A DNA stretch of 41,859 nucleotides from Candidatus Altarchaeales archaeon ex4484_2 (GTDB taxonomy: Archaea; Altiarchaeota; Altiarchaeia; IMC4; QMZM01), in contig NJEG01000032.1 in the NCBI GenBank assembly GCA_002254565.1, positions 1-41,859 of the forward strand. The letters are read 5' to 3'. The position numbers and the translations under genes are program-made. Position 1 is the first letter of the stretch; each line of letters starts with the position of its first letter. The notes below the pieces were generated by a model that was given only the letters and a program-made list of their open reading frames with translations, had not been told where the DNA came from and ran no database searches. Below are positions 1 to 41,859 of this stretch, one piece after another.

Positions 1-119
1 AGGTCATCCTTGGGCGAGAAATGGATGTTATGGAGATGCAGTGCGTTAACGAGTCTGAGGAAAACGATGAGTGTGTTTTTTCTATGAAGCCTTCTGAGGA
101 ATTCAAGCAACTATTCTGA
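1..119 (+). CDS. C-terminal fragment of an unidentified protein (5' cut by window edge)
   Basis: An open frame with no stop runs from base 3 to a TGA at 117-119, giving 38 residues that end in KPSEEFKQLF. The fragment is acidic and has two cysteines about 15 residues apart, in EMQC and ECVFSM. That spacing resembles the end of V4R-type ligand-binding domains, but the piece is too short to assign. A T-rich run follows the stop and could terminate transcription. The rest of the gene lies upstream of the window. Confidence 0.5.
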   Translation, partial: VILGREMDVMEMQCVNESEENDECVFSMKPSEEFKQLF

Positions 120-244
120 GTGTTTTTTTTTGTTGCTGTATTCTCCCCTATATATCTAACAAAAGAGTATACTACTATATCGACATATTGCAAAAAAATG
201 CCGCATAAAGCATTTTCCAGGAATAAATCACTGGTTTTTTTTTA

Positions 245-601
245 TTGACAGCGGTTATTCTTTTTCAGTTGATGTTTTCTGCTCAGGATTCCGGCTTCGG
301 CATTGATGTAGGAGACGAGTATTTTTTCGGTGATACGGTGTATGTTGACGTGAATGCCCCGGATGGAGCGACAGTTAATTTTTCCATAACCGCTCCTGAT
401 GATTCTGTTGAGTCTTTTTTTTTGATGGATATTGGCTCCTTCACTCACCTGTATCTGCCCTCTGAGGTTGGGTTTTATTGTGTTTCTGCCCGGGTTTTTT
501 ATTTAGTGGATATACTCCTGTCTTTGTCTAAAAAGAAAGCGCTGGAGTGTGGAGAAACAAACTTTATTTTCAAGGTGTTAATCGACATGCTACACGCTTA
601 A
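245..601 (+). CDS. Small hypothetical protein with an Ig-like beta-sandwich segment
   Basis: This is a 118-residue frame with a TTG start at 245; an ATG at 272 is an alternative. The first ~14 residues are hydrophobic and could be a short signal peptide. Residues ~22-85 alternate like a beta-sandwich (GDTVYVDV, ATVNFSITAPD, GSFTHLYL), as in extracellular Ig/macroglobulin-like domains. The remaining ~30 residues look different and end abruptly, so the gene may be the truncated remnant of a longer secreted protein. Poly-T runs lie just upstream and inside it. No function is assigned. Confidence 0.45.
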   Translation: MTAVILFQLMFSAQDSGFGIDVGDEYFFGDTVYVDVNAPDGATVNFSITAPDDSVESFFLMDIGSFTHLYLPSEVGFYCVSARVFYLVDILLSLSKKKALECGETNFIFKVLIDMLHA

Positions 602-610
602 AATAAGGCT

Positions 611-684
611 AGCCCCCGGAGGGATTTGAACCCTCGACCTGCAGATTACAAGTCTGCCGCTATGCCAGTCTAAGCTACGGAGGC
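611..684 (-). tRNA. tRNA-Thr (anticodon TGT)
   Basis: On the minus strand a full cloverleaf can be drawn. The acceptor arms GCCTCCG and CGGGGGC pair with one G-U. The anticodon stem is GCAGA/TCTGC around loop CTTGTAA, and the T arm contains GGTTCAAATCC. The anticodon TGT gives threonine. The discriminator base is T and no CCA is encoded. Confidence 0.93.
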
Positions 685-725
685 AAAAAACACCAGGAAA
701 ATATATTCGATTTCGGGTTTTTATA

Positions 726-1355
726 TCAGATGAGCTCTCCCACCACCCTATAACGCTTACCTGCCTCATAGAAGAAGGCCGCCATCAACGGATAAACCAG
801 CATAAACAACAGATAAGAGCCTAGATAAAACAACAAACCAATCACGGAAACAAAAGACGTTAAAGCAAACAAAGCACTCAACAGACCCTGCAGGAAAAAC
901 AAGACACCCAACGCCGACGCGTAATAACCTAACTCCTCCCTCAACTGGATTAAGCCAACAGAAAACACAACAGTAACCAAGCCATCCACCAGAACAAAAC
1001 CCAACTCCAGAAGCTCATACGTTTGGCCTGAGTTAAAGCCCACCCACGTGGCCAAGCTATCGAAGACAATGAAGGGGACATAAATCAATGCCATCACATA
1101 CACGGGATACTCTAGGAGCCTGATCCGGAGAAACCGGCCAAGCAGCCAGAACCCATATAAGGTCAGCAACAGAAAAGGCACCTCCACAATATTAACTAAC
1201 ACGATAGCATAATCCACAAGCTGAGAACCCTCACCCGTCAACAACAAAACCAGCAACGGCAGGGTCACAAAAAAAGACAGCAACAACACTATTGAACCAA
1301 CAAGCGGATACCTCATGCGCTCACCCAACAAAGGCGGATTAATAACGTTCATCAT
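726..1355 (-). CDS. Polytopic membrane protein, unknown function
   Basis: The protein has 209 residues, starts ATGATGAAC, and is almost entirely hydrophobic with five to six predicted membrane segments at about residues 16-40, 48-72, 82-105, 117-138, 145-170 and 173-195. No catalytic motif or known family is recognised. It sits between tRNA-Thr and tRNA-Pro on the same strand, with short gaps on both sides. On the plus strand the gene is rich in A and C, like the neighbouring minus-strand genes. Its role is unknown. Confidence 0.75.
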   Translation of the reverse strand: MMNVINPPLLGERMRYPLVGSIVLLLSFFVTLPLLVLLLTGEGSQLVDYAIVLVNIVEVPFLLLTLYGFWLLGRFLRIRLLEYPVYVMALIYVPFIVFDSLATWVGFNSGQTYELLELGFVLVDGLVTVVFSVGLIQLREELGYYASALGVLFFLQGLLSALFALTSFVSVIGLLFYLGSYLLFMLVYPLMAAFFYEAGKRYRVVGELI

Positions 1356-1371
1356 TTATGGAAACTGGATA

Positions 1372-1444
1372 TGGGGCCGCCGAGATTTGAACTCGAGTCA
1401 CCAGCTCCCCGAGCTGGAAGGATGCCAAGCTACCCTACGGCCCC
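1372..1444 (-). tRNA. tRNA-Pro (anticodon GGG)
   Basis: The acceptor stem GGGGCCG/CGGCCCC is perfect and the discriminator is A. The anticodon stem CCAGC/GCTGG encloses loop TCGGGGA, so the anticodon is GGG (proline). The base before the anticodon (position 33) is C rather than the nearly universal U. The T arm has GAGTTCAAATCTC. No CCA is encoded. Confidence 0.92.
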
Positions 1445-1460
1445 ATAAAAAATATATGGA

Positions 1461-2486
1461 TTAAAACCTTTTATAGACATCCTCCAGCATTCCCCCAGGA
1501 ACCCTGGACAAGAACTGCTTCCCCACACCAAGACCCCGCATCTTACACAACCTGTAGGCTGTGTAAGCAGTGACAAGATCCTGGACAATCAACCCAGTGG
1601 AATCAAATAATGTAACATCATCATTGGCCACCCTGCCCTCCACACTGCCCGTCACCAGACCACCTAAGGAACCGCTAATATCGCTTTTGGAGATATAATC
1701 CTCCCCCAGGGGGACATTTATTTCACCGCTGTGGGAGGCCTGCTCCCAATCATCAATATAAATCCGTGCCCTTCTGAGTATAGCAGGATCCAGCTCCTGC
1801 TTGCCCTGTGCGTCCGCGCCAAATGCGTTAATATGCAACCCATCAGGAATCAAGTCAGCGGATACGACCGGCTTCCGGCTGGGGGTTAAAGAGACAAGAA
1901 TATCAGCATCCTCCAATGCCTCCTCAAGACCGCAGGCCATGGAATCAGCCACACCCAGCTCTGACGCGTGATGTGCGAACTCCTCGGCCCTGCTCTCATC
2001 AAGGTCATAAACCCTCACCCTCAGTATGTTCCTCACCCTCCTGATGCACTCAAGCTGCGTAGTCGCCTGCCTGCCAGCGCCCATGAAAGCAATATTGGAC
2101 GCGTCCTCCCTCGCCAGGTATTTAACCGCCACCGCCCCGGCAGCTCCAGTTCTCATGTCCGTGATAAAGGAACCGTCCATGTCCGCTAACTCCACACCAG
2201 TCACAGGATCATTCAACAAAATCTTGGCCATAACAGTAGGCAAACCAATGGAGGGATTATTTGGGTGGACGTTAACCCACTTCAGGCCGCAGACATCATG
2301 ACCCAAGAAACCCTTGATCTCCCCGTACATGGCCCTGAAATCCCCATCATCCAATAAGAGATAAGACTTGGGGGGCATATTAACCCTACCCTCACCATAA
2401 GCCCTGAAGCCCTCCTCAACCGCCTCAATAACAGCATCCGCTCCAAGAACCTCCCTAACATCCTCCTCAGACAACAACAAACTCAT
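1461..2486 (-). CDS. Ornithine cyclodeaminase / alanine dehydrogenase family protein (mu-crystallin type)
   Basis: This is a 341-residue member of the OCD/mu-crystallin family. These NAD(P)-dependent enzymes act on ornithine, alanine or cyclic imino acids. The start is MSLLLSEEDV, as is usual for the family; the frame is open 32 codons further upstream, but that stretch overlaps a hairpin region and does not look coding. Family signatures visible are RTGAAGAVA (substrate/phosphate region), the Rossmann motif GAGRQATTQ followed by VYDLDESRAEE, and NAFGADAQGKQELDP. The catalytic Asp of OCD falls in the DAQGKQEL segment. The exact substrate cannot be read. It lies alone between two tRNA genes. 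Confidence 0.9.
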   Translation of the reverse strand: MSLLLSEEDVREVLGADAVIEAVEEGFRAYGEGRVNMPPKSYLLLDDGDFRAMYGEIKGFLGHDVCGLKWVNVHPNNPSIGLPTVMAKILLNDPVTGVELADMDGSFITDMRTGAAGAVAVKYLAREDASNIAFMGAGRQATTQLECIRRVRNILRVRVYDLDESRAEEFAHHASELGVADSMACGLEEALEDADILVSLTPSRKPVVSADLIPDGLHINAFGADAQGKQELDPAILRRARIYIDDWEQASHSGEINVPLGEDYISKSDISGSLGGLVTGSVEGRVANDDVTLFDSTGLIVQDLVTAYTAYRLCKMRGLGVGKQFLSRVPGGMLEDVYKRF

Positions 2487-2524
2487 TTTACAATTCGTGG
2501 GTCGAACCCCTGCTAAAAACTTGA

Positions 2525-2620
2525 TTATCCCAAGTAGCTGTTTTTCTTTGGGCACAATACCCCTTTTTGGGCATGTGCACACCCTTGAAGGGTGTCGCAG
2601 CCTGCACCCCTTGAGGGGAG
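2525..2620 (-). repeat. Hairpin cluster 3' of tRNA-Ala
   Basis: Three short stem-loops lie side by side: CCC/GGG around 2551-2561, ACACCCT-TGA-AGGGTGT at ~2579-2595, and CCCC-TTGA-GGGG at ~2607-2618. The block shares CTGTTTTTCTTTGGG-like and ACACACCCT...GGTGTCG-AGC sequence with the larger array at 7625-7892. Both blocks lie immediately 3' of a minus-strand tRNA gene. Confidence 0.6.
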
Positions 2621-2627
2621 GTGGCTA

Positions 2628-2701
2628 TGGACCCGTCGGGATTTGAACCCGAGGCCTCTCGCATGCCAAGCGAACGATCTACCAGGCTGATCTACGGGCC
2701 C
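2628..2701 (-). tRNA. tRNA-Ala (anticodon GGC)
   Basis: The acceptor arms GGGCCCG and CGGGTCC pair with a G3-U70 wobble, the alanine identity element. The anticodon loop TTGGCAT carries GGC. The T arm is CGGGTTCAAATCCCG and the discriminator is A. No CCA is encoded. Confidence 0.94.
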
Positions 2702-2772
2702 ACAATAGATAACTATTTACTATTCCAGTATTAAATCTCCTATCTCAAATTTTAAGGAGTGAATTCAATTAA

Positions 2773-3798
<1,026 letters not shown>

Positions 3799-3813
3799 TC
3801 TTTTTTATTTATT
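3799..3813 (+). terminator. Poly-T terminator after GAPDH
   Basis: A T-rich tract begins right after the GAPDH stop codon (TCTTTTTTATTTATT). Archaeal RNA polymerase terminates on such runs without needing a hairpin. T-rich sequence continues to the next start codon at 3838. Confidence 0.45.
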
Positions 3814-3837
3814 CTCTCTTTTCTTATTTCTTTTATT

Positions 3838-4704
3838 ATGGCTGATTTTTTGATGCAGCAGATGGACTTGTTCAGTCTCGTGTGGATAGTACTTATTTTG
3901 ATGTTCCTGATCCCGGTTGTAAAGCAGAGGCTGCTGGAGGCAAGCCGGAGCAGGCTGCTGAGGCGGATAGAGAGTAAACGGGGTGCGAGGGTTATCACCA
4001 TGATACACCGGCAGGAGGGACTCAGTTTTCTTGGTCTGCCTTTCGCCAGATACATGACACTCGAAGACAGCGAGCAGGTATTGAGGGCTATCAGGTTGAC
4101 CCCGGATGATGCTCCAATAGACATTATACTGCACACTCCCGGGGGGCTGGTTTTGGCTGCCACGCAGATAGCGAATGCCATAAAAAAGCATCCTGCGGAG
4201 GTCAGGGTCTTGATTCCCCACTACGCCATGTCCGGTGGCACCTTGATTTCACTGGCAGCTGACAGGATAATCATGGACGAGAATGCTGTATTAGGTCCGG
4301 TGGACCCCCAGCTTGGCTCGATGATGAAAATGTATCCCGCAGCCTCCCTGTTGAGTGCTGTTGAGAGGAAGGGGGAAAAGAAGGTGGATGATGAGACCCT
4401 GATTCTAGCAGACCAGGCCAGGAAGGCAATGAAACAGCTTCACTCCCTCGTATGCAGTCTGCTGGAGGGTAAAATGAGGAAGCAGGATATAGACAACATC
4501 TGCAGTTCCCTGACTGAGGGAAAGTGGACACACGATTACCCGTTGAAGGTGGAAGACCTCAGACGGCTTAACCTTAACGTGGAAACAGGTTTACCTGGGG
4601 AGATATATCAGTTGATGAACCTCTACCCGCAGCCGATGAGGGTCTCTCCCACGGTAGAGTTCATCCACGAGCCCTACAGGAAACACCCCCCTAAAGCAAC
4701 CTAA
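3838..4704 (+). CDS. Membrane-anchored ClpP-fold serine protease (SDH/SppA-like, PF01972)
   Basis: This 288-residue protein has a single N-terminal membrane segment at about residues 11-28, followed by a basic stretch and a crotonase/ClpP-fold domain. Family motifs are HTPGG at 99-103 (oxyanion region), the nucleophile Ser132 in YAMSGGTL, and GPVDPQLG at 153-160. This matches the prokaryotic SDH-protease family, which resembles SppA and is thought to cut membrane-associated peptides at the inner face of the membrane. A catalytic Lys would be expected 40-60 residues after the Ser; K174, K176 and K177 lie in that range. Its substrate is unknown. It probably has its own promoter in the T-rich gap. 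Confidence 0.88.
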   Translation: MADFLMQQMDLFSLVWIVLILMFLIPVVKQRLLEASRSRLLRRIESKRGARVITMIHRQEGLSFLGLPFARYMTLEDSEQVLRAIRLTPDDAPIDIILHTPGGLVLAATQIANAIKKHPAEVRVLIPHYAMSGGTLISLAADRIIMDENAVLGPVDPQLGSMMKMYPAASLLSAVERKGEKKVDDETLILADQARKAMKQLHSLVCSLLEGKMRKQDIDNICSSLTEGKWTHDYPLKVEDLRRLNLNVETGLPGEIYQLMNLYPQPMRVSPTVEFIHEPYRKHPPKAT

Positions 4705-4764
4705 AAAAGGGCAGAGGATGATTGACTGCAATGTCGTATTCTGGCATGAACCCAATAAAAAAAA

Positions 4765-5164
4765 ATGAAAACCCTGATCTTATATAACTCAACAACCCAC
4801 GGGAACACCCGTAAACTAGCTGAGGCCTTAGCGGATGAACTGAATGCCGTAATCCAGGAGCCGGGGGGAATAGAACCCCCCGCACTCAAAGAAGCCTCCT
4901 GAAACTGGCAGACAAACTGCCTGTGGTGGGAGATAAACTCGTGTTCATATTCTCCACCAGCGGATTCAACAATTTCACAACAACCTGAGGGAAAAACTGG
5001 AGAGTAGGGGCTATAAAATCATAGGTGAATTCCACTGTAAGGGATTCCACGACGGCGGACCATTCAGGCTAGTAGGGGGAGCGGGAGAAGGGCATCCAGA
5101 TGAAAAAGACCTCAAAGATGCGAGAGAGTTCGCGAAAAACATGAGAATAGCAAATGAGTTCTAG
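4765..5164 (+). pseudogene. Flavodoxin-family gene, broken by an internal loss and frameshift
   Basis: The ATG at 4765 gives the typical flavodoxin start KTLILYNSTTHGNTRKLAEAL, with the phosphate-binding loop STTHGNT, but it stops at a TGA at 4900-4902. From ~4893 another frame reads SLLKLADKLP and FIFSTSGF and stops near 4988. A third frame then reads LREKLESRGYKIIGEF, KGFHDGGPFRL and DEKDLKDAREFA to a TAG at 5162-5164. These three pieces line up in order with one flavodoxin. The segment usually between strand 2 and LLKLADKLP (the DLIGFGSGIY region) is absent, so this is more than a single base error. The tail overlaps the next gene's start by 11 bases. Confidence 0.8.
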
Positions 5165-6509
5165 AAACAGGAAAAGTGACTTCCGGGAGTTCATACTAAT
5201 GTGCCTGCTGAAGCTGGAGCCTTTGAGCTACGAGCAGCTGTGGAGGAAGTTCATGCAGATGACCTCCTCTCTTGTTCTGGGAAGCCAGTACTTTGAGGAA
5301 TGGGGGGAACGCTTCGGTGATAAGGTGGAGGAGTTCATCACCAGCCTAGGCTTCAAGGCCAGAGAAAAACCAAGAAGAAGGAGGAAGATAAGGAAGAGAA
5401 AGGAGGGGATGGTGGAGGAAGACTTCCAGAGAGACATCAGGGAATTAATCAGGGAGGGATTAATCCAGGAGGCTGGGGGGGGAAAATACCAGTTAACGGA
5501 TGAGGGCAGACTGAAGGCAGAGGAACACAAGAACAACATGGAGAAAGGCGCCCACGTATTCCGGACCCAGATAGTATCGCCCACGGCAGCGGCCAGGAAC
5601 ACAATAATAGTGGACTTCATTCTGGCGGTATTGAAGCTCACAGCAGGGTTTATCTCAGGGAGCATAGCGTTAATAGCGGACGGAGCGGATGCGGCAGCAG
5701 ACACCTTCTCAGCCCTGATAGTGTGGGTTGGAATGAAGGTGGGGAAGGACCACATTGGCGCGCTAGTGATTATTTTGATGATGTTCCTCACTGGAGCAAG
5801 CATCGGCTTCGAGTCCCTGACCAAGCTGGCAGAGGCTTTAACAGCCGGGATCGAACCAATGAAGCAACCCTACCTGGTTATTGTTGTGGAATCTGTTGCC
5901 CTGATAGCTGCAGTAATATTGATGGTATACCAGAGGTATGTGGGCAAACACCATGGCAGCCTCACCCTCATATCGCAGTCAATAGACTCCAGAAACCACA
6001 TCTATGTCGCCTTGGCAGTAATCACGGGAGCGGGCTTCTCCCTCCTCGGAGTCTGCTTCATTGATGCGTTGATTGGGGCATACATCGCCGTCAAGATATT
6101 ACAGGACGCATTCGAGCTGCTTCAGGGGGCCTTATCTTCCATGCAAGGAGAGGAAACAGATTTCTCGAAATACAATATCCCCCTCGAGGGACACTACCAC
6201 GGCTATAGGATAGAGTCCTTCCGGAACTGGATACTCTACACCATGAGAGAAGACGGCCTGAAAACCAGGGAGGAACTGATTAAATCGCTGGAAGAGGTCT
6301 ACAGGCCCGAGTACGTCCCCATCCTAAGCGAGTTCAGCTTCAGCCTGGGAGAGGGATTCGACTTCAGGAAAGAATTCGATGAGCTGGTGAAGCCGTTAAC
6401 GGAGAAAAAATACATCTCACGGAGGGGGGAGGAATACGCTCTGACTAGGGAAGGTGGGGAAAGAATCCACAGGGTGCTGGAGAACCTGAAATTCCACACC
6501 AACAAATAA
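5154..6509 (+). CDS. CDF-type cation transporter domain flanked by winged-helix domains
   Basis: The protein has 451 residues. Residues ~10-125 look like a PadR-like winged-helix region with a basic patch (KPRRRRKIRKRK) and end in YQLTDEGRLKAEEH. Residues ~140-335 are a six-helix cation diffusion facilitator core. The helix-2 metal site is D179-x3-D183 (GADAAADT). At the matching helix-5 site the usual H-x3-D is reversed to D278-S-R-N-H282. Residues ~345-445 form a second winged-helix-like region ending in YALTREGGERIHRVLENL. The usual cytosolic CDF C-terminal domain is replaced. A metal-sensing role for the added domains is inference. The ATG overlaps the end of the flavodoxin remnant. Confidence 0.82.
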   Translation: MSSRNRKSDFREFILMCLLKLEPLSYEQLWRKFMQMTSSLVLGSQYFEEWGERFGDKVEEFITSLGFKAREKPRRRRKIRKRKEGMVEEDFQRDIRELIREGLIQEAGGGKYQLTDEGRLKAEEHKNNMEKGAHVFRTQIVSPTAAARNTIIVDFILAVLKLTAGFISGSIALIADGADAAADTFSALIVWVGMKVGKDHIGALVIILMMFLTGASIGFESLTKLAEALTAGIEPMKQPYLVIVVESVALIAAVILMVYQRYVGKHHGSLTLISQSIDSRNHIYVALAVITGAGFSLLGVCFIDALIGAYIAVKILQDAFELLQGALSSMQGEETDFSKYNIPLEGHYHGYRIESFRNWILYTMREDGLKTREELIKSLEEVYRPEYVPILSEFSFSLGEGFDFRKEFDELVKPLTEKKYISRRGEEYALTREGGERIHRVLENLKFHTNK

Positions 6510-6550
6510 AAATATGTTTTATAGTCTATCAACTTAAATCTTAATCAGAG

Positions 6551-6832
6551 ATGGCTGAGAAAAAAACAAAAGAAGAGACCTATACGGAGGAATTTGAGGT
6601 AGACGGCAGCCAGGTCGTTGAAAAAGTCAAGGAACTGATTCAGGCAGGGAATGTCCGCAAAATAATAATCAGGAAACAAGACAACAAGGTGTTGATGGAG
6701 ATTCCGTTAACGGCTGGCGTAGCAGTAGGTGGCATAGTCACGTATTTCGCAACGCCGCTAGCGGTCCTGGGTTTATTGGTTGCCATCATAGCGAAAGTCA
6801 AAATCCAGGTAGTGCATCCAGTAGAGAACTGA
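6551..6832 (+). CDS. DUF4342 domain protein
   Basis: This 93-residue protein starts with an acidic, Lys-rich lead. It then has the DUF4342 signature: VKELIQAGNVRKIIIRK, a short beta hairpin, EIPLTAGVAVGG, a hydrophobic segment at about residues 58-82, and KVKIQVV at the end. DUF4342 proteins are small, probably membrane-associated, and of unknown function. It follows the CDF gene by 41 bases and precedes another membrane-protein gene by 23 bases, so the three may be co-transcribed. Confidence 0.85.
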   Translation: MAEKKTKEETYTEEFEVDGSQVVEKVKELIQAGNVRKIIIRKQDNKVLMEIPLTAGVAVGGIVTYFATPLAVLGLLVAIIAKVKIQVVHPVEN

Positions 6833-6855
6833 TTGAACCAGACTTCATAGGTTTC

Positions 6856-7395
6856 ATGGCCGAATCCGCCGTAAACCTCCCCAGGGAAGCGTTGGAGGGA
6901 AATGTCTTCGCAGTCTCCATCCTCCTGATTGCATTCTATATCTCCATTGTGGTAGTGAACAAACTCACTGAATACATCATCCTGTTCCTGAGGCGGGTTA
7001 TATTGTTGGTGATTGTTACATTAGCCTTCTACCAGTTCACGCTCATGTTCCTCAACAAGCTTAGTGTTGAGGGAGCGACCGCAGACACACTACTATTCGG
7101 GGGGGATGGGTTGCTCATCGGAGTAGTTGTGGTATTAATTGCAGTGCATGCAGCCCTCTCATCCTTCAAGAAAACCCCTGAAGAAAACGAGGAGGTGGAT
7201 GAGGAGGAACCAGAAGAGGGGGAGGGGAGGAAGAACATAAGAGCTGGATGTCGGTTAACGCCCCGAGGGAGGACAAGAAACTGGGTGTTGCAGTCGCCTA
7301 CCTTATCGTGGCAGAGTTCGGGGTCATCTCCTCCAAGACCATCTCAGCCCCTGACGTGCAGGTGGGGATTGGATTCTTCATCGTGTTCATGCTAG
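6856..7395 (+). CDS. Membrane protein, probably the first part of a frameshifted gene
   Basis: Residues ~15-100 contain three hydrophobic segments (VFAVSILLIAFYISIVVV; ILLVIVTLAFYQFTLMF; GLLIGVVVVLIAVHAAL) followed by an acidic linker rich in E. After the G-run at ~7218-7227 the frame becomes low-complexity and Ser/Arg-rich. The coding-like signal instead continues in the frame of the next entry, so the last ~55 residues are probably not native. No family is recognised. It likely belongs to the operon starting with the CDF gene. Confidence 0.5.
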   Translation: MAESAVNLPREALEGNVFAVSILLIAFYISIVVVNKLTEYIILFLRRVILLVIVTLAFYQFTLMFLNKLSVEGATADTLLFGGDGLLIGVVVVLIAVHAALSSFKKTPEENEEVDEEEPEEGEGRKNIRAGCRLTPRGRTRNWVLQSPTLSWQSSGSSPPRPSQPLTCRWGLDSSSCSC

Positions 7396-7547
7396 CAGCA
7401 TTATTCTTCATAAGCCAAAGCTACAGCGACATCAACAAGGGCATAAGGCATTTCATAGTGGTTTTTATACTGGGCGCAGTTTTGTCCATAGTCCTGGGAC
7501 ACCTCTGGGGAGGATACAGCCTGCAGGAACTCCTATCTGAGGCATAA
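7248..7547 (+). CDS. Membrane protein, probably the second part of the same broken gene
   Basis: This 99-residue frame from ATG 7248 has two to three membrane segments (LGVAVAYLIVAEF, VGIGFFIVFMLAALFFI, IVVFILGAVLSIVLG). In this frame the codons before the ATG read GEEEHKSW and join smoothly to the acidic linker of the preceding entry. That suggests a frameshift within the G-run at 7218-7227. After the TAA at 7545-7547 the same frame continues with hydrophobic coding-like residues (FITDSMVAFVTGIVVS) to a TAG at 7614-7616, suggesting a nonsense change as well. Confidence 0.5.
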   Translation: MSVNAPREDKKLGVAVAYLIVAEFGVISSKTISAPDVQVGIGFFIVFMLAALFFISQSYSDINKGIRHFIVVFILGAVLSIVLGHLWGGYSLQELLSEA

Positions 7548-7624
7548 TTCATAACAGACTCGATGGTGGCTTTTGTGACCGGGATAGTAGTCAGCTTGTT
7601 CATGGGAAGCAAGTAGTTTTCGCA

Positions 7625-7892
7625 AGTCGAAGTTAGCCAACGACTAAGGAGGCACGTACGCCCTCTAGGGCTAGTGGCGCTTAACAATACTATTTTAGAA
7701 AGTATCTGTTTTCTTTGGGATACACCCGAGCTTTGCTCGGTGTACACACCCTAAATTGGTGTCGTAGCTTACTACTTCGTGGCATACCTGTAGGGTATGT
7801 GGCATACCTTAGAGGTATGACACGTATCTGAAGCAAAGCTTCAGCCACATGGCGTGTGTCTGACTGAAAGTCAGCCACATCTTTTACAAAAG
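7625..7892 (-). repeat. Array of about ten short hairpins 3' of tRNA-Ser
   Basis: Successive perfect or near-perfect stem-loops fill this gene-free stretch: AGTCG/CGACT (7625-7645), GCCCT-CT-AGGGC (7660-7671), CCGAGC-TTT-GCTCGG inside TACA/TGTA (~7721-7744), ACACC/GGTGT (7745-7761), CATACC/GGTATG twice (7783-7799 and 7803-7819), CTGAAGC-AAA-GCTTCAG (7828-7844) within ACACG/CGTGT, CTGACT-GAA-AGTCAG (7860-7874) and CTTTT/AAAAG (7881-7892). On the minus strand ATGTGGCTGA occurs twice, each time opening a hairpin. No open frame fits. Confidence 0.65.
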
Positions 7893-7902
7893 AAAGGGGT
7901 AG

Positions 7903-7989
7903 CGCCGAGGTTGGGATTTGAACCCAAGCTCCCCAGGGGGGAACAAACTTAGCAGGCTTGCGCGTTAAGCCAGACTCCGCCACCTCGGC
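7903..7989 (-). tRNA. tRNA-Ser (anticodon GCT)
   Basis: The acceptor stem GCCGAGG/CCTCGGC is perfect. The anticodon stem CAAGC/GTTTG encloses CTGCTAA, giving GCT. A long variable arm (TTCCCCCCCTGGGGA region) marks a class II tRNA. The discriminator is G, as for serine, and no CCA is encoded. Confidence 0.93.
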
Positions 7990-8023
7990 ATAATGGATTA
8001 AGGTGTTTAGTATATGGGTTTTT

Positions 8024-9004
8024 TTATTTATTACCCCACTTTTTGGGATACGTGCCTTCCCGCATTATAACACGTTCAAGGGCCAAGACCTTACCCTTAT
8101 CCATGGCCATGATATCCTGGCTTGAATAAAGACTCCGCCCTAAGGCAACGAGCTCGCTTTTGAGACTCAAAACAGCCACTAAATCATCCACATCTATCCC
8201 TGATGCTAACTTCGAGATTCCTGGAGCATACACTGGGGCGCCATGGCAGATAGCGTCAATTGCATTATCATTAACCCAGAGTTTTTTCAGATGTGAGACA
8301 CCATCCTCCATAGGGTAAACCACAGACCTCATGTATCTCTCATCTCCACTCTCCTTGTAGAACTCGAAGGCATCCTTGAGGTCGTGTAAGGTCACAGAAT
8401 CATCCTCCGTGAAGGGGCCGGAGCGGATGCGCCTTAATTCCTTCATACTAGCACCGGAGCCCAGTATCAGACCAGCATCATGGCAGAGCTTCCGTATGTA
8501 GGTGCCTGCCTCACAGTCAACCCTGAACAACACATCCCTACCATTAACCTCAAAAATCTCCAGTTCATAGATCTCCCTCTTCCTAAGCTGTATCTTGACC
8601 GCAGACTTCAGGGGAGGGGTCTGGTAAAGTACACCCTGAAGATGCTGTAATGTCTCCCTGATTCTGTCTTCCGGAACATCAGAATGCAATCGCATGAAGG
8701 TTATGTACTCCTTACCTGAGGATAATAAAATTCTGAGCAGCTTGGTTGAATCCAATAAACCAATCGGCAACACCCCAGAAACCTTAGGATCAAGGGTTCC
8801 GGAGTGACCTGCCTTCCCTATCCCCAATATGCCCTTAACCCAGGAAACCACCTGATGGCTTGTAGGTCCAGCCGGCTTATCCAGGATCACAAAACCCATC
8901 CTCAAGTGCTCGTCTATAGACCTATCCTCCGGAGAGCAACCAAAGCGTGGGTCTGTTTCAGACTCTTGCTTAACCAGGATATCATCTGAGTTATGGGGAT
9001 TCAT
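8024..9004 (-). CDS. cbf5: tRNA/rRNA pseudouridine synthase Cbf5 (archaeal TruB family)
   Basis: This is the catalytic subunit of archaeal H/ACA RNPs, which isomerises uridine to pseudouridine in rRNA and also acts at tRNA position 55. The TruB core begins FVILDKPAGPTSH. The catalytic motif GHSGTLDPKVSG contains Asp72, followed by GVLPIGL, and GTYIRKLCHDAG lies further on. A PUA domain fills roughly residues 240-322 (LWVNDNAIDAICHGAPVYAPG). The length (326) is normal, with a ~33-residue N-terminal extension. It follows rpl14e on the same strand by 8 bases, a gene order common in archaea. Confidence 0.95.
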   Translation of the reverse strand: MNPHNSDDILVKQESETDPRFGCSPEDRSIDEHLRMGFVILDKPAGPTSHQVVSWVKGILGIGKAGHSGTLDPKVSGVLPIGLLDSTKLLRILLSSGKEYITFMRLHSDVPEDRIRETLQHLQGVLYQTPPLKSAVKIQLRKREIYELEIFEVNGRDVLFRVDCEAGTYIRKLCHDAGLILGSGASMKELRRIRSGPFTEDDSVTLHDLKDAFEFYKESGDERYMRSVVYPMEDGVSHLKKLWVNDNAIDAICHGAPVYAPGISKLASGIDVDDLVAVLSLKSELVALGRSLYSSQDIMAMDKGKVLALERVIMREGTYPKKWGNK

Positions 9005-9012
9005 CTTCCTCC

Positions 9013-9243
9013 CTAAAAGCCTTCCTTTTCAAGGGCTTTGACTATGGTTTCCGTCTTAGATCCCTTCCTGATTTTCAAAACAACAGGAAGCGGCTCAAGA
9101 TGTCTGATGCTTACTTCACCACGCTTGACTTTTTTACCATCTACCATAACCTTATTTCCTTCAGGCTCCTTAAGAACAACACAATAGTCTCCTGCATCCC
9201 TGCCCCGCACCTTCCTGCAAACCCTGCCTTTTTCAAGAATCAT
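9013..9243 (-). CDS. rpl14e: Large-subunit ribosomal protein L14e
   Basis: This is the small KOW-like L14e protein of the archaeal/eukaryotic 50S subunit, 76 residues from the ATG. It begins MILEKGRVCRKVRGRDAG and has the typical VVLKEPEGNKVMVDG and RRGEVSIRHLEPL-like centre (here KRGEVSIRHLEPLP). A TTG four codons upstream would keep the frame, but a GAGGT motif sits 5 bases before the ATG at 9243 and fixes that start. It forms an operon with cbf5 and is preceded by tRNA-Lys. Confidence 0.93.
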   Translation of the reverse strand: MILEKGRVCRKVRGRDAGDYCVVLKEPEGNKVMVDGKKVKRGEVSIRHLEPLPVVLKIRKGSKTETIVKALEKEGF

Positions 9244-9264
9244 TTTATACCTCAATTCACTTCA

Positions 9265-9338
9265 TGGGCCCGACGGGATTCGAACCCGCGACCACTCGGT
9301 TAAAAGCCGAGTGCTCTACCAGACTGAGCTACAGGCCC
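9265..9338 (-). tRNA. tRNA-Lys (anticodon TTT)
   Basis: The acceptor arms GGGCCTG and CGGGCCC pair with one wobble. The anticodon stem CTCGG/CCGAG encloses CTTTTAA, giving TTT. The T arm is GCGGGTTCGAATCCCGT and the discriminator is A. No CCA is encoded. It lies 21 bases upstream of rpl14e on the same strand. Confidence 0.94.
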
Positions 9339-9389
9339 AATAAATCAGGTAGGATATTTTTAGGGAATTCAGATATAAAAATCTAGCCC

Positions 9390-10769
9390 CTAATCCTTCT
9401 CCCCTGCACGAGCAAGAGTCGGCTTTCTGGGTTTCTTGATCAATTTAAGAATAACCATGATTACAGCAATACCCACTATAATCACAACAACACCAGCTAC
9501 GATAATGATAAGGCCCGAGTCCCCTAATAAGCCTTTATTGGGCTGTGTTGTCGTTGTCGTGGATGATGTTGATGTTGTTGTTGTCGTGGATGATGTTGAT
9601 GTTGTTGTTGTCGTGGATGATGTTGATGTTGTTGTTGTCGTGGATGATGTTGTGGTTGTGGTTGCGCTGAAGAAGTCGATTATGTCATCGCCGTTGGAGT
9701 CTGCTCTCGAGCCGAAGACATATAACCCCCCCTTCTGTGAGGCTGCTATAATCTCGGCTTTACCATCGCGGTTTAGATCTGCTACAGCAAGACCGGAGTC
9801 TAGCATTCCATCAACCCTGTGATGCCATATTGCGTAAGCTGTGTTGTTGAGTATATACACCACCCCCGCCTGGGAGCCGAATACCATCTCCAGATTACCG
9901 TCGCCGTCGAGATCAGCTAACACAATAGGGGTTGTCTTTGGTACGCTGTAACGCCATATAGTATCCCCCGAGAGATTGTGCAGAATTAAATGTTTGAGAT
10001 CAATCGGCAGCCCCCCCGCCGTAGGCTTCAGGTTTATCTCAGCCCCCTCCGGGAACAAATACCTGTTTGTTTCAGCAATCGAGGTTCTGTACCATCCCAC
10101 AAATTCTGTTCCATTATCATTGTTCATATCTCCAAAGGAGGGGGGTGGATAATTCCCTCCGATAAACTGGCCCTCATATATGGCATGTGAACTGCTTGTC
10201 TTTGGCAAATCAGATACCACCGGGCTTCCGTTAAAGCTCAGGGTATATTCTCCCATCAAAACCTCCTTCACACCATCACCCGTAACATCCAGGAATTCAA
10301 CAGGGTCTGCTACCATCGCCTGATCGGTCCTGTATTTCCACAAAAACCCTCCCAAGTAGTTCAGGAGCACTATCTCCCGGTTACGGGAGCCGAATGCTAT
10401 TTCACCATAGCCATCTCCGTTAAGGTCTGTGGCACCGATTGGAGCAACGATACCACCTAACGTCGAGTAGTTCCAAAGCTGCCTACCCGAGAAATCGAAT
10501 ACGTAAAGCATACCATTCTCGCTGCCCACCATAACCTCCAGGAAGCCGTCGTTGTTTATGTCGTAGGCAACCGGGTTGGTAAGAGACGCGTTGGCTGAAT
10601 AATTCCAGAGAGAGCCTAATTCCCCGATATCCATCCGGGAATCTATTGGAGAATAACCTGTGTTGTTGAAGTCATGCTGGAATACACCCCAAGAGGTGGC
10701 AGATAAATTCCAGGAAAAACATAATATTAACCCAATCAAAAAAAATCTTTTTTTCATTATCTTAAACAT
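9390..10769 (-). CDS. Secreted FG-GAP/VCBS repeat protein with Thr/Ser stalk and membrane anchor
   Basis: The 459-residue protein has an N-terminal signal peptide (KKRFFLIGLILCFSWNLSA). About six FG-GAP-type blades follow, each with a calcium-loop-like D-x-[ND]-x-DG motif: DINNDGFLEV, DLNGDGYGEI, DVTGDGVKEV, DLDGDGNLEM and DLNRDGKAEI. The fold is probably a beta-propeller outside the cell. A stalk of TTTTTSTSS repeats at ~370-405 follows, then a membrane helix (GLIIIVAGVVVIIVGIAVIMVIL) and a short basic tail. It is probably a surface-anchored, O-glycosylated adhesion or binding protein; the ligand is unknown. The ATG five codons inside (MKKRFF) is an alternative start. Confidence 0.85.
   Translation of the reverse strand: MFKIMKKRFFLIGLILCFSWNLSATSWGVFQHDFNNTGYSPIDSRMDIGELGSLWNYSANASLTNPVAYDINNDGFLEVMVGSENGMLYVFDFSGRQLWNYSTLGGIVAPIGATDLNGDGYGEIAFGSRNREIVLLNYLGGFLWKYRTDQAMVADPVEFLDVTGDGVKEVLMGEYTLSFNGSPVVSDLPKTSSSHAIYEGQFIGGNYPPPSFGDMNNDNGTEFVGWYRTSIAETNRYLFPEGAEINLKPTAGGLPIDLKHLILHNLSGDTIWRYSVPKTTPIVLADLDGDGNLEMVFGSQAGVVYILNNTAYAIWHHRVDGMLDSGLAVADLNRDGKAEIIAASQKGGLYVFGSRADSNGDDIIDFFSATTTTTSSTTTTTSTSSTTTTTSTSSTTTTTSTSSTTTTTQPNKGLLGDSGLIIIVAGVVVIIVGIAVIMVILKLIKKPRKPTLARAGEKD
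9552..9653 (-). repeat. 27-bp tandem repeat encoding the Thr/Ser stalk
   Basis: A 27-base unit (nine codons, TTTTTSTSS) is repeated over three times head to tail with almost no variation. Such a tract can change length by slippage, which would change the stalk length of the surface protein. Confidence 0.8.
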
Positions 10770-10839
10770 GGAAACACAACATTATATCAAATAAGTACAT
10801 AAAACACATTCACATAAATTATTAAGTATTGATACATAT

Positions 10840-11643
10840 ATGATGGAGTTAATGGAATATATCCTGATGGGGATCTTGCAGGGCGTGACAGAGTGGCTTC
10901 CAGTCAGCAGCACCGGACAGAGCATGCTTGCCTTAATCTCTGTACTGCAGGCGAGCCCGGAAACAGCACTGAAGTTTGCCATATACCTGCACATCGGGAC
11001 CATGCTGGCTGTCCTTGTAAGGTTCAGGAAAGAGGTTAAACACATTCTCACTTCGCTGCCCAAGAGGGGGGAAGATAAAATCACATCCTATCTTATTGTT
11101 TCCACAATAGTTACCGGCCTGGTGGGGGTGCCAGTATATCTCCTGATGAAGCAGTCCCTGGGGATTCTGGCAGAGCAGGGGGAGCTGGTGACTGCATTAA
11201 TTGGGGTATTCCTAGTATTGACCGGCTTCTCCATACACCTCTCCCATAACAAAGTTGGTTTACGGCAGATAGAGAACATAACCCTCAGGGATATGGTGGT
11301 GGGGGGTATGGCGCAGGGTTTCGCCATAATCCCGGGCGTATCCAGGTCAGGTATAACGACAGCAACTCTGTTGTTTCTGGGGCTGAAACAGGATACCGCC
11401 TTAAAACTCTCTTTTCTCATGTCGGTTCCCGCCGTTCTGGGGGCTGTAGCGTTAGACCTGCTCCAGGGGGATTTTCTTGTCTACGACTTCACAGGATTAA
11501 TTACTGCCGTGTTCACATCATTTATTGTGGGCTACGCTACCATGGACATTCTTATCCGGTTCTCAAGAAGGATACGGTTTGATGTGTTCTGCGTTTTTTT
11601 CGGCTTGATTGCGGTGGTCGTTTCCATGGTGGGTGTACTATGA
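10840..11643 (+). CDS. uppP: Undecaprenyl-diphosphatase family protein (UppP/BacA)
   Basis: This 267-residue polytopic membrane phosphatase recycles polyprenyl diphosphate to the monophosphate carrier. In archaea the likely substrate is the lipid carrier for glycosylation. Diagnostic motifs are GVTEWLPVSSTGQ (catalytic Glu18) and PGVSRSGIT. It has about eight membrane segments and a normal length. A TATA-like ATAAATTA at 10814-10821 lies ~20 bases before the ATG, so the transcript may be leaderless. Its TGA stop overlaps the pcm start (ATGA), indicating co-translation. Confidence 0.95.
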   Translation: MMELMEYILMGILQGVTEWLPVSSTGQSMLALISVLQASPETALKFAIYLHIGTMLAVLVRFRKEVKHILTSLPKRGEDKITSYLIVSTIVTGLVGVPVYLLMKQSLGILAEQGELVTALIGVFLVLTGFSIHLSHNKVGLRQIENITLRDMVVGGMAQGFAIIPGVSRSGITTATLLFLGLKQDTALKLSFLMSVPAVLGAVALDLLQGDFLVYDFTGLITAVFTSFIVGYATMDILIRFSRRIRFDVFCVFFGLIAVVVSMVGVL

Positions 11644-12293
11644 AAACAAGGGTTGTGTGGGAATGGGAGAGGAAGAAACTGGTTGATTCACTAATCTCGA
11701 AAGGCTACCTGAGTGACGAGAAAGTGAAGGGGGCGATGCTATCTGTTCCCAGACACGAGTTCATACCTCAAGAGATGAGAATGCATGCCTACAGGGACAC
11801 GCCCCTGACTATCGGCTCAGGGCAGACTATCTCAGCACCGCATATGGTCGCCATCATGACCGGGGAGCTTGGTGCAAGAATAGATAGCAGGATACTGGAG
11901 GTTGGCGCCGGCAGCGGATACCAGGCTGCGGTGTTGGCTGAGATAGCAACCGAGGGGGAAGTGGTTACGCTGGAGAGAATCAAGGAACTTGCTGATTACG
12001 CCAGAATGAACCTTGAAAGACTAGGCTATGCGAACGTGGAGGTTATACATGCCGAAGGAACCCAGGGTTACAGGGAGAAAGCCCCATATGACCTGATTAT
12101 TGTCACAGCAGCTGCTCCAAGGATTCCCAAGGCATTAATCGAACAGCTCAAAGAGGGGGGCAGGATGCTTATACCTGTGGGGGGGAAACTGATGCAGACC
12201 CTGATGCTGGTGGAGAAAAAAAAGGGTGTGGTGGTGAAAAAAGAGATATGTGGCTGCGTCTTTGTGCCCCTGATAGGGGAAGACGGATGGTAG
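11640..12293 (+). CDS. pcm: Protein-L-isoaspartate O-methyltransferase
   Basis: This 217-residue enzyme methylates isoaspartyl residues using S-adenosylmethionine and so starts repair of damaged proteins. The family start VPRHEF and the substrate motif GSGQTISAPHMV are present. The SAM-binding motif I is ILEVGAGSGYQAAVLAE, and post-motif ERIKELADYARMNLERLGY follows. The IPVGG segment near the end is also typical. It overlaps uppP by 4 bases and converges on trm56, whose end is 2 bases away. Confidence 0.95.
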   Translation: MKTRVVWEWERKKLVDSLISKGYLSDEKVKGAMLSVPRHEFIPQEMRMHAYRDTPLTIGSGQTISAPHMVAIMTGELGARIDSRILEVGAGSGYQAAVLAEIATEGEVVTLERIKELADYARMNLERLGYANVEVIHAEGTQGYREKAPYDLIIVTAAAPRIPKALIEQLKEGGRMLIPVGGKLMQTLMLVEKKKGVVVKKEICGCVFVPLIGEDGW

Positions 12294-12295
12294 AT

Positions 12296-12805
12296 TCAAC
12301 CCTCAACTCTTTTACCATGCTCCTGTGGAATAATCTTTTTCCCACCACCAAACTCCTTATCCAACTCTAATCCCTTATAGAGGCGGTCCAGGTAGACTGC
12401 GAGGGCAGCTACCTCTGAGTGCGGTTGGTTTCCTACGGCTATGTTATAGTCTGCCAGCTGATAGACTTCGGAGGGGACTTTCTTCCCGCCTAAAACCACC
12501 AGCTTGTCCCTGTTCCCTGACAAAGCCAGCTCCGGTGCCTTGTTTATGTTGATGCCGTACATGGTTAAATGTATAGAGTCCCCATCGAAATCCCTGATGT
12601 ATTTACGCCAGTCGATGGTTGAGCTAACAGTGAATGAACCACCCCATTCAGACACTACCTGCTGGATGCTATCCTCGACGTGGGGGTCGTGGACGTCCAT
12701 GACCAGCTTATCAGCACCGAAGGCCCTGGACACCAGGCCAAGGTGTGTGCTGATGCGCTTGTCTCTCGCGAACCGGTGACCTAACCGCAGGACTTCAATT
12801 CTCAT
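12296..12805 (-). CDS. tRNA (cytidine(56)-2'-O)-methyltransferase Trm56
   Basis: This archaea-specific SPOUT methyltransferase modifies C56 in the tRNA T loop. The ATG at 12805 gives 169 residues starting MRIEVLRLGHRFARDKRIST, the conserved family opening. Further family signatures are THLGLVSRAFGA, the SPOUT knot segments LVVLGGKKVPSEVY and NIAVGNQPHSEVAALAVYLDR. The frame is open 16 codons further upstream, but that overlaps the upstream gene and is not conserved-looking. It starts 11 bases inside the end of the FAD dehydrogenase gene, so the two are co-transcribed. Confidence 0.93.
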   Translation of the reverse strand: MRIEVLRLGHRFARDKRISTHLGLVSRAFGADKLVMDVHDPHVEDSIQQVVSEWGGSFTVSSTIDWRKYIRDFDGDSIHLTMYGININKAPELALSGNRDKLVVLGGKKVPSEVYQLADYNIAVGNQPHSEVAALAVYLDRLYKGLELDKEFGGGKKIIPQEHGKRVEG

Positions 12806-14192
12806 CTTTATCCAGTAGCCCCCTAGCAGCCAGTAACCCTGTAGCGGCAGCATTAACGATATCCCTGCTTAAACCAGCCCCGTCTCCGGCGACAAACAAG
12901 CCCCCTAAACTAGACTGCATTCTCGCGTCAACACTTACCTGGGTGGCATAGAACTTGATTTCGGGAGCATAAAGCAGCGTGGAGTCGGAATAAACACCCG
13001 GGATGATTTCATTCAGTTTCTTCAGGCCCTCAATCAGGTCCATGACGATTCTGTGAGGCAATGCCATTGAGATGTCTCCCGGGGTAACATCGGTGAATGT
13101 GGGCTGAATGCGGTTGCTTTCAATCCGGCCGTTATGTGAGCGCCTGCCCCTCCTCAGGTCACCCAGCCTCTGGAGTATCGGCTTCCCTCCCCCTATGGTG
13201 GTGGAAAGCTTGGCAATAGACATCCCGTACTCGATTGTATCCTCCAGCGGTTCGGTTAACTCCACCCTCACAAGGAATGCGAAGTTGGTGTTCTCTGAGT
13301 CTTTTTTTATGAACGAGTGCCCGTTGACTCCAACTACGCCGTCATAGTTTTCCTTGACCACGAAACCCCTGTGGTTGGTGCAGAAGGTTCTCACAAAGTC
13401 ATCATATCTCTCGCTTCTGATATGGAACTTCGGGTCCCTGTTGATTTCTATGATGTCGTCCATGACTATGGCGGGGACCTCCACCCTGACGCCGACGTCA
13501 ATCCCGGAAAATTTTGCATTAATCTCGTGTCTTTGCACGAGGGAATTAAACCATGAAGCCCCATATCGTCCCGGAGCAGCCAGCACGTATATCCCTTTGA
13601 TTTTTCTCCCACCTCCTAGGACAACACCCTTGCAGGTGCCTTCTTCAATCAATAAATCATCAACCTTTGTCTCCAGCATGAACTCAACACCCTCTCCCAG
13701 GAGATAGTCCCTGAACCTGGCTATCACCTTAGGGCTCTCATCAGTGCCTATGTGTCTCTGGGGAATATCCACAAAGCTTACCCCAACCGATGCGGCCTTC
13801 TTTTTTAGGTTGTGGATTGCCTCCTCGTCTACTCCATAGAGTCTATTAGGGCAGCCGAATTCAAGGAATATCTTATCCACTCTACCTATCAGGTCAAGGG
13901 CTTCTTTCTGGTTGCTGGTGAAATCAGCCAGGTTCCCTCCAATGTCCGGTCTCAGGTTGAGTGTGCCATCGCTGTAGGTTCCGGTACCCCCCACACCACA
14001 CATTATGTCGCAGGGAACGCAGTTCACGCACACGCCGGTCTCCTCCATCGGGCATTTCCTGTCCTCTATATCCCTGCCCTCGTCAATCAATAGAATAGAG
14101 CCATTGAATTCATTCTTAACCAGCTCGTATGCAGCGAACATGCCGGCAGGACCTGCCCCAACAATCACCACATCATAATGTTCCTTTGCCAC
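12795..14192 (-). CDS. NAD(P)/FAD-dependent dehydrogenase (COG2509-like)
   Basis: This 465-residue flavoprotein has the FAD Rossmann motif VIVGAGPAGMFAAYEL at residues 8-23. A Cys-rich stretch follows (CPMEETGVCVNCVPCDIMCG), then GGTGTYSDGTLNLRPDIGG, a hallmark of COG2509 uncharacterised FAD-dependent dehydrogenases. The C-terminal FAD motif is GLFVAGDGAGLSRDIVNAAA. The enzyme's substrate is unknown. The Cys cluster could bind a metal or FeS centre or be redox-active (inference). The start is GTG at 14192. A TATA-like box 24-33 bases upstream suggests a leaderless message. trm56 follows in the same operon. Confidence 0.9.
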   Translation of the reverse strand: MAKEHYDVVIVGAGPAGMFAAYELVKNEFNGSILLIDEGRDIEDRKCPMEETGVCVNCVPCDIMCGVGGTGTYSDGTLNLRPDIGGNLADFTSNQKEALDLIGRVDKIFLEFGCPNRLYGVDEEAIHNLKKKAASVGVSFVDIPQRHIGTDESPKVIARFRDYLLGEGVEFMLETKVDDLLIEEGTCKGVVLGGGRKIKGIYVLAAPGRYGASWFNSLVQRHEINAKFSGIDVGVRVEVPAIVMDDIIEINRDPKFHIRSERYDDFVRTFCTNHRGFVVKENYDGVVGVNGHSFIKKDSENTNFAFLVRVELTEPLEDTIEYGMSIAKLSTTIGGGKPILQRLGDLRRGRRSHNGRIESNRIQPTFTDVTPGDISMALPHRIVMDLIEGLKKLNEIIPGVYSDSTLLYAPEIKFYATQVSVDARMQSSLGGLFVAGDGAGLSRDIVNAAATGLLAARGLLDKDEN

Positions 14193-14215
14193 AGTAATTC
14201 AATAGAGTATACTAG

Positions 14216-14225
14216 CTTAAATATC
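14216..14225 (-). promoter_or_regulatory. TATA-like box for the FAD dehydrogenase operon
   Basis: GATATTTAAG on the minus strand is centred ~28 bases before the GTG start at 14192. That is the spacing expected for an archaeal promoter giving a leaderless transcript. Confidence 0.4.
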
Positions 14226-14229
14226 TACC

Positions 14230-14703
14230 TTATACCTTGGGTATTATTATCCTGCCTTCATCGTCGCCGACCTCCTCCGTAGAGTTTTTGAGGTGGAGAA
14301 AGGCGGTTATCGCAGAGAACACAGCATCTAATTCATCCCTGGAGAGGAATCTTTTCTCAATATCCCCGCTTAACCCGGAGGATAGGAGGTTTTTCTGCAC
14401 CACCTGGTTGTCCCGGTCATAGAAGCCGAGGATTTTAGCTGATGCTATTGCATAGACCTCAATCAACCTGAATCCCTCCCTGCTCAAGTCCTCAGCCAGC
14501 GAAGAACCCCTGCGGGCCAAAACCTCCATACCCCTCAGGGTCACTGGAAGAGCACCATATCTCGATAACTCCGCATCACATCCTCTATTCCTGCCGTTAT
14601 AGATTAAGGGAGCGTCCACGGCAGTTAACTCAGGATGCACCTTCTTAAGGTTGTCCATGATCTCCTGGTTAGAGTGCAGTACCCTCAGGGAAACATGTTT
14701 CAC
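14230..14703 (-). CDS. Predicted RNase H-fold nuclease (DUF429/COG2410-like), 5' end uncertain
   Basis: The frame from GTG 14703 gives 157 residues with family features: LTAVDAPLIYNG, RGCDAELSRYGALPV, RGMEVLARRGSSLAEDL and FRLIEVYAIASAKILGF. The normal first strand (G-I-D-L-A-G...TG) is missing from this start. The same open frame upstream reads CLAGNPENDSGFCILSVDG back to ~14781, where a stop closes it, but it contains no ATG, GTG or TTG. So the gene is either 5'-truncated against pyrF or uses a rare start (ATT or ATA). It is head-to-head with pyrF. Confidence 0.7.
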   Translation of the reverse strand: MKHVSLRVLHSNQEIMDNLKKVHPELTAVDAPLIYNGRNRGCDAELSRYGALPVTLRGMEVLARRGSSLAEDLSREGFRLIEVYAIASAKILGFYDRDNQVVQKNLLSSGLSGDIEKRFLSRDELDAVFSAITAFLHLKNSTEEVGDDEGRIIIPKV

Positions 14704-14762
14704 GTCCCCATCAACCGATAGTATGCAGAAACCTGAGTCATTTTCCGGGTTACCGGCTAAAC

Positions 14763-15542
14763 ATGAGATTCCACGAAAAATACCTTAAAGCTAGGGAAGA
14801 GAGGGAAAGCATTCTCTGTATTGGATTAGACCCAGCCCTCAAAGAGCAAAGGAAGCATGAGGTTATACCCGAAAAATACGGGGACGACCTTCTGGGATTC
14901 TGCCTGGATATCATAGATAAGACGGCAGAGCATGCGTGTGCCTTCAAGATAAACAGCCAGTATGTCTTGTTCAAGCTTACCTTGGATGAGTTGATGCTAC
15001 TGAATCAGGTCGTAAGAGACAAGGGCTGTCTGTCTATACTGGACCACAAGCTGGGGGATATCAACGAATCAAACAATTCTGCTTTCTATTGGATAAAGAA
15101 GGCAGGTTTTGATGCACTCACATATAATCCATACTCGGGGAATCTACGGGATGCGGCAGATGACGCGCACCACCACGATCTTGGGTTGTTTGTTCTAACA
15201 TTAATGTCCAACCCCCAGGCGGAATGGATACAAAAGGATGCTCCAGACGACCAGCCTCCCCTATATGAGCGAATAGCTAGGGAAGCAGGTCGCTCAAAAG
15301 CGGACGGGGTTGTTGTTGGAACAACAGATCATGTGAAAAACATTGACCTGAAAAGGATAAAGGTCGCCTCCAGAGATGAAACAATCTACCTCTGCCCGGG
15401 TGTAGGTAAACAGCAGGGGGCTATGGGAAAAATATTTAATGCTCTGGGAGATAACCTGCTGGTGAATGTGGGGCGGGCGATTATATACGATCAACATCCT
15501 GGAGAGAAAGCAAATGGGTATAGGAAGCTTTTTGAGAAGTAG
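14763..15542 (+). CDS. pyrF: Orotidine 5'-phosphate decarboxylase
   Basis: This enzyme performs the last step of UMP synthesis, decarboxylating OMP. The 259-residue TIM-barrel protein starts MRFHEKYLKAREERESILCIGLDPAL. The catalytic tetrad motif D-x-K-x-x-D-I is seen as DHKLGDI with D94, K96 and D99. C-terminal phosphate-binding segments are CPGVGKQQG and NVGRAIIYD. Its length fits the longer, bacterial-type-2-like group rather than the ~210-residue archaeal form. The ATG lies opposite the 5' end of the RNase H-fold gene. pth2 begins 29 bases before its stop. Confidence 0.93.
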   Translation: MRFHEKYLKAREERESILCIGLDPALKEQRKHEVIPEKYGDDLLGFCLDIIDKTAEHACAFKINSQYVLFKLTLDELMLLNQVVRDKGCLSILDHKLGDINESNNSAFYWIKKAGFDALTYNPYSGNLRDAADDAHHHDLGLFVLTLMSNPQAEWIQKDAPDDQPPLYERIAREAGRSKADGVVVGTTDHVKNIDLKRIKVASRDETIYLCPGVGKQQGAMGKIFNALGDNLLVNVGRAIIYDQHPGEKANGYRKLFEK

Positions 15543-15882
15543 GTGGGAACTCAAGCAGGTCATTGTGGTGAGAAATGATCTGAAGATGAGCAGGGGCAAG
15601 ACGGCAGCGCAGGTAGCGCACGCCTCACTGTCGGCTGCTGAGAAAAGCAGCTGGAAAAAGAAATGGCTCTCCCAGGGACAGAAGAAAAGCGTTCTCGGCT
15701 GCAAAGACTTGGATGAGCTTAGAGTAATCCATCAACAGGCAAGAGAATCCAACCTCCCAGCCGCGTTAATAACAGACCAGGGGAGGACTGAACTGGCGGA
15801 GGGGACAACGACCTGTCTTGGTATTGGTCCAGCCCCCGAGGAAGACATAGACAAAATCACAGGAGAACTTAAACTATTGTAA
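15514..15882 (+). CDS. pth2: Peptidyl-tRNA hydrolase, Pth2 type
   Basis: Pth2 releases tRNA from stalled peptidyl-tRNA. The 122-residue protein has the full signature KQVIVVRNDLKMSRGKTAAQ followed by AHAS. Further on are LVIRDAGRTQ-equivalent LITDQGRTEL and the closing TTCLGIGPAPEEDIDKITG. The ATG at 15514 overlaps pyrF by 29 bases; TTG at 15532 is a possible alternative giving a more typical N-terminus. pyrF-pth2-mscS lie with overlaps or gaps under 5 bases, so they are one transcription unit. Confidence 0.93.
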   Translation: MGIGSFLRSRWELKQVIVVRNDLKMSRGKTAAQVAHASLSAAEKSSWKKKWLSQGQKKSVLGCKDLDELRVIHQQARESNLPAALITDQGRTELAEGTTTCLGIGPAPEEDIDKITGELKLL

Positions 15883-15886
15883 AAAA

Positions 15887-16906
15887 ATGAAGACCAAGAA
15901 ACTAACGTATTATCTCTTTTTGCTGCTTATTCTTATAGGATTGATGATAGCCCTGGATTTCTTCCTGAAGGCAGAGGGAGGTACCCTGGACGAATACGTG
16001 GATAGCGTCAAGGGGCAATATCTTACTTATCTTCCGAGGGTGATAGGGACATTGATTGTGTTGTTCATGGCCAAGATTTTCATAGACATAATCAGCGCTG
16101 GAATGATGGGTTTCCTGGACAAGATGGGAGATCGGGGCCTGGAGATTATGCGGATATACAGGTACGCTATGTGGGCTCTCACACTTATCCTGGCGATGTC
16201 CATACTCATAGAGGATTTAAGCACCTTCGTGATGTCCATGGGTTTAATCGGTTTCGGTTTGACCTTCGCTTTACAAACCCCGATAAGCTGCTTTGTGGCC
16301 TGGCTGATGATTATGATGAACAAGCCGTATCGGATAAATGATAGAATAAGTGTGGGCAAACGTCTGGAAGGTGATGTCGTGGAAATTACCATATTCTACA
16401 CTCTGCTGAGGGAGGTTAAATCTGGTGGGGCGGAGGTGACCGGCAGACTTATCACATTCCCCAACAACGTCATCCTCACCGAAGAGATAGTGAACTACAC
16501 GCTGGACGTGGAATACATCTGGGATGAGATAAACGTCTCCGTGACCTACGAAAGTGATAGGTTGCTTGCTGAGAAAACAGCCTACGAGTGCGCAAATGAG
16601 GTAATCGGAGATATAATGAAGAACGGGGCCGAGGCTATGAGAAAGATTTCAAGGAAGAGGAGGAGTGCTATAAGCAGGGGCCTCACCAGGTCCATAGCAG
16701 ACAAGCCCCAGATCAGGGTCGAGCTCGCTGATTCAGCTTTCATAGTAGGGGTCAGGTACATCACCCTTGCCAGAAACAGGCGAAAGCTGAGAACCAAAAT
16801 CTACCAGAAAATACTGGACAGCTTCCGGGAAAAAGACAGTATAGGAATAGCCTACCCGCACATGGAAGTAATACGTCACAAAGAAAAATCAACAACTCCC
16901 CCCTAA
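15887..16906 (+). CDS. mscS: Small-conductance mechanosensitive ion channel (MscS family)
   Basis: The 339-residue channel protein opens on membrane tension and releases solutes on osmotic down-shock. It has membrane segments at about residues 8-25, 45-65, 90-107 and 113-143, the last being the pore helix MGLIGFGLTFALQTPISCF. It continues into the beta domain (YRINDRISVGKRLEGDVVEI, RLITFPNNVILTEEIVNYT). An insertion rich in basic residues (ISRKRRSAISRGLTR) occurs around 260-275 in the cytosolic vestibule. The start is just 4 bases after the pth2 stop. Confidence 0.92.
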   Translation: MKTKKLTYYLFLLLILIGLMIALDFFLKAEGGTLDEYVDSVKGQYLTYLPRVIGTLIVLFMAKIFIDIISAGMMGFLDKMGDRGLEIMRIYRYAMWALTLILAMSILIEDLSTFVMSMGLIGFGLTFALQTPISCFVAWLMIMMNKPYRINDRISVGKRLEGDVVEITIFYTLLREVKSGGAEVTGRLITFPNNVILTEEIVNYTLDVEYIWDEINVSVTYESDRLLAEKTAYECANEVIGDIMKNGAEAMRKISRKRRSAISRGLTRSIADKPQIRVELADSAFIVGVRYITLARNRRKLRTKIYQKILDSFREKDSIGIAYPHMEVIRHKEKSTTPP

Positions 16907-16921
16907 AGGGCGGAGCATGAC

Positions 16922-16988
16922 TTACAAAGTCAGTAAGATAGGTATTCATCTGTCCCCTAGAGGGGACAGTATTCTGCCGACTTTGTAA
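16922..16988. terminator. Nested inverted repeat between convergent genes
   Basis: An outer 10-base stem (TTACAAAGTC at 16922-16931 and GACTTTGTAA at 16979-16988) encloses a strong inner hairpin CTGTCCCC-TAGA-GGGGACAG (16950-16969). It lies between the mscS stop and the ribH stop, so it could terminate both, or be a small structured RNA of the hairpin type seen at 2525 and 7625. Confidence 0.55.
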
Positions 16989-16997
16989 TAAAAGAGG

Positions 16998-17504
16998 TCA
17001 GCCTACCTCCATGAAGGAGCCTACATCCGGTAAATCATCGTAGTTATCATCGTCGCCTTCGTCTTCATCGTGTTTTCTCCCGTATCCTGGATTGGCTTGA
17101 AGTATCTTACACATTTTTACCGCTGCCTCAACAGCCCTTTTAGCATACTCCACTCTTTCATGGGCCTCCAGGCGGCTCATGCCTGGTCCAGCAATACCTA
17201 ACCCAACCGGTTTCTCGTATTCCAGCGAGAGATCCGAGATTTTCCTGCTGGCGTGCTGTGCCACAATCTCGTCGTGCTGGGTTTTCCCTTCGATAACAGC
17301 CCCTAAGGCAACCACTCCATTGATATCTTCCTTTTCCAGCATCCTCTTAACAGCCAGGGGCATGTCGAATACTCCTGGAACCCTGATCAATGAGACAACA
17401 CTAGCGTTAAGAAAGCGGGCATGTTCTTTCGCTAACTCAACCATCGCATATGTTATCTCATAATTGAATTCCGCAGCAACAATACCTAACCGGATTCTTG
17501 TCAT
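16998..17504 (-). CDS. ribH: 6,7-dimethyl-8-ribityllumazine synthase
   Basis: Lumazine synthase condenses the ribitylamino-pyrimidinedione with 3,4-dihydroxybutanone phosphate, the penultimate step of riboflavin synthesis. It assembles into icosahedral or pentameric shells. The 168-residue protein has AAEFNYEIT at the start, the substrate motif [29 protein letters not shown] with catalytic His77, and [12 protein letters not shown]. The C-terminal ~25 residues are a very acidic tail ([18 protein letters not shown]), longer than in most homologues. It is monocistronic and divergent from trkA. Confidence 0.95.
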
Positions 17505-17585
17505 TTTTTGTTGTATACGAAAGTATGAAGTTAAAAATTTCCTCTGGAATTTTTTTTATCTAATCAAGATATATGAGGAAACTAC

Positions 17586-17593
17586 TATAAATA
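17586..17593 (+). promoter_or_regulatory. TATA box upstream of trkA
   Basis: TATAAATA lies 52 bases before the trkA ATG. It would put the transcription start at about 17615 and leave a ~30-base leader. Confidence 0.45.
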
Positions 17594-17644
17594 CGACAAT
17601 TAAACGGTATTTATGGTGGCCTATTCAGTAATATTATACCTGAG

Positions 17645-18271
17645 ATGATAATTATTGTCGGAGCAAATGAGATTGGGGTGAATGTGGCGGTTAGGCTTCT
17701 GAAGGCGGCTATGGATGTAATCATACTGGAACAGAACGAGGTTCTGGCTAAGAGAGTATCTGCGGAATATGATTTCCCGGTCATTACTGGGGATGCCACC
17801 AGACCTCAGGTGTTGAAGAACATCGGAGTGGATAAGGTGGATACTGTTGTGGCATTAACAAGCTCTGATGAGAAAAACCTGATGACCTGTCTCTACGCTA
17901 AAAAACTGGGTGCCAGAAGGGGCATAGCTAAAGTCAACAAGTCCGAGAACCAGCGGATGTTCATGGAGCTGGGAATTGATGTCGCAGTCGCTCCATCGCT
18001 TGTGCTTTCACATTTCTTTGACACAGCGGTTTACGGGTATACTATTGTGGGAACCGAGAAATTCGAGTCAATTTTCGTTGAGATACCAATATTTCACCAG
18101 GGAATGCAATTAGAGTCTCTTAAGAATCATAAAGCAAAGATTGTATCAATATATCGGGAAGAAGATTATTTCACGCCCTGCGAGAGTGATGAGATCCTGC
18201 CCAGGGACATTCTGGTTATCGTTGGGAGCAGGGAGGACTGCAGGAATCTGGCGATAGAAATACTTGGATGA
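17645..18271 (+). CDS. trkA: TrkA-type potassium-transport regulatory protein
   Basis: The 208-residue protein has a TrkA-N (RCK) nucleotide-binding domain: Rossmann start IIIVGANEIGVNVAVRLLKA, acidic end of strand 2 VIILEQNE, ITGDATRPQVLKNIGVDKVD and VALTSSDEKNLMTCLYAKK. A TrkA-C domain covers roughly 145-208 (FESIFVEIPIFHQGM...CESDEILPRDILVIVGS). Such subunits bind NAD(H) or nucleotides and gate cation transporters. The stop lies 5 bases before the ATG of the adjacent CPA2 antiporter gene, so it probably regulates that protein. Confidence 0.92.
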   Translation: MIIIVGANEIGVNVAVRLLKAAMDVIILEQNEVLAKRVSAEYDFPVITGDATRPQVLKNIGVDKVDTVVALTSSDEKNLMTCLYAKKLGARRGIAKVNKSENQRMFMELGIDVAVAPSLVLSHFFDTAVYGYTIVGTEKFESIFVEIPIFHQGMQLESLKNHKAKIVSIYREEDYFTPCESDEILPRDILVIVGSREDCRNLAIEILG

Positions 18272-18275
18272 TACC

Positions 18276-19556
18276 ATGAACTTGCTTTTACTTTTCCTGA
18301 TAATTCTGGGAGCTGCCTTCATCGCGCCGGTTATTACAAAAAAGATACATGTCCCCGAGGTAACTGGCATAATAGTATTCGGCATAATTCTTGGAGGATA
18401 TGGTCTGATGCCGGCAATAGGCCACCCGGAATATGCCATAATTGCAGTCAACAGGGGGGGTGCGCCGCTTTCCTCCGTGGATGTTGATGAACTCAATGAT
18501 ACGCAGTTGAAGTTCGGGGAGATGCTGAATGAACTGGCTAACCTGGGTCTGATCTTTCTTATGTTTCTAGCCGGCCTTGAGATGGACTTAAAGCAGGTAA
18601 AGGACGATTTGAAGGAGACGGTGATGCTCGGTTTAATGACCTTTATCGTTCCATTCATTTCAGGTTTTTTGCTGGCTGAGTTCTTTCAGCTGGGGTTTAA
18701 TGTATCTCTCCTGGTTGGAGTAATACTCTCAACGACATCTATTGGGGTGGTATTGCCCGTACTCAAAAAACTCGAGTTGATACGCACGCGGATAGGTAGT
18801 CTGGTGATTGGTTCAGCGACTATAGACGATGTTTTGAGCATGATTTCGTTAGCTGTTTTATTGAAACTGTTTTTATCTCCTGCAGGTGGTCAGGGCATAG
18901 TCCAGTTTATTATCATAATAGCCTTGTTTTTCATATCAGCCTTTTATCTTACCCCTAAGTTCGCCGAGTTACTACTTAACCGGCCTAAGATGATGGTTTC
19001 CATTGAGGCAGAAACCCGGTTTATGATCATTGTCATGTTGTTCATCGTGCTCATCTCAGAGGAGCTGCAACTCCACGGCATAGTTGGGGCATTCCTGGCT
19101 GGGCTGGCTTTCTCGGAGTCGGTGAAAACCGGCTGGTTTATTGAGAAAATAAACGCCATAGGCTATGGTTTCTTCATACCGATATTCTTTTTCATGGTCG
19201 GTGCCAAGACAGATCTTGGGGTGTTCTTCCTTCTGCAGGAGAAGCTGATATTCGCTCTCTTCCTGATTATCGTGGCTATACTTTCCAAGTTTGTTGGAGC
19301 ATTCATCGTGGGTAAACTCATCGGGTTAGGTAACAAAGAAATCATAGGTATCTCTTTTTCCATGATAACTAGGCTGGCTGTTGGTTTAGCGGCTGCGAAT
19401 GTGGCCTTGGAGAATGGGCTGATTGATACATCAATATTCTCCTCTTTTGTGTTGCTGGCTACATTAACTACCTTGATGACCCCTCCCTTAACGAGGATGT
19501 TTCTCCATAGGGAGGATAAGATTGAGGGTGTTATGTTTCGGGGGAATGAAAAATAA
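18276..19556 (+). CDS. CPA2-family cation/proton antiporter (KefB/NapA-like)
   Basis: This is a 426-residue membrane protein with about 12 hydrophobic segments. It starts MNLLLLFLIILGAAFIAPVI; a TTG at 18264 would overlap trkA. CPA2 motifs are KIHVPEVTGIIVFGIILG, LGLIFLMFLAGLEMDL, STTSIGVVLPVL, SATIDDVLSMI (an Asp pair position) and LHGIVGAFLAGLAFSE. No RCK domain is attached, which fits the separate TrkA protein encoded just upstream. It probably exchanges Na+ or K+ for H+. The pair forms an operon. Confidence 0.92.
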   Translation: MNLLLLFLIILGAAFIAPVITKKIHVPEVTGIIVFGIILGGYGLMPAIGHPEYAIIAVNRGGAPLSSVDVDELNDTQLKFGEMLNELANLGLIFLMFLAGLEMDLKQVKDDLKETVMLGLMTFIVPFISGFLLAEFFQLGFNVSLLVGVILSTTSIGVVLPVLKKLELIRTRIGSLVIGSATIDDVLSMISLAVLLKLFLSPAGGQGIVQFIIIIALFFISAFYLTPKFAELLLNRPKMMVSIEAETRFMIIVMLFIVLISEELQLHGIVGAFLAGLAFSESVKTGWFIEKINAIGYGFFIPIFFFMVGAKTDLGVFFLLQEKLIFALFLIIVAILSKFVGAFIVGKLIGLGNKEIIGISFSMITRLAVGLAAANVALENGLIDTSIFSSFVLLATLTTLMTPPLTRMFLHREDKIEGVMFRGNEK

Positions 19557-19559
19557 AGG

Positions 19560-19567
19560 TTTTTTTT
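19560..19567 (+). terminator. Poly-T terminator after the antiporter gene
   Basis: A run of eight T follows four bases after the stop codon of the antiporter gene, in the gap before the convergent gene at 19617. Confidence 0.45.
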
Positions 19568-19616
19568 AAACGGTAAAGAGAAAGTATCTCGTGGCTTCCT
19601 TTCAGGTGGATGATCC

Positions 19617-20657
19617 CTAGGTTTTTTGTTTCTCCTCTAGCACGGTTACTCGATTCTCCATCTCATTTATTCTGGCTTCTATTTCTATAAGCCGTTTCTG
19701 CTGGTCCCGGACTATTTCGCGGAAGCTTTCCTCGTCCAGCTTTCTTTTACGGAACTTGAACTGCGCCAGCTTCATCATCTCCTCAACGCTTTTTTTCTCG
19801 TCCTGCAGTCTCTTCAACTCCATACCGTAGTCCTCGGAGGGGGGTGGCAGCAGGGATTCTGTTTTGTTTTTACCTCTCAGGAACCTCTGAATCAGAAGCA
19901 TTAATACGATAAAAAACAGGATGATTATGAACCCAGCCAGCAGAAGAATGATGATGGATGAGTCGTCTCCTTTGTTTTTATCATCTGTTACTGGCTCATT
20001 TTGGCATTCATCAACCCTGAAAGCGCATTTCTGGCTGCAGCACACTCCATACAGGTTGTATTCGTCGGCAATTTCTGCGGGTATCTCACATCTTTTGTTG
20101 TCTGGTATGCCTAGGCAGGACAGGACCTCAATTCTCTCCTGCAGGTCAGATACTGAAACAGTATCCTCTGCATATGCAGGTTTTGGTTCAGGTTCAACAT
20201 GTCCGATTTCTGTTCCAGGCTTAATCTTGTCGAATATTGGTTCAGATATAATCTCGTCACAGTCTCTTATCCCGAAGTAACACATGCTGTCACAGCATCG
20301 TCCCTCAAGCGTATTCCCTCTATCGCTGATGATGCATTTCTCGTTTTGTTCCTTGCTAAAGCATAGCATTTCTTTGACGATGTTGGCTACGGGCTCCAGA
20401 TCTGGGGGTTGTTCCTCTCTACAGTTACTCACCTCTCTTTTGCATTTACCGTCGCAGCACACTCCCCTGATATTGTCTTTTAGGGGTTCTGCCACATTAC
20501 ATCTCTCTCCTCTCTTAACTCCTTCACAGAATCTCTTCAGCAGGTAGTCTTCCAGCATGTTGTCGTAGAATTTATAGTCTAGCATAGCGTTGTTGTTTGA
20601 GGCGTACGCGCTGGACAACAGACATGCTACGGCTAATGCAAGGATTGTTTTTTTCAT
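19617..20657 (-). CDS. Membrane-anchored secreted protein with three Cys-rich repeats
   Basis: The 346-residue protein has a signal peptide (MKKTILALAVACLLSSAYA). Three repeats of ~45 residues follow, each with six cysteines in the order C, C, CC, C, C: the cores are GVCCDGKC, GRCCDSMC and GVCCSQKC, at roughly 42-80, 95-133 and 180-220. A membrane helix (IIILLLAGFIIILFFIVLML) and a cytosolic tail of ~100 residues follow. The tail is strongly coiled-coil and contains KFRKRKLDEESFREI and KRLIEIEARINEME, like the tails of other archaeal membrane proteins. Disulfide-bonded extracellular knots are likely. Ligand and role are unknown. Confidence 0.8.
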   Translation of the reverse strand: MKKTILALAVACLLSSAYASNNNAMLDYKFYDNMLEDYLLKRFCEGVKRGERCNVAEPLKDNIRGVCCDGKCKREVSNCREEQPPDLEPVANIVKEMLCFSKEQNEKCIISDRGNTLEGRCCDSMCYFGIRDCDEIISEPIFDKIKPGTEIGHVEPEPKPAYAEDTVSVSDLQERIEVLSCLGIPDNKRCEIPAEIADEYNLYGVCCSQKCAFRVDECQNEPVTDDKNKGDDSSIIILLLAGFIIILFFIVLMLLIQRFLRGKNKTESLLPPPSEDYGMELKRLQDEKKSVEEMMKLAQFKFRKRKLDEESFREIVRDQQKRLIEIEARINEMENRVTVLEEKQKT

Positions 20658-20725
20658 CTCAACTTGTTAACTTATTTCTTCTTGCTACTATTTAATCTTT
20701 ATTGTCTCCCACGTAATCATTTAAC

Positions 20726-21358
20726 ATGAACAAGTATGTGATCCGGGGTCTTAAGAAGCTTTTCAGTCTGACGAAGACAAAAAACCGGCTGGCAGTAGAT
20801 CATGGCACCATTGAAACTAAACCCACTCCTATTCCTCTCGTGAAATATTTGTCTGGGGAGAGCATTGACTCCGTTCAGGGATGTATTGATTATGCTGGGG
20901 AATTAAGGGATAATGTTAAACTGAATAATCCGGAGAGTATTGCATCCACCACCCTGCAGTTGATGGACATAATCGAGGGTGTGAAGTATGGTTTCGAGCC
21001 CCCTGAGTTGATGGCAAACATTAACCCCTTAAGGTTCCAGATTCTGGAGAGTAAAGCGATAAAAGAGGATGAAATAGTTAATCTGTTGATTATGACCGAG
21101 TCCGCTTCCGAGGGCTTGAATCTCTACGTGGGATCCAACCCCCCTAAGGGAACGCTTTATTTAAGCGGTGTGCCCACATCTATTGCGGTATTTGTTGATT
21201 ACGCGTTTTGTTCGAATTATTTCTCCAAGGGTCTTTTTTTGCGTAACGTGTCTTCTGTTTTGGGCAGGCAGACGTTGATCAATAACGTCATACACTTTTC
21301 TCTTGGTGTTTATGGGGCGAAGATGTATCATGAAAGGAGTGTATTGCCTGGTGATTGA
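20726..21358 (+). CDS. Hypothetical soluble protein
   Basis: This 210-residue protein starts ATG 20726 and has a normal amino-acid mix, no signal peptide and no clear membrane segment. A basic N-terminus (YVIRGLKKLFSLTKTKNR) is followed by a mostly helical, then mixed alpha/beta region (EGLNLYVGSNPPKGTLYLSG). I do not recognise the family. The next gene, a DUF123 protein, starts 29 bases before its stop, so the two are translationally coupled. Divergent promoters must lie in the 68-base gap upstream. Confidence 0.75.
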   Translation: MNKYVIRGLKKLFSLTKTKNRLAVDHGTIETKPTPIPLVKYLSGESIDSVQGCIDYAGELRDNVKLNNPESIASTTLQLMDIIEGVKYGFEPPELMANINPLRFQILESKAIKEDEIVNLLIMTESASEGLNLYVGSNPPKGTLYLSGVPTSIAVFVDYAFCSNYFSKGLFLRNVSSVLGRQTLINNVIHFSLGVYGAKMYHERSVLPGD

Positions 21359-21761
21359 GCTGAAGGGGGGCATGGATGTCTCTGTGGGTTGTCTTGGTGT
21401 TCTGGGATTCCGTAAGGGATTCTATGTATATGTTGGCTCTGCATTGAATTCTTTGGAGTCTAGGGTGGGGCGGCATTTACGTGTAGAGAAAAAGAGGTTC
21501 TGGCATATCGACTACCTTTTAGAGCATGCGGTGGTGGTTGATGTTGTGTATGCTGAATCATCCGGGAGGGTGGAGTGCGGTATTGCGGAAAGGATTAACC
21601 GGAAACTTATGCCTATACCTGGATTCGGCTGCAGCGACTGCGGTTGCGGTTCACATCTATTCTATTCTTCCGGAATTGAAGAGGCTAAAGAGGCGATTAA
21701 GGAAGCATTCACTGGTGTGGGATTAAAACCCCAAACCACTATATTTAAAGCCTCATTATAG
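21330..21761 (+). CDS. DUF123 GIY-YIG-like nuclease-family protein
   Basis: The ATG at 21330 gives 143 residues, MKGVYCLVIELKGG. The protein carries the DUF123/COG1833 pattern: GFYVYVGSALNSLESRVGRH (the degenerate GIY-YIG core), FWHIDYLLEHA, and a C-terminal Cys motif GFGCSDCGCGSHLFY that could bind a metal. Archaeal homologues are predicted endonucleases of unknown substrate. A start nine codons upstream is possible but not conserved-looking. It overlaps the preceding gene by 29 bases and precedes asd by 16. Confidence 0.9.
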   Translation: MKGVYCLVIELKGGMDVSVGCLGVLGFRKGFYVYVGSALNSLESRVGRHLRVEKKRFWHIDYLLEHAVVVDVVYAESSGRVECGIAERINRKLMPIPGFGCSDCGCGSHLFYSSGIEEAKEAIKEAFTGVGLKPQTTIFKASL

Positions 21762-21777
21762 ATAGTTTATTCGCAGG

Positions 21778-22830
21778 ATGAAGCTTAAAGCGGGCATTAT
21801 CGGGGCCACCGGCATGGTGGGTCAGCGTTTTATTGAGTTGCTAAGGGACCATCCTTTTTTCGAGGTCTCGGCTTTGATGGCATCTGAGCGTAGCGCGGGC
21901 AAGAAATACGGGGAAGCTGCTTCATGGTATCTTACCAGCCCCATACCAGAGGATATATCAGAGATGGAGGTGCAGTTAATCGACACCAAGGCAGCTGAGG
22001 AAAACGGTGTCGATATTATTTTCTCGGCTATTCCTTCGTCTATTGCCAGGGAGGTGGAGGGGTCTTTCGCAAAGAATTATCCTGTGTTCTCGAACACAGC
22101 CACCTATCGGATGGAGGGGGACATACCGCTTCTTGTGCCGGAGGTGAACCCGGAACACTTCAGTCTCATTGATTTCCAGAGAAAAAACAGGGGGTGGGGT
22201 GGTTTCATCGCAACCAACCCTAATTGCTCAACCATCGGCTTGGTTATTCCATTAAAACCGTTATACGATAGTTTAGGCATCAAATCAGTTAACGTTGCCA
22301 CCATGCAGGCCTTATCTGGGGCGGGATACTCTGGTGTGCCCTCGATGGCTGTCTTAGATAACATGCTCCCCTACATTGGGGGCGAGGAGGGTAAGCTGGA
22401 GTCCGAGCCCGCTAAGATTCTAGGGGAGTTGGATGGTAGCAATATCGAATATGCTGGTTTCCCAATATTCGCTTCCTGCAACAGGGTGATGGTCCGAGAC
22501 GGCCATACTGAGTCTGTTTTTATAGAGCTAGAAAATGATTTCTCGGTTGATGAGGTAAGGGATGTGTTATCTTCCTTCAGGGGTCTGCCGCAGGAGCTTA
22601 AGCTGCCGTCCGCCCCAGAGAATCCCATAGTGGTATTCGAAAGCGAGGATAGGCCGCAGCCCTTCTTCGACCGCAACCTGGGGGGTGGTATGAGTGTTTC
22701 TGTGGGGCGGATTAGAAAGCAAGATGAGAGGAAACTCAAGTTCACTTGCCTGAGCCACAACACCATCAGGGGTGCTGCCGGTGCGAGCATCCTGAACGCG
22801 GAGCTGGCCCTAAAGAAGGAAATAATCTAG
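21778..22830 (+). CDS. asd: Aspartate-semialdehyde dehydrogenase
   Basis: Asd reduces aspartyl phosphate to aspartate semialdehyde for Lys, Thr, Met and Ile synthesis. The 350-residue protein has the NADP-binding start GIIGATGMVGQRFIELL, the catalytic Cys150 in TNPNCSTIGLVIPL, GAGYSGVPS and NRVMVRDGHTESV. The length and motif spacing fit the archaeal/fungal type. It is followed by an Lrp-family regulator and an aminotransferase, which suggests amino-acid control of this stretch. Confidence 0.96.
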   Translation: MKLKAGIIGATGMVGQRFIELLRDHPFFEVSALMASERSAGKKYGEAASWYLTSPIPEDISEMEVQLIDTKAAEENGVDIIFSAIPSSIAREVEGSFAKNYPVFSNTATYRMEGDIPLLVPEVNPEHFSLIDFQRKNRGWGGFIATNPNCSTIGLVIPLKPLYDSLGIKSVNVATMQALSGAGYSGVPSMAVLDNMLPYIGGEEGKLESEPAKILGELDGSNIEYAGFPIFASCNRVMVRDGHTESVFIELENDFSVDEVRDVLSSFRGLPQELKLPSAPENPIVVFESEDRPQPFFDRNLGGGMSVSVGRIRKQDERKLKFTCLSHNTIRGAAGASILNAELALKKEII

Positions 22831-22851
22831 TGTTTTTTCTCTATGGCGGGG

Positions 22852-22866
22852 GAGATATATAATCTC
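22852..22866. promoter_or_regulatory. Palindrome over the TATA region of the Lrp gene
   Basis: GAGAT-ATATA-ATCTC is a perfect 5+5+5 inverted repeat ending 22 bases before the Lrp ATG and containing the likely TATA box (ATATATAAT). Lrp/AsnC proteins often bind such sites and repress their own genes, so autoregulation is a reasonable inference. Confidence 0.5.
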
Positions 22867-22888
22867 TCACATATAATTAACCCATAAA

Positions 22889-23377
22889 ATGGACGATATT
22901 GACTGGAAAATCCTTGAGCTGCTGGGAGATGATGCGAGAATCCCTGTAAAGGATATGGCAACCATGCTGGAGCTGGGGGGGAAGGAGATAAGTGACAGAG
23001 TCAAGAAACTTAAAAAGAGGAAAATCATCAGGGGATTCAAGACCAGCGTAAACTGGAAGAAGGCCGGCAAACGCATGGCTTCCGCTATCATTCAGGTTAA
23101 GGTTACTCCACAGGAGAGATCTGGTTTCTCAGCTATCTGCAAGGAGATATCCAAGGACCATAGAGTGAAGGATGTATTGGTTGTTACTGGAGAATATGAT
23201 TTGATTATTTTCGTGGAGGGTGGGGACATGGAGGATTTAAGCAATTTCGTTACGGAGAAGCTAGCCCCCAAAAGGGATGTCACTGGAACGTACACCCACA
23301 TGGTCCTGGAGGAATACAAAAGAGATGGAGTGGAGTGCTTTGACGAGGAAAACAAGAGACTGAAGGTCAGCTTATAA
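22889..23377 (+). CDS. Lrp/AsnC-family transcription regulator
   Basis: The 162-residue protein has an N-terminal helix-turn-helix (DIDWKILELLGDDARIPVKD, then GGKEISDRVKKLKKRKIIRGF) and a C-terminal RAM/ligand domain (SAIIQVKVTPQERSGF, VLVVTGEYDLIIFVEGGDMEDL). Such proteins form dimers or octamers and sense amino acids. It lies between asd and an aminotransferase, 10 bases before the latter, which suggests it controls amino-acid metabolism. A palindrome over its own promoter suggests autoregulation. Confidence 0.92.
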   Translation: MDDIDWKILELLGDDARIPVKDMATMLELGGKEISDRVKKLKKRKIIRGFKTSVNWKKAGKRMASAIIQVKVTPQERSGFSAICKEISKDHRVKDVLVVTGEYDLIIFVEGGDMEDLSNFVTEKLAPKRDVTGTYTHMVLEEYKRDGVECFDEENKRLKVSL

Positions 23378-23387
23378 TTCTGTAAAG

Positions 23388-24542
23388 ATGATATCCAAGA
23401 GAGTGAGGGATTTTCCTTTTTCAGGGATACGGGAGTTTTTCGAGCTCGTGCAGAAAGCAGAGGATGTGATCAGCCTGGGGGTTGGTGAGCCTGATTTCCC
23501 CACACCCGAGCACATCAAGGATGCCGGAATCAGGGCGATAGAAAACAACCACACATCCTATACATCAAACTATGGCCTGCCTGAGCTTAGGGAGTCTATT
23601 GCCGCTAAACTGAGGGAACAGAATAATGTCGAAGTCGACCCCGAAACAGAGGTCCTCATAACTTCCGGGGTGAGCGAGGCACTTGATTTAGCCCTGCGCG
23701 CAATAATCAACCCGGGGGATGAGGTCATCATACACGAGCCGTCTTATGTGTCCTATAGGGCTAGCATCTGGTTCTCTGGCGGCAGCCCTGTTGAGGTTTC
23801 AACCAGAGAGGATAACGGTTTCAGGGTTCAGCCGGAGGATTTAAGGGATGCGATATCAGATAAGACGAAGGCCTTGCTTATTGCATCACCCAACAATCCC
23901 ACAGGTTCTGTGTTGAGGAGAAGGGATTTGGAGGAAATCAGCGATATCGCAGTAGAAAACGATCTCCTGGTTTTATCGGATGAAATCTATGAATACATGA
24001 TATACGACAAAGAGAAACACTACTCTATCGGCTCCCTGAACGGTATGGGAGATAGGACTATCACCCTGAACGGCTATTCAAAGGCCTTCTCCTGTACCGG
24101 TTGGCGCATGGGTTATGCGGCCGGCAGGAAGGACTACATAGAGTCTATGATGAAGATTCACCAGTACACGATGCTCTGCGCTCCATCCATAGCCCAGTAC
24201 GCCCTACTTACCGCCTTCGAGCATATGGATAGTGTTGAGAGGATGGTGCGCAGCTATGACACAAGACGAAGGCTTTTGGTGGATGGGCTGAATTCCCTGC
24301 CTGATGTCTCCTGCATTAAACCGAAGGGTGCGTTTTATGCATTCCCCAACATAACGAAAACGGGATTCTCATCCAGGGAGTTCGCTGAGAAACTCTTAGC
24401 TGATGCGGGGGTTGCTGTGGTCCCCGGCGATACATTCGGCGCATCAGGGGAGGGTTATGTCAGATGCTGTTACGCCGCCTCCAGGGAGGACTTATCCGAG
24501 GCTTTGGAGAGGATGGATTCTTTCCTTACGAAACAAAAATGA
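23388..24542 (+). CDS. PLP-dependent class I aminotransferase (aspartate/aromatic type)
   Basis: The 384-residue fold-type I aminotransferase starts [18 protein letters not shown] and [19 protein letters not shown] contacts visible are [20 protein letters not shown] and the Schiff-base Lys232 in [15 protein letters not shown]. The C-terminal carboxylate-binding Arg is in GYVRCCYA. It groups by motif with archaeal AspAT-like enzymes; the exact amino donor is not readable. Its TGA overlaps the leuS ATG (ATGA). Confidence 0.93.
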
Positions 24543-26218
24543 ATGCTGAAGATAAATGGATTAAGCGTTGGAGGGATGATGACATTTTCAAGGCTGAGCC
24601 TGATCCCGAAAAGAAAAAATTTTTTTTAACCGTCGCCTACCCGTACCCCTCAGGTTCAATGCACGTGGGCCACGGCCGCACATATACCGTTCCTGACGTA
24701 ATAGCACGCTTCAAGCGGATGCAAGGATTTAATGTCCTTTTCCCGATGGCATGGCACGTCACCGGCAGCCCGGTTCTGGGTATCGCTGAACGCATCAAGA
24801 TAGGGGACCCTAAAACTCTGAAAATCTACGGCGACCTCTACAGGGTCCCTGAGAAAAAGCTTGAATCGTTCAGGGAGCCTCTGAATATAGTAAACTATTT
24901 CTCCAAAGAATACAGGGAGAATATGACCCGCCTTGGTTATTCCATCGACTGGAGCAGGCAGTTTCTGACCACAACACCCCAGTATAGCAGGTTCATTACC
25001 TGGCAGTTTCTCTCCTTAAGAGACAAGGGCTTGGTTGGGAAGGGCGAGCATCCGGTCCGCTATTGCCCGAGATGCGATAACCCCGTAGGCGACCATGACC
25101 TGATGGGGGGGGAAAGCGCTTCAATTAACGAGTTCACTGTAGTGAAGTTCAGAGTCGATGATCTAATACTTCCTGCCGCTACCCTTCGCCCTGAGACCGT
25201 TTTCGGGGTGACGAACATGTGGCTTAACCCCCAAGTCACCTACCTTAAGGTGCTGGTTGACGGTGAAGAGTGGCTTTTGAGCAGGGAGGCCTTTGAGAAG
25301 ATGAGAGACTGCGGCCGTGATGTCAAAAAACTAGGTGAGGTATCCGGTGAGGAACTTATTGGCAGGGATTGCATTAACCCGGTAAACAATGAGTCTATTC
25401 CGATCCTGGCGGCGAGTTTTGTTGACCCTGCTTATGCTACGGGTGTGGTTATGAGCGTTCCAGCGCACGCGCCCTATGATTATGTCGCCTTGCTTGATCT
25501 AAAAAGCGACATCAAGCCTAAGACAATAATCGACTTGGATGGCGTGGATGCTCCCGCCAAAGCTGTTGTCAAAGAGCTGGGCATCAGAGACCAGAAAGAT
25601 AATAAACTGGAGGAGGCAACAGAGGTGGTCTATAGGAGGGAGCACAGCAGGGGCAGAATGTCTTCCTTCATCGAGGGCTACGGTGGATTGCCTGTCGATG
25701 AAGCCAGGGAGAAGATATCATCTGACCTAGCTGTTTCCGGGGGCGGGGATCTGTTTTATGAGTTCTCTGAGTCTCCTGTGGTCTGCCGGTGCGGCTCCAA
25801 GTGTGTAATCAAGTTGATTAAGGACCAGTGGTTCCTGGAGTACAGCAGCCCTGAGTGGAAGGATAAGACCCTAACTTGTTTATCTAATCTGTCTGTTGTT
25901 CCCTCTGAGACAAGGCAGAATTTTGAGTACTTTATTGGCTGGCTTAAGAACTGGGCGTGCACCCGGCGTGTTGGTTTGGGAACCCGGTTGCCCTGGGATG
26001 ATAAGTGGATTATTGAACCGCTCAGTGATTCCACAATATATATGGCATACTACACGATAGCCCCCTACCTGGAGGATATCGATGCCTCAAAAATAAGCAG
26101 GGATTTCTTTGATTACGTTTTTCTCGGCTCAGGTGACGCGGTTGAGGTAGCTGAATCCGCTGAAATCTCTTCTGAGGTTTTGGACTTTCGGCGAAGGATT
26201 TGGTGGGCAACCACCTGA
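24539..26218 (+). CDS. leuS: Leucyl-tRNA synthetase, N-terminal part (frame lost before the KMSKS region)
   Basis: This is the archaeal/eukaryotic-type LeuRS, charging tRNA-Leu. From ATG 24539 it has the first catalytic half with the HIGH-type motif HVGH at 42-45 ([15 protein letters not shown]) and a zinc-like [12 protein letters not shown]. The CP1 editing domain follows ([46 protein letters not shown]), then the return to the core (WGIGTPLPWDD-like [20 protein letters not shown]). The frame stops at 26218 soon after EISSEVL. In homologues a segment with YWYP-D-R follows here and leads into SGKDL.NHLTF. Those ~12-15 codons are missing and the frame shifts. The second part continues in the next entry. 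Confidence 0.9.
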
Positions 26219-27243
26219 CATTCCACATGTTCCACCATACTGCCTTGTTCCCGGATGAGCTGTGGCCCCGGGGTGTTGTGGTTTTCGGCATGGGTTTGTT
26301 GGAGGGGGAGAAGATGTCGTCTTCGAAGGGCAACATCATCCTTCTGGAGGATGCTGTGAAGCGGTATGGCAGCGATGTTGTGCGTTTGTTTCTGATGGGT
26401 TGCGCTGAGCCGTGGCAGGATTTTGACTGGCGAAGTGAGCTGGTGGAGACTACGGGTAGGAAGCTGAAGCAGTATTCTGAGCTGATACGTTACTCTCTTG
26501 GAGTGGATAACAGTATAGTGGAGAGGGATATTGACAGGTGGCTTTTATCCCGTCTTCATGAGTCGGTTAGGGAGACCACTGAAGCATTAGAGTCTTTCCA
26601 GATCAGGAAGGCATTGCAGCATGCTTTCTTTGAGTTCATCAGGCACGTTAACTGGTATCTCAGAAGATGCGAGCCCCGGGCCGAAACCCTTAAAGAGGTG
26701 GCTGACACCTGGATCCGCCTTATGGCCCCCTTCACACCCTTCACCTGCGAGGAGTTGTGGGAGTCTGCGGGCAATAAAGAGCTTGTTTCCTTAAGCCCCT
26801 ATCCTGTCTCAGTCTTGGATGAGATAGATGAGGTTGTGTTGGCTAAGGAGGAGCTTGTGAAGGCTTTGATGGATGATGTGAGAAAGATTTTGGAGGTCAC
26901 AGGCTCTAAGCCAGGTAAGATACACGTCTATCTAGCTCCTGACTGGAAGCGTTTATTGTATAATGAGCTTTCATCCGGTAAATCCATGGGGGATCTGATG
27001 AAGAACCCGGAGTTGAGGGTGCATGGAACGGAGGTCGCATCAATAGTCAAGAATACAAGAGTTGATGAGATCCCGGATCTGGTTTTTTCTCTGGAGCAGG
27101 AGTTTGAGTCCTTCACTAGCGCTAAATCTTTCCTTGAGGAGGTCTTCGGTTGCTCTTTTATTTTGTACAGGAGCCCGGATTATGATCCCAAGAACAAGGC
27201 GAAGGCATCCAGGCCTATGAGGCCTGGCATCTATGTTGAGTAG
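26200..27243 (+). CDS. leuS: Leucyl-tRNA synthetase, C-terminal part
   Basis: This 347-residue frame, opening at a TTG at 26200, carries the rest of Leu[12 protein letters not shown], the KMSKS-type loop EKMSSSKGN at 37-45, [19 protein letters not shown], the anticodon-binding helical domain ([33 protein letters not shown]) and an archaeal-type C-terminal extension. In the same frame just upstream, LSAKD precedes the TTG and matches S-[GA]-K-D-L of the core. So this is the continuation of the upstream frame rather than a separately evolved gene. It overlaps the convergent thioredoxin-like gene by 13 bases. Confidence 0.88.
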
Positions 27244-27935
27244 CAGTTTGCGGCGAATTTTTTGAGCTCTTCCTTGGTCACGGACCCGATTTTTTTCCTG
27301 CCGTTGGCGGGGCATATCAGCTGGGGAACGAATAATTTCTCAAGTGTTACTAGCTTGGGAAGGCATTCTCCCGCCACCCCCATCCTATCTGCGTTGTTGA
27401 GTGATATGATGTAGAAGCTGTGTTCATCGTCTAGTTCCTGAATCCATTCTTTCATCTTCTGGCATTCCTTTATCTCGCTTTTGTAGAAGAATATGGTGGT
27501 GTTTTTTGTTATGTTATGTTTCTTTAGGCAGTCGTGTATTCCTGTGAGGTTAACGTAGTCTCTGAGCTCGCAGGCTTTACTCTGGTTTGTGAACTGGCAG
27601 ATGCTGTCCAGGATGTTGTATCTCCTGTCCGCTGTTGCTAGCGTGTTTCTTCCCTGGTGGAATATGAGCATACTGGGCTGTGGCACCGAATCAGATACGT
27701 ATTCCTCTATGGGCACACCGAGTTGCCTGGATATCTGTTCTATCATCTCTATATCGCAGTTCACACAATTTATTGGTTCCAGGTATATAAGTTTTAGTTC
27801 GCTGCTTTGGTTGAATACAGAAGGCGGGCAGTCATTTTGTTTCTGCTCGCAGGGCGTTTGTTTGTTGATTAGCAGCGTGGCTAGCACAGCCACGGCGAGG
27901 GTTAATACAATAATTGCTGTCTTGTTTCTGTCCAT
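27231..27935 (-). CDS. Membrane-anchored thioredoxin-like protein facing outward
   Basis: The 234-residue protein has an N-terminal membrane anchor (AIIVLTLAVAVLATLLI), then an extracytoplasmic region. The first part has C-x2-C in EPINCVNCDIEMIEQ, the redox motif position of a thioredoxin fold, and VPQPSMLIF resembling the cis-Pro segment. A second thioredoxin-like segment follows (NTTIFFYKSEIKECQKMKEW ... VPQLICPANG) with single cysteines. It may handle disulfides outside the membrane, useful for Cys-rich secreted proteins such as that at 19617-20657 (inference). It converges with leuS. Confidence 0.7.
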   Translation of the reverse strand: MDRNKTAIIVLTLAVAVLATLLINKQTPCEQKQNDCPPSVFNQSSELKLIYLEPINCVNCDIEMIEQISRQLGVPIEEYVSDSVPQPSMLIFHQGRNTLATADRRYNILDSICQFTNQSKACELRDYVNLTGIHDCLKKHNITKNTTIFFYKSEIKECQKMKEWIQELDDEHSFYIISLNNADRMGVAGECLPKLVTLEKLFVPQLICPANGRKKIGSVTKEELKKFAANCYST

Positions 27936-27983
27936 TTTTATTTTTTTGTATTTTATGTAGATATATCCCTATTTTTTTATGGT

Positions 27984-28607
27984 ATGGATTCTTTAGTCTC
28001 TGATGTGGTGGCTTTGCGGGATAGTTGGGTTGGCGAGCTTGTGGAGTCCCGGCTTGTGGAGTTCCGGAAGGCTGGTTCTGGTGTTCCTTCTCGTTTGTTT
28101 CGGGAGTTGTGTTTTTGTTTGACTACCGCTAACTGTGGTGCTGAGTCTTGTTTGGTGGTTTTGGATGAGGTCGGGGATGGTTTTTTGTTGTTGCCTGAGG
28201 ATGAGTTATCTTCTCGGCTTAGGGAGCTGGGTTACAGGTTCCCTAATCGGAGGGCTTCTTTTATTGTGGAGGCCAGATCGCATATTTCTTCGCTGGAGGG
28301 TGTTTTGTCGTCTGGGGATTCAGGGGAGGTGAGGGATTGGTTGGTTGGTAATGTTCGGGGTTTGGGTTTGAAGGAGGCGAGTCATTTCTTGCGGAATGTC
28401 GGGTTTTTTGATGTGGCGATAATTGATTTCCACATAATTGATTTGTTGGTTGGGAAGGGTCTTATTAAGCGTCCCAGGTCTTTGTCTAGGAGGAGGTATT
28501 TGGAGGTGGAGGGTGTTTTGCGCAAGATAGCGGATAAGGCAAAGATGTCTCTTGGGGAACTGGATCTTTATCTCTGGTATCTGGAGACTGGTAAAGTGCT
28601 TAAATAG
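27984..28607 (+). CDS. ogg: N-glycosylase/DNA lyase, Ogg2 family (8-oxoguanine)
   Basis: This archaeal Ogg2-type enzyme removes 8-oxoguanine and nicks the abasic site. The 207-residue HhH-GPD protein has LTTANCGAE, GYRFPNRRASFIVEAR, then the hairpin-helix GLGLKEASHFLRNVG with catalytic Lys130 and VAIIDFHI with catalytic Asp148. The length is normal. Codons strongly favour G and T on the sense strand (TCT, GGT, TTG, GTG), more than in genes to the left. It converges with the DUF4013 gene, overlapping by 8 bases. Confidence 0.93.
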   Translation: MDSLVSDVVALRDSWVGELVESRLVEFRKAGSGVPSRLFRELCFCLTTANCGAESCLVVLDEVGDGFLLLPEDELSSRLRELGYRFPNRRASFIVEARSHISSLEGVLSSGDSGEVRDWLVGNVRGLGLKEASHFLRNVGFFDVAIIDFHIIDLLVGKGLIKRPRSLSRRRYLEVEGVLRKIADKAKMSLGELDLYLWYLETGKVLK

Positions 28608-29262
28608 TTTGCTCTATTTTTTCCTTATTCTTGTATAGCTGAGTGTAAAGGTGGAGGGTAATCAGTTCCGTGTAGGCTATTACCACACCATATAATGGTA
28701 GGATGATTATCGCAAAGTATTGCAGGAAGTTTAATACCAGCATTATAGTCGCTGCTATGATGAATTTTTTCTTTTCTTTCTTGAATGTTGCATAGGGTTC
28801 CATGATGTCAAATCCTGCTGTGAACTTATTTTTTCTGGCGTAGTGTATCATCATCAATGGCAGTGACAGTATTATGTAAACTGATCCTATCATAAACAAG
28901 ATGTACCCTATTAATCTCATGAGGGCGGTTGGAGGTTGATTTAATAACAGGGTGCTGAGGAGATATAACCCCAGTGTTGTTCCTATAATAAATGATATAG
29001 TTAGGAAGAGGGTCGTTAAACTAAATTCTATTGCTACTGCGATAGCCCCCAAGCCCTTCTTTAGCAAGTATATGGGGTCTTTTATTTCAGGTAGTTTGTT
29101 ATTTCCTTCCAGAAGTTCTTCTGCGGTTTTTATAACGTATCCGATGTAGAACGGTATGGGTAGCAGGAGGAATGCTCCTGGAAAGTCTAGCAGCCCCATA
29201 ACTACAAGCCGCTTCCAGTCCTTGAGGGGGTATTTGAAGGCTGTTTTGTAATCTAATTTCAT
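28600..29262 (-). CDS. DUF4013 membrane protein
   Basis: From ATG 29262 the protein has 220 residues, starting KLDYKTAFKYPLKDWKRLVV, the usual DUF4013 opening. Five to six membrane segments follow (LLDFPGAFLLLPIPFYIGYVI, IEFSLTTLFLTISFIIG and others). DUF4013 proteins are common in archaea and of unknown function. The start overlaps the stop of the upstream gene (ATGA at 29259-29262), so the pair is translationally coupled. Confidence 0.85.
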   Translation of the reverse strand: MKLDYKTAFKYPLKDWKRLVVMGLLDFPGAFLLLPIPFYIGYVIKTAEELLEGNNKLPEIKDPIYLLKKGLGAIAVAIEFSLTTLFLTISFIIGTTLGLYLLSTLLLNQPPTALMRLIGYILFMIGSVYIILSLPLMMIHYARKNKFTAGFDIMEPYATFKKEKKKFIIAATIMLVLNFLQYFAIIILPLYGVVIAYTELITLHLYTQLYKNKEKIEQTI

Positions 29263-30449
29263 TTCTCTTGCACTATGTACCATTGGTCTCCTTTCTTTGC
29301 TGCGAATGTTAGTTTACCTCCTATCTCAAGTGGTTCGCTGACGTATTCGTATTCGCCTTTACCTATCTCTTGTCCGCCGTATACTATGAAGTTGTTTTTA
29401 CTGCCTAGGCTGGCTACGTACGCTAGTTTTCCGTTTATTTCCCGGGGATACCACGCACCCAGGTAGTTTCGCCCTATGTCTTCTCCACCGTGTTTTATGT
29501 ATATTCGGTCTTCTTTTTGTATTGTGTAGGCTATTTTTTTGTTTACTTCGATGGGTGGCCATATCCATGTGCAGTTGATTTCTGTTATATTGTCTTTGCA
29601 GTGTATGCTGTAATTTCTTGCATTGTGTTTAATCAGAAAGACTATGTTGTTGTCGATTTCTGTTAGATAGGCTATTGTTTTTTGCCGGGTTATGATTTTG
29701 TTTTTTTCTTTTATTATCAGTTCCTCGTTGTTTTCGCTGACTATGTAGGTCAGTGTGCCGTTTATTTCTTGTGGGTTTCTTTGTGTGGAGTATTTGTTGT
29801 TTATCCTTTTTCCGTCATATACTATATAGGTTATTTCTCCTGGTCCTCCTCTGTTTTTTATGTGTGCTGTGTAGGCTGGTTTCCCGTTGATGTCTGTGAG
29901 TTCGGTTATGCCGTCGTATTTGTTTTCTGATTCTTTGTTGTCGTATACTATAAAGTATTTATCGTCTTTTACTGCTATGTAGGCTAGTTTACCTCCTATG
30001 TTGGTGGGGCAGCATACGGTGTCGTATTCGCCACCTAATTTTTTGGTTCCGTGGATGATGTATTCCTTTTCTCTCCTGTATGCTTGGTAGGCTGGTTTGC
30101 CTTCAACTTCGATTGGTGGGCTTATTTGCTGGAATTTCTCTTGGTGTTGTTTTTTCCCTTCTTGTATGTAGGCTCCGTTTCTTGCTAGTATGATGTAGGT
30201 TATTTCTTCGTTGACGTCTATTGGTTTAGTGAACCGGTCTTCGTCTATGTATTCCTGCAGGGGTATGTATTGGTTTCGGTCTCTCTGCTTGTAGATGTGT
30301 TGGCTTTGGTGTCTCTGCCAGGGAGGGTGTTCTCCTAGATATTGTAGTTTGTCTAGCTCGTAGTTTAGGTATTTCTGTTCTATTTTTTGTTCGGTCATTA
30401 GTAGCAGTATTGTGATTAGTAGGGTGGCGTGTATGTTTTTTGTATACAT
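29259..30449 (-). CDS. Secreted beta-repeat (propeller-like) protein
   Basis: The 396-residue protein has a short hydrophobic signal (NIHATLLITILLLM). From about residue 110 a ~45-residue unit repeats six or more times with the pattern P-x-E-[IV]-[NG]-G-K-[LP]-A-Y-x-A ... [FY]-I-[VK]-[YH]-x-G. Examples are INGKLAYVASLGSKNNFIVY and IGGKLTFAAKKGDQWYIV. The regular strand pattern suggests a beta-propeller or solenoid exposed outside the cell, similar in spirit to WG repeats. The first ~100 residues are Gln/Tyr-rich. It is coupled to the DUF4013 membrane protein. Sense-strand C exceeds G, opposite to the usual coding bias. Confidence 0.75.
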   Translation of the reverse strand: MYTKNIHATLLITILLLMTEQKIEQKYLNYELDKLQYLGEHPPWQRHQSQHIYKQRDRNQYIPLQEYIDEDRFTKPIDVNEEITYIILARNGAYIQEGKKQHQEKFQQISPPIEVEGKPAYQAYRREKEYIIHGTKKLGGEYDTVCCPTNIGGKLAYIAVKDDKYFIVYDNKESENKYDGITELTDINGKPAYTAHIKNRGGPGEITYIVYDGKRINNKYSTQRNPQEINGTLTYIVSENNEELIIKEKNKIITRQKTIAYLTEIDNNIVFLIKHNARNYSIHCKDNITEINCTWIWPPIEVNKKIAYTIQKEDRIYIKHGGEDIGRNYLGAWYPREINGKLAYVASLGSKNNFIVYGGQEIGKGEYEYVSEPLEIGGKLTFAAKKGDQWYIVQEK

Positions 30450-30483
30450 TGTTATAGCCTCAATAGTTCTTTAGAGTATTATA

Positions 30484-30504
30484 TTATATGGAATTAGCAT
30501 ATAA
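30484..30504. promoter_or_regulatory. Palindrome in the promoter of the beta-repeat gene
   Basis: TTATATG-GAATTAG-CATATAA is a perfect 7+7+7 inverted repeat, 35-55 bases before the ATG at 30449. It overlaps TATA-like minus-strand sequence (TATAATATAATAC). It is a candidate operator. Confidence 0.45.
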
Positions 30505-30794
30505 AAAAGGGTTTTTTGTTTTTTATTCTCTGTTATGTAATTAGTGTGTGGGTGTTGGTTTCTTTTGTTGCCTGATACCATCACCTGGTGTGTTGGGTGT
30601 GTGTGGTCTATGGCGTCTCTTGGTTTTCATCACACCCTCTACTAAACCTTTAGGGAGATGACACTATGGGGAGGGGCGCTAGAAAACCCACCCCCCAACA
30701 CACCCCCTCTATAATCTCCATGACTCTATAGGCTGTTTTTATCTCTCAGAATTAATAGCTTCCGTTTCCGTAAAACACAAGATAAAAAACCATT
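30505..30794. other. Gene-free spacer with an inverted repeat and base-skew switch
   Basis: No open frame is supported between 30450 and 30794. The left part (to ~30640) is rich in G and T on the plus strand, and the right part is rich in A and C. GGTGTGTTGGG (30588-30598) is repeated in inverted form as CCCAACACACC (30695-30705). A small CCTTTAGG palindrome lies between them. The spacer separates the beta-repeat/DUF4013 pair from the accessory block. Confidence 0.6.
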
Positions 30795-31919
30795 TCAGCA
30801 TTCAACGGAGTTTATGACGCGATTAAAGATTGGCTCATATCGGCTGAAATCATCTGGTTTAGCGCTTATTCCAACAGCAATGATTTTGTTAGGTGAACAT
30901 ACGAAAACAGCATCTTTTTGTTTAAGATTTTTGTCTGTACTTGTATACTCAAAAATCCAAGTTTCTTTATTGTTTATTTCTGTTTTTCTCTTCTTTATTT
31001 CTCCATCGAGCGTGAGTATATGCTCTATTGAGTATTCATAGATTTCATCTATTTCAAAGTCTATAGGTTCTTCAAATAATTCAACAGTACTCAATATCTT
31101 AACTTCAGTAAAATCTAAACTCATATCTTTCAGTGAATGATTCTCAAATTCCGCGAATATGATGCTGAACTCAGAATGCTCTAGTTTCAGAAGATGCATA
31201 TACCAATCAACAGGACACTCGAATGAATAAGAATATTCGTTATTGACATATCTTGTCCATTTAGTTTTATTTTGATATAATTCTTTGAATGCGAATGCTC
31301 TGTTATTCCAAGCACGCATAAAATCAGGTTTTATTTCTAATGCTCTATTGTAATAATAAATTGATTCATTATAACGATGGTCTGATTGGAGAACAACACC
31401 CTTGTTATGCCATATACTCGGATTGCTGGAATTAACCTCCAACAGTGAATCAAATATTTCAAGAGCTTCCTCGTATCTGCCGAGTTCATTTAATGTTAGT
31501 CCTTTATTCACCAAAGCGTCTGAATAACATGAATCGATTTCAAGAACCTTGTTATACATTAATAATGCCTCATCATGTCTTTTTAGTTCAGTTAAAGTAC
31601 GTCCTTTATTATACCAAGCATCCCTATAACTGCTGTTTATCTCCAAAGCTTTTTCAAATGCCACTAAAGCTTCTTTCTGCCTATTCAGATCACATAAAGC
31701 AAGCCCCTTATTGTTCCATAGCACAGTACTCTCAGAATTTATTTTAATAGCTTTATTGAAGGCTTTTAATGCTTCAGAATATCTCTCTTGCTCAACTAAT
31801 TCAAGTCCTTTCTCGTACCAATATTCGCTAGTTTTGTTAGTTTTATAACTCCCGAACTCAACACAACAACTAACTGTTATAAGTACCAAAACCAATCCCA
31901 AGATGATGTTTTTTAGCAT
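30795..31919 (-). CDS. TPR lipoprotein with C-terminal PsbP-like domain
   Basis: The 374-residue protein has a lipoprotein signal (LGLVLVLITVSC, Cys at ~18). About six tetratricopeptide repeats follow (YWYEKGLELVEQERYSEAL; LWNNKGLALCDLNRQKEAL; AWYNKGRTLTELKRHDEAL; ALVNKGLTLNELGRYEEAL and others). From ~215 a PsbP/DcrB-like domain begins (YSYSFECPVDWYMHLLKLE) and ends NRVINSVEC at the C-terminus. Two relatives lie at 39388-40635 and 40676-41859. It starts 6 bases after the gene at 31926. It is probably a surface scaffold bound through its lipid. Confidence 0.85.
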   Translation of the reverse strand: MLKNIILGLVLVLITVSCCVEFGSYKTNKTSEYWYEKGLELVEQERYSEALKAFNKAIKINSESTVLWNNKGLALCDLNRQKEALVAFEKALEINSSYRDAWYNKGRTLTELKRHDEALLMYNKVLEIDSCYSDALVNKGLTLNELGRYEEALEIFDSLLEVNSSNPSIWHNKGVVLQSDHRYNESIYYYNRALEIKPDFMRAWNNRAFAFKELYQNKTKWTRYVNNEYSYSFECPVDWYMHLLKLEHSEFSIIFAEFENHSLKDMSLDFTEVKILSTVELFEEPIDFEIDEIYEYSIEHILTLDGEIKKRKTEINNKETWIFEYTSTDKNLKQKDAVFVCSPNKIIAVGISAKPDDFSRYEPIFNRVINSVEC

Positions 31920-31925
31920 TTTAGT

Positions 31926-33122
31926 TCAATCAAGCCATCGGGTGACGCTGTTCCAGATATTATTGATTTTATTTTCTATAGACCTTATTAAATCAAAACC
32001 TTTATTGCTGTAATAGAGATAACTATGTAAATCCCTTATTAATCCTGGCGTGGTCTCATTGCGTGTTTCACAGACCTTAACATCAGCTATTGGGTCACCG
32101 TTTAATTGCCCCCAGACATCACCTATATCCGCGTCAGTGACAGTCACAGTATCTGAGACTCTATCCCCCTCAGTTTCCCAAGCATATGCTCTCGTCTTAA
32201 TATCCCTCTCGATAAACACCTTATCAACTAAACACAGACCACCTGCTCCTGTAATCCCGTACATTGGGGCTAGTTCAGGATGTCTTGTTAAGAGATCATA
32301 TGACTCCATCATGCATTCCGTAGGAGCATAGGCTAAAGGATATGTGTTAAGATAACCCCCATCCTCCCCAGAATGACCTTCTACCAAAGGTATACTTATT
32401 TGAGTATTTAGACCTCTCTTATCCTTAAAAAGGAAATCAAGATTAAACATGGCTTTTAATACACCTTCAGCTGATATTTTGAAGTCATAATCTGTAACAT
32501 CAGCATTTACCATCACACCTCCAAAACCATCCAATGCTCCCACAGTCTTTCTTTCGAATTTTAGTTTTGATACTGAGCCGATAGAACCACCATAATCCCC
32601 CCAATTTCTCAATTCACCTGCTATAAAAGAACCTATACCTGCACTGTTGTTAACTGTTTCATTTATGGTTATTCTACCTGAAAGGGGTTGATTAAGGATA
32701 TTATGCTTAAAGTTTATTGTTCCTTTTGGATCTGTTATGAAATCCCAGATTCCCCTCGCACTATCATATAAATTATTTGCAGCATTTAATGCAGCAGTTA
32801 GGGTGTCCATTCCACTCATTCCCTGATATGGATTATATAACCCTGTTGTTGTAGTTGTGGATGTGCCACCAACCAAAGAAGTTATTGTTTCTGAGCTGAC
32901 ATCCCCTTTTTCTATTCCGCTGTAGGGGTTGTGGGGGCTGTTGATGCCGTAGAGTGTGTTGAAGACTTCCTGGGGTGTCATCTGTGTTGGGTTGGTTGTG
33001 AACATGTCTTTGACGTCGTTGTAGGAGTAGATCATGTAGTAGCCGTCTGGTTTTTGAACAAACAAGCGGCCACCGTCCAGGTACACAGGCGGTTTGCTGC
33101 TGGCTGAGGTCTCCAAAAACAC
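31926..33122 (-). CDS. Large modular protein B: constant N-terminal module, unique C-terminal part
   Basis: The 398-residue protein starts at a GTG. Residues ~17-75 form a module (KPDGYYMIYSYNDVKDMF, then NPTQMTPQEVFNTLYGINSP and HNPYSGIEKGDV) almost identical to residues 1-58 of the protein at 38077-39333. A short Thr-rich linker (GGTSTTTTTGLYNPY) follows. The remaining ~310 residues are unrelated to the other copy: amphipathic helices (LTAALNAANNLYDSARGIWD), then a beta-rich region (LSGRITINETVNNSAGIGS, KFERKTVGALDGFGGVMVN) and a domain with four scattered Cys. There is no obvious membrane segment or signal peptide. It fits a constant-head/variable-tail effector. Function is unknown. Confidence 0.75.
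   Translation of the reverse strand: MFLETSASSKPPVYLDGGRLFVQKPDGYYMIYSYNDVKDMFTTNPTQMTPQEVFNTLYGINSPHNPYSGIEKGDVSSETITSLVGGTSTTTTTGLYNPYQGMSGMDTLTAALNAANNLYDSARGIWDFITDPKGTINFKHNILNQPLSGRITINETVNNSAGIGSFIAGELRNWGDYGGSIGSVSKLKFERKTVGALDGFGGVMVNADVTDYDFKISAEGVLKAMFNLDFLFKDKRGLNTQISIPLVEGHSGEDGGYLNTYPLAYAPTECMMESYDLLTRHPELAPMYGITGAGGLCLVDKVFIERDIKTRAYAWETEGDRVSDTVTVTDADIGDVWGQLNGDPIADVKVCETRNETTPGLIRDLHSYLYYSNKGFDLIRSIENKINNIWNSVTRWLD
32901..33070 (-). repeat. Duplicated 170-bp block, copy B
   Basis: This block aligns without gaps to 39151-39320. I count 13 mismatches by eye, about 92% identity, and similarity stops on both sides. It encodes the shared N-terminal module of the two large modular proteins. 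Confidence 0.9.
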
Positions 33123-33150
33123 CCCCTCTGTTGTTGGGTTAACAAAAGAG

Positions 33151-33315
33151 TTATTGGGTGTAGTGCCAGATTAGTGCTACTGTGGTTATGCCAAAGGCTG
33201 CTGTTAACCCAGCCTGCCTCATTTTTTTCCGTTTAAGGTAGCTTACTGTCATCCAGAAGGAACCTACTGCTATGACCTTCGCCGCCACCCACCAAGGATC
33301 ACCCACGCCGCCCAT
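33151..33315 (-). CDS. 54-residue membrane protein in the accessory operon
   Basis: A short frame from ATG 33315 to TAA 33151 reads MGGVGDPWWVAAKVIAVGSF and continues WMTVSYLKRKKMRQAG, then a second hydrophobic stretch LTAAFGITTVALIWHY. Two membrane hairpin segments are separated by a basic loop (KRKKMR), a holin-like layout. It starts 9 bases after the stop of the preceding gene and ends 28 bases before the start of modular protein B. In the other cassette the gene after the corresponding partner is also a small membrane protein (37012-37368). Confidence 0.6.
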   Translation of the reverse strand: MGGVGDPWWVAAKVIAVGSFWMTVSYLKRKKMRQAGLTAAFGITTVALIWHYTQ

Positions 33316-33324
33316 TTTCTTTGT

Positions 33325-34185
33325 TTATTGGTCCTTTATTACACCGTCTTTTTTCATCATATTGTAGAGTTCCATGAAATTAATTCCGTTGTAGGAGCCA
33401 AAGCTCTTTATTTGCTCCTCAACCTCCTCCCTAGTCATCGTTCTGGGTAATCCTATTTTTGTTAAATCAGTGTGCAACAGCTTCAGGTAGGTTCTCCAGG
33501 CAACCAACACATCCTCTGGCAGAATTTCATCTCTACCAGCTTCCGCAGCATGACATGCTGTAATAAAATCAACACCACGTTCAATACGCCAGATATACCC
33601 TAAGTTATTGTATTCTTTACCTAATTTACCTCCACCATAGGCGAGTTGTGTTTTGTTACTCCTCTCGTTCATGAATCTATCTCTTATTTTTTTACCCTCC
33701 TTAGACCATCTTACTCGATTAAGTAGCTGATATAATCCAACGGTTAGAGGTCTGAAATCTTGGGTTACATCAAAATCTTCAAAGGAGACAAGAATATTCT
33801 CATACACCGTGAAAATCCTTTTTAAATCATCCACATTGTAAAAATGAGGGTCCTTTTGGGTCTGGTATACTCCATTTATGAGCAATTTCAGTAAAAGTGG
33901 GTGCTCTTTATGTATTTTCTTTCTTATTGTTCTTGATTTAAATTTATCGTTTTTCAATATCGCTTCATCTAAAAGATTTCTGGGGAGGGTGTTAAGCCAT
34001 TTTCTAAAATCGTCTTTTAGGTCCGGTCCATCATCGTTTTTATCTTTTTTTATTAGCATTCCTTTAATGATTTTTTCGTATTGTTTTGATTCCCCGAATT
34101 TACCTATCTCTTGGAGTATCTCCTCCTCACCCATCTCCTCGTATTTCATAGTTAATCCTATTGTGTTTTTGGTTATATATTGCAT
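33325..34185 (-). CDS. Partner protein B with conserved C-terminal LPEDV module
   Basis: The 286-residue soluble protein is charged and mostly helical. Residues ~215-285 (AGRDEILPEDVLVAWRTYLK and LLHTDLTKIGLP ... SFGSYNGINFMELYNMM) match the C-terminal part of the protein at 37365-38063, while the N-terminal two thirds do not. The R-D-x-I-x-P-E-D-V-x-x-A pattern recalls the lid helices of MCM/MoxR-type AAA+ proteins, but no Walker motif is present. An ATG at 34149 (MKYEEMGEEEIL) is an alternative start. It follows the 111-residue gene by 7 bases. Confidence 0.72.
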   Translation of the reverse strand: MQYITKNTIGLTMKYEEMGEEEILQEIGKFGESKQYEKIIKGMLIKKDKNDDGPDLKDDFRKWLNTLPRNLLDEAILKNDKFKSRTIRKKIHKEHPLLLKLLINGVYQTQKDPHFYNVDDLKRIFTVYENILVSFEDFDVTQDFRPLTVGLYQLLNRVRWSKEGKKIRDRFMNERSNKTQLAYGGGKLGKEYNNLGYIWRIERGVDFITACHAAEAGRDEILPEDVLVAWRTYLKLLHTDLTKIGLPRTMTREEVEEQIKSFGSYNGINFMELYNMMKKDGVIKDQ

Positions 34186-34192
34186 TTTTCAT

Positions 34193-34528
34193 TTACCCTC
34201 GCAGGTTATTCCACCAATCTTGTGCGTAATCAACTCCCTGATTCCAGAGATTTTCACCCCAACCAATAGTATCCTGAACAAATTTAACAGCAGGATTGCC
34301 GCTGTTTGCATTATCCAAAATTATATGCCGTTCTATTGACCCAAGAACATGATCCAATTCAGGACCAAGAACCTTCTCAAATTTCTTCCCATAATTTCTA
34401 CTCACTATATCAACTCCATGCATTATCGCATTAATAGGTCTCCCCAAACTACCCACCTTAACAGGTATTTTCTCCAAACCACGCCAGGATTTACATTTGT
34501 GTTTGATTTCTTTACATTTTAGAATCAA
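34193..34528 (-). CDS. Orphan C-terminal module related to the end of modular protein A
   Basis: This 111-residue frame opens at a TTG (34528); the true start is uncertain because the frame is open further upstream. Its last ~75 residues align by eye with the last ~80 of the protein at 38077-39333. Both have a V-L-G/V-G-T-L stretch, then A-[VL]-K-F-x3-T-I-x5-W-x-N and an aromatic amphipathic end. It lacks the constant N-terminal module. Like the full-length protein, it is followed directly by an LPEDV partner gene. It therefore looks like a detached tail cassette. Confidence 0.55.
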   Translation of the reverse strand: MILKCKEIKHKCKSWRGLEKIPVKVGSLGRPINAIMHGVDIVSRNYGKKFEKVLGPELDHVLGSIERHIILDNANSGNPAVKFVQDTIGWGENLWNQGVDYAQDWWNNLRG

Positions 34529-34554
34529 AGGGAGAGAGATTATATCTTGAACAG

Positions 34555-35757
34555 TTATTTGAAATCTTGGGTTAGATAGTAGTATTCTTCTTTAGGATCA
34601 TAGACTACGCCGACCCCTATGAACTCATATTCTCCGTTGAGTATGTTTGCTTGATGTCCAAGACTGTTCATCCAGGAGTTAATCATTGCTTCTGCTACGT
34701 CTTGGTTGGAGCTTATTTGTCCATATCCTTCTACGTTTCCTTTTGGCATGAGGCCTATGTTTTCACCTATACCTATTTCATAGACATAGCCTTTTCTTGT
34801 AATTGTTTCATAGCCTCTTTCTTCTGCCCGTTCTGTAGGATCTTCGCCTTCTATATTGAAGTGGCTAAAATGTCCGGTTTTTGCCATCTCTAGGCTGTGT
34901 TGTCTTGCGATATCTGCTAGGAGCGGATCCCAAATTAGTTCTTTTTGTCCGTAGTTTCTTCTTATCTTGTTGGTTTCTCGGAAGACTAACAATTCAATAT
35001 TGTATGTATCCCTATTCATGTTTTCTGGTTCTCCTGCTGCCCACTCTGATACTTTCTCACCGATTTCGCTGATATTTATTATAAGTGGATTGAATTTTTC
35101 GTATTCAATCGATGTGTTATACCCTGCTATTTGTGGTATGTATGTTTTTTGGTTATTATAGATGTATACTGTCAAGACTACTAATATAATTAATAGAATT
35201 ATTCTTTGGTTTGTTGTGATTTGCTTATTGTACAAGTATCCTATTGATTTCAGGGTCCAGTAGATTCTTTTGATGAATAAGAATGTTATTATGAAGAGTA
35301 GTAGTGATCCTAATTTTATTAGTGGTATGTCTATTATAGTGTTTATGAGTTCTATGTTTTGGTAGATCATCAATGCAATAAGTCCGTATATTGTTAGAAA
35401 TAAGATATTTTGGATTAGGTATTTTGGCGATCTGCGTATCCAGTTTCGTATGTTTCTAGGTATGAGCTTGTATTTGATGAAGTTTGTTATTCTTCTCAGA
35501 ATATTTTTTTTCTTAGTAATCACATTTATTTGTTTGTCTTCCTCTTTTTTTCTGATGCCATTTATTTTTCCCCCCATATAATCCCAAGAACGTTTATGTT
35601 TTCCGGATTTTTCGTGTCTTTGTTTTTTGTATTCTTTTAGTCCTCTGCAGTTATGATTTTCGGGTAGACGATGTTCTGGGCAATAATATTTTCCACAAAA
35701 GCTACATTTGAAAGGTAATTTTTTAATTGGTATTTTACAATAATAGCAATTAGTCAT
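34555..35757 (-). CDS. AN1 zinc finger - membrane - CAP/SCP domain protein
   Basis: The 400-residue protein begins with an AN1-type zinc finger at residues 4-37 (CYYCKIPIKKLPFKCSFC, CPEHRLPENHNC). A basic linker and about four membrane segments (residues ~112-215) follow. From ~250 a CAP/SCP-family domain is present: ELLVFRETNKIRRNYGQKEL, HSLEMAKTGHFSHFN, ERGYE, IGENIG, WMNSLGHQANILNG and FIGVGVVY. CAP domains are usually extracellular, so the zinc finger would be cytosolic and the CAP domain outside. The start overlaps the upstream stop by 8 bases. Confidence 0.88.
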   Translation of the reverse strand: MTNCYYCKIPIKKLPFKCSFCGKYYCPEHRLPENHNCRGLKEYKKQRHEKSGKHKRSWDYMGGKINGIRKKEEDKQINVITKKKNILRRITNFIKYKLIPRNIRNWIRRSPKYLIQNILFLTIYGLIALMIYQNIELINTIIDIPLIKLGSLLLFIITFLFIKRIYWTLKSIGYLYNKQITTNQRIILLIILVVLTVYIYNNQKTYIPQIAGYNTSIEYEKFNPLIINISEIGEKVSEWAAGEPENMNRDTYNIELLVFRETNKIRRNYGQKELIWDPLLADIARQHSLEMAKTGHFSHFNIEGEDPTERAEERGYETITRKGYVYEIGIGENIGLMPKGNVEGYGQISSNQDVAEAMINSWMNSLGHQANILNGEYEFIGVGVVYDPKEEYYYLTQDFK

Positions 35758-36880
35758 TTTCGTAAATTTCGACAGCAGCGGTTAGAACAATTCCTTCAGA
35801 CGCGCATTCAATAAATCTTATTCCAAAATGATCAACTACTGCTCCCTCTTCTGTAACCGTCACTTGTCTTTGCACTATTATCTCATCTGGTTTTTCGATT
35901 TCAACTACAACACCCACACATTCATAATCCCCAGAAAATATTGAGTGATTTATTTTGAAGTTATAACCATCATATGTCGTCCAATCATCGCTATTAATAT
36001 CTATCTTTCTCTTTATTATCGATGTTATTGTAGTAACTGTTGTTGTTTCTATTGTAGTTTTAGCTATGTCTTTTTGTCTTAACCATATCTCAGCATATTC
36101 TACTAATCCCTCCCAATATGCTTTAATAAATCCAATCTCAGTATTATCATCAATGAGAGTCATGTAATTTTTTACACATTTACTTTCGGTTTCTAAGCGA
36201 TTTGGTTCTTTCACTTGTAATGCAATAGCTATTGGTTCATATTCTCCTGAATAGATGATATGCTCTATTTTAAACATATATCCCTGGTATTCTTTACTGT
36301 AACTTCCAGAGTTTATTTCAATTATTTCTGCATCATTTGGAGGTATATCTCCTTCATAGGGTCTTAGATATAAAACATCCCATTCACAATCTTCTCTTAT
36401 ATATTCATCCTCTATTTTACCACAAATTAATATGTCACTTTTATTAAAAGCAATGCTTGCATGACATAAGTCTTTCATAAATTTATCAGTTATGTTTATA
36501 CATTCAGGAATCTCCTCTGCATAAGTTATTCTTGGGAGAGTAATTGTTGTAAGTGTGATGGTAGGCGTGCTTATATAGAGTTTAGGGAAGGATGTTGTAG
36601 TAGTAACACTCGGGATATACGAAAATAGCATACTAGGTAAGATAAAAATGCTGAATGTAAACATCAGTAATAACATGAGGACGGAAATAACTTTCAAATT
36701 AATTTTCTTTTCCTTAAAAATCTTTTCAAACAACCATAATGATGTTAGAGCACCAATAACTGTAACTCCCGCATCCACTAATGCAGGAAGTAATCCTGAA
36801 CTAGCATATGTTCTTGAGAAGATTAATGTTCCTATGATAATTCCTATTAAAAAATTCCGCTTCATCTCTTTACTGACCAT
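35750..36880 (-). CDS. Membrane protein with two tandem copies of an extracellular domain
   Basis: The 376-residue protein has two to three N-terminal membrane segments (FLIGIIIGTLIFSRTYA; LVDAGVTVIGALTSLWLF; VISVLMLLLMFTFSIFILP). A Thr-rich linker and two related domains follow. The first contains GYMFKIEHIIYSGEYEPIAI, the second GYNFKINHSIFSGDYECVGV; each then has a ~50-residue beta-rich tail. A Cys-containing spacer (ECINITDKFMKDLCHAS) precedes the first. I do not recognise the family. It overlaps the CAP gene start, so the two are co-translated. An ATG at 36865 (MKRNFL) is an alternative start. Confidence 0.72.
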   Translation of the reverse strand: MVSKEMKRNFLIGIIIGTLIFSRTYASSGLLPALVDAGVTVIGALTSLWLFEKIFKEKKINLKVISVLMLLLMFTFSIFILPSMLFSYIPSVTTTTSFPKLYISTPTITLTTITLPRITYAEEIPECINITDKFMKDLCHASIAFNKSDILICGKIEDEYIREDCEWDVLYLRPYEGDIPPNDAEIIEINSGSYSKEYQGYMFKIEHIIYSGEYEPIAIALQVKEPNRLETESKCVKNYMTLIDDNTEIGFIKAYWEGLVEYAEIWLRQKDIAKTTIETTTVTTITSIIKRKIDINSDDWTTYDGYNFKINHSIFSGDYECVGVVVEIEKPDEIIVQRQVTVTEEGAVVDHFGIRFIECASEGIVLTAAVEIYEND

Positions 36881-37011
36881 TGCAACTCAGAGGAATAATT
36901 AGATTCCTGCCCATAAAACGCATTAGAGGATCATTGAAATCCCTTGCTTTTATTCTATTTAATTTAATATAAAACTCGGTGGTTGATATGAGTCCGCTTA
37001 GAGACTTATTT

Positions 37012-37368
37012 TTAAATGAGAGGGGATATTATTAATCCTACTATGCTGATTATTATTCCTGCTACGAGTGTTAATCCTAGTGCTGAGACAAACATTTGTG
37101 AGAATATGTTGAATGATTCCCTCCAACCCACTCCATAAGAGTATTTGATTAGTAGTATGTATGATGGGAAGCCCAGTAGTCGTGCTCCGGAACTCGATGC
37201 TAGATAAAGCAATACCGTGAAGGCTGTGCCTGATAAAACAACAAATAGGGCAGTATAGATGTCTTGCCTCCTGTGGTTTCTTTCGATGGATATCTGGTTT
37301 AACACTACTGTAACAGCACCTAACATTAATGTTAGTAGTATCCCCCAACCAACGTATTCGAGTATCAT
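37012..37368 (-). CDS. Small polytopic membrane protein downstream of partner A
   Basis: The 118-residue protein has three to four membrane segments (VGWGILLTLMLGAVTVVLNQ; IYTALFVVLSGTAFTVLLYL; SALGLTLVAGIIISIVGLII) and a charged loop SIERNHRRQD. Its ATG overlaps the stop of the LPEDV partner gene (ATGA), indicating tight coupling. A 54-residue membrane protein occupies the same position after the other partner gene. No family is recognised. Confidence 0.72.
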   Translation of the reverse strand: MILEYVGWGILLTLMLGAVTVVLNQISIERNHRRQDIYTALFVVLSGTAFTVLLYLASSSGARLLGFPSYILLIKYSYGVGWRESFNIFSQMFVSALGLTLVAGIIISIVGLIISPLI

Positions 37369-38063
37369 CTTGCTGGTTTTGTTACTTGGGTGTTGGCTTC
37401 AGATTCTTCTTCTAGGTTATATTCTTCCAGGGTGGCTTGGTATAATCGATCCGCTATCTCACGATAAGATTTGCCCTTGTATGAACCGAGAGAGTCTAGT
37501 TCCTGGTTTATTTCCTCATCTGTTTTATCCGGTGGTAAGGGAATCTTCGACAGGTCAGTGTTAATCAACTTCAAGATAGTTCTATATGCCCGAAAAACAT
37601 CCTCCGGCAGGATAACATCCCGGCCCCCAAGAACAGCAGAAACAGCAGAAAAAAGCCTGAAAGAGGATAAAGTAAGCGCGCCGTTAATACTGGTGAATCC
37701 AACATATCTGACATCGATTTGATCTAATTTTTTACTTATTTCTTTGTTTATTTTTTTTGCTTTTTTATTCATACTTACCTTTTTGTAAAGCATGATGATT
37801 AATCCATTGGTTAATTCAACATTACGGTAAACTACATAATCTCGTGATAAATAATTTTTAAAAAGTCCCTTTTTTAGTAGCGTTTCTTCAATCAACCTTC
37901 TGGGATTTCTGCAGTTGTACTTAGCTCTCTTAATAGTCATCTTATCGACATTATCCACATCATCCATCCTAGCTATCTCTGGAATCTTCTTGTAGACCTC
38001 TGAGTCCTTTAATGCATCAATCTCATCCAGTATCTCCTTTAATTCCCCATCCATTTTTTCCAT
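37365..38063 (-). CDS. Partner protein A with conserved C-terminal LPEDV module
   Basis: From ATG 38063 (MEKMDGELKEILDEIDAL) the protein has 232 residues. GTG 38090 and ATG 38054 are alternatives; a GAGG motif 9 bases before 38054 favours that one slightly. The N-terminus is charged and helical. The C-terminal module (GRDVILPEDVFRAYRTILKL, INTDLSKIPLPPDKTDEE, SLGSYKGKSYREI) matches that of the protein at 33325-34185, while the N-terminal parts differ. It directly follows modular protein A and precedes a small membrane protein. The constant-C/variable-N layout next to a variable-tail protein suggests a cognate partner or immunity role (inference). Confidence 0.72.
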   Translation of the reverse strand: MEKMDGELKEILDEIDALKDSEVYKKIPEIARMDDVDNVDKMTIKRAKYNCRNPRRLIEETLLKKGLFKNYLSRDYVVYRNVELTNGLIIMLYKKVSMNKKAKKINKEISKKLDQIDVRYVGFTSINGALTLSSFRLFSAVSAVLGGRDVILPEDVFRAYRTILKLINTDLSKIPLPPDKTDEEINQELDSLGSYKGKSYREIADRLYQATLEEYNLEEESEANTQVTKPAR

Positions 38064-38076
38064 CCTCGTATCATAT

Positions 38077-39333
38077 TTAAAACAAACCACCTAAAAAATT
38101 GTATGCTATATTCTTCAAATCCATGCCCAGTTTGGTAATTTTTTGTATACTTCCATTATACCAATTAGTCGCTGTGTTGATTGTGCCCTCTGCAAACTTT
38201 AAGGCGTCGGTGTTGCCATCGATATATGACCTTAGAGTGCCCACCTCCAACAGGGTTCCAACTGAGGGTATAATGGCAGACATCTTCTTCTTCAAACTAG
38301 CTGGAGCTGCCTCAAAAACAGACTTCACACCATACAATGCCCCCGACGTGAGATCACCGACCTGGAAGTTACAGTAAGACGAGAAGCTATTAATCGAAAA
38401 CCTACCCGACCTAGTTTCCTGGTTAAATATTTTATTGAATGGTCGTTTCTCACCTAACTTAATAAGATAACCCTCCACAGTAGAGGACTCAAATATCTCA
38501 CCTACCTTGCTCCTAAACCACCTAGTATCCTTCAAACCACCAACATTCTTAAGTAAATCATAGGTTTTGTTTCCACCTTCCATCAACATCTTAGTCAATG
38601 GTCTTGCGTTTGTAAGTGCCGTATTCACTATACTATTATTCCTCAACAATCGATATGTATCGCTTACTTTATCTATTTTACCCGCCCAGCTAGCTAACCT
38701 GCCAATAGCTCCTATGCCATCAGCAGCATAAAGGGCATCAATACCTAAGTCAGCGAAGGAAGTCCAAACCCGGTCGTCTTCGTCCACATGAACGCCGAGC
38801 AATAAATCCATGGCAGCATTACCTAACTCATTACCGCCCACGAACCTTGCTAGATCATTCAACACCGGTACATGAGTAAAGAAATCCCTGGGAGCTGTTA
38901 ACTCATTCCAGACTGCGCCGCCAACATCACCAACCAAGAAATTAGCTATCGGCTGCATAAAATCGTTGACAGGTTTCAGTGTATCCGCTACAGGTTGTAT
39001 TACTAATATTGTGTTCACAGCATTTCTTGCAGCTGTCTGATCAGGCATCACATTACCGTGAATATCTAACACGTTACCCTGTGCGTCAAAAACAAGAGCT
39101 CCATTAGCATCAGCAGCAGTTATTAACTCATTAACAGCCCCACCACCAACATCTCCTTTTTGTATGCTGCTGTAGGGGTTGTGGGGGCTGTTGATGCCGT
39201 ATAGGGTGTTGAAGACTTTTTGGGGTGTCATCTGTGTTGGGTTGGTTGTGAACATGTCTTTGACGTCGTTGTAGGTGTAGATCATGTAGTAGCCGTCTGG
39301 CTTCAAAACAAACAAGCGGCTGTTGTTAATCAT
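38077..39333 (-). CDS. Large modular protein A: constant N-terminal module, unique C-terminal part
   Basis: The 418-residue protein starts MINNSRLFVLKPDGYYMIY, and residues 1-58 nearly match the N-terminal module of the protein at 31926-33122. Afterwards the two are unrelated. The middle contains hydrophobic/Gly-rich helices (LGNAAMDLLLGVHVDEDD, FADLGIDALYAADGIGAIGR) reminiscent of the linker regions before toxin tips in bacterial polymorphic toxins. A basic region (TRWFRSKVGEIFESST) and a C-terminal domain related to the orphan 111-residue gene at 34193-34528 follow. There is no signal peptide or sure membrane helix. No enzymatic motif is recognised. Confidence 0.75.
   Translation of the reverse strand: MINNSRLFVLKPDGYYMIYTYNDVKDMFTTNPTQMTPQKVFNTLYGINSPHNPYSSIQKGDVGGGAVNELITAADANGALVFDAQGNVLDIHGNVMPDQTAARNAVNTILVIQPVADTLKPVNDFMQPIANFLVGDVGGAVWNELTAPRDFFTHVPVLNDLARFVGGNELGNAAMDLLLGVHVDEDDRVWTSFADLGIDALYAADGIGAIGRLASWAGKIDKVSDTYRLLRNNSIVNTALTNARPLTKMLMEGGNKTYDLLKNVGGLKDTRWFRSKVGEIFESSTVEGYLIKLGEKRPFNKIFNQETRSGRFSINSFSSYCNFQVGDLTSGALYGVKSVFEAAPASLKKKMSAIIPSVGTLLEVGTLRSYIDGNTDALKFAEGTINTATNWYNGSIQKITKLGMDLKNIAYNFLGGLF
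39151..39320 (-). repeat. Duplicated 170-bp block, copy A
   Basis: This block is the counterpart of 32901-33070 (about 92% identical, no gaps, by eye). It is G/T-rich on the plus strand, while the rest of the gene is A/C-rich, so its composition differs from its surroundings. Confidence 0.9.
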
Positions 39334-39387
39334 TTGAGATGAACTCTTAGCTTATGCATTAACAAGTTAGTGGGTAACAAAAACATT

Positions 39388-40635
39388 TCAGCATTCAACC
39401 GAGTTGATTACGTAGTGTATTGTTGGCTTGTATTTTTGGAATTTCTCGTGATTTTCCATGTTACACATGAGCATTAATAGCTTATCTGAACTGCAATGAA
39501 CCAAGGCAATAATCCCATACCTCTCCCTATTATTTTCCAAAATATGGGCATATTCCTCAATCAACACATCATTTCCAGCAATAATTGTTTTATTCACCTC
39601 ATTAAATATTAATTCAATACCCTCCTCTTTTGTATAGTCTCTATGGGCGTCAACATACATTTGGGCGTTTTCATGAAGATCCTGCGGCTCTTCTTTCATG
39701 ACCGATAAAGAAACAATAATAGCCGTCCCATCTTCATCCCCTCCATGGAAGCTTGTTGAGAAAAAAGAATCTTTTTTTATAAACTCTTTGATTTCATCAG
39801 TTTCTTCGATCATCCACCAACTAACGGGAATGTTGATTGAATAATTTTCATAGAACCTATATTCAAGTGAGGTATATTCAGTGAGTTTATGAACTACTCC
39901 TAATCTTTTATTCCAAGCACAAGCATTTTTAGGGTTAACCTCCAGCGCCTTATTGAACACATCAAGTGCATTACTAATATCGCCACTATGGACTAATGTA
40001 ATGCCTTTATTGCACCAAGCACTATCAAAATAATAGTCTAACTCAAGAGCTGTATCAAATGCTGAGATAGACTCATTATATCTGCCCATACCCCCCAAAG
40101 CAACACCTTTATAAGCCCATATGGACTTATCTTTTGGTCTAATCTTTGAAGCCTTTTCATACACCTCAAATGCTTCATCATATCTATCTAAATCAAGAAG
40201 CAATTTTCCTTTATCATATAGTGCATCGAAATAATCAGGGTCTATCTCTAAGGCAGTATTGTACGCCTCTAAAGCCCCCTCTATTTTTCCAATTTCAGCT
40301 AATTGTTCACCCTTGCTAAACCAAGCTATTTTGTATTTAGGGTTTAGTTCAATTGCCTTATCAAATGCAGATAATGAATTATTATATCTTCCCATCTTAG
40401 AGAAGATAACTCCTTTGTTGTTCCATGCAGTGTATATTGTGGGATCAATTTCCAAGACCTTATCAAAGGCTTCAATAGCCTCATCGTATCTTTCTTGTTC
40501 AAATAACTCTAATCATTTATTGAACCAGTATTCTTTGGAATCAGCATTATCCAGAGGATTAACGCAACCAGAAAATACCAACAACAATAAAACCAAAAAA
40601 CCAGCCGCAAAACCAAACCTAGACAACAGTCTCAT
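39388..40635 (-). pseudogene. TPR lipoprotein with PsbP-like domain, interrupted by an in-frame TGA
   Basis: Read from ATG 40635, the frame gives a lipoprotein signal (GFLVLLLLVFSGC) and KEYWFNK. It meets TGA at 40513-40515 and continues in the same frame with LELFEQERYDEAIEAFDKVL and the rest of a TPR protein. In the paralogue the same place reads YWYEKGLELVEQERYSEAL, so TGA replaces a conserved Gly codon (GGA to TGA). The 355-residue remainder could restart internally but would lack export. About six TPRs are followed by a PsbP-like domain (YRFYENYSINIPVSWWMIEE) ending YVINSVEC. Other genes here use TGA as a normal stop, so recoding is unlikely. Confidence 0.75.
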
Positions 40636-40675
40636 AATACTATTTAACAACATTTTGAGTTATATCCTACGTTGG

Positions 40676-41859
40676 TCACGTGGTTGATGTCTGGTTTTCC
40701 ATCAACTCTATTATGAATTCTCGGTTGGCTGCAGCATCTTTTGCTGAGGGATTCAACTCTAATACTTTGTTGAAGCACTCCAATGACCTATTGAGATAAC
40801 CAAGATAATATAATGTCAGGCCTTTGTTATGCCAGGCGCTGTCGAAATTAGGGTCGATTTCAATCGCTTCATCTGCTAACGTAATTGCCTCGTCATATCT
40901 ACCTAAACCATTTAATGCATCTATTTTGTTCAATAGTATATCCTCTCGATCATATCGGGAGGAATCCTCTAAAACATTATCATATGCATACAAAGCCTCA
41001 TTGTATCTCCCCAAAAAATGTAGATTAACTGCTTTATTCATCCAGGCATCACTGTAACTCGAATTTTTTTCTAGAACCTTATCTAATAAACCTATTGCTT
41101 CGGAGTATCTGCCTAAGTCTGTTAAAACATCTGCTTTGTTGTATAATACGCGTGTATCATCCGGCTCCAACGTTAATGCAGTATCATAAACCTCCAAAGC
41201 CTCTTCATACTTATGAAGACCTCTTAACGCTATACCCTTATTATTCAATGCTGTTACCGACTCTGGCTCCAACTCCAATAACTCATCATATTTCTCAAGA
41301 GCCTCATCATATCTCCTCTCTTGAAGCAACCACCTACCCTCTAAATTCAATGACTCCAACAGAGGAACCTCACACCTCAAGGAATCAATCATACGAGAAA
41401 AAACAGGCTCATAATCATCATAACTCTCCAGAATACTGGAACAATCAATCGAGAATAAATTATTGTTACAGTTTAAATAAACTATTTTGTGTTTTGTTTT
41501 TATAACATCATACTCTAAGATTAAATCAGCAATATGCCTTTTATTGTTATTTGTCTCTTCAGCGGTTATTTTCAACACCCGAACTTTAGCATTTGAAGAA
41601 TTCTTGATGTTCGTGAAAAATTGATTAACTGATTTGTTTATTAATTCGTCACTCAAAGTGAAATTTTTTGAAAGATAATAATTGGTGTATAACAAGACTG
41701 ACACTATAACACGGTCATCTTTTTTTGGTCCTTTAAAAAATAGGACAGTAAGATTAGATAAATCCCATTCCGACTTTTTAAATTTATTGTCATATGCACT
41801 TAAATTTTTCCATTCAATCTGCCATGTTGAGGGGTATTCTAGGCTAAACCCGTATTCTT
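40676..41859 (-). CDS. PsbP-like domain followed by TPR repeats (5' end outside window)
   Basis: The frame is open to the window edge. Upstream of a GTG at 41704 the translation still reads as protein (EYGFSLEYPSTWQIEW, SEWDLSNLTVLFFKGPKKDD), so the real start lies beyond the window. The PsbP-like domain comes first here and ends around MIDSLRCEVP. About six TPRs follow (LQERRYDEALEKYDELLELE; LRGLHKYEEALEVYDTALTL; LTDLGRYSEAIGLLDKVLEK). The domain order is thus reversed relative to the two related proteins, unless further TPRs precede it. It ends 40 bases before the next TPR gene. Confidence 0.82.
   Translation of the reverse strand, partial: EYGFSLEYPSTWQIEWKNLSAYDNKFKKSEWDLSNLTVLFFKGPKKDDRVIVSVLLYTNYYLSKNFTLSDELINKSVNQFFTNIKNSSNAKVRVLKITAEETNNNKRHIADLILEYDVIKTKHKIVYLNCNNNLFSIDCSSILESYDDYEPVFSRMIDSLRCEVPLLESLNLEGRWLLQERRYDEALEKYDELLELEPESVTALNNKGIALRGLHKYEEALEVYDTALTLEPDDTRVLYNKADVLTDLGRYSEAIGLLDKVLEKNSSYSDAWMNKAVNLHFLGRYNEALYAYDNVLEDSSRYDREDILLNKIDALNGLGRYDEAITLADEAIEIDPNFDSAWHNKGLTLYYLGYLNRSLECFNKVLELNPSAKDAAANREFIIELMENQTSTT

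Follow-up and report, generated by a model that had tools for sequence, protein, structure and literature searches.

The gene at positions 5,154 to 6,509 (plus strand) of the window, that is, the whole 41,859-nucleotide stretch analysed here, encodes a divergent CDF protein of 451 amino acids with the layout winged helix–CDF membrane domain–winged helix, as judged from the ATG open reading frame, Pfam matches and AlphaFold2 models. It combines a six-helix CDF fold, a D179-D183 / D278-H282 quartet in the A-site, the loss of both the TM2-TM3 loop and the ferredoxin-like tail, and terminal winged helices homologous to each other. With moderate confidence, drawn from sequences and models, we read it as a probable dimeric divalent-metal exporter in which the winged helices would serve dimerisation and gating on the cytosolic side. 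A frame artefact was rejected, since the 5154-6509 frame is open and the layout is the same in relatives.

The membrane domain occupies residues 143–330 (5580–6143). Pfam Cation_efflux (PF01545) matches residues 151–329 (E 3.2e-18; 65.7–66.6 bits against a gathering cut-off of 26.6), and a phmmer search of solved structures aligns residues 144–329 with FieF/YiiP (E 6e-6). The full-length AlphaFold2 model, computed from an input of 30 aligned rows and with a mean pLDDT of 82.8, places membrane helices at 143–168, 171–195, 199–229, 239–267, 270–296 and 303–330. Foldseek ranks YiiP and ZnT1 first (best E 2.4e-5), and re-alignment gives Z 21.0 and 2.4 Å over 183 residues for ZnT1 (8xma; model residues 142 to 333) and Z 18.3 and 2.9 Å over 187 residues for YiiP (8f6h), so that the six-helix fold is common to the window protein and the CDF family (TC 2.A.4). 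The NCBIfam superfamily model TIGR01297 was narrowly missed (81.8 bits, cut-off 82.35), and the window protein falls outside the NCBIfam model for DmeF, the group that we take to be CDF clade 12 (8.8 bits, E 0.93, cut-off 250).

Within this domain the TM2 half of the A-site reads D179-x3-D183 (5688–5702), as in FieF, but the TM5 half reads D278-S-R-N-H282 (5985–5999), where YiiP/FieF and ZnT1 have H-x3-D. The phmmer alignment pairs D278 with the His of the FieF motif and H282 with its Asp, and D278 and H282 both lie inside the predicted helix 270–296. The earlier note had described helix 5 as carrying D-S-R-N-H in place of H-S-R-x-D, a reading that a normal H-x3-D elsewhere would have undone; a pattern search of the whole 451-residue protein found D-x3-H once (278), D-x3-D at 90 and 179, and no H-x3-D. 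The description is right for the D-x3-H clade of the family set out below, a second, Asgard-only set having D-x3-N or E-x3-H instead. The ligand set is that of the DD-HD site of YiiP/FieF (three Asp and one His), with the His of the window protein shifted by one helical turn.

The protein differs from YiiP/FieF and ZnT1 in three further respects: the TM2-TM3 loop is missing, a winged helix stands in place of the ferredoxin-like tail, and there is an additional N-terminal domain. The regulatory metal sites of YiiP sit in the loop and the tail, and tail-less or otherwise odd CDFs are known. At the place of the missing loop (residues 195–199; 5736–5750) canonical CDFs have about 14 extra residues with an HPYGH-type motif. 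The loop is absent from all 63 aligned family rows, and HP[YF]G occurs in none of 82 family members as against 25 of 30 canonical CDFs, the latter counted with a slightly wider expression. With the loop absent and the tail exchanged for a winged helix, it is the regulatory parts that have been lost and the transport site that has been kept, if in altered form.

Where Montanini et al. (2007; PMC1868760) treat TM5, they give H-x3-D, or D-x3-D in Mn-CDFs, plus two odd clusters; D278-x3-H282 departs from this rule, to which published exceptions exist. Their modified CDF signature (TM2, a 20–25-residue loop and a G) is lacking in the window protein and is found in 1/82 family members and 26/30 canonical CDFs, whereas its TM2 half alone is present in the window protein, in 32/82 members and in 30/30 canonical CDFs. 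The order D-x3-H in TM5 is already known and not unprecedented, since Barber-Zucker et al. (2017; PMC5703985) list HH-DH as the A-site of clade 12; that clade shares the TM5 order but has H-x3-H in TM2 where the window protein has D-x3-D, and none of the quartets that we noted in that paper is DD-DH.

The N-terminal domain (residues 1–140; 5154–5573) is modelled as helices 5–21, 26–64 and 86–100, strands 104–107 and 111–114, and a long helix 116–140. Its helices 2 and 3 are joined by a Lys/Arg-rich linker (residues 68–85; 5355–5408) that is mostly of low confidence, with pLDDT below 50 at residues 73–84. Pfam HVO_A0261_N matches at 35.2 bits (cut-off 35), with HTH_45 and HemN_C slightly under their cut-offs, and the PadR-type fold matches lie at Z 11–12: PadR-like 4esb (Z 11.6, 3.0 Å, 93 residues) and an LmrR variant (Z 12.4, 3.3 Å, 95 residues), alongside Sso10a 1r7j (Z 10.8, 2.6 Å, 89 residues). 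The C-terminal domain (residues 345–448; 6186–6497), which occupies the place of the ferredoxin-like domain of other CDFs, repeats the order of elements (helices 345–366, 372–383 and 404–417, strands 421–424 and 427–430, helix 432–448). Modelled alone it reaches a pLDDT of 80.7, and its best re-aligned fold matches are the PadR regulators 5h20 (Z 10.9, 1.9 Å, 89 residues) and 5zi8 (Z 10.8, 3.0 Å, 92 residues). Plain Foldseek with the C-terminal model returned nothing at E ≤ 0.001; a profile of the C-terminal alignment run against solved structures put designed helical-repeat proteins on top, which we take as chance, and Sso10a at E 0.005.

Both domains show the winged-helix fold with a long last helix that marks PadR proteins (5h20 for the C-terminal domain, 4esb for the N-terminal one), and both resemble PadR-type regulators (LmrR, 4esb, 5h20) and Sso10a in fold at Z about 10–12. 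They differ from these regulators in being fused to a membrane domain, in an acidic rather than basic wing across the family, and at the level of Pfam: PadR (PF03551) gave no match up to E 1 with the whole protein or with either terminal piece, and the ten families that 30 aligned members match do not include it. The two domains align with each other by hhalign with a probability of 97.2 and E 4e-11, against a best E of 0.2 among 30 column-shuffled controls and 0.048 for the reversed control. Judged from models and profiles, then, the protein has PadR-type winged helices at both ends, homologous to each other. Structure prediction had been proposed as the check on the earlier note's suggestion of winged-helix-like regions at both termini, and the suggestion stands; the LT-x-EG signatures that it pointed out are LTDEG at exactly 114–118 and LTREG at exactly 430–434.

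A search for the same architecture, also proposed in that note, uncovered a family in distant archaea and a few bacteria. Used as the only query, the window protein brought up no relative in a scan of genome contigs; an alignment-based scan succeeded. A protein search of 394 genomes yielded full-length relatives in three Asgard genomes of one family (L008–L010, L034–L036), and a profile from seven of those proteins matched 87 of 227 Asgard genomes at E ≤ 1e-15; among the Asgard matches listed, nearly all are relatives with the long layout (most at E < 1e-40) or CDF-only matches. The contig scan that used the TM5 motif as its pattern gave 31 loci. Their archaeal labels are Bathyarchaeota, Sigynarchaeota, Hodarchaeota, Lokiarchaeota, another Asgard record, Methanomicrobia, Theionarchaea, Thaumarchaeota, Methanobacteriaceae and another Euryarchaeota record, and their bacterial labels WOR-3, Thermotogaceae, Aminicenantes, Bacteroidales, Spirochaetes and Trebonia kvetii. 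Most member records are metagenome bins and may be mislabelled; Trebonia kvetii and Candidatus Marispirochaeta associata are given as strains. Closest to the window protein are members from Sigynarchaeota (L103, 51%), WOR-3 (L111, 50%) and Bathyarchaeota (L104, 49%). All 30 aligned members match Cation_efflux at E ≤ 0.01.

Across 82 family members the A-site quartets (TM2-TM5) are ED-DN (42), DD-DH (29), ED-EH (9), HD-HD (1) and ED-DH (1), while 30 canonical CDFs have HD-HD (22), DD-ND (4), ND-HD (3) and ND-DD (1). Of the members, 62 were found by profile and not by motif, and these comprise 10 with D-x3-H, 9 with E-x3-H, 42 with D-x3-N and 1 with H-x3-D; the presence of D-x3-H among them means that the inversion is not a product of the motif search. 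D183 and D278 are invariant in seven distant members. D183, D278 and H282 are invariant in 30 members, a set picked by a motif that contains D278 and H282, so that conservation there is partly by design, the TM5-motif scan selecting for D-x3-H. Winged-helix profiles, built partly from sequences that they then count, find matches at both ends of the membrane domain in 38 of the 82 members, on the C side only in 37, on the N side only in 1 and on neither in 6, as against 0/30 canonical CDFs. Every member of the D-x3-H clade has matches on both sides, many of these members having been used to build the profiles, and the profile may simply be too insensitive to pick up the N side in the D-x3-N set. 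On this comparison of sequences, the winged-helix ends and the altered TM5 pair are traits inherited across a family rather than peculiarities of the window protein.

When a membrane-domain tree is calculated without the four site columns, a branch with support 100/93 separates 30 D-x3-H proteins from all the others, and a single change is enough for the winged-helix layout as against the canonical set. A single origin of the layout is possible on this tree, which is unrooted. The proteins look like a branch of the CDF family not described before, and a literature search, to which subscription papers were mostly beyond reach, turned up no CDF described as having winged-helix ends. One possible intermediate is L091 (1–1041), an Asgard piece at a contig end that combines the winged-helix layout (at the C-terminus) and the lack of the loop with a canonical H-x3-D / H-x3-D site; in the tree its long branch lies next to the canonical group, and its placement is unsure.

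Several members elaborate the layout. Tandem forms of 679–688 aa from Hodarchaeota are arranged WH-CDF-WH-CDF-WH (L121, 5002–7038; L123, 879–2927; L124, 4936–6990; L126, 2567–4630), and such a single chain is possibly a built-in pseudo-dimer. The upstream CDF-like half is the weaker one (iE 3.5e-27 in L126, 4.7e-13 to 7e-9 in L121, L123 and L124), and with the membrane-domain profile alone it is convincing only in L126. One Asgard set (about 573–633 aa) has an additional hydrophobic N-terminal region. Pfam finds a PEMT domain in 2/30 members and an ICMT domain in 1/30, and L120, L129 and L133 carry a C-terminal extension with a methyltransferase-like look.

Within its own phylum the window protein stands apart. 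Its genome (1.4 Mb, 83% complete) has no other Cation_efflux match, and a search of the phylum's other genomes brought up no ortholog; Cation_efflux matches occur in 13 of 29 genomes, this one included, so in twelve others, and in neither congener. Twelve of the 14 other Cation_efflux loci gave a membrane-domain match, and none of these 12 gave a winged-helix profile match below E 3. Two loci from two genomes of the phylum, L179 and L181, encode a different CDF protein in open frames of 607 and 614 aa that runs, by eye, into an apparent SPFH/HflK-type protease-modulator domain. The GAPDH and SDH-protease genes upstream of the window gene are syntenic in the congener G001, in which the protease is not followed by a CDF gene; this synteny led us to reject a mis-binned contig. 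The same synteny without a CDF gene, together with the patchy spread of the family, makes horizontal acquisition of the gene the likelier course, as far as gene order and distribution can tell.

The gene is preceded on the same strand by a coding stretch (4767–5164) that begins MKTLILYNSTTHGNTRKLAEALADEL, presumably flavodoxin-like, which is split across three frames and whose end overlaps the start of the CDF gene; it is either a pseudogene or the result of indel errors in the assembly. A DUF4342 gene (PF14242, E 1e-29) lies 41 bases downstream in the region 6551–7547 (plus strand), followed by overlapping membrane-type open reading frames (6856–7395 and 7248–7547, plus strand) that look like one frame-broken gene. 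Elsewhere in the family, methyltransferase-type genes lie directly upstream of L103 (700–1026), L112 (1115–1660), L116 (351–953) and L119 (5053–5628), and an ICMT-type gene directly upstream of L114 (5505–5984). The Asgard members L009 and L010 are adjoined by a gene (2688–3938 and 213–1145) with membrane segments and, by eye, helix-turn-helix-like repeats, which is conserved between both genomes. A conserved operon partner was rejected, as no neighbour gene recurs generally across the family.

The presence of PadR-type domains raises the question of DNA binding, to which the earlier note had suggested that transport might be coupled. The net charge of recognition helix plus wing averages −2.3 (N) and −1.9 (C) in the 30 aligned members and +2.1 in 21 PadR regulators of archaeal genomes, namely those of 30 loci in which the script located the motifs needed to place helix and wing (Mann-Whitney p 2e-7 and 7e-7, the relatives not being mutually independent). 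The window protein has net charges of −3 (N) and 0 (C). These acidic recognition helices and wings favour a structural or regulatory role over the reading of DNA, and on their sequences ordinary DNA binding by the window protein's winged helices appears unlikely; the coupling proposed in that note is therefore not supported. The ED-EH (E-x3-H) clade is the exception, with a basic C-terminal wing (mean +2.3) that would leave room for DNA binding in that clade.

In one alternative the protein is a membrane-embedded metal sensor, metal binding in the CDF domain altering the pairing of winged helices that then bind DNA or a transcription partner. The transcription-regulator fold of both terminal domains would suit such a role, as would the strongly basic linker of the N-terminal domain, the basic wing of the ED-EH clade and the weak profile matches of the N-terminal domain to metal-responsive repressors (4o5v, E 0.0005; AdcR 3tgn, E 0.001). 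We nevertheless consider a sensor unlikely, given the mean acidic charge, the retention of the transport-site residues and the lack of a generally recurring neighbour gene that might be its target. A bolder form of this idea, an exporter fold turned membrane metal receptor whose inverted site senses a divalent cation, whose four winged helices per dimer control a gene or protein directly, and which has been transferred across archaea and bacteria, seems to us a degree more doubtful still.

Winged helices often act as protein-interaction modules, and this use, the other suggestion of the earlier note, fits better than DNA binding does. It could take the form of a transporter whose winged helices dock a dedicated cytosolic partner, for delivery or as an enzyme, rather than gate alone. 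The methyltransferase- and ICMT-type genes upstream of some members and the PEMT- and ICMT-type domains within others lend this some colour, but the family has no conserved partner gene in common and no methyltransferase adjoins the window gene, and we regard dedicated docking as quite improbable. It is very unlikely that the protein is a degenerate, non-transporting CDF whose membrane domain merely anchors the winged helices. The missing loop and ferredoxin-like domain would fit such decay, as would the weak upstream half of the tandem members and a Cation_efflux score far under those of the 13 other over-cut-off matches in the phylum (65.7 against 82 to 172 bits); yet the quartet is kept in open frames from records labelled as about ten phyla, and D183, D278 and H282 would hardly be retained in a dead site.

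In the exporter reading that we prefer, the D179-D183 / D278-H282 quartet would still bind a transition metal, although the inverted TM5 pair could have altered or abolished metal binding. The winged helices, taken to be cytosolic by analogy with other CDFs, would pair in the dimer, much as PadR winged helices pair via their outer helices, and would assume the dimerisation and the metal- or partner-dependent gating carried out elsewhere by the ferredoxin-like domain; they are probably not DNA binders in the usual way.

The usual description of a CDF has TM2 supply an acidic/His pair and TM5 either H-x3-D or D-x3-D, with regulation left to a ferredoxin-like tail. The family described here offers a natural experiment on which CDF parts serve transport, which only control it, and what sets the choice of metal, and the set needed for comparison is at hand in the D-H, D-N and E-H variants of TM5 and in L091 with its ordinary H-D site.

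What the first reader, a model, noticed from the sequence alone, without database searches (positions are those of the whole stretch)
33151..38500. Repeated triad: tail domain, LPEDV partner, small membrane protein
The order tail-domain gene, partner gene, small TM gene occurs twice: 38077-39333 / 37365-38063 / 37012-37368 and 34193-34528 / 33325-34185 / 33151-33315. In the second triad the tail is a separate 111-residue gene without the constant head, like the orphan tail cassettes of toxin loci. The tail alignment (A-x-K-F-x3-T-I-x5-W-x-N) was made by eye.
Basis: partly seen in the sequence, partly recalled or inferred. Interest (0 to 1): 0.68.

Follow-up and report, generated by a model that had tools for sequence, protein, structure and literature searches.

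The report
Archaeal toxin-like surface protein, immunity-like partners
This stretch of an archaeal genome carries two copies of a gene set that looks like a cell-surface toxin with changeable tails next to its protective partner genes, and the same set turns up in a distant group of methane-producing archaea, which suggests a little-known way archaea fight or recognise each other.

Summary
The window is from an Altiarchaeota genome. The two partner genes (B1, B2) are clear homologues (E=1e-19). Tail-carrying gene, B and small membrane gene occur in the same order in a second Altiarchaeota genus, and in many methanogen (Methanobacteriales-type) genomes, where the tail gene is a 1,000-1,700-residue secreted beta-helix surface protein. 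A shared domain just before the tail links both phyla (profile P=3e-7). In 24 of 30 genome-wide hits of that domain a B gene follows within 1.9 kb on the same strand; the other six lie at contig ends. B genes form tandem arrays, and short orphan tails sit directly before B, as the 111-residue gene does here. The layout matches a polymorphic-toxin system: variable C-terminal tail, adjacent immunity (B plus membrane module), orphan cassettes. B has no Pfam, NCBIfam, PHROGs, PADLOC or PDB match. Not supported: homology of the 111-residue protein to protein A's tail (no HMM match; local alignment only p=0.01), and homology of the two small membrane proteins. Toxicity and immunity are inferred from layout, not shown. 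Verdict: new variant of a known kind.

The parts
38077..39333 (-). Protein A (A1, 418 aa): head + pre-tail domain + variable helical tail; no signal peptide found
39149..39320 (-). Constant head block in A1, 172 bp, 92% DNA identity to 32899-33070
38662..38928 (-). Pre-tail domain of A1, shared with A' of a second Altiarchaeota genus and with methanogen surface proteins
   Evidence: the E=6e-19 uses a profile that includes A1 itself, searches are the independent tests
37365..38063 (-). Partner B1 (232 aa from ATG), predicted immunity protein
37012..37368 (-). Small membrane protein C1 (118 aa, 3 TM by hydropathy), overlaps the end of B1 by 4 nt
   Evidence: homologue C' in G011, E=4e-7
34193..34528 (-). 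T2, 111-aa separate gene, predicted orphan tail cassette; stop lies 7 nt before B2
   Evidence: position, codon usage, matching orphan tails before B in methanogens; sequence homology to A1 tail not established
33325..34185 (-). Partner B2 (286 aa), predicted immunity protein
33151..33315 (-). C2, 54-aa small protein with two weakly hydrophobic stretches; positional counterpart of C1
   Evidence: homology not shown
31926..33122 (-). H2 (398 aa): same head followed by a different, unrelated C-terminal region; no B gene follows it
32899..33070 (-). Constant head block in H2, 172 bp

Best explanation
The region is a locus of an archaeal polymorphic-toxin-like system. A surface-exported protein carries a variable helical tail at its C-terminus after a conserved pre-tail domain. 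Gene B directly downstream, together with a small membrane protein (separate gene C, or fused to the end of B in some methanogens), protects the producer from that tail, most likely at the inner face of its own membrane. In this genome A1 and H2 are cassette-type genes without a signal peptide. They share a recombining head and differ in the tail. T2-B2-C2 is a second, orphan tail with its own immunity pair. SHOWN: B homology; the A-B-C order in two Altiarchaeota genera; the shared pre-tail domain; the pre-tail-to-B linkage; B arrays; orphan small genes before B; C fused to or separate from B in methanogens; the head shared at DNA level with divergence after it. INFERRED: that the tail is toxic and acts on membranes; that B and C are immunity; that T2 is a tail; that the head serves cassette exchange.
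For: B1/B2 E=1e-19. In G011, another genus, A'-B'-C' lie in the same order with overlapping ORFs: A' 930 aa with an N-terminal hydrophobic signal segment, A1/A' E=2e-11, B' E=3e-20, C' E=4e-7. B profile finds 28 of 151 genomes of one methanogen order (methanogen markers TfrA, SepRS, CofG in the loci). The gene before B is a secreted beta-helix surface protein with a variable, mostly Lys-rich helical tail. Pre-tail domain: profile-profile P=2.9e-7, score 44 against at most 18 in 100 column shuffles. All 17 methanogen genomes with the pre-tail domain also have B (p=2e-15), and 24 of 30 hits have B 0.6-1.9 kb downstream on the same strand, the other 6 at contig ends. 66 B genes: 19 directly after a pre-tail protein, 21 after another B. 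The separate 2-TM module is homologous to the TM end of fused B proteins, all seven fused ends tested and one held-out separate module scoring above all shuffles. Orphan short tails before B: L030 81 aa and 52 aa, L074 66 aa, L077 74 aa. Head block 92% identical DNA, then divergence. B and tail similarities covary, r=0.77, Mantel p<0.001. Layout criteria from Zhang 2012 (PMC3482391).
Against: No tail matches a known toxin domain. Tails show no mutual sequence homology. C1 and C' do not match the methanogen membrane module. The B-tail covariation falls to r=0.30 once pre-tail similarity is controlled, so co-inheritance explains much of it. The pre-tail profile was built from proteins found next to B, which favours the linkage count. 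Altiarchaeota tails are only weakly basic (net +9 and +13, against +24 to +94 in methanogens). Only 2 of 29 Altiarchaeota genomes carry the system. Structure models were too poor to use (pLDDT 46 and 33).
Confidence: 0.66

Rival explanations
1. The system is a surface adhesin with a dedicated membrane partner, not a toxin: the basic helical tail anchors or exports the adhesin, and B plus the membrane module form its cytoplasmic docking or secretion partner.
For: Upstream proteins are adhesin-like beta-helix proteins; B and the TM module act as one unit (fused or adjacent); no known toxin domain.
Against: Several B genes per surface gene in tandem, B arrays without a surface gene, stand-alone tails without export signal, hypervariable tails, and a head shared at DNA level with different C-termini fit toxin-immunity better.
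Confidence: 0.2
2. The first triad is a real system but the second (T2-B2-C2) is a decaying remnant: T2 is a leftover 3' end or unrelated ORF, C2 an unrelated small gene.
For: T2 has no significant match to the A1 tail, a TTG or late ATG start, and C2 has no match to C1. Methanogen arrays contain many B copies with stop codons.
Against: B2 is intact and groups with B1 and B' (clan support 0.99); T2 and C2 have coding-like frames; stand-alone tails before intact B genes recur in other genomes. Stand-alone cassettes are a normal part of polymorphic-toxin loci.
Confidence: 0.3
3. A two-gene toxin-antitoxin pair or a proviral module.
For: Small gene directly before a larger one; AT-rich island.
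Against: The tail sits on large secreted surface proteins; no B relatives in phage, plasmid or viral-contig collections; no PHROGs or PADLOC match for B.
Confidence: 0.04

Closest known systems
Polymorphic toxin systems (Zhang et al. 2012, PMC3482391); predicted archaeal versions (Makarova et al. 2019, mBio e00715-19, not held in the library)
   Same: Long surface protein, pre-tail domain, variable C-terminus, adjacent candidate immunity gene, stand-alone cassettes, tandem immunity arrays.
   Different: No recognised toxin or immunity domain; B, the pre-tail domain and the membrane module have no Pfam or NCBIfam match; tails are helical and mostly Lys-rich, not nuclease-like. Whether Makarova 2019 listed these loci could not be checked.
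Contact-dependent inhibition (CdiA-CdiI) with orphan cdiA-CT/cdiI modules (from general knowledge)
   Same: Orphan tail plus immunity pairs downstream of the main gene; constant region then divergence.
   Different: No two-partner secretion (CdiB) gene seen; archaeal; extra membrane partner.
VARTIG modules of Thermococcales (PMC8416519)
   Same: Archaeal large surface protein with hypervariable C-terminus followed by small membrane-protein genes.
   Different: Ig domains and other families; no shared domain was seen here, though no direct sequence comparison was made.

Membership tests
Polymorphic toxin system | N-terminal secretion or surface-anchoring part | tested here: inconclusive
   Met in A' (N-terminal hydrophobic segment 7-25) and in methanogen proteins; not found in A1 or H2, which look like displaced cassettes.
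Polymorphic toxin system | Central adhesion or presentation region | tested here: met
   Beta-helix, NosD and Chlam_PMP repeats in methanogen proteins; LamG domains upstream of two head copies on contig C37 of the same genome. Not present in A1 or H2 themselves.
Polymorphic toxin system | Conserved pre-toxin-type domain before the C-terminus | tested here: met
Polymorphic toxin system | C-terminal region varies while the rest is kept | tested here: met
   172-bp head 92% identical between A1 and H2, then no similarity; tails without mutual homology after a shared pre-tail domain.
Polymorphic toxin system | C-terminal region has toxin activity | not testable with these tools
   No known toxin domain; needs an assay.
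Polymorphic toxin system | Immunity gene immediately downstream | tested here: inconclusive
   Position met in 24 of 24 resolvable cases; neutralising function untested.
Polymorphic toxin system | Stand-alone toxin cassettes and tandem immunity genes | tested here: met
   B arrays and short orphan tails before B. For T2 itself only the position fits; sequence homology is inconclusive.

The most novel reading that the evidence does not exclude
A so far unnamed, archaea-specific class of contact-dependent weapon in which the effector is a membrane-active helical tail on giant surface proteins and immunity is a two-part unit (helical cytoplasmic B plus a small membrane module, split or fused), shared between Altiarchaeota and methanogens with beta-helix adhesins.
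Probability: 0.4. Interest if true: 0.8.

Novelty: new variant of a known kind. Interest (0 to 1): 0.6.

Why it matters
Archaeal polymorphic toxins are predicted but were described in 2021 as not experimentally characterised (PMC8416519). This adds a protein family (B), a pre-tail domain and a membrane module that mark such loci in two distant archaeal phyla. It suggests a concrete function for some of the many 'adhesin-like proteins' of methanogens, and it is directly testable by co-expression in a laboratory bacterium.

Tried and rejected
T2 to A1-tail homology: BLASTP, HMM, Smith-Waterman with shuffles, not significant. C1 to C2 and C1/C' to the methanogen membrane module: no match. B hits in G387, G322 and G086 are housekeeping proteins or unrelated. 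Viral, phage and plasmid origin: no hits. AlphaFold models of B2 (mean pLDDT 46, all helical) and A1 (33) were too weak for a fold search, so none was run. A' tape-measure PHROG hit (E=4.5e-6 over residues 248-853) set aside as probable coiled-coil similarity. DUF234, Glutaredoxin2_C and similar Pfam hits are all below curated cut-offs. The first genome-contig scan with B1 alone found nothing. Makarova 2019 could not be read.

Full report
SETTING. The window is contig C15 of a 1.4-Mb archaeal genome. The first 28 kb are housekeeping genes at about 48% GC. From about 28.6 kb to the end lies an AT-rich island (32-42% GC) with the genes in question, a CAP-domain protein and three TPR proteins.

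THE OBSERVATION. All ORFs exist as stated. A1 38077-39333, B1 37365-38063, C1 37012-37368; T2 34193-34528, B2 33325-34185, C2 33151-33315. B1 and B2 are homologues. C1 and C2 are not similar. The 'constant head' is confirmed: A1 and H2 (31926-33122) share a 172-bp block of 92% DNA identity (39149-39320 and 32899-33070) and then diverge. Two more head copies end a LamG-domain protein on contig C37, which breaks off about 100 bp after the second copy.

A SECOND ALTIARCHAEOTA GENUS. G011 carries A'-B'-C' in the same order with overlapping ORFs: A' 930 aa, B' 267 aa, C' 120 aa. Each is homologous to A1, B1 and C1 respectively. A' has an N-terminal hydrophobic signal segment. No other of the 29 Altiarchaeota genomes has B or the pre-tail domain.

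METHANOGENS. The B profile finds tandem B relatives in G304 (four by the ORFs). A seven-sequence profile finds B in 28 of 151 genomes of that order, up to 14 matches per genome, many with internal stops. In a sample of 394 archaeal genomes the family occurs only in these two groups. The Altiarchaeota B proteins form one clan in the tree (support 0.99).

WHAT LIES BEFORE B. In methanogens the gene before B is often a 1,000-1,700-residue protein with a signal peptide-like start and beta-helix, NosD or Chlam_PMP repeats, then a pre-tail domain, then a variable tail with net charge +24 to +94 that often ends in an aromatic or basic helix. A different set of surface proteins with hydrophobic helical tails precedes B in G521-G523. 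The pre-tail domain of 13 methanogen proteins matches A1 and A' (HMM: both rank above 1000 shuffles; profile-profile P=2.9e-7). A genome-wide search with the combined profile gives 30 places. In 24, B lies 0.57-1.84 kb downstream on the same strand. The other six are at contig ends. All 17 methanogen genomes with the domain are B-positive. The profile was built from B neighbours, which biases this count, but the search itself was genome-wide.

WHAT LIES AFTER B. A census of 66 B genes has 19 directly after a pre-tail protein and 21 after another B. Eight have two or more C-terminal TM segments and 14 are followed by a separate small TM gene. L120, L119, L083 and L079 show the full order surface protein - B - small membrane protein. 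The separate module is homologous to the fused one. C1 and C' hold the same position but do not match that module.

ORPHAN TAILS. Short genes of 52-81 residues, several Lys-rich and ending in the same style, lie 1-14 nt before B in L030, L074 and L077. T2 lies 7 nt before B2. This is the main support for reading T2 as an orphan tail, since tails are too variable for homology tests: even A1 and A' tails reach only p=0.025.

MECHANISM. Inferred: the surface protein presents the tail to neighbours; the tail attacks the membrane; B, held at the inner membrane by C, neutralises it in the producer. The membrane module and the amphipathic look of the tails favour a membrane target. Nothing here tests activity.

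COMPARISON. The layout meets most criteria of Zhang 2012: surface export, presentation repeats, pre-toxin domain, variable C-terminus, adjacent partner gene, stand-alone cassettes, tandem partner genes. Toxin activity and immunity are untested. B has no match in Pfam, NCBIfam, PHROGs, PADLOC or PDB above thresholds. Makarova 2021 states that archaeal systems are predicted, not characterised. The 2019 survey could not be read, so prior listing of these loci is possible.

Noticed in passing
window 34555-35757 (-): AN1 zinc finger fused through hydrophobic segments to a CAP (SCP/PR-1) domain, placed directly before T2.
   Followed up: no
window 30795-31919, 39388-40455, 40676-41704 (-): Three TPR proteins flank the cassettes; at least one has a weak PsbP-like C-terminus. 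MOG1/PspB-like genes are listed near some bacterial toxin systems in PMC3482391; possible immunity or accessory genes for H2.
   Followed up: no
window 24464-26218 and 26200-27243 (+): Leucyl-tRNA synthetase (by eye) appears split over two overlapping ORFs in different frames: natural split or a frameshift in the assembly.
   Followed up: no
L007 (own contig C37) 713-1915 and 1800-5117: LamG protein with two C-terminal head copies; its frame appears shifted near 1.9 kb and the contig ends just after the second head.
   Followed up: partly
L070, L071, L124: B genes follow a second architecture of surface protein, with hydrophobic rather than Lys-rich tails and no detectable pre-tail domain.
   Followed up: partly
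window 29259-30449 (-): Protein with WG-like repeats (LAYIAxKxDxxYIVYxG), no Pfam match.
   Followed up: no
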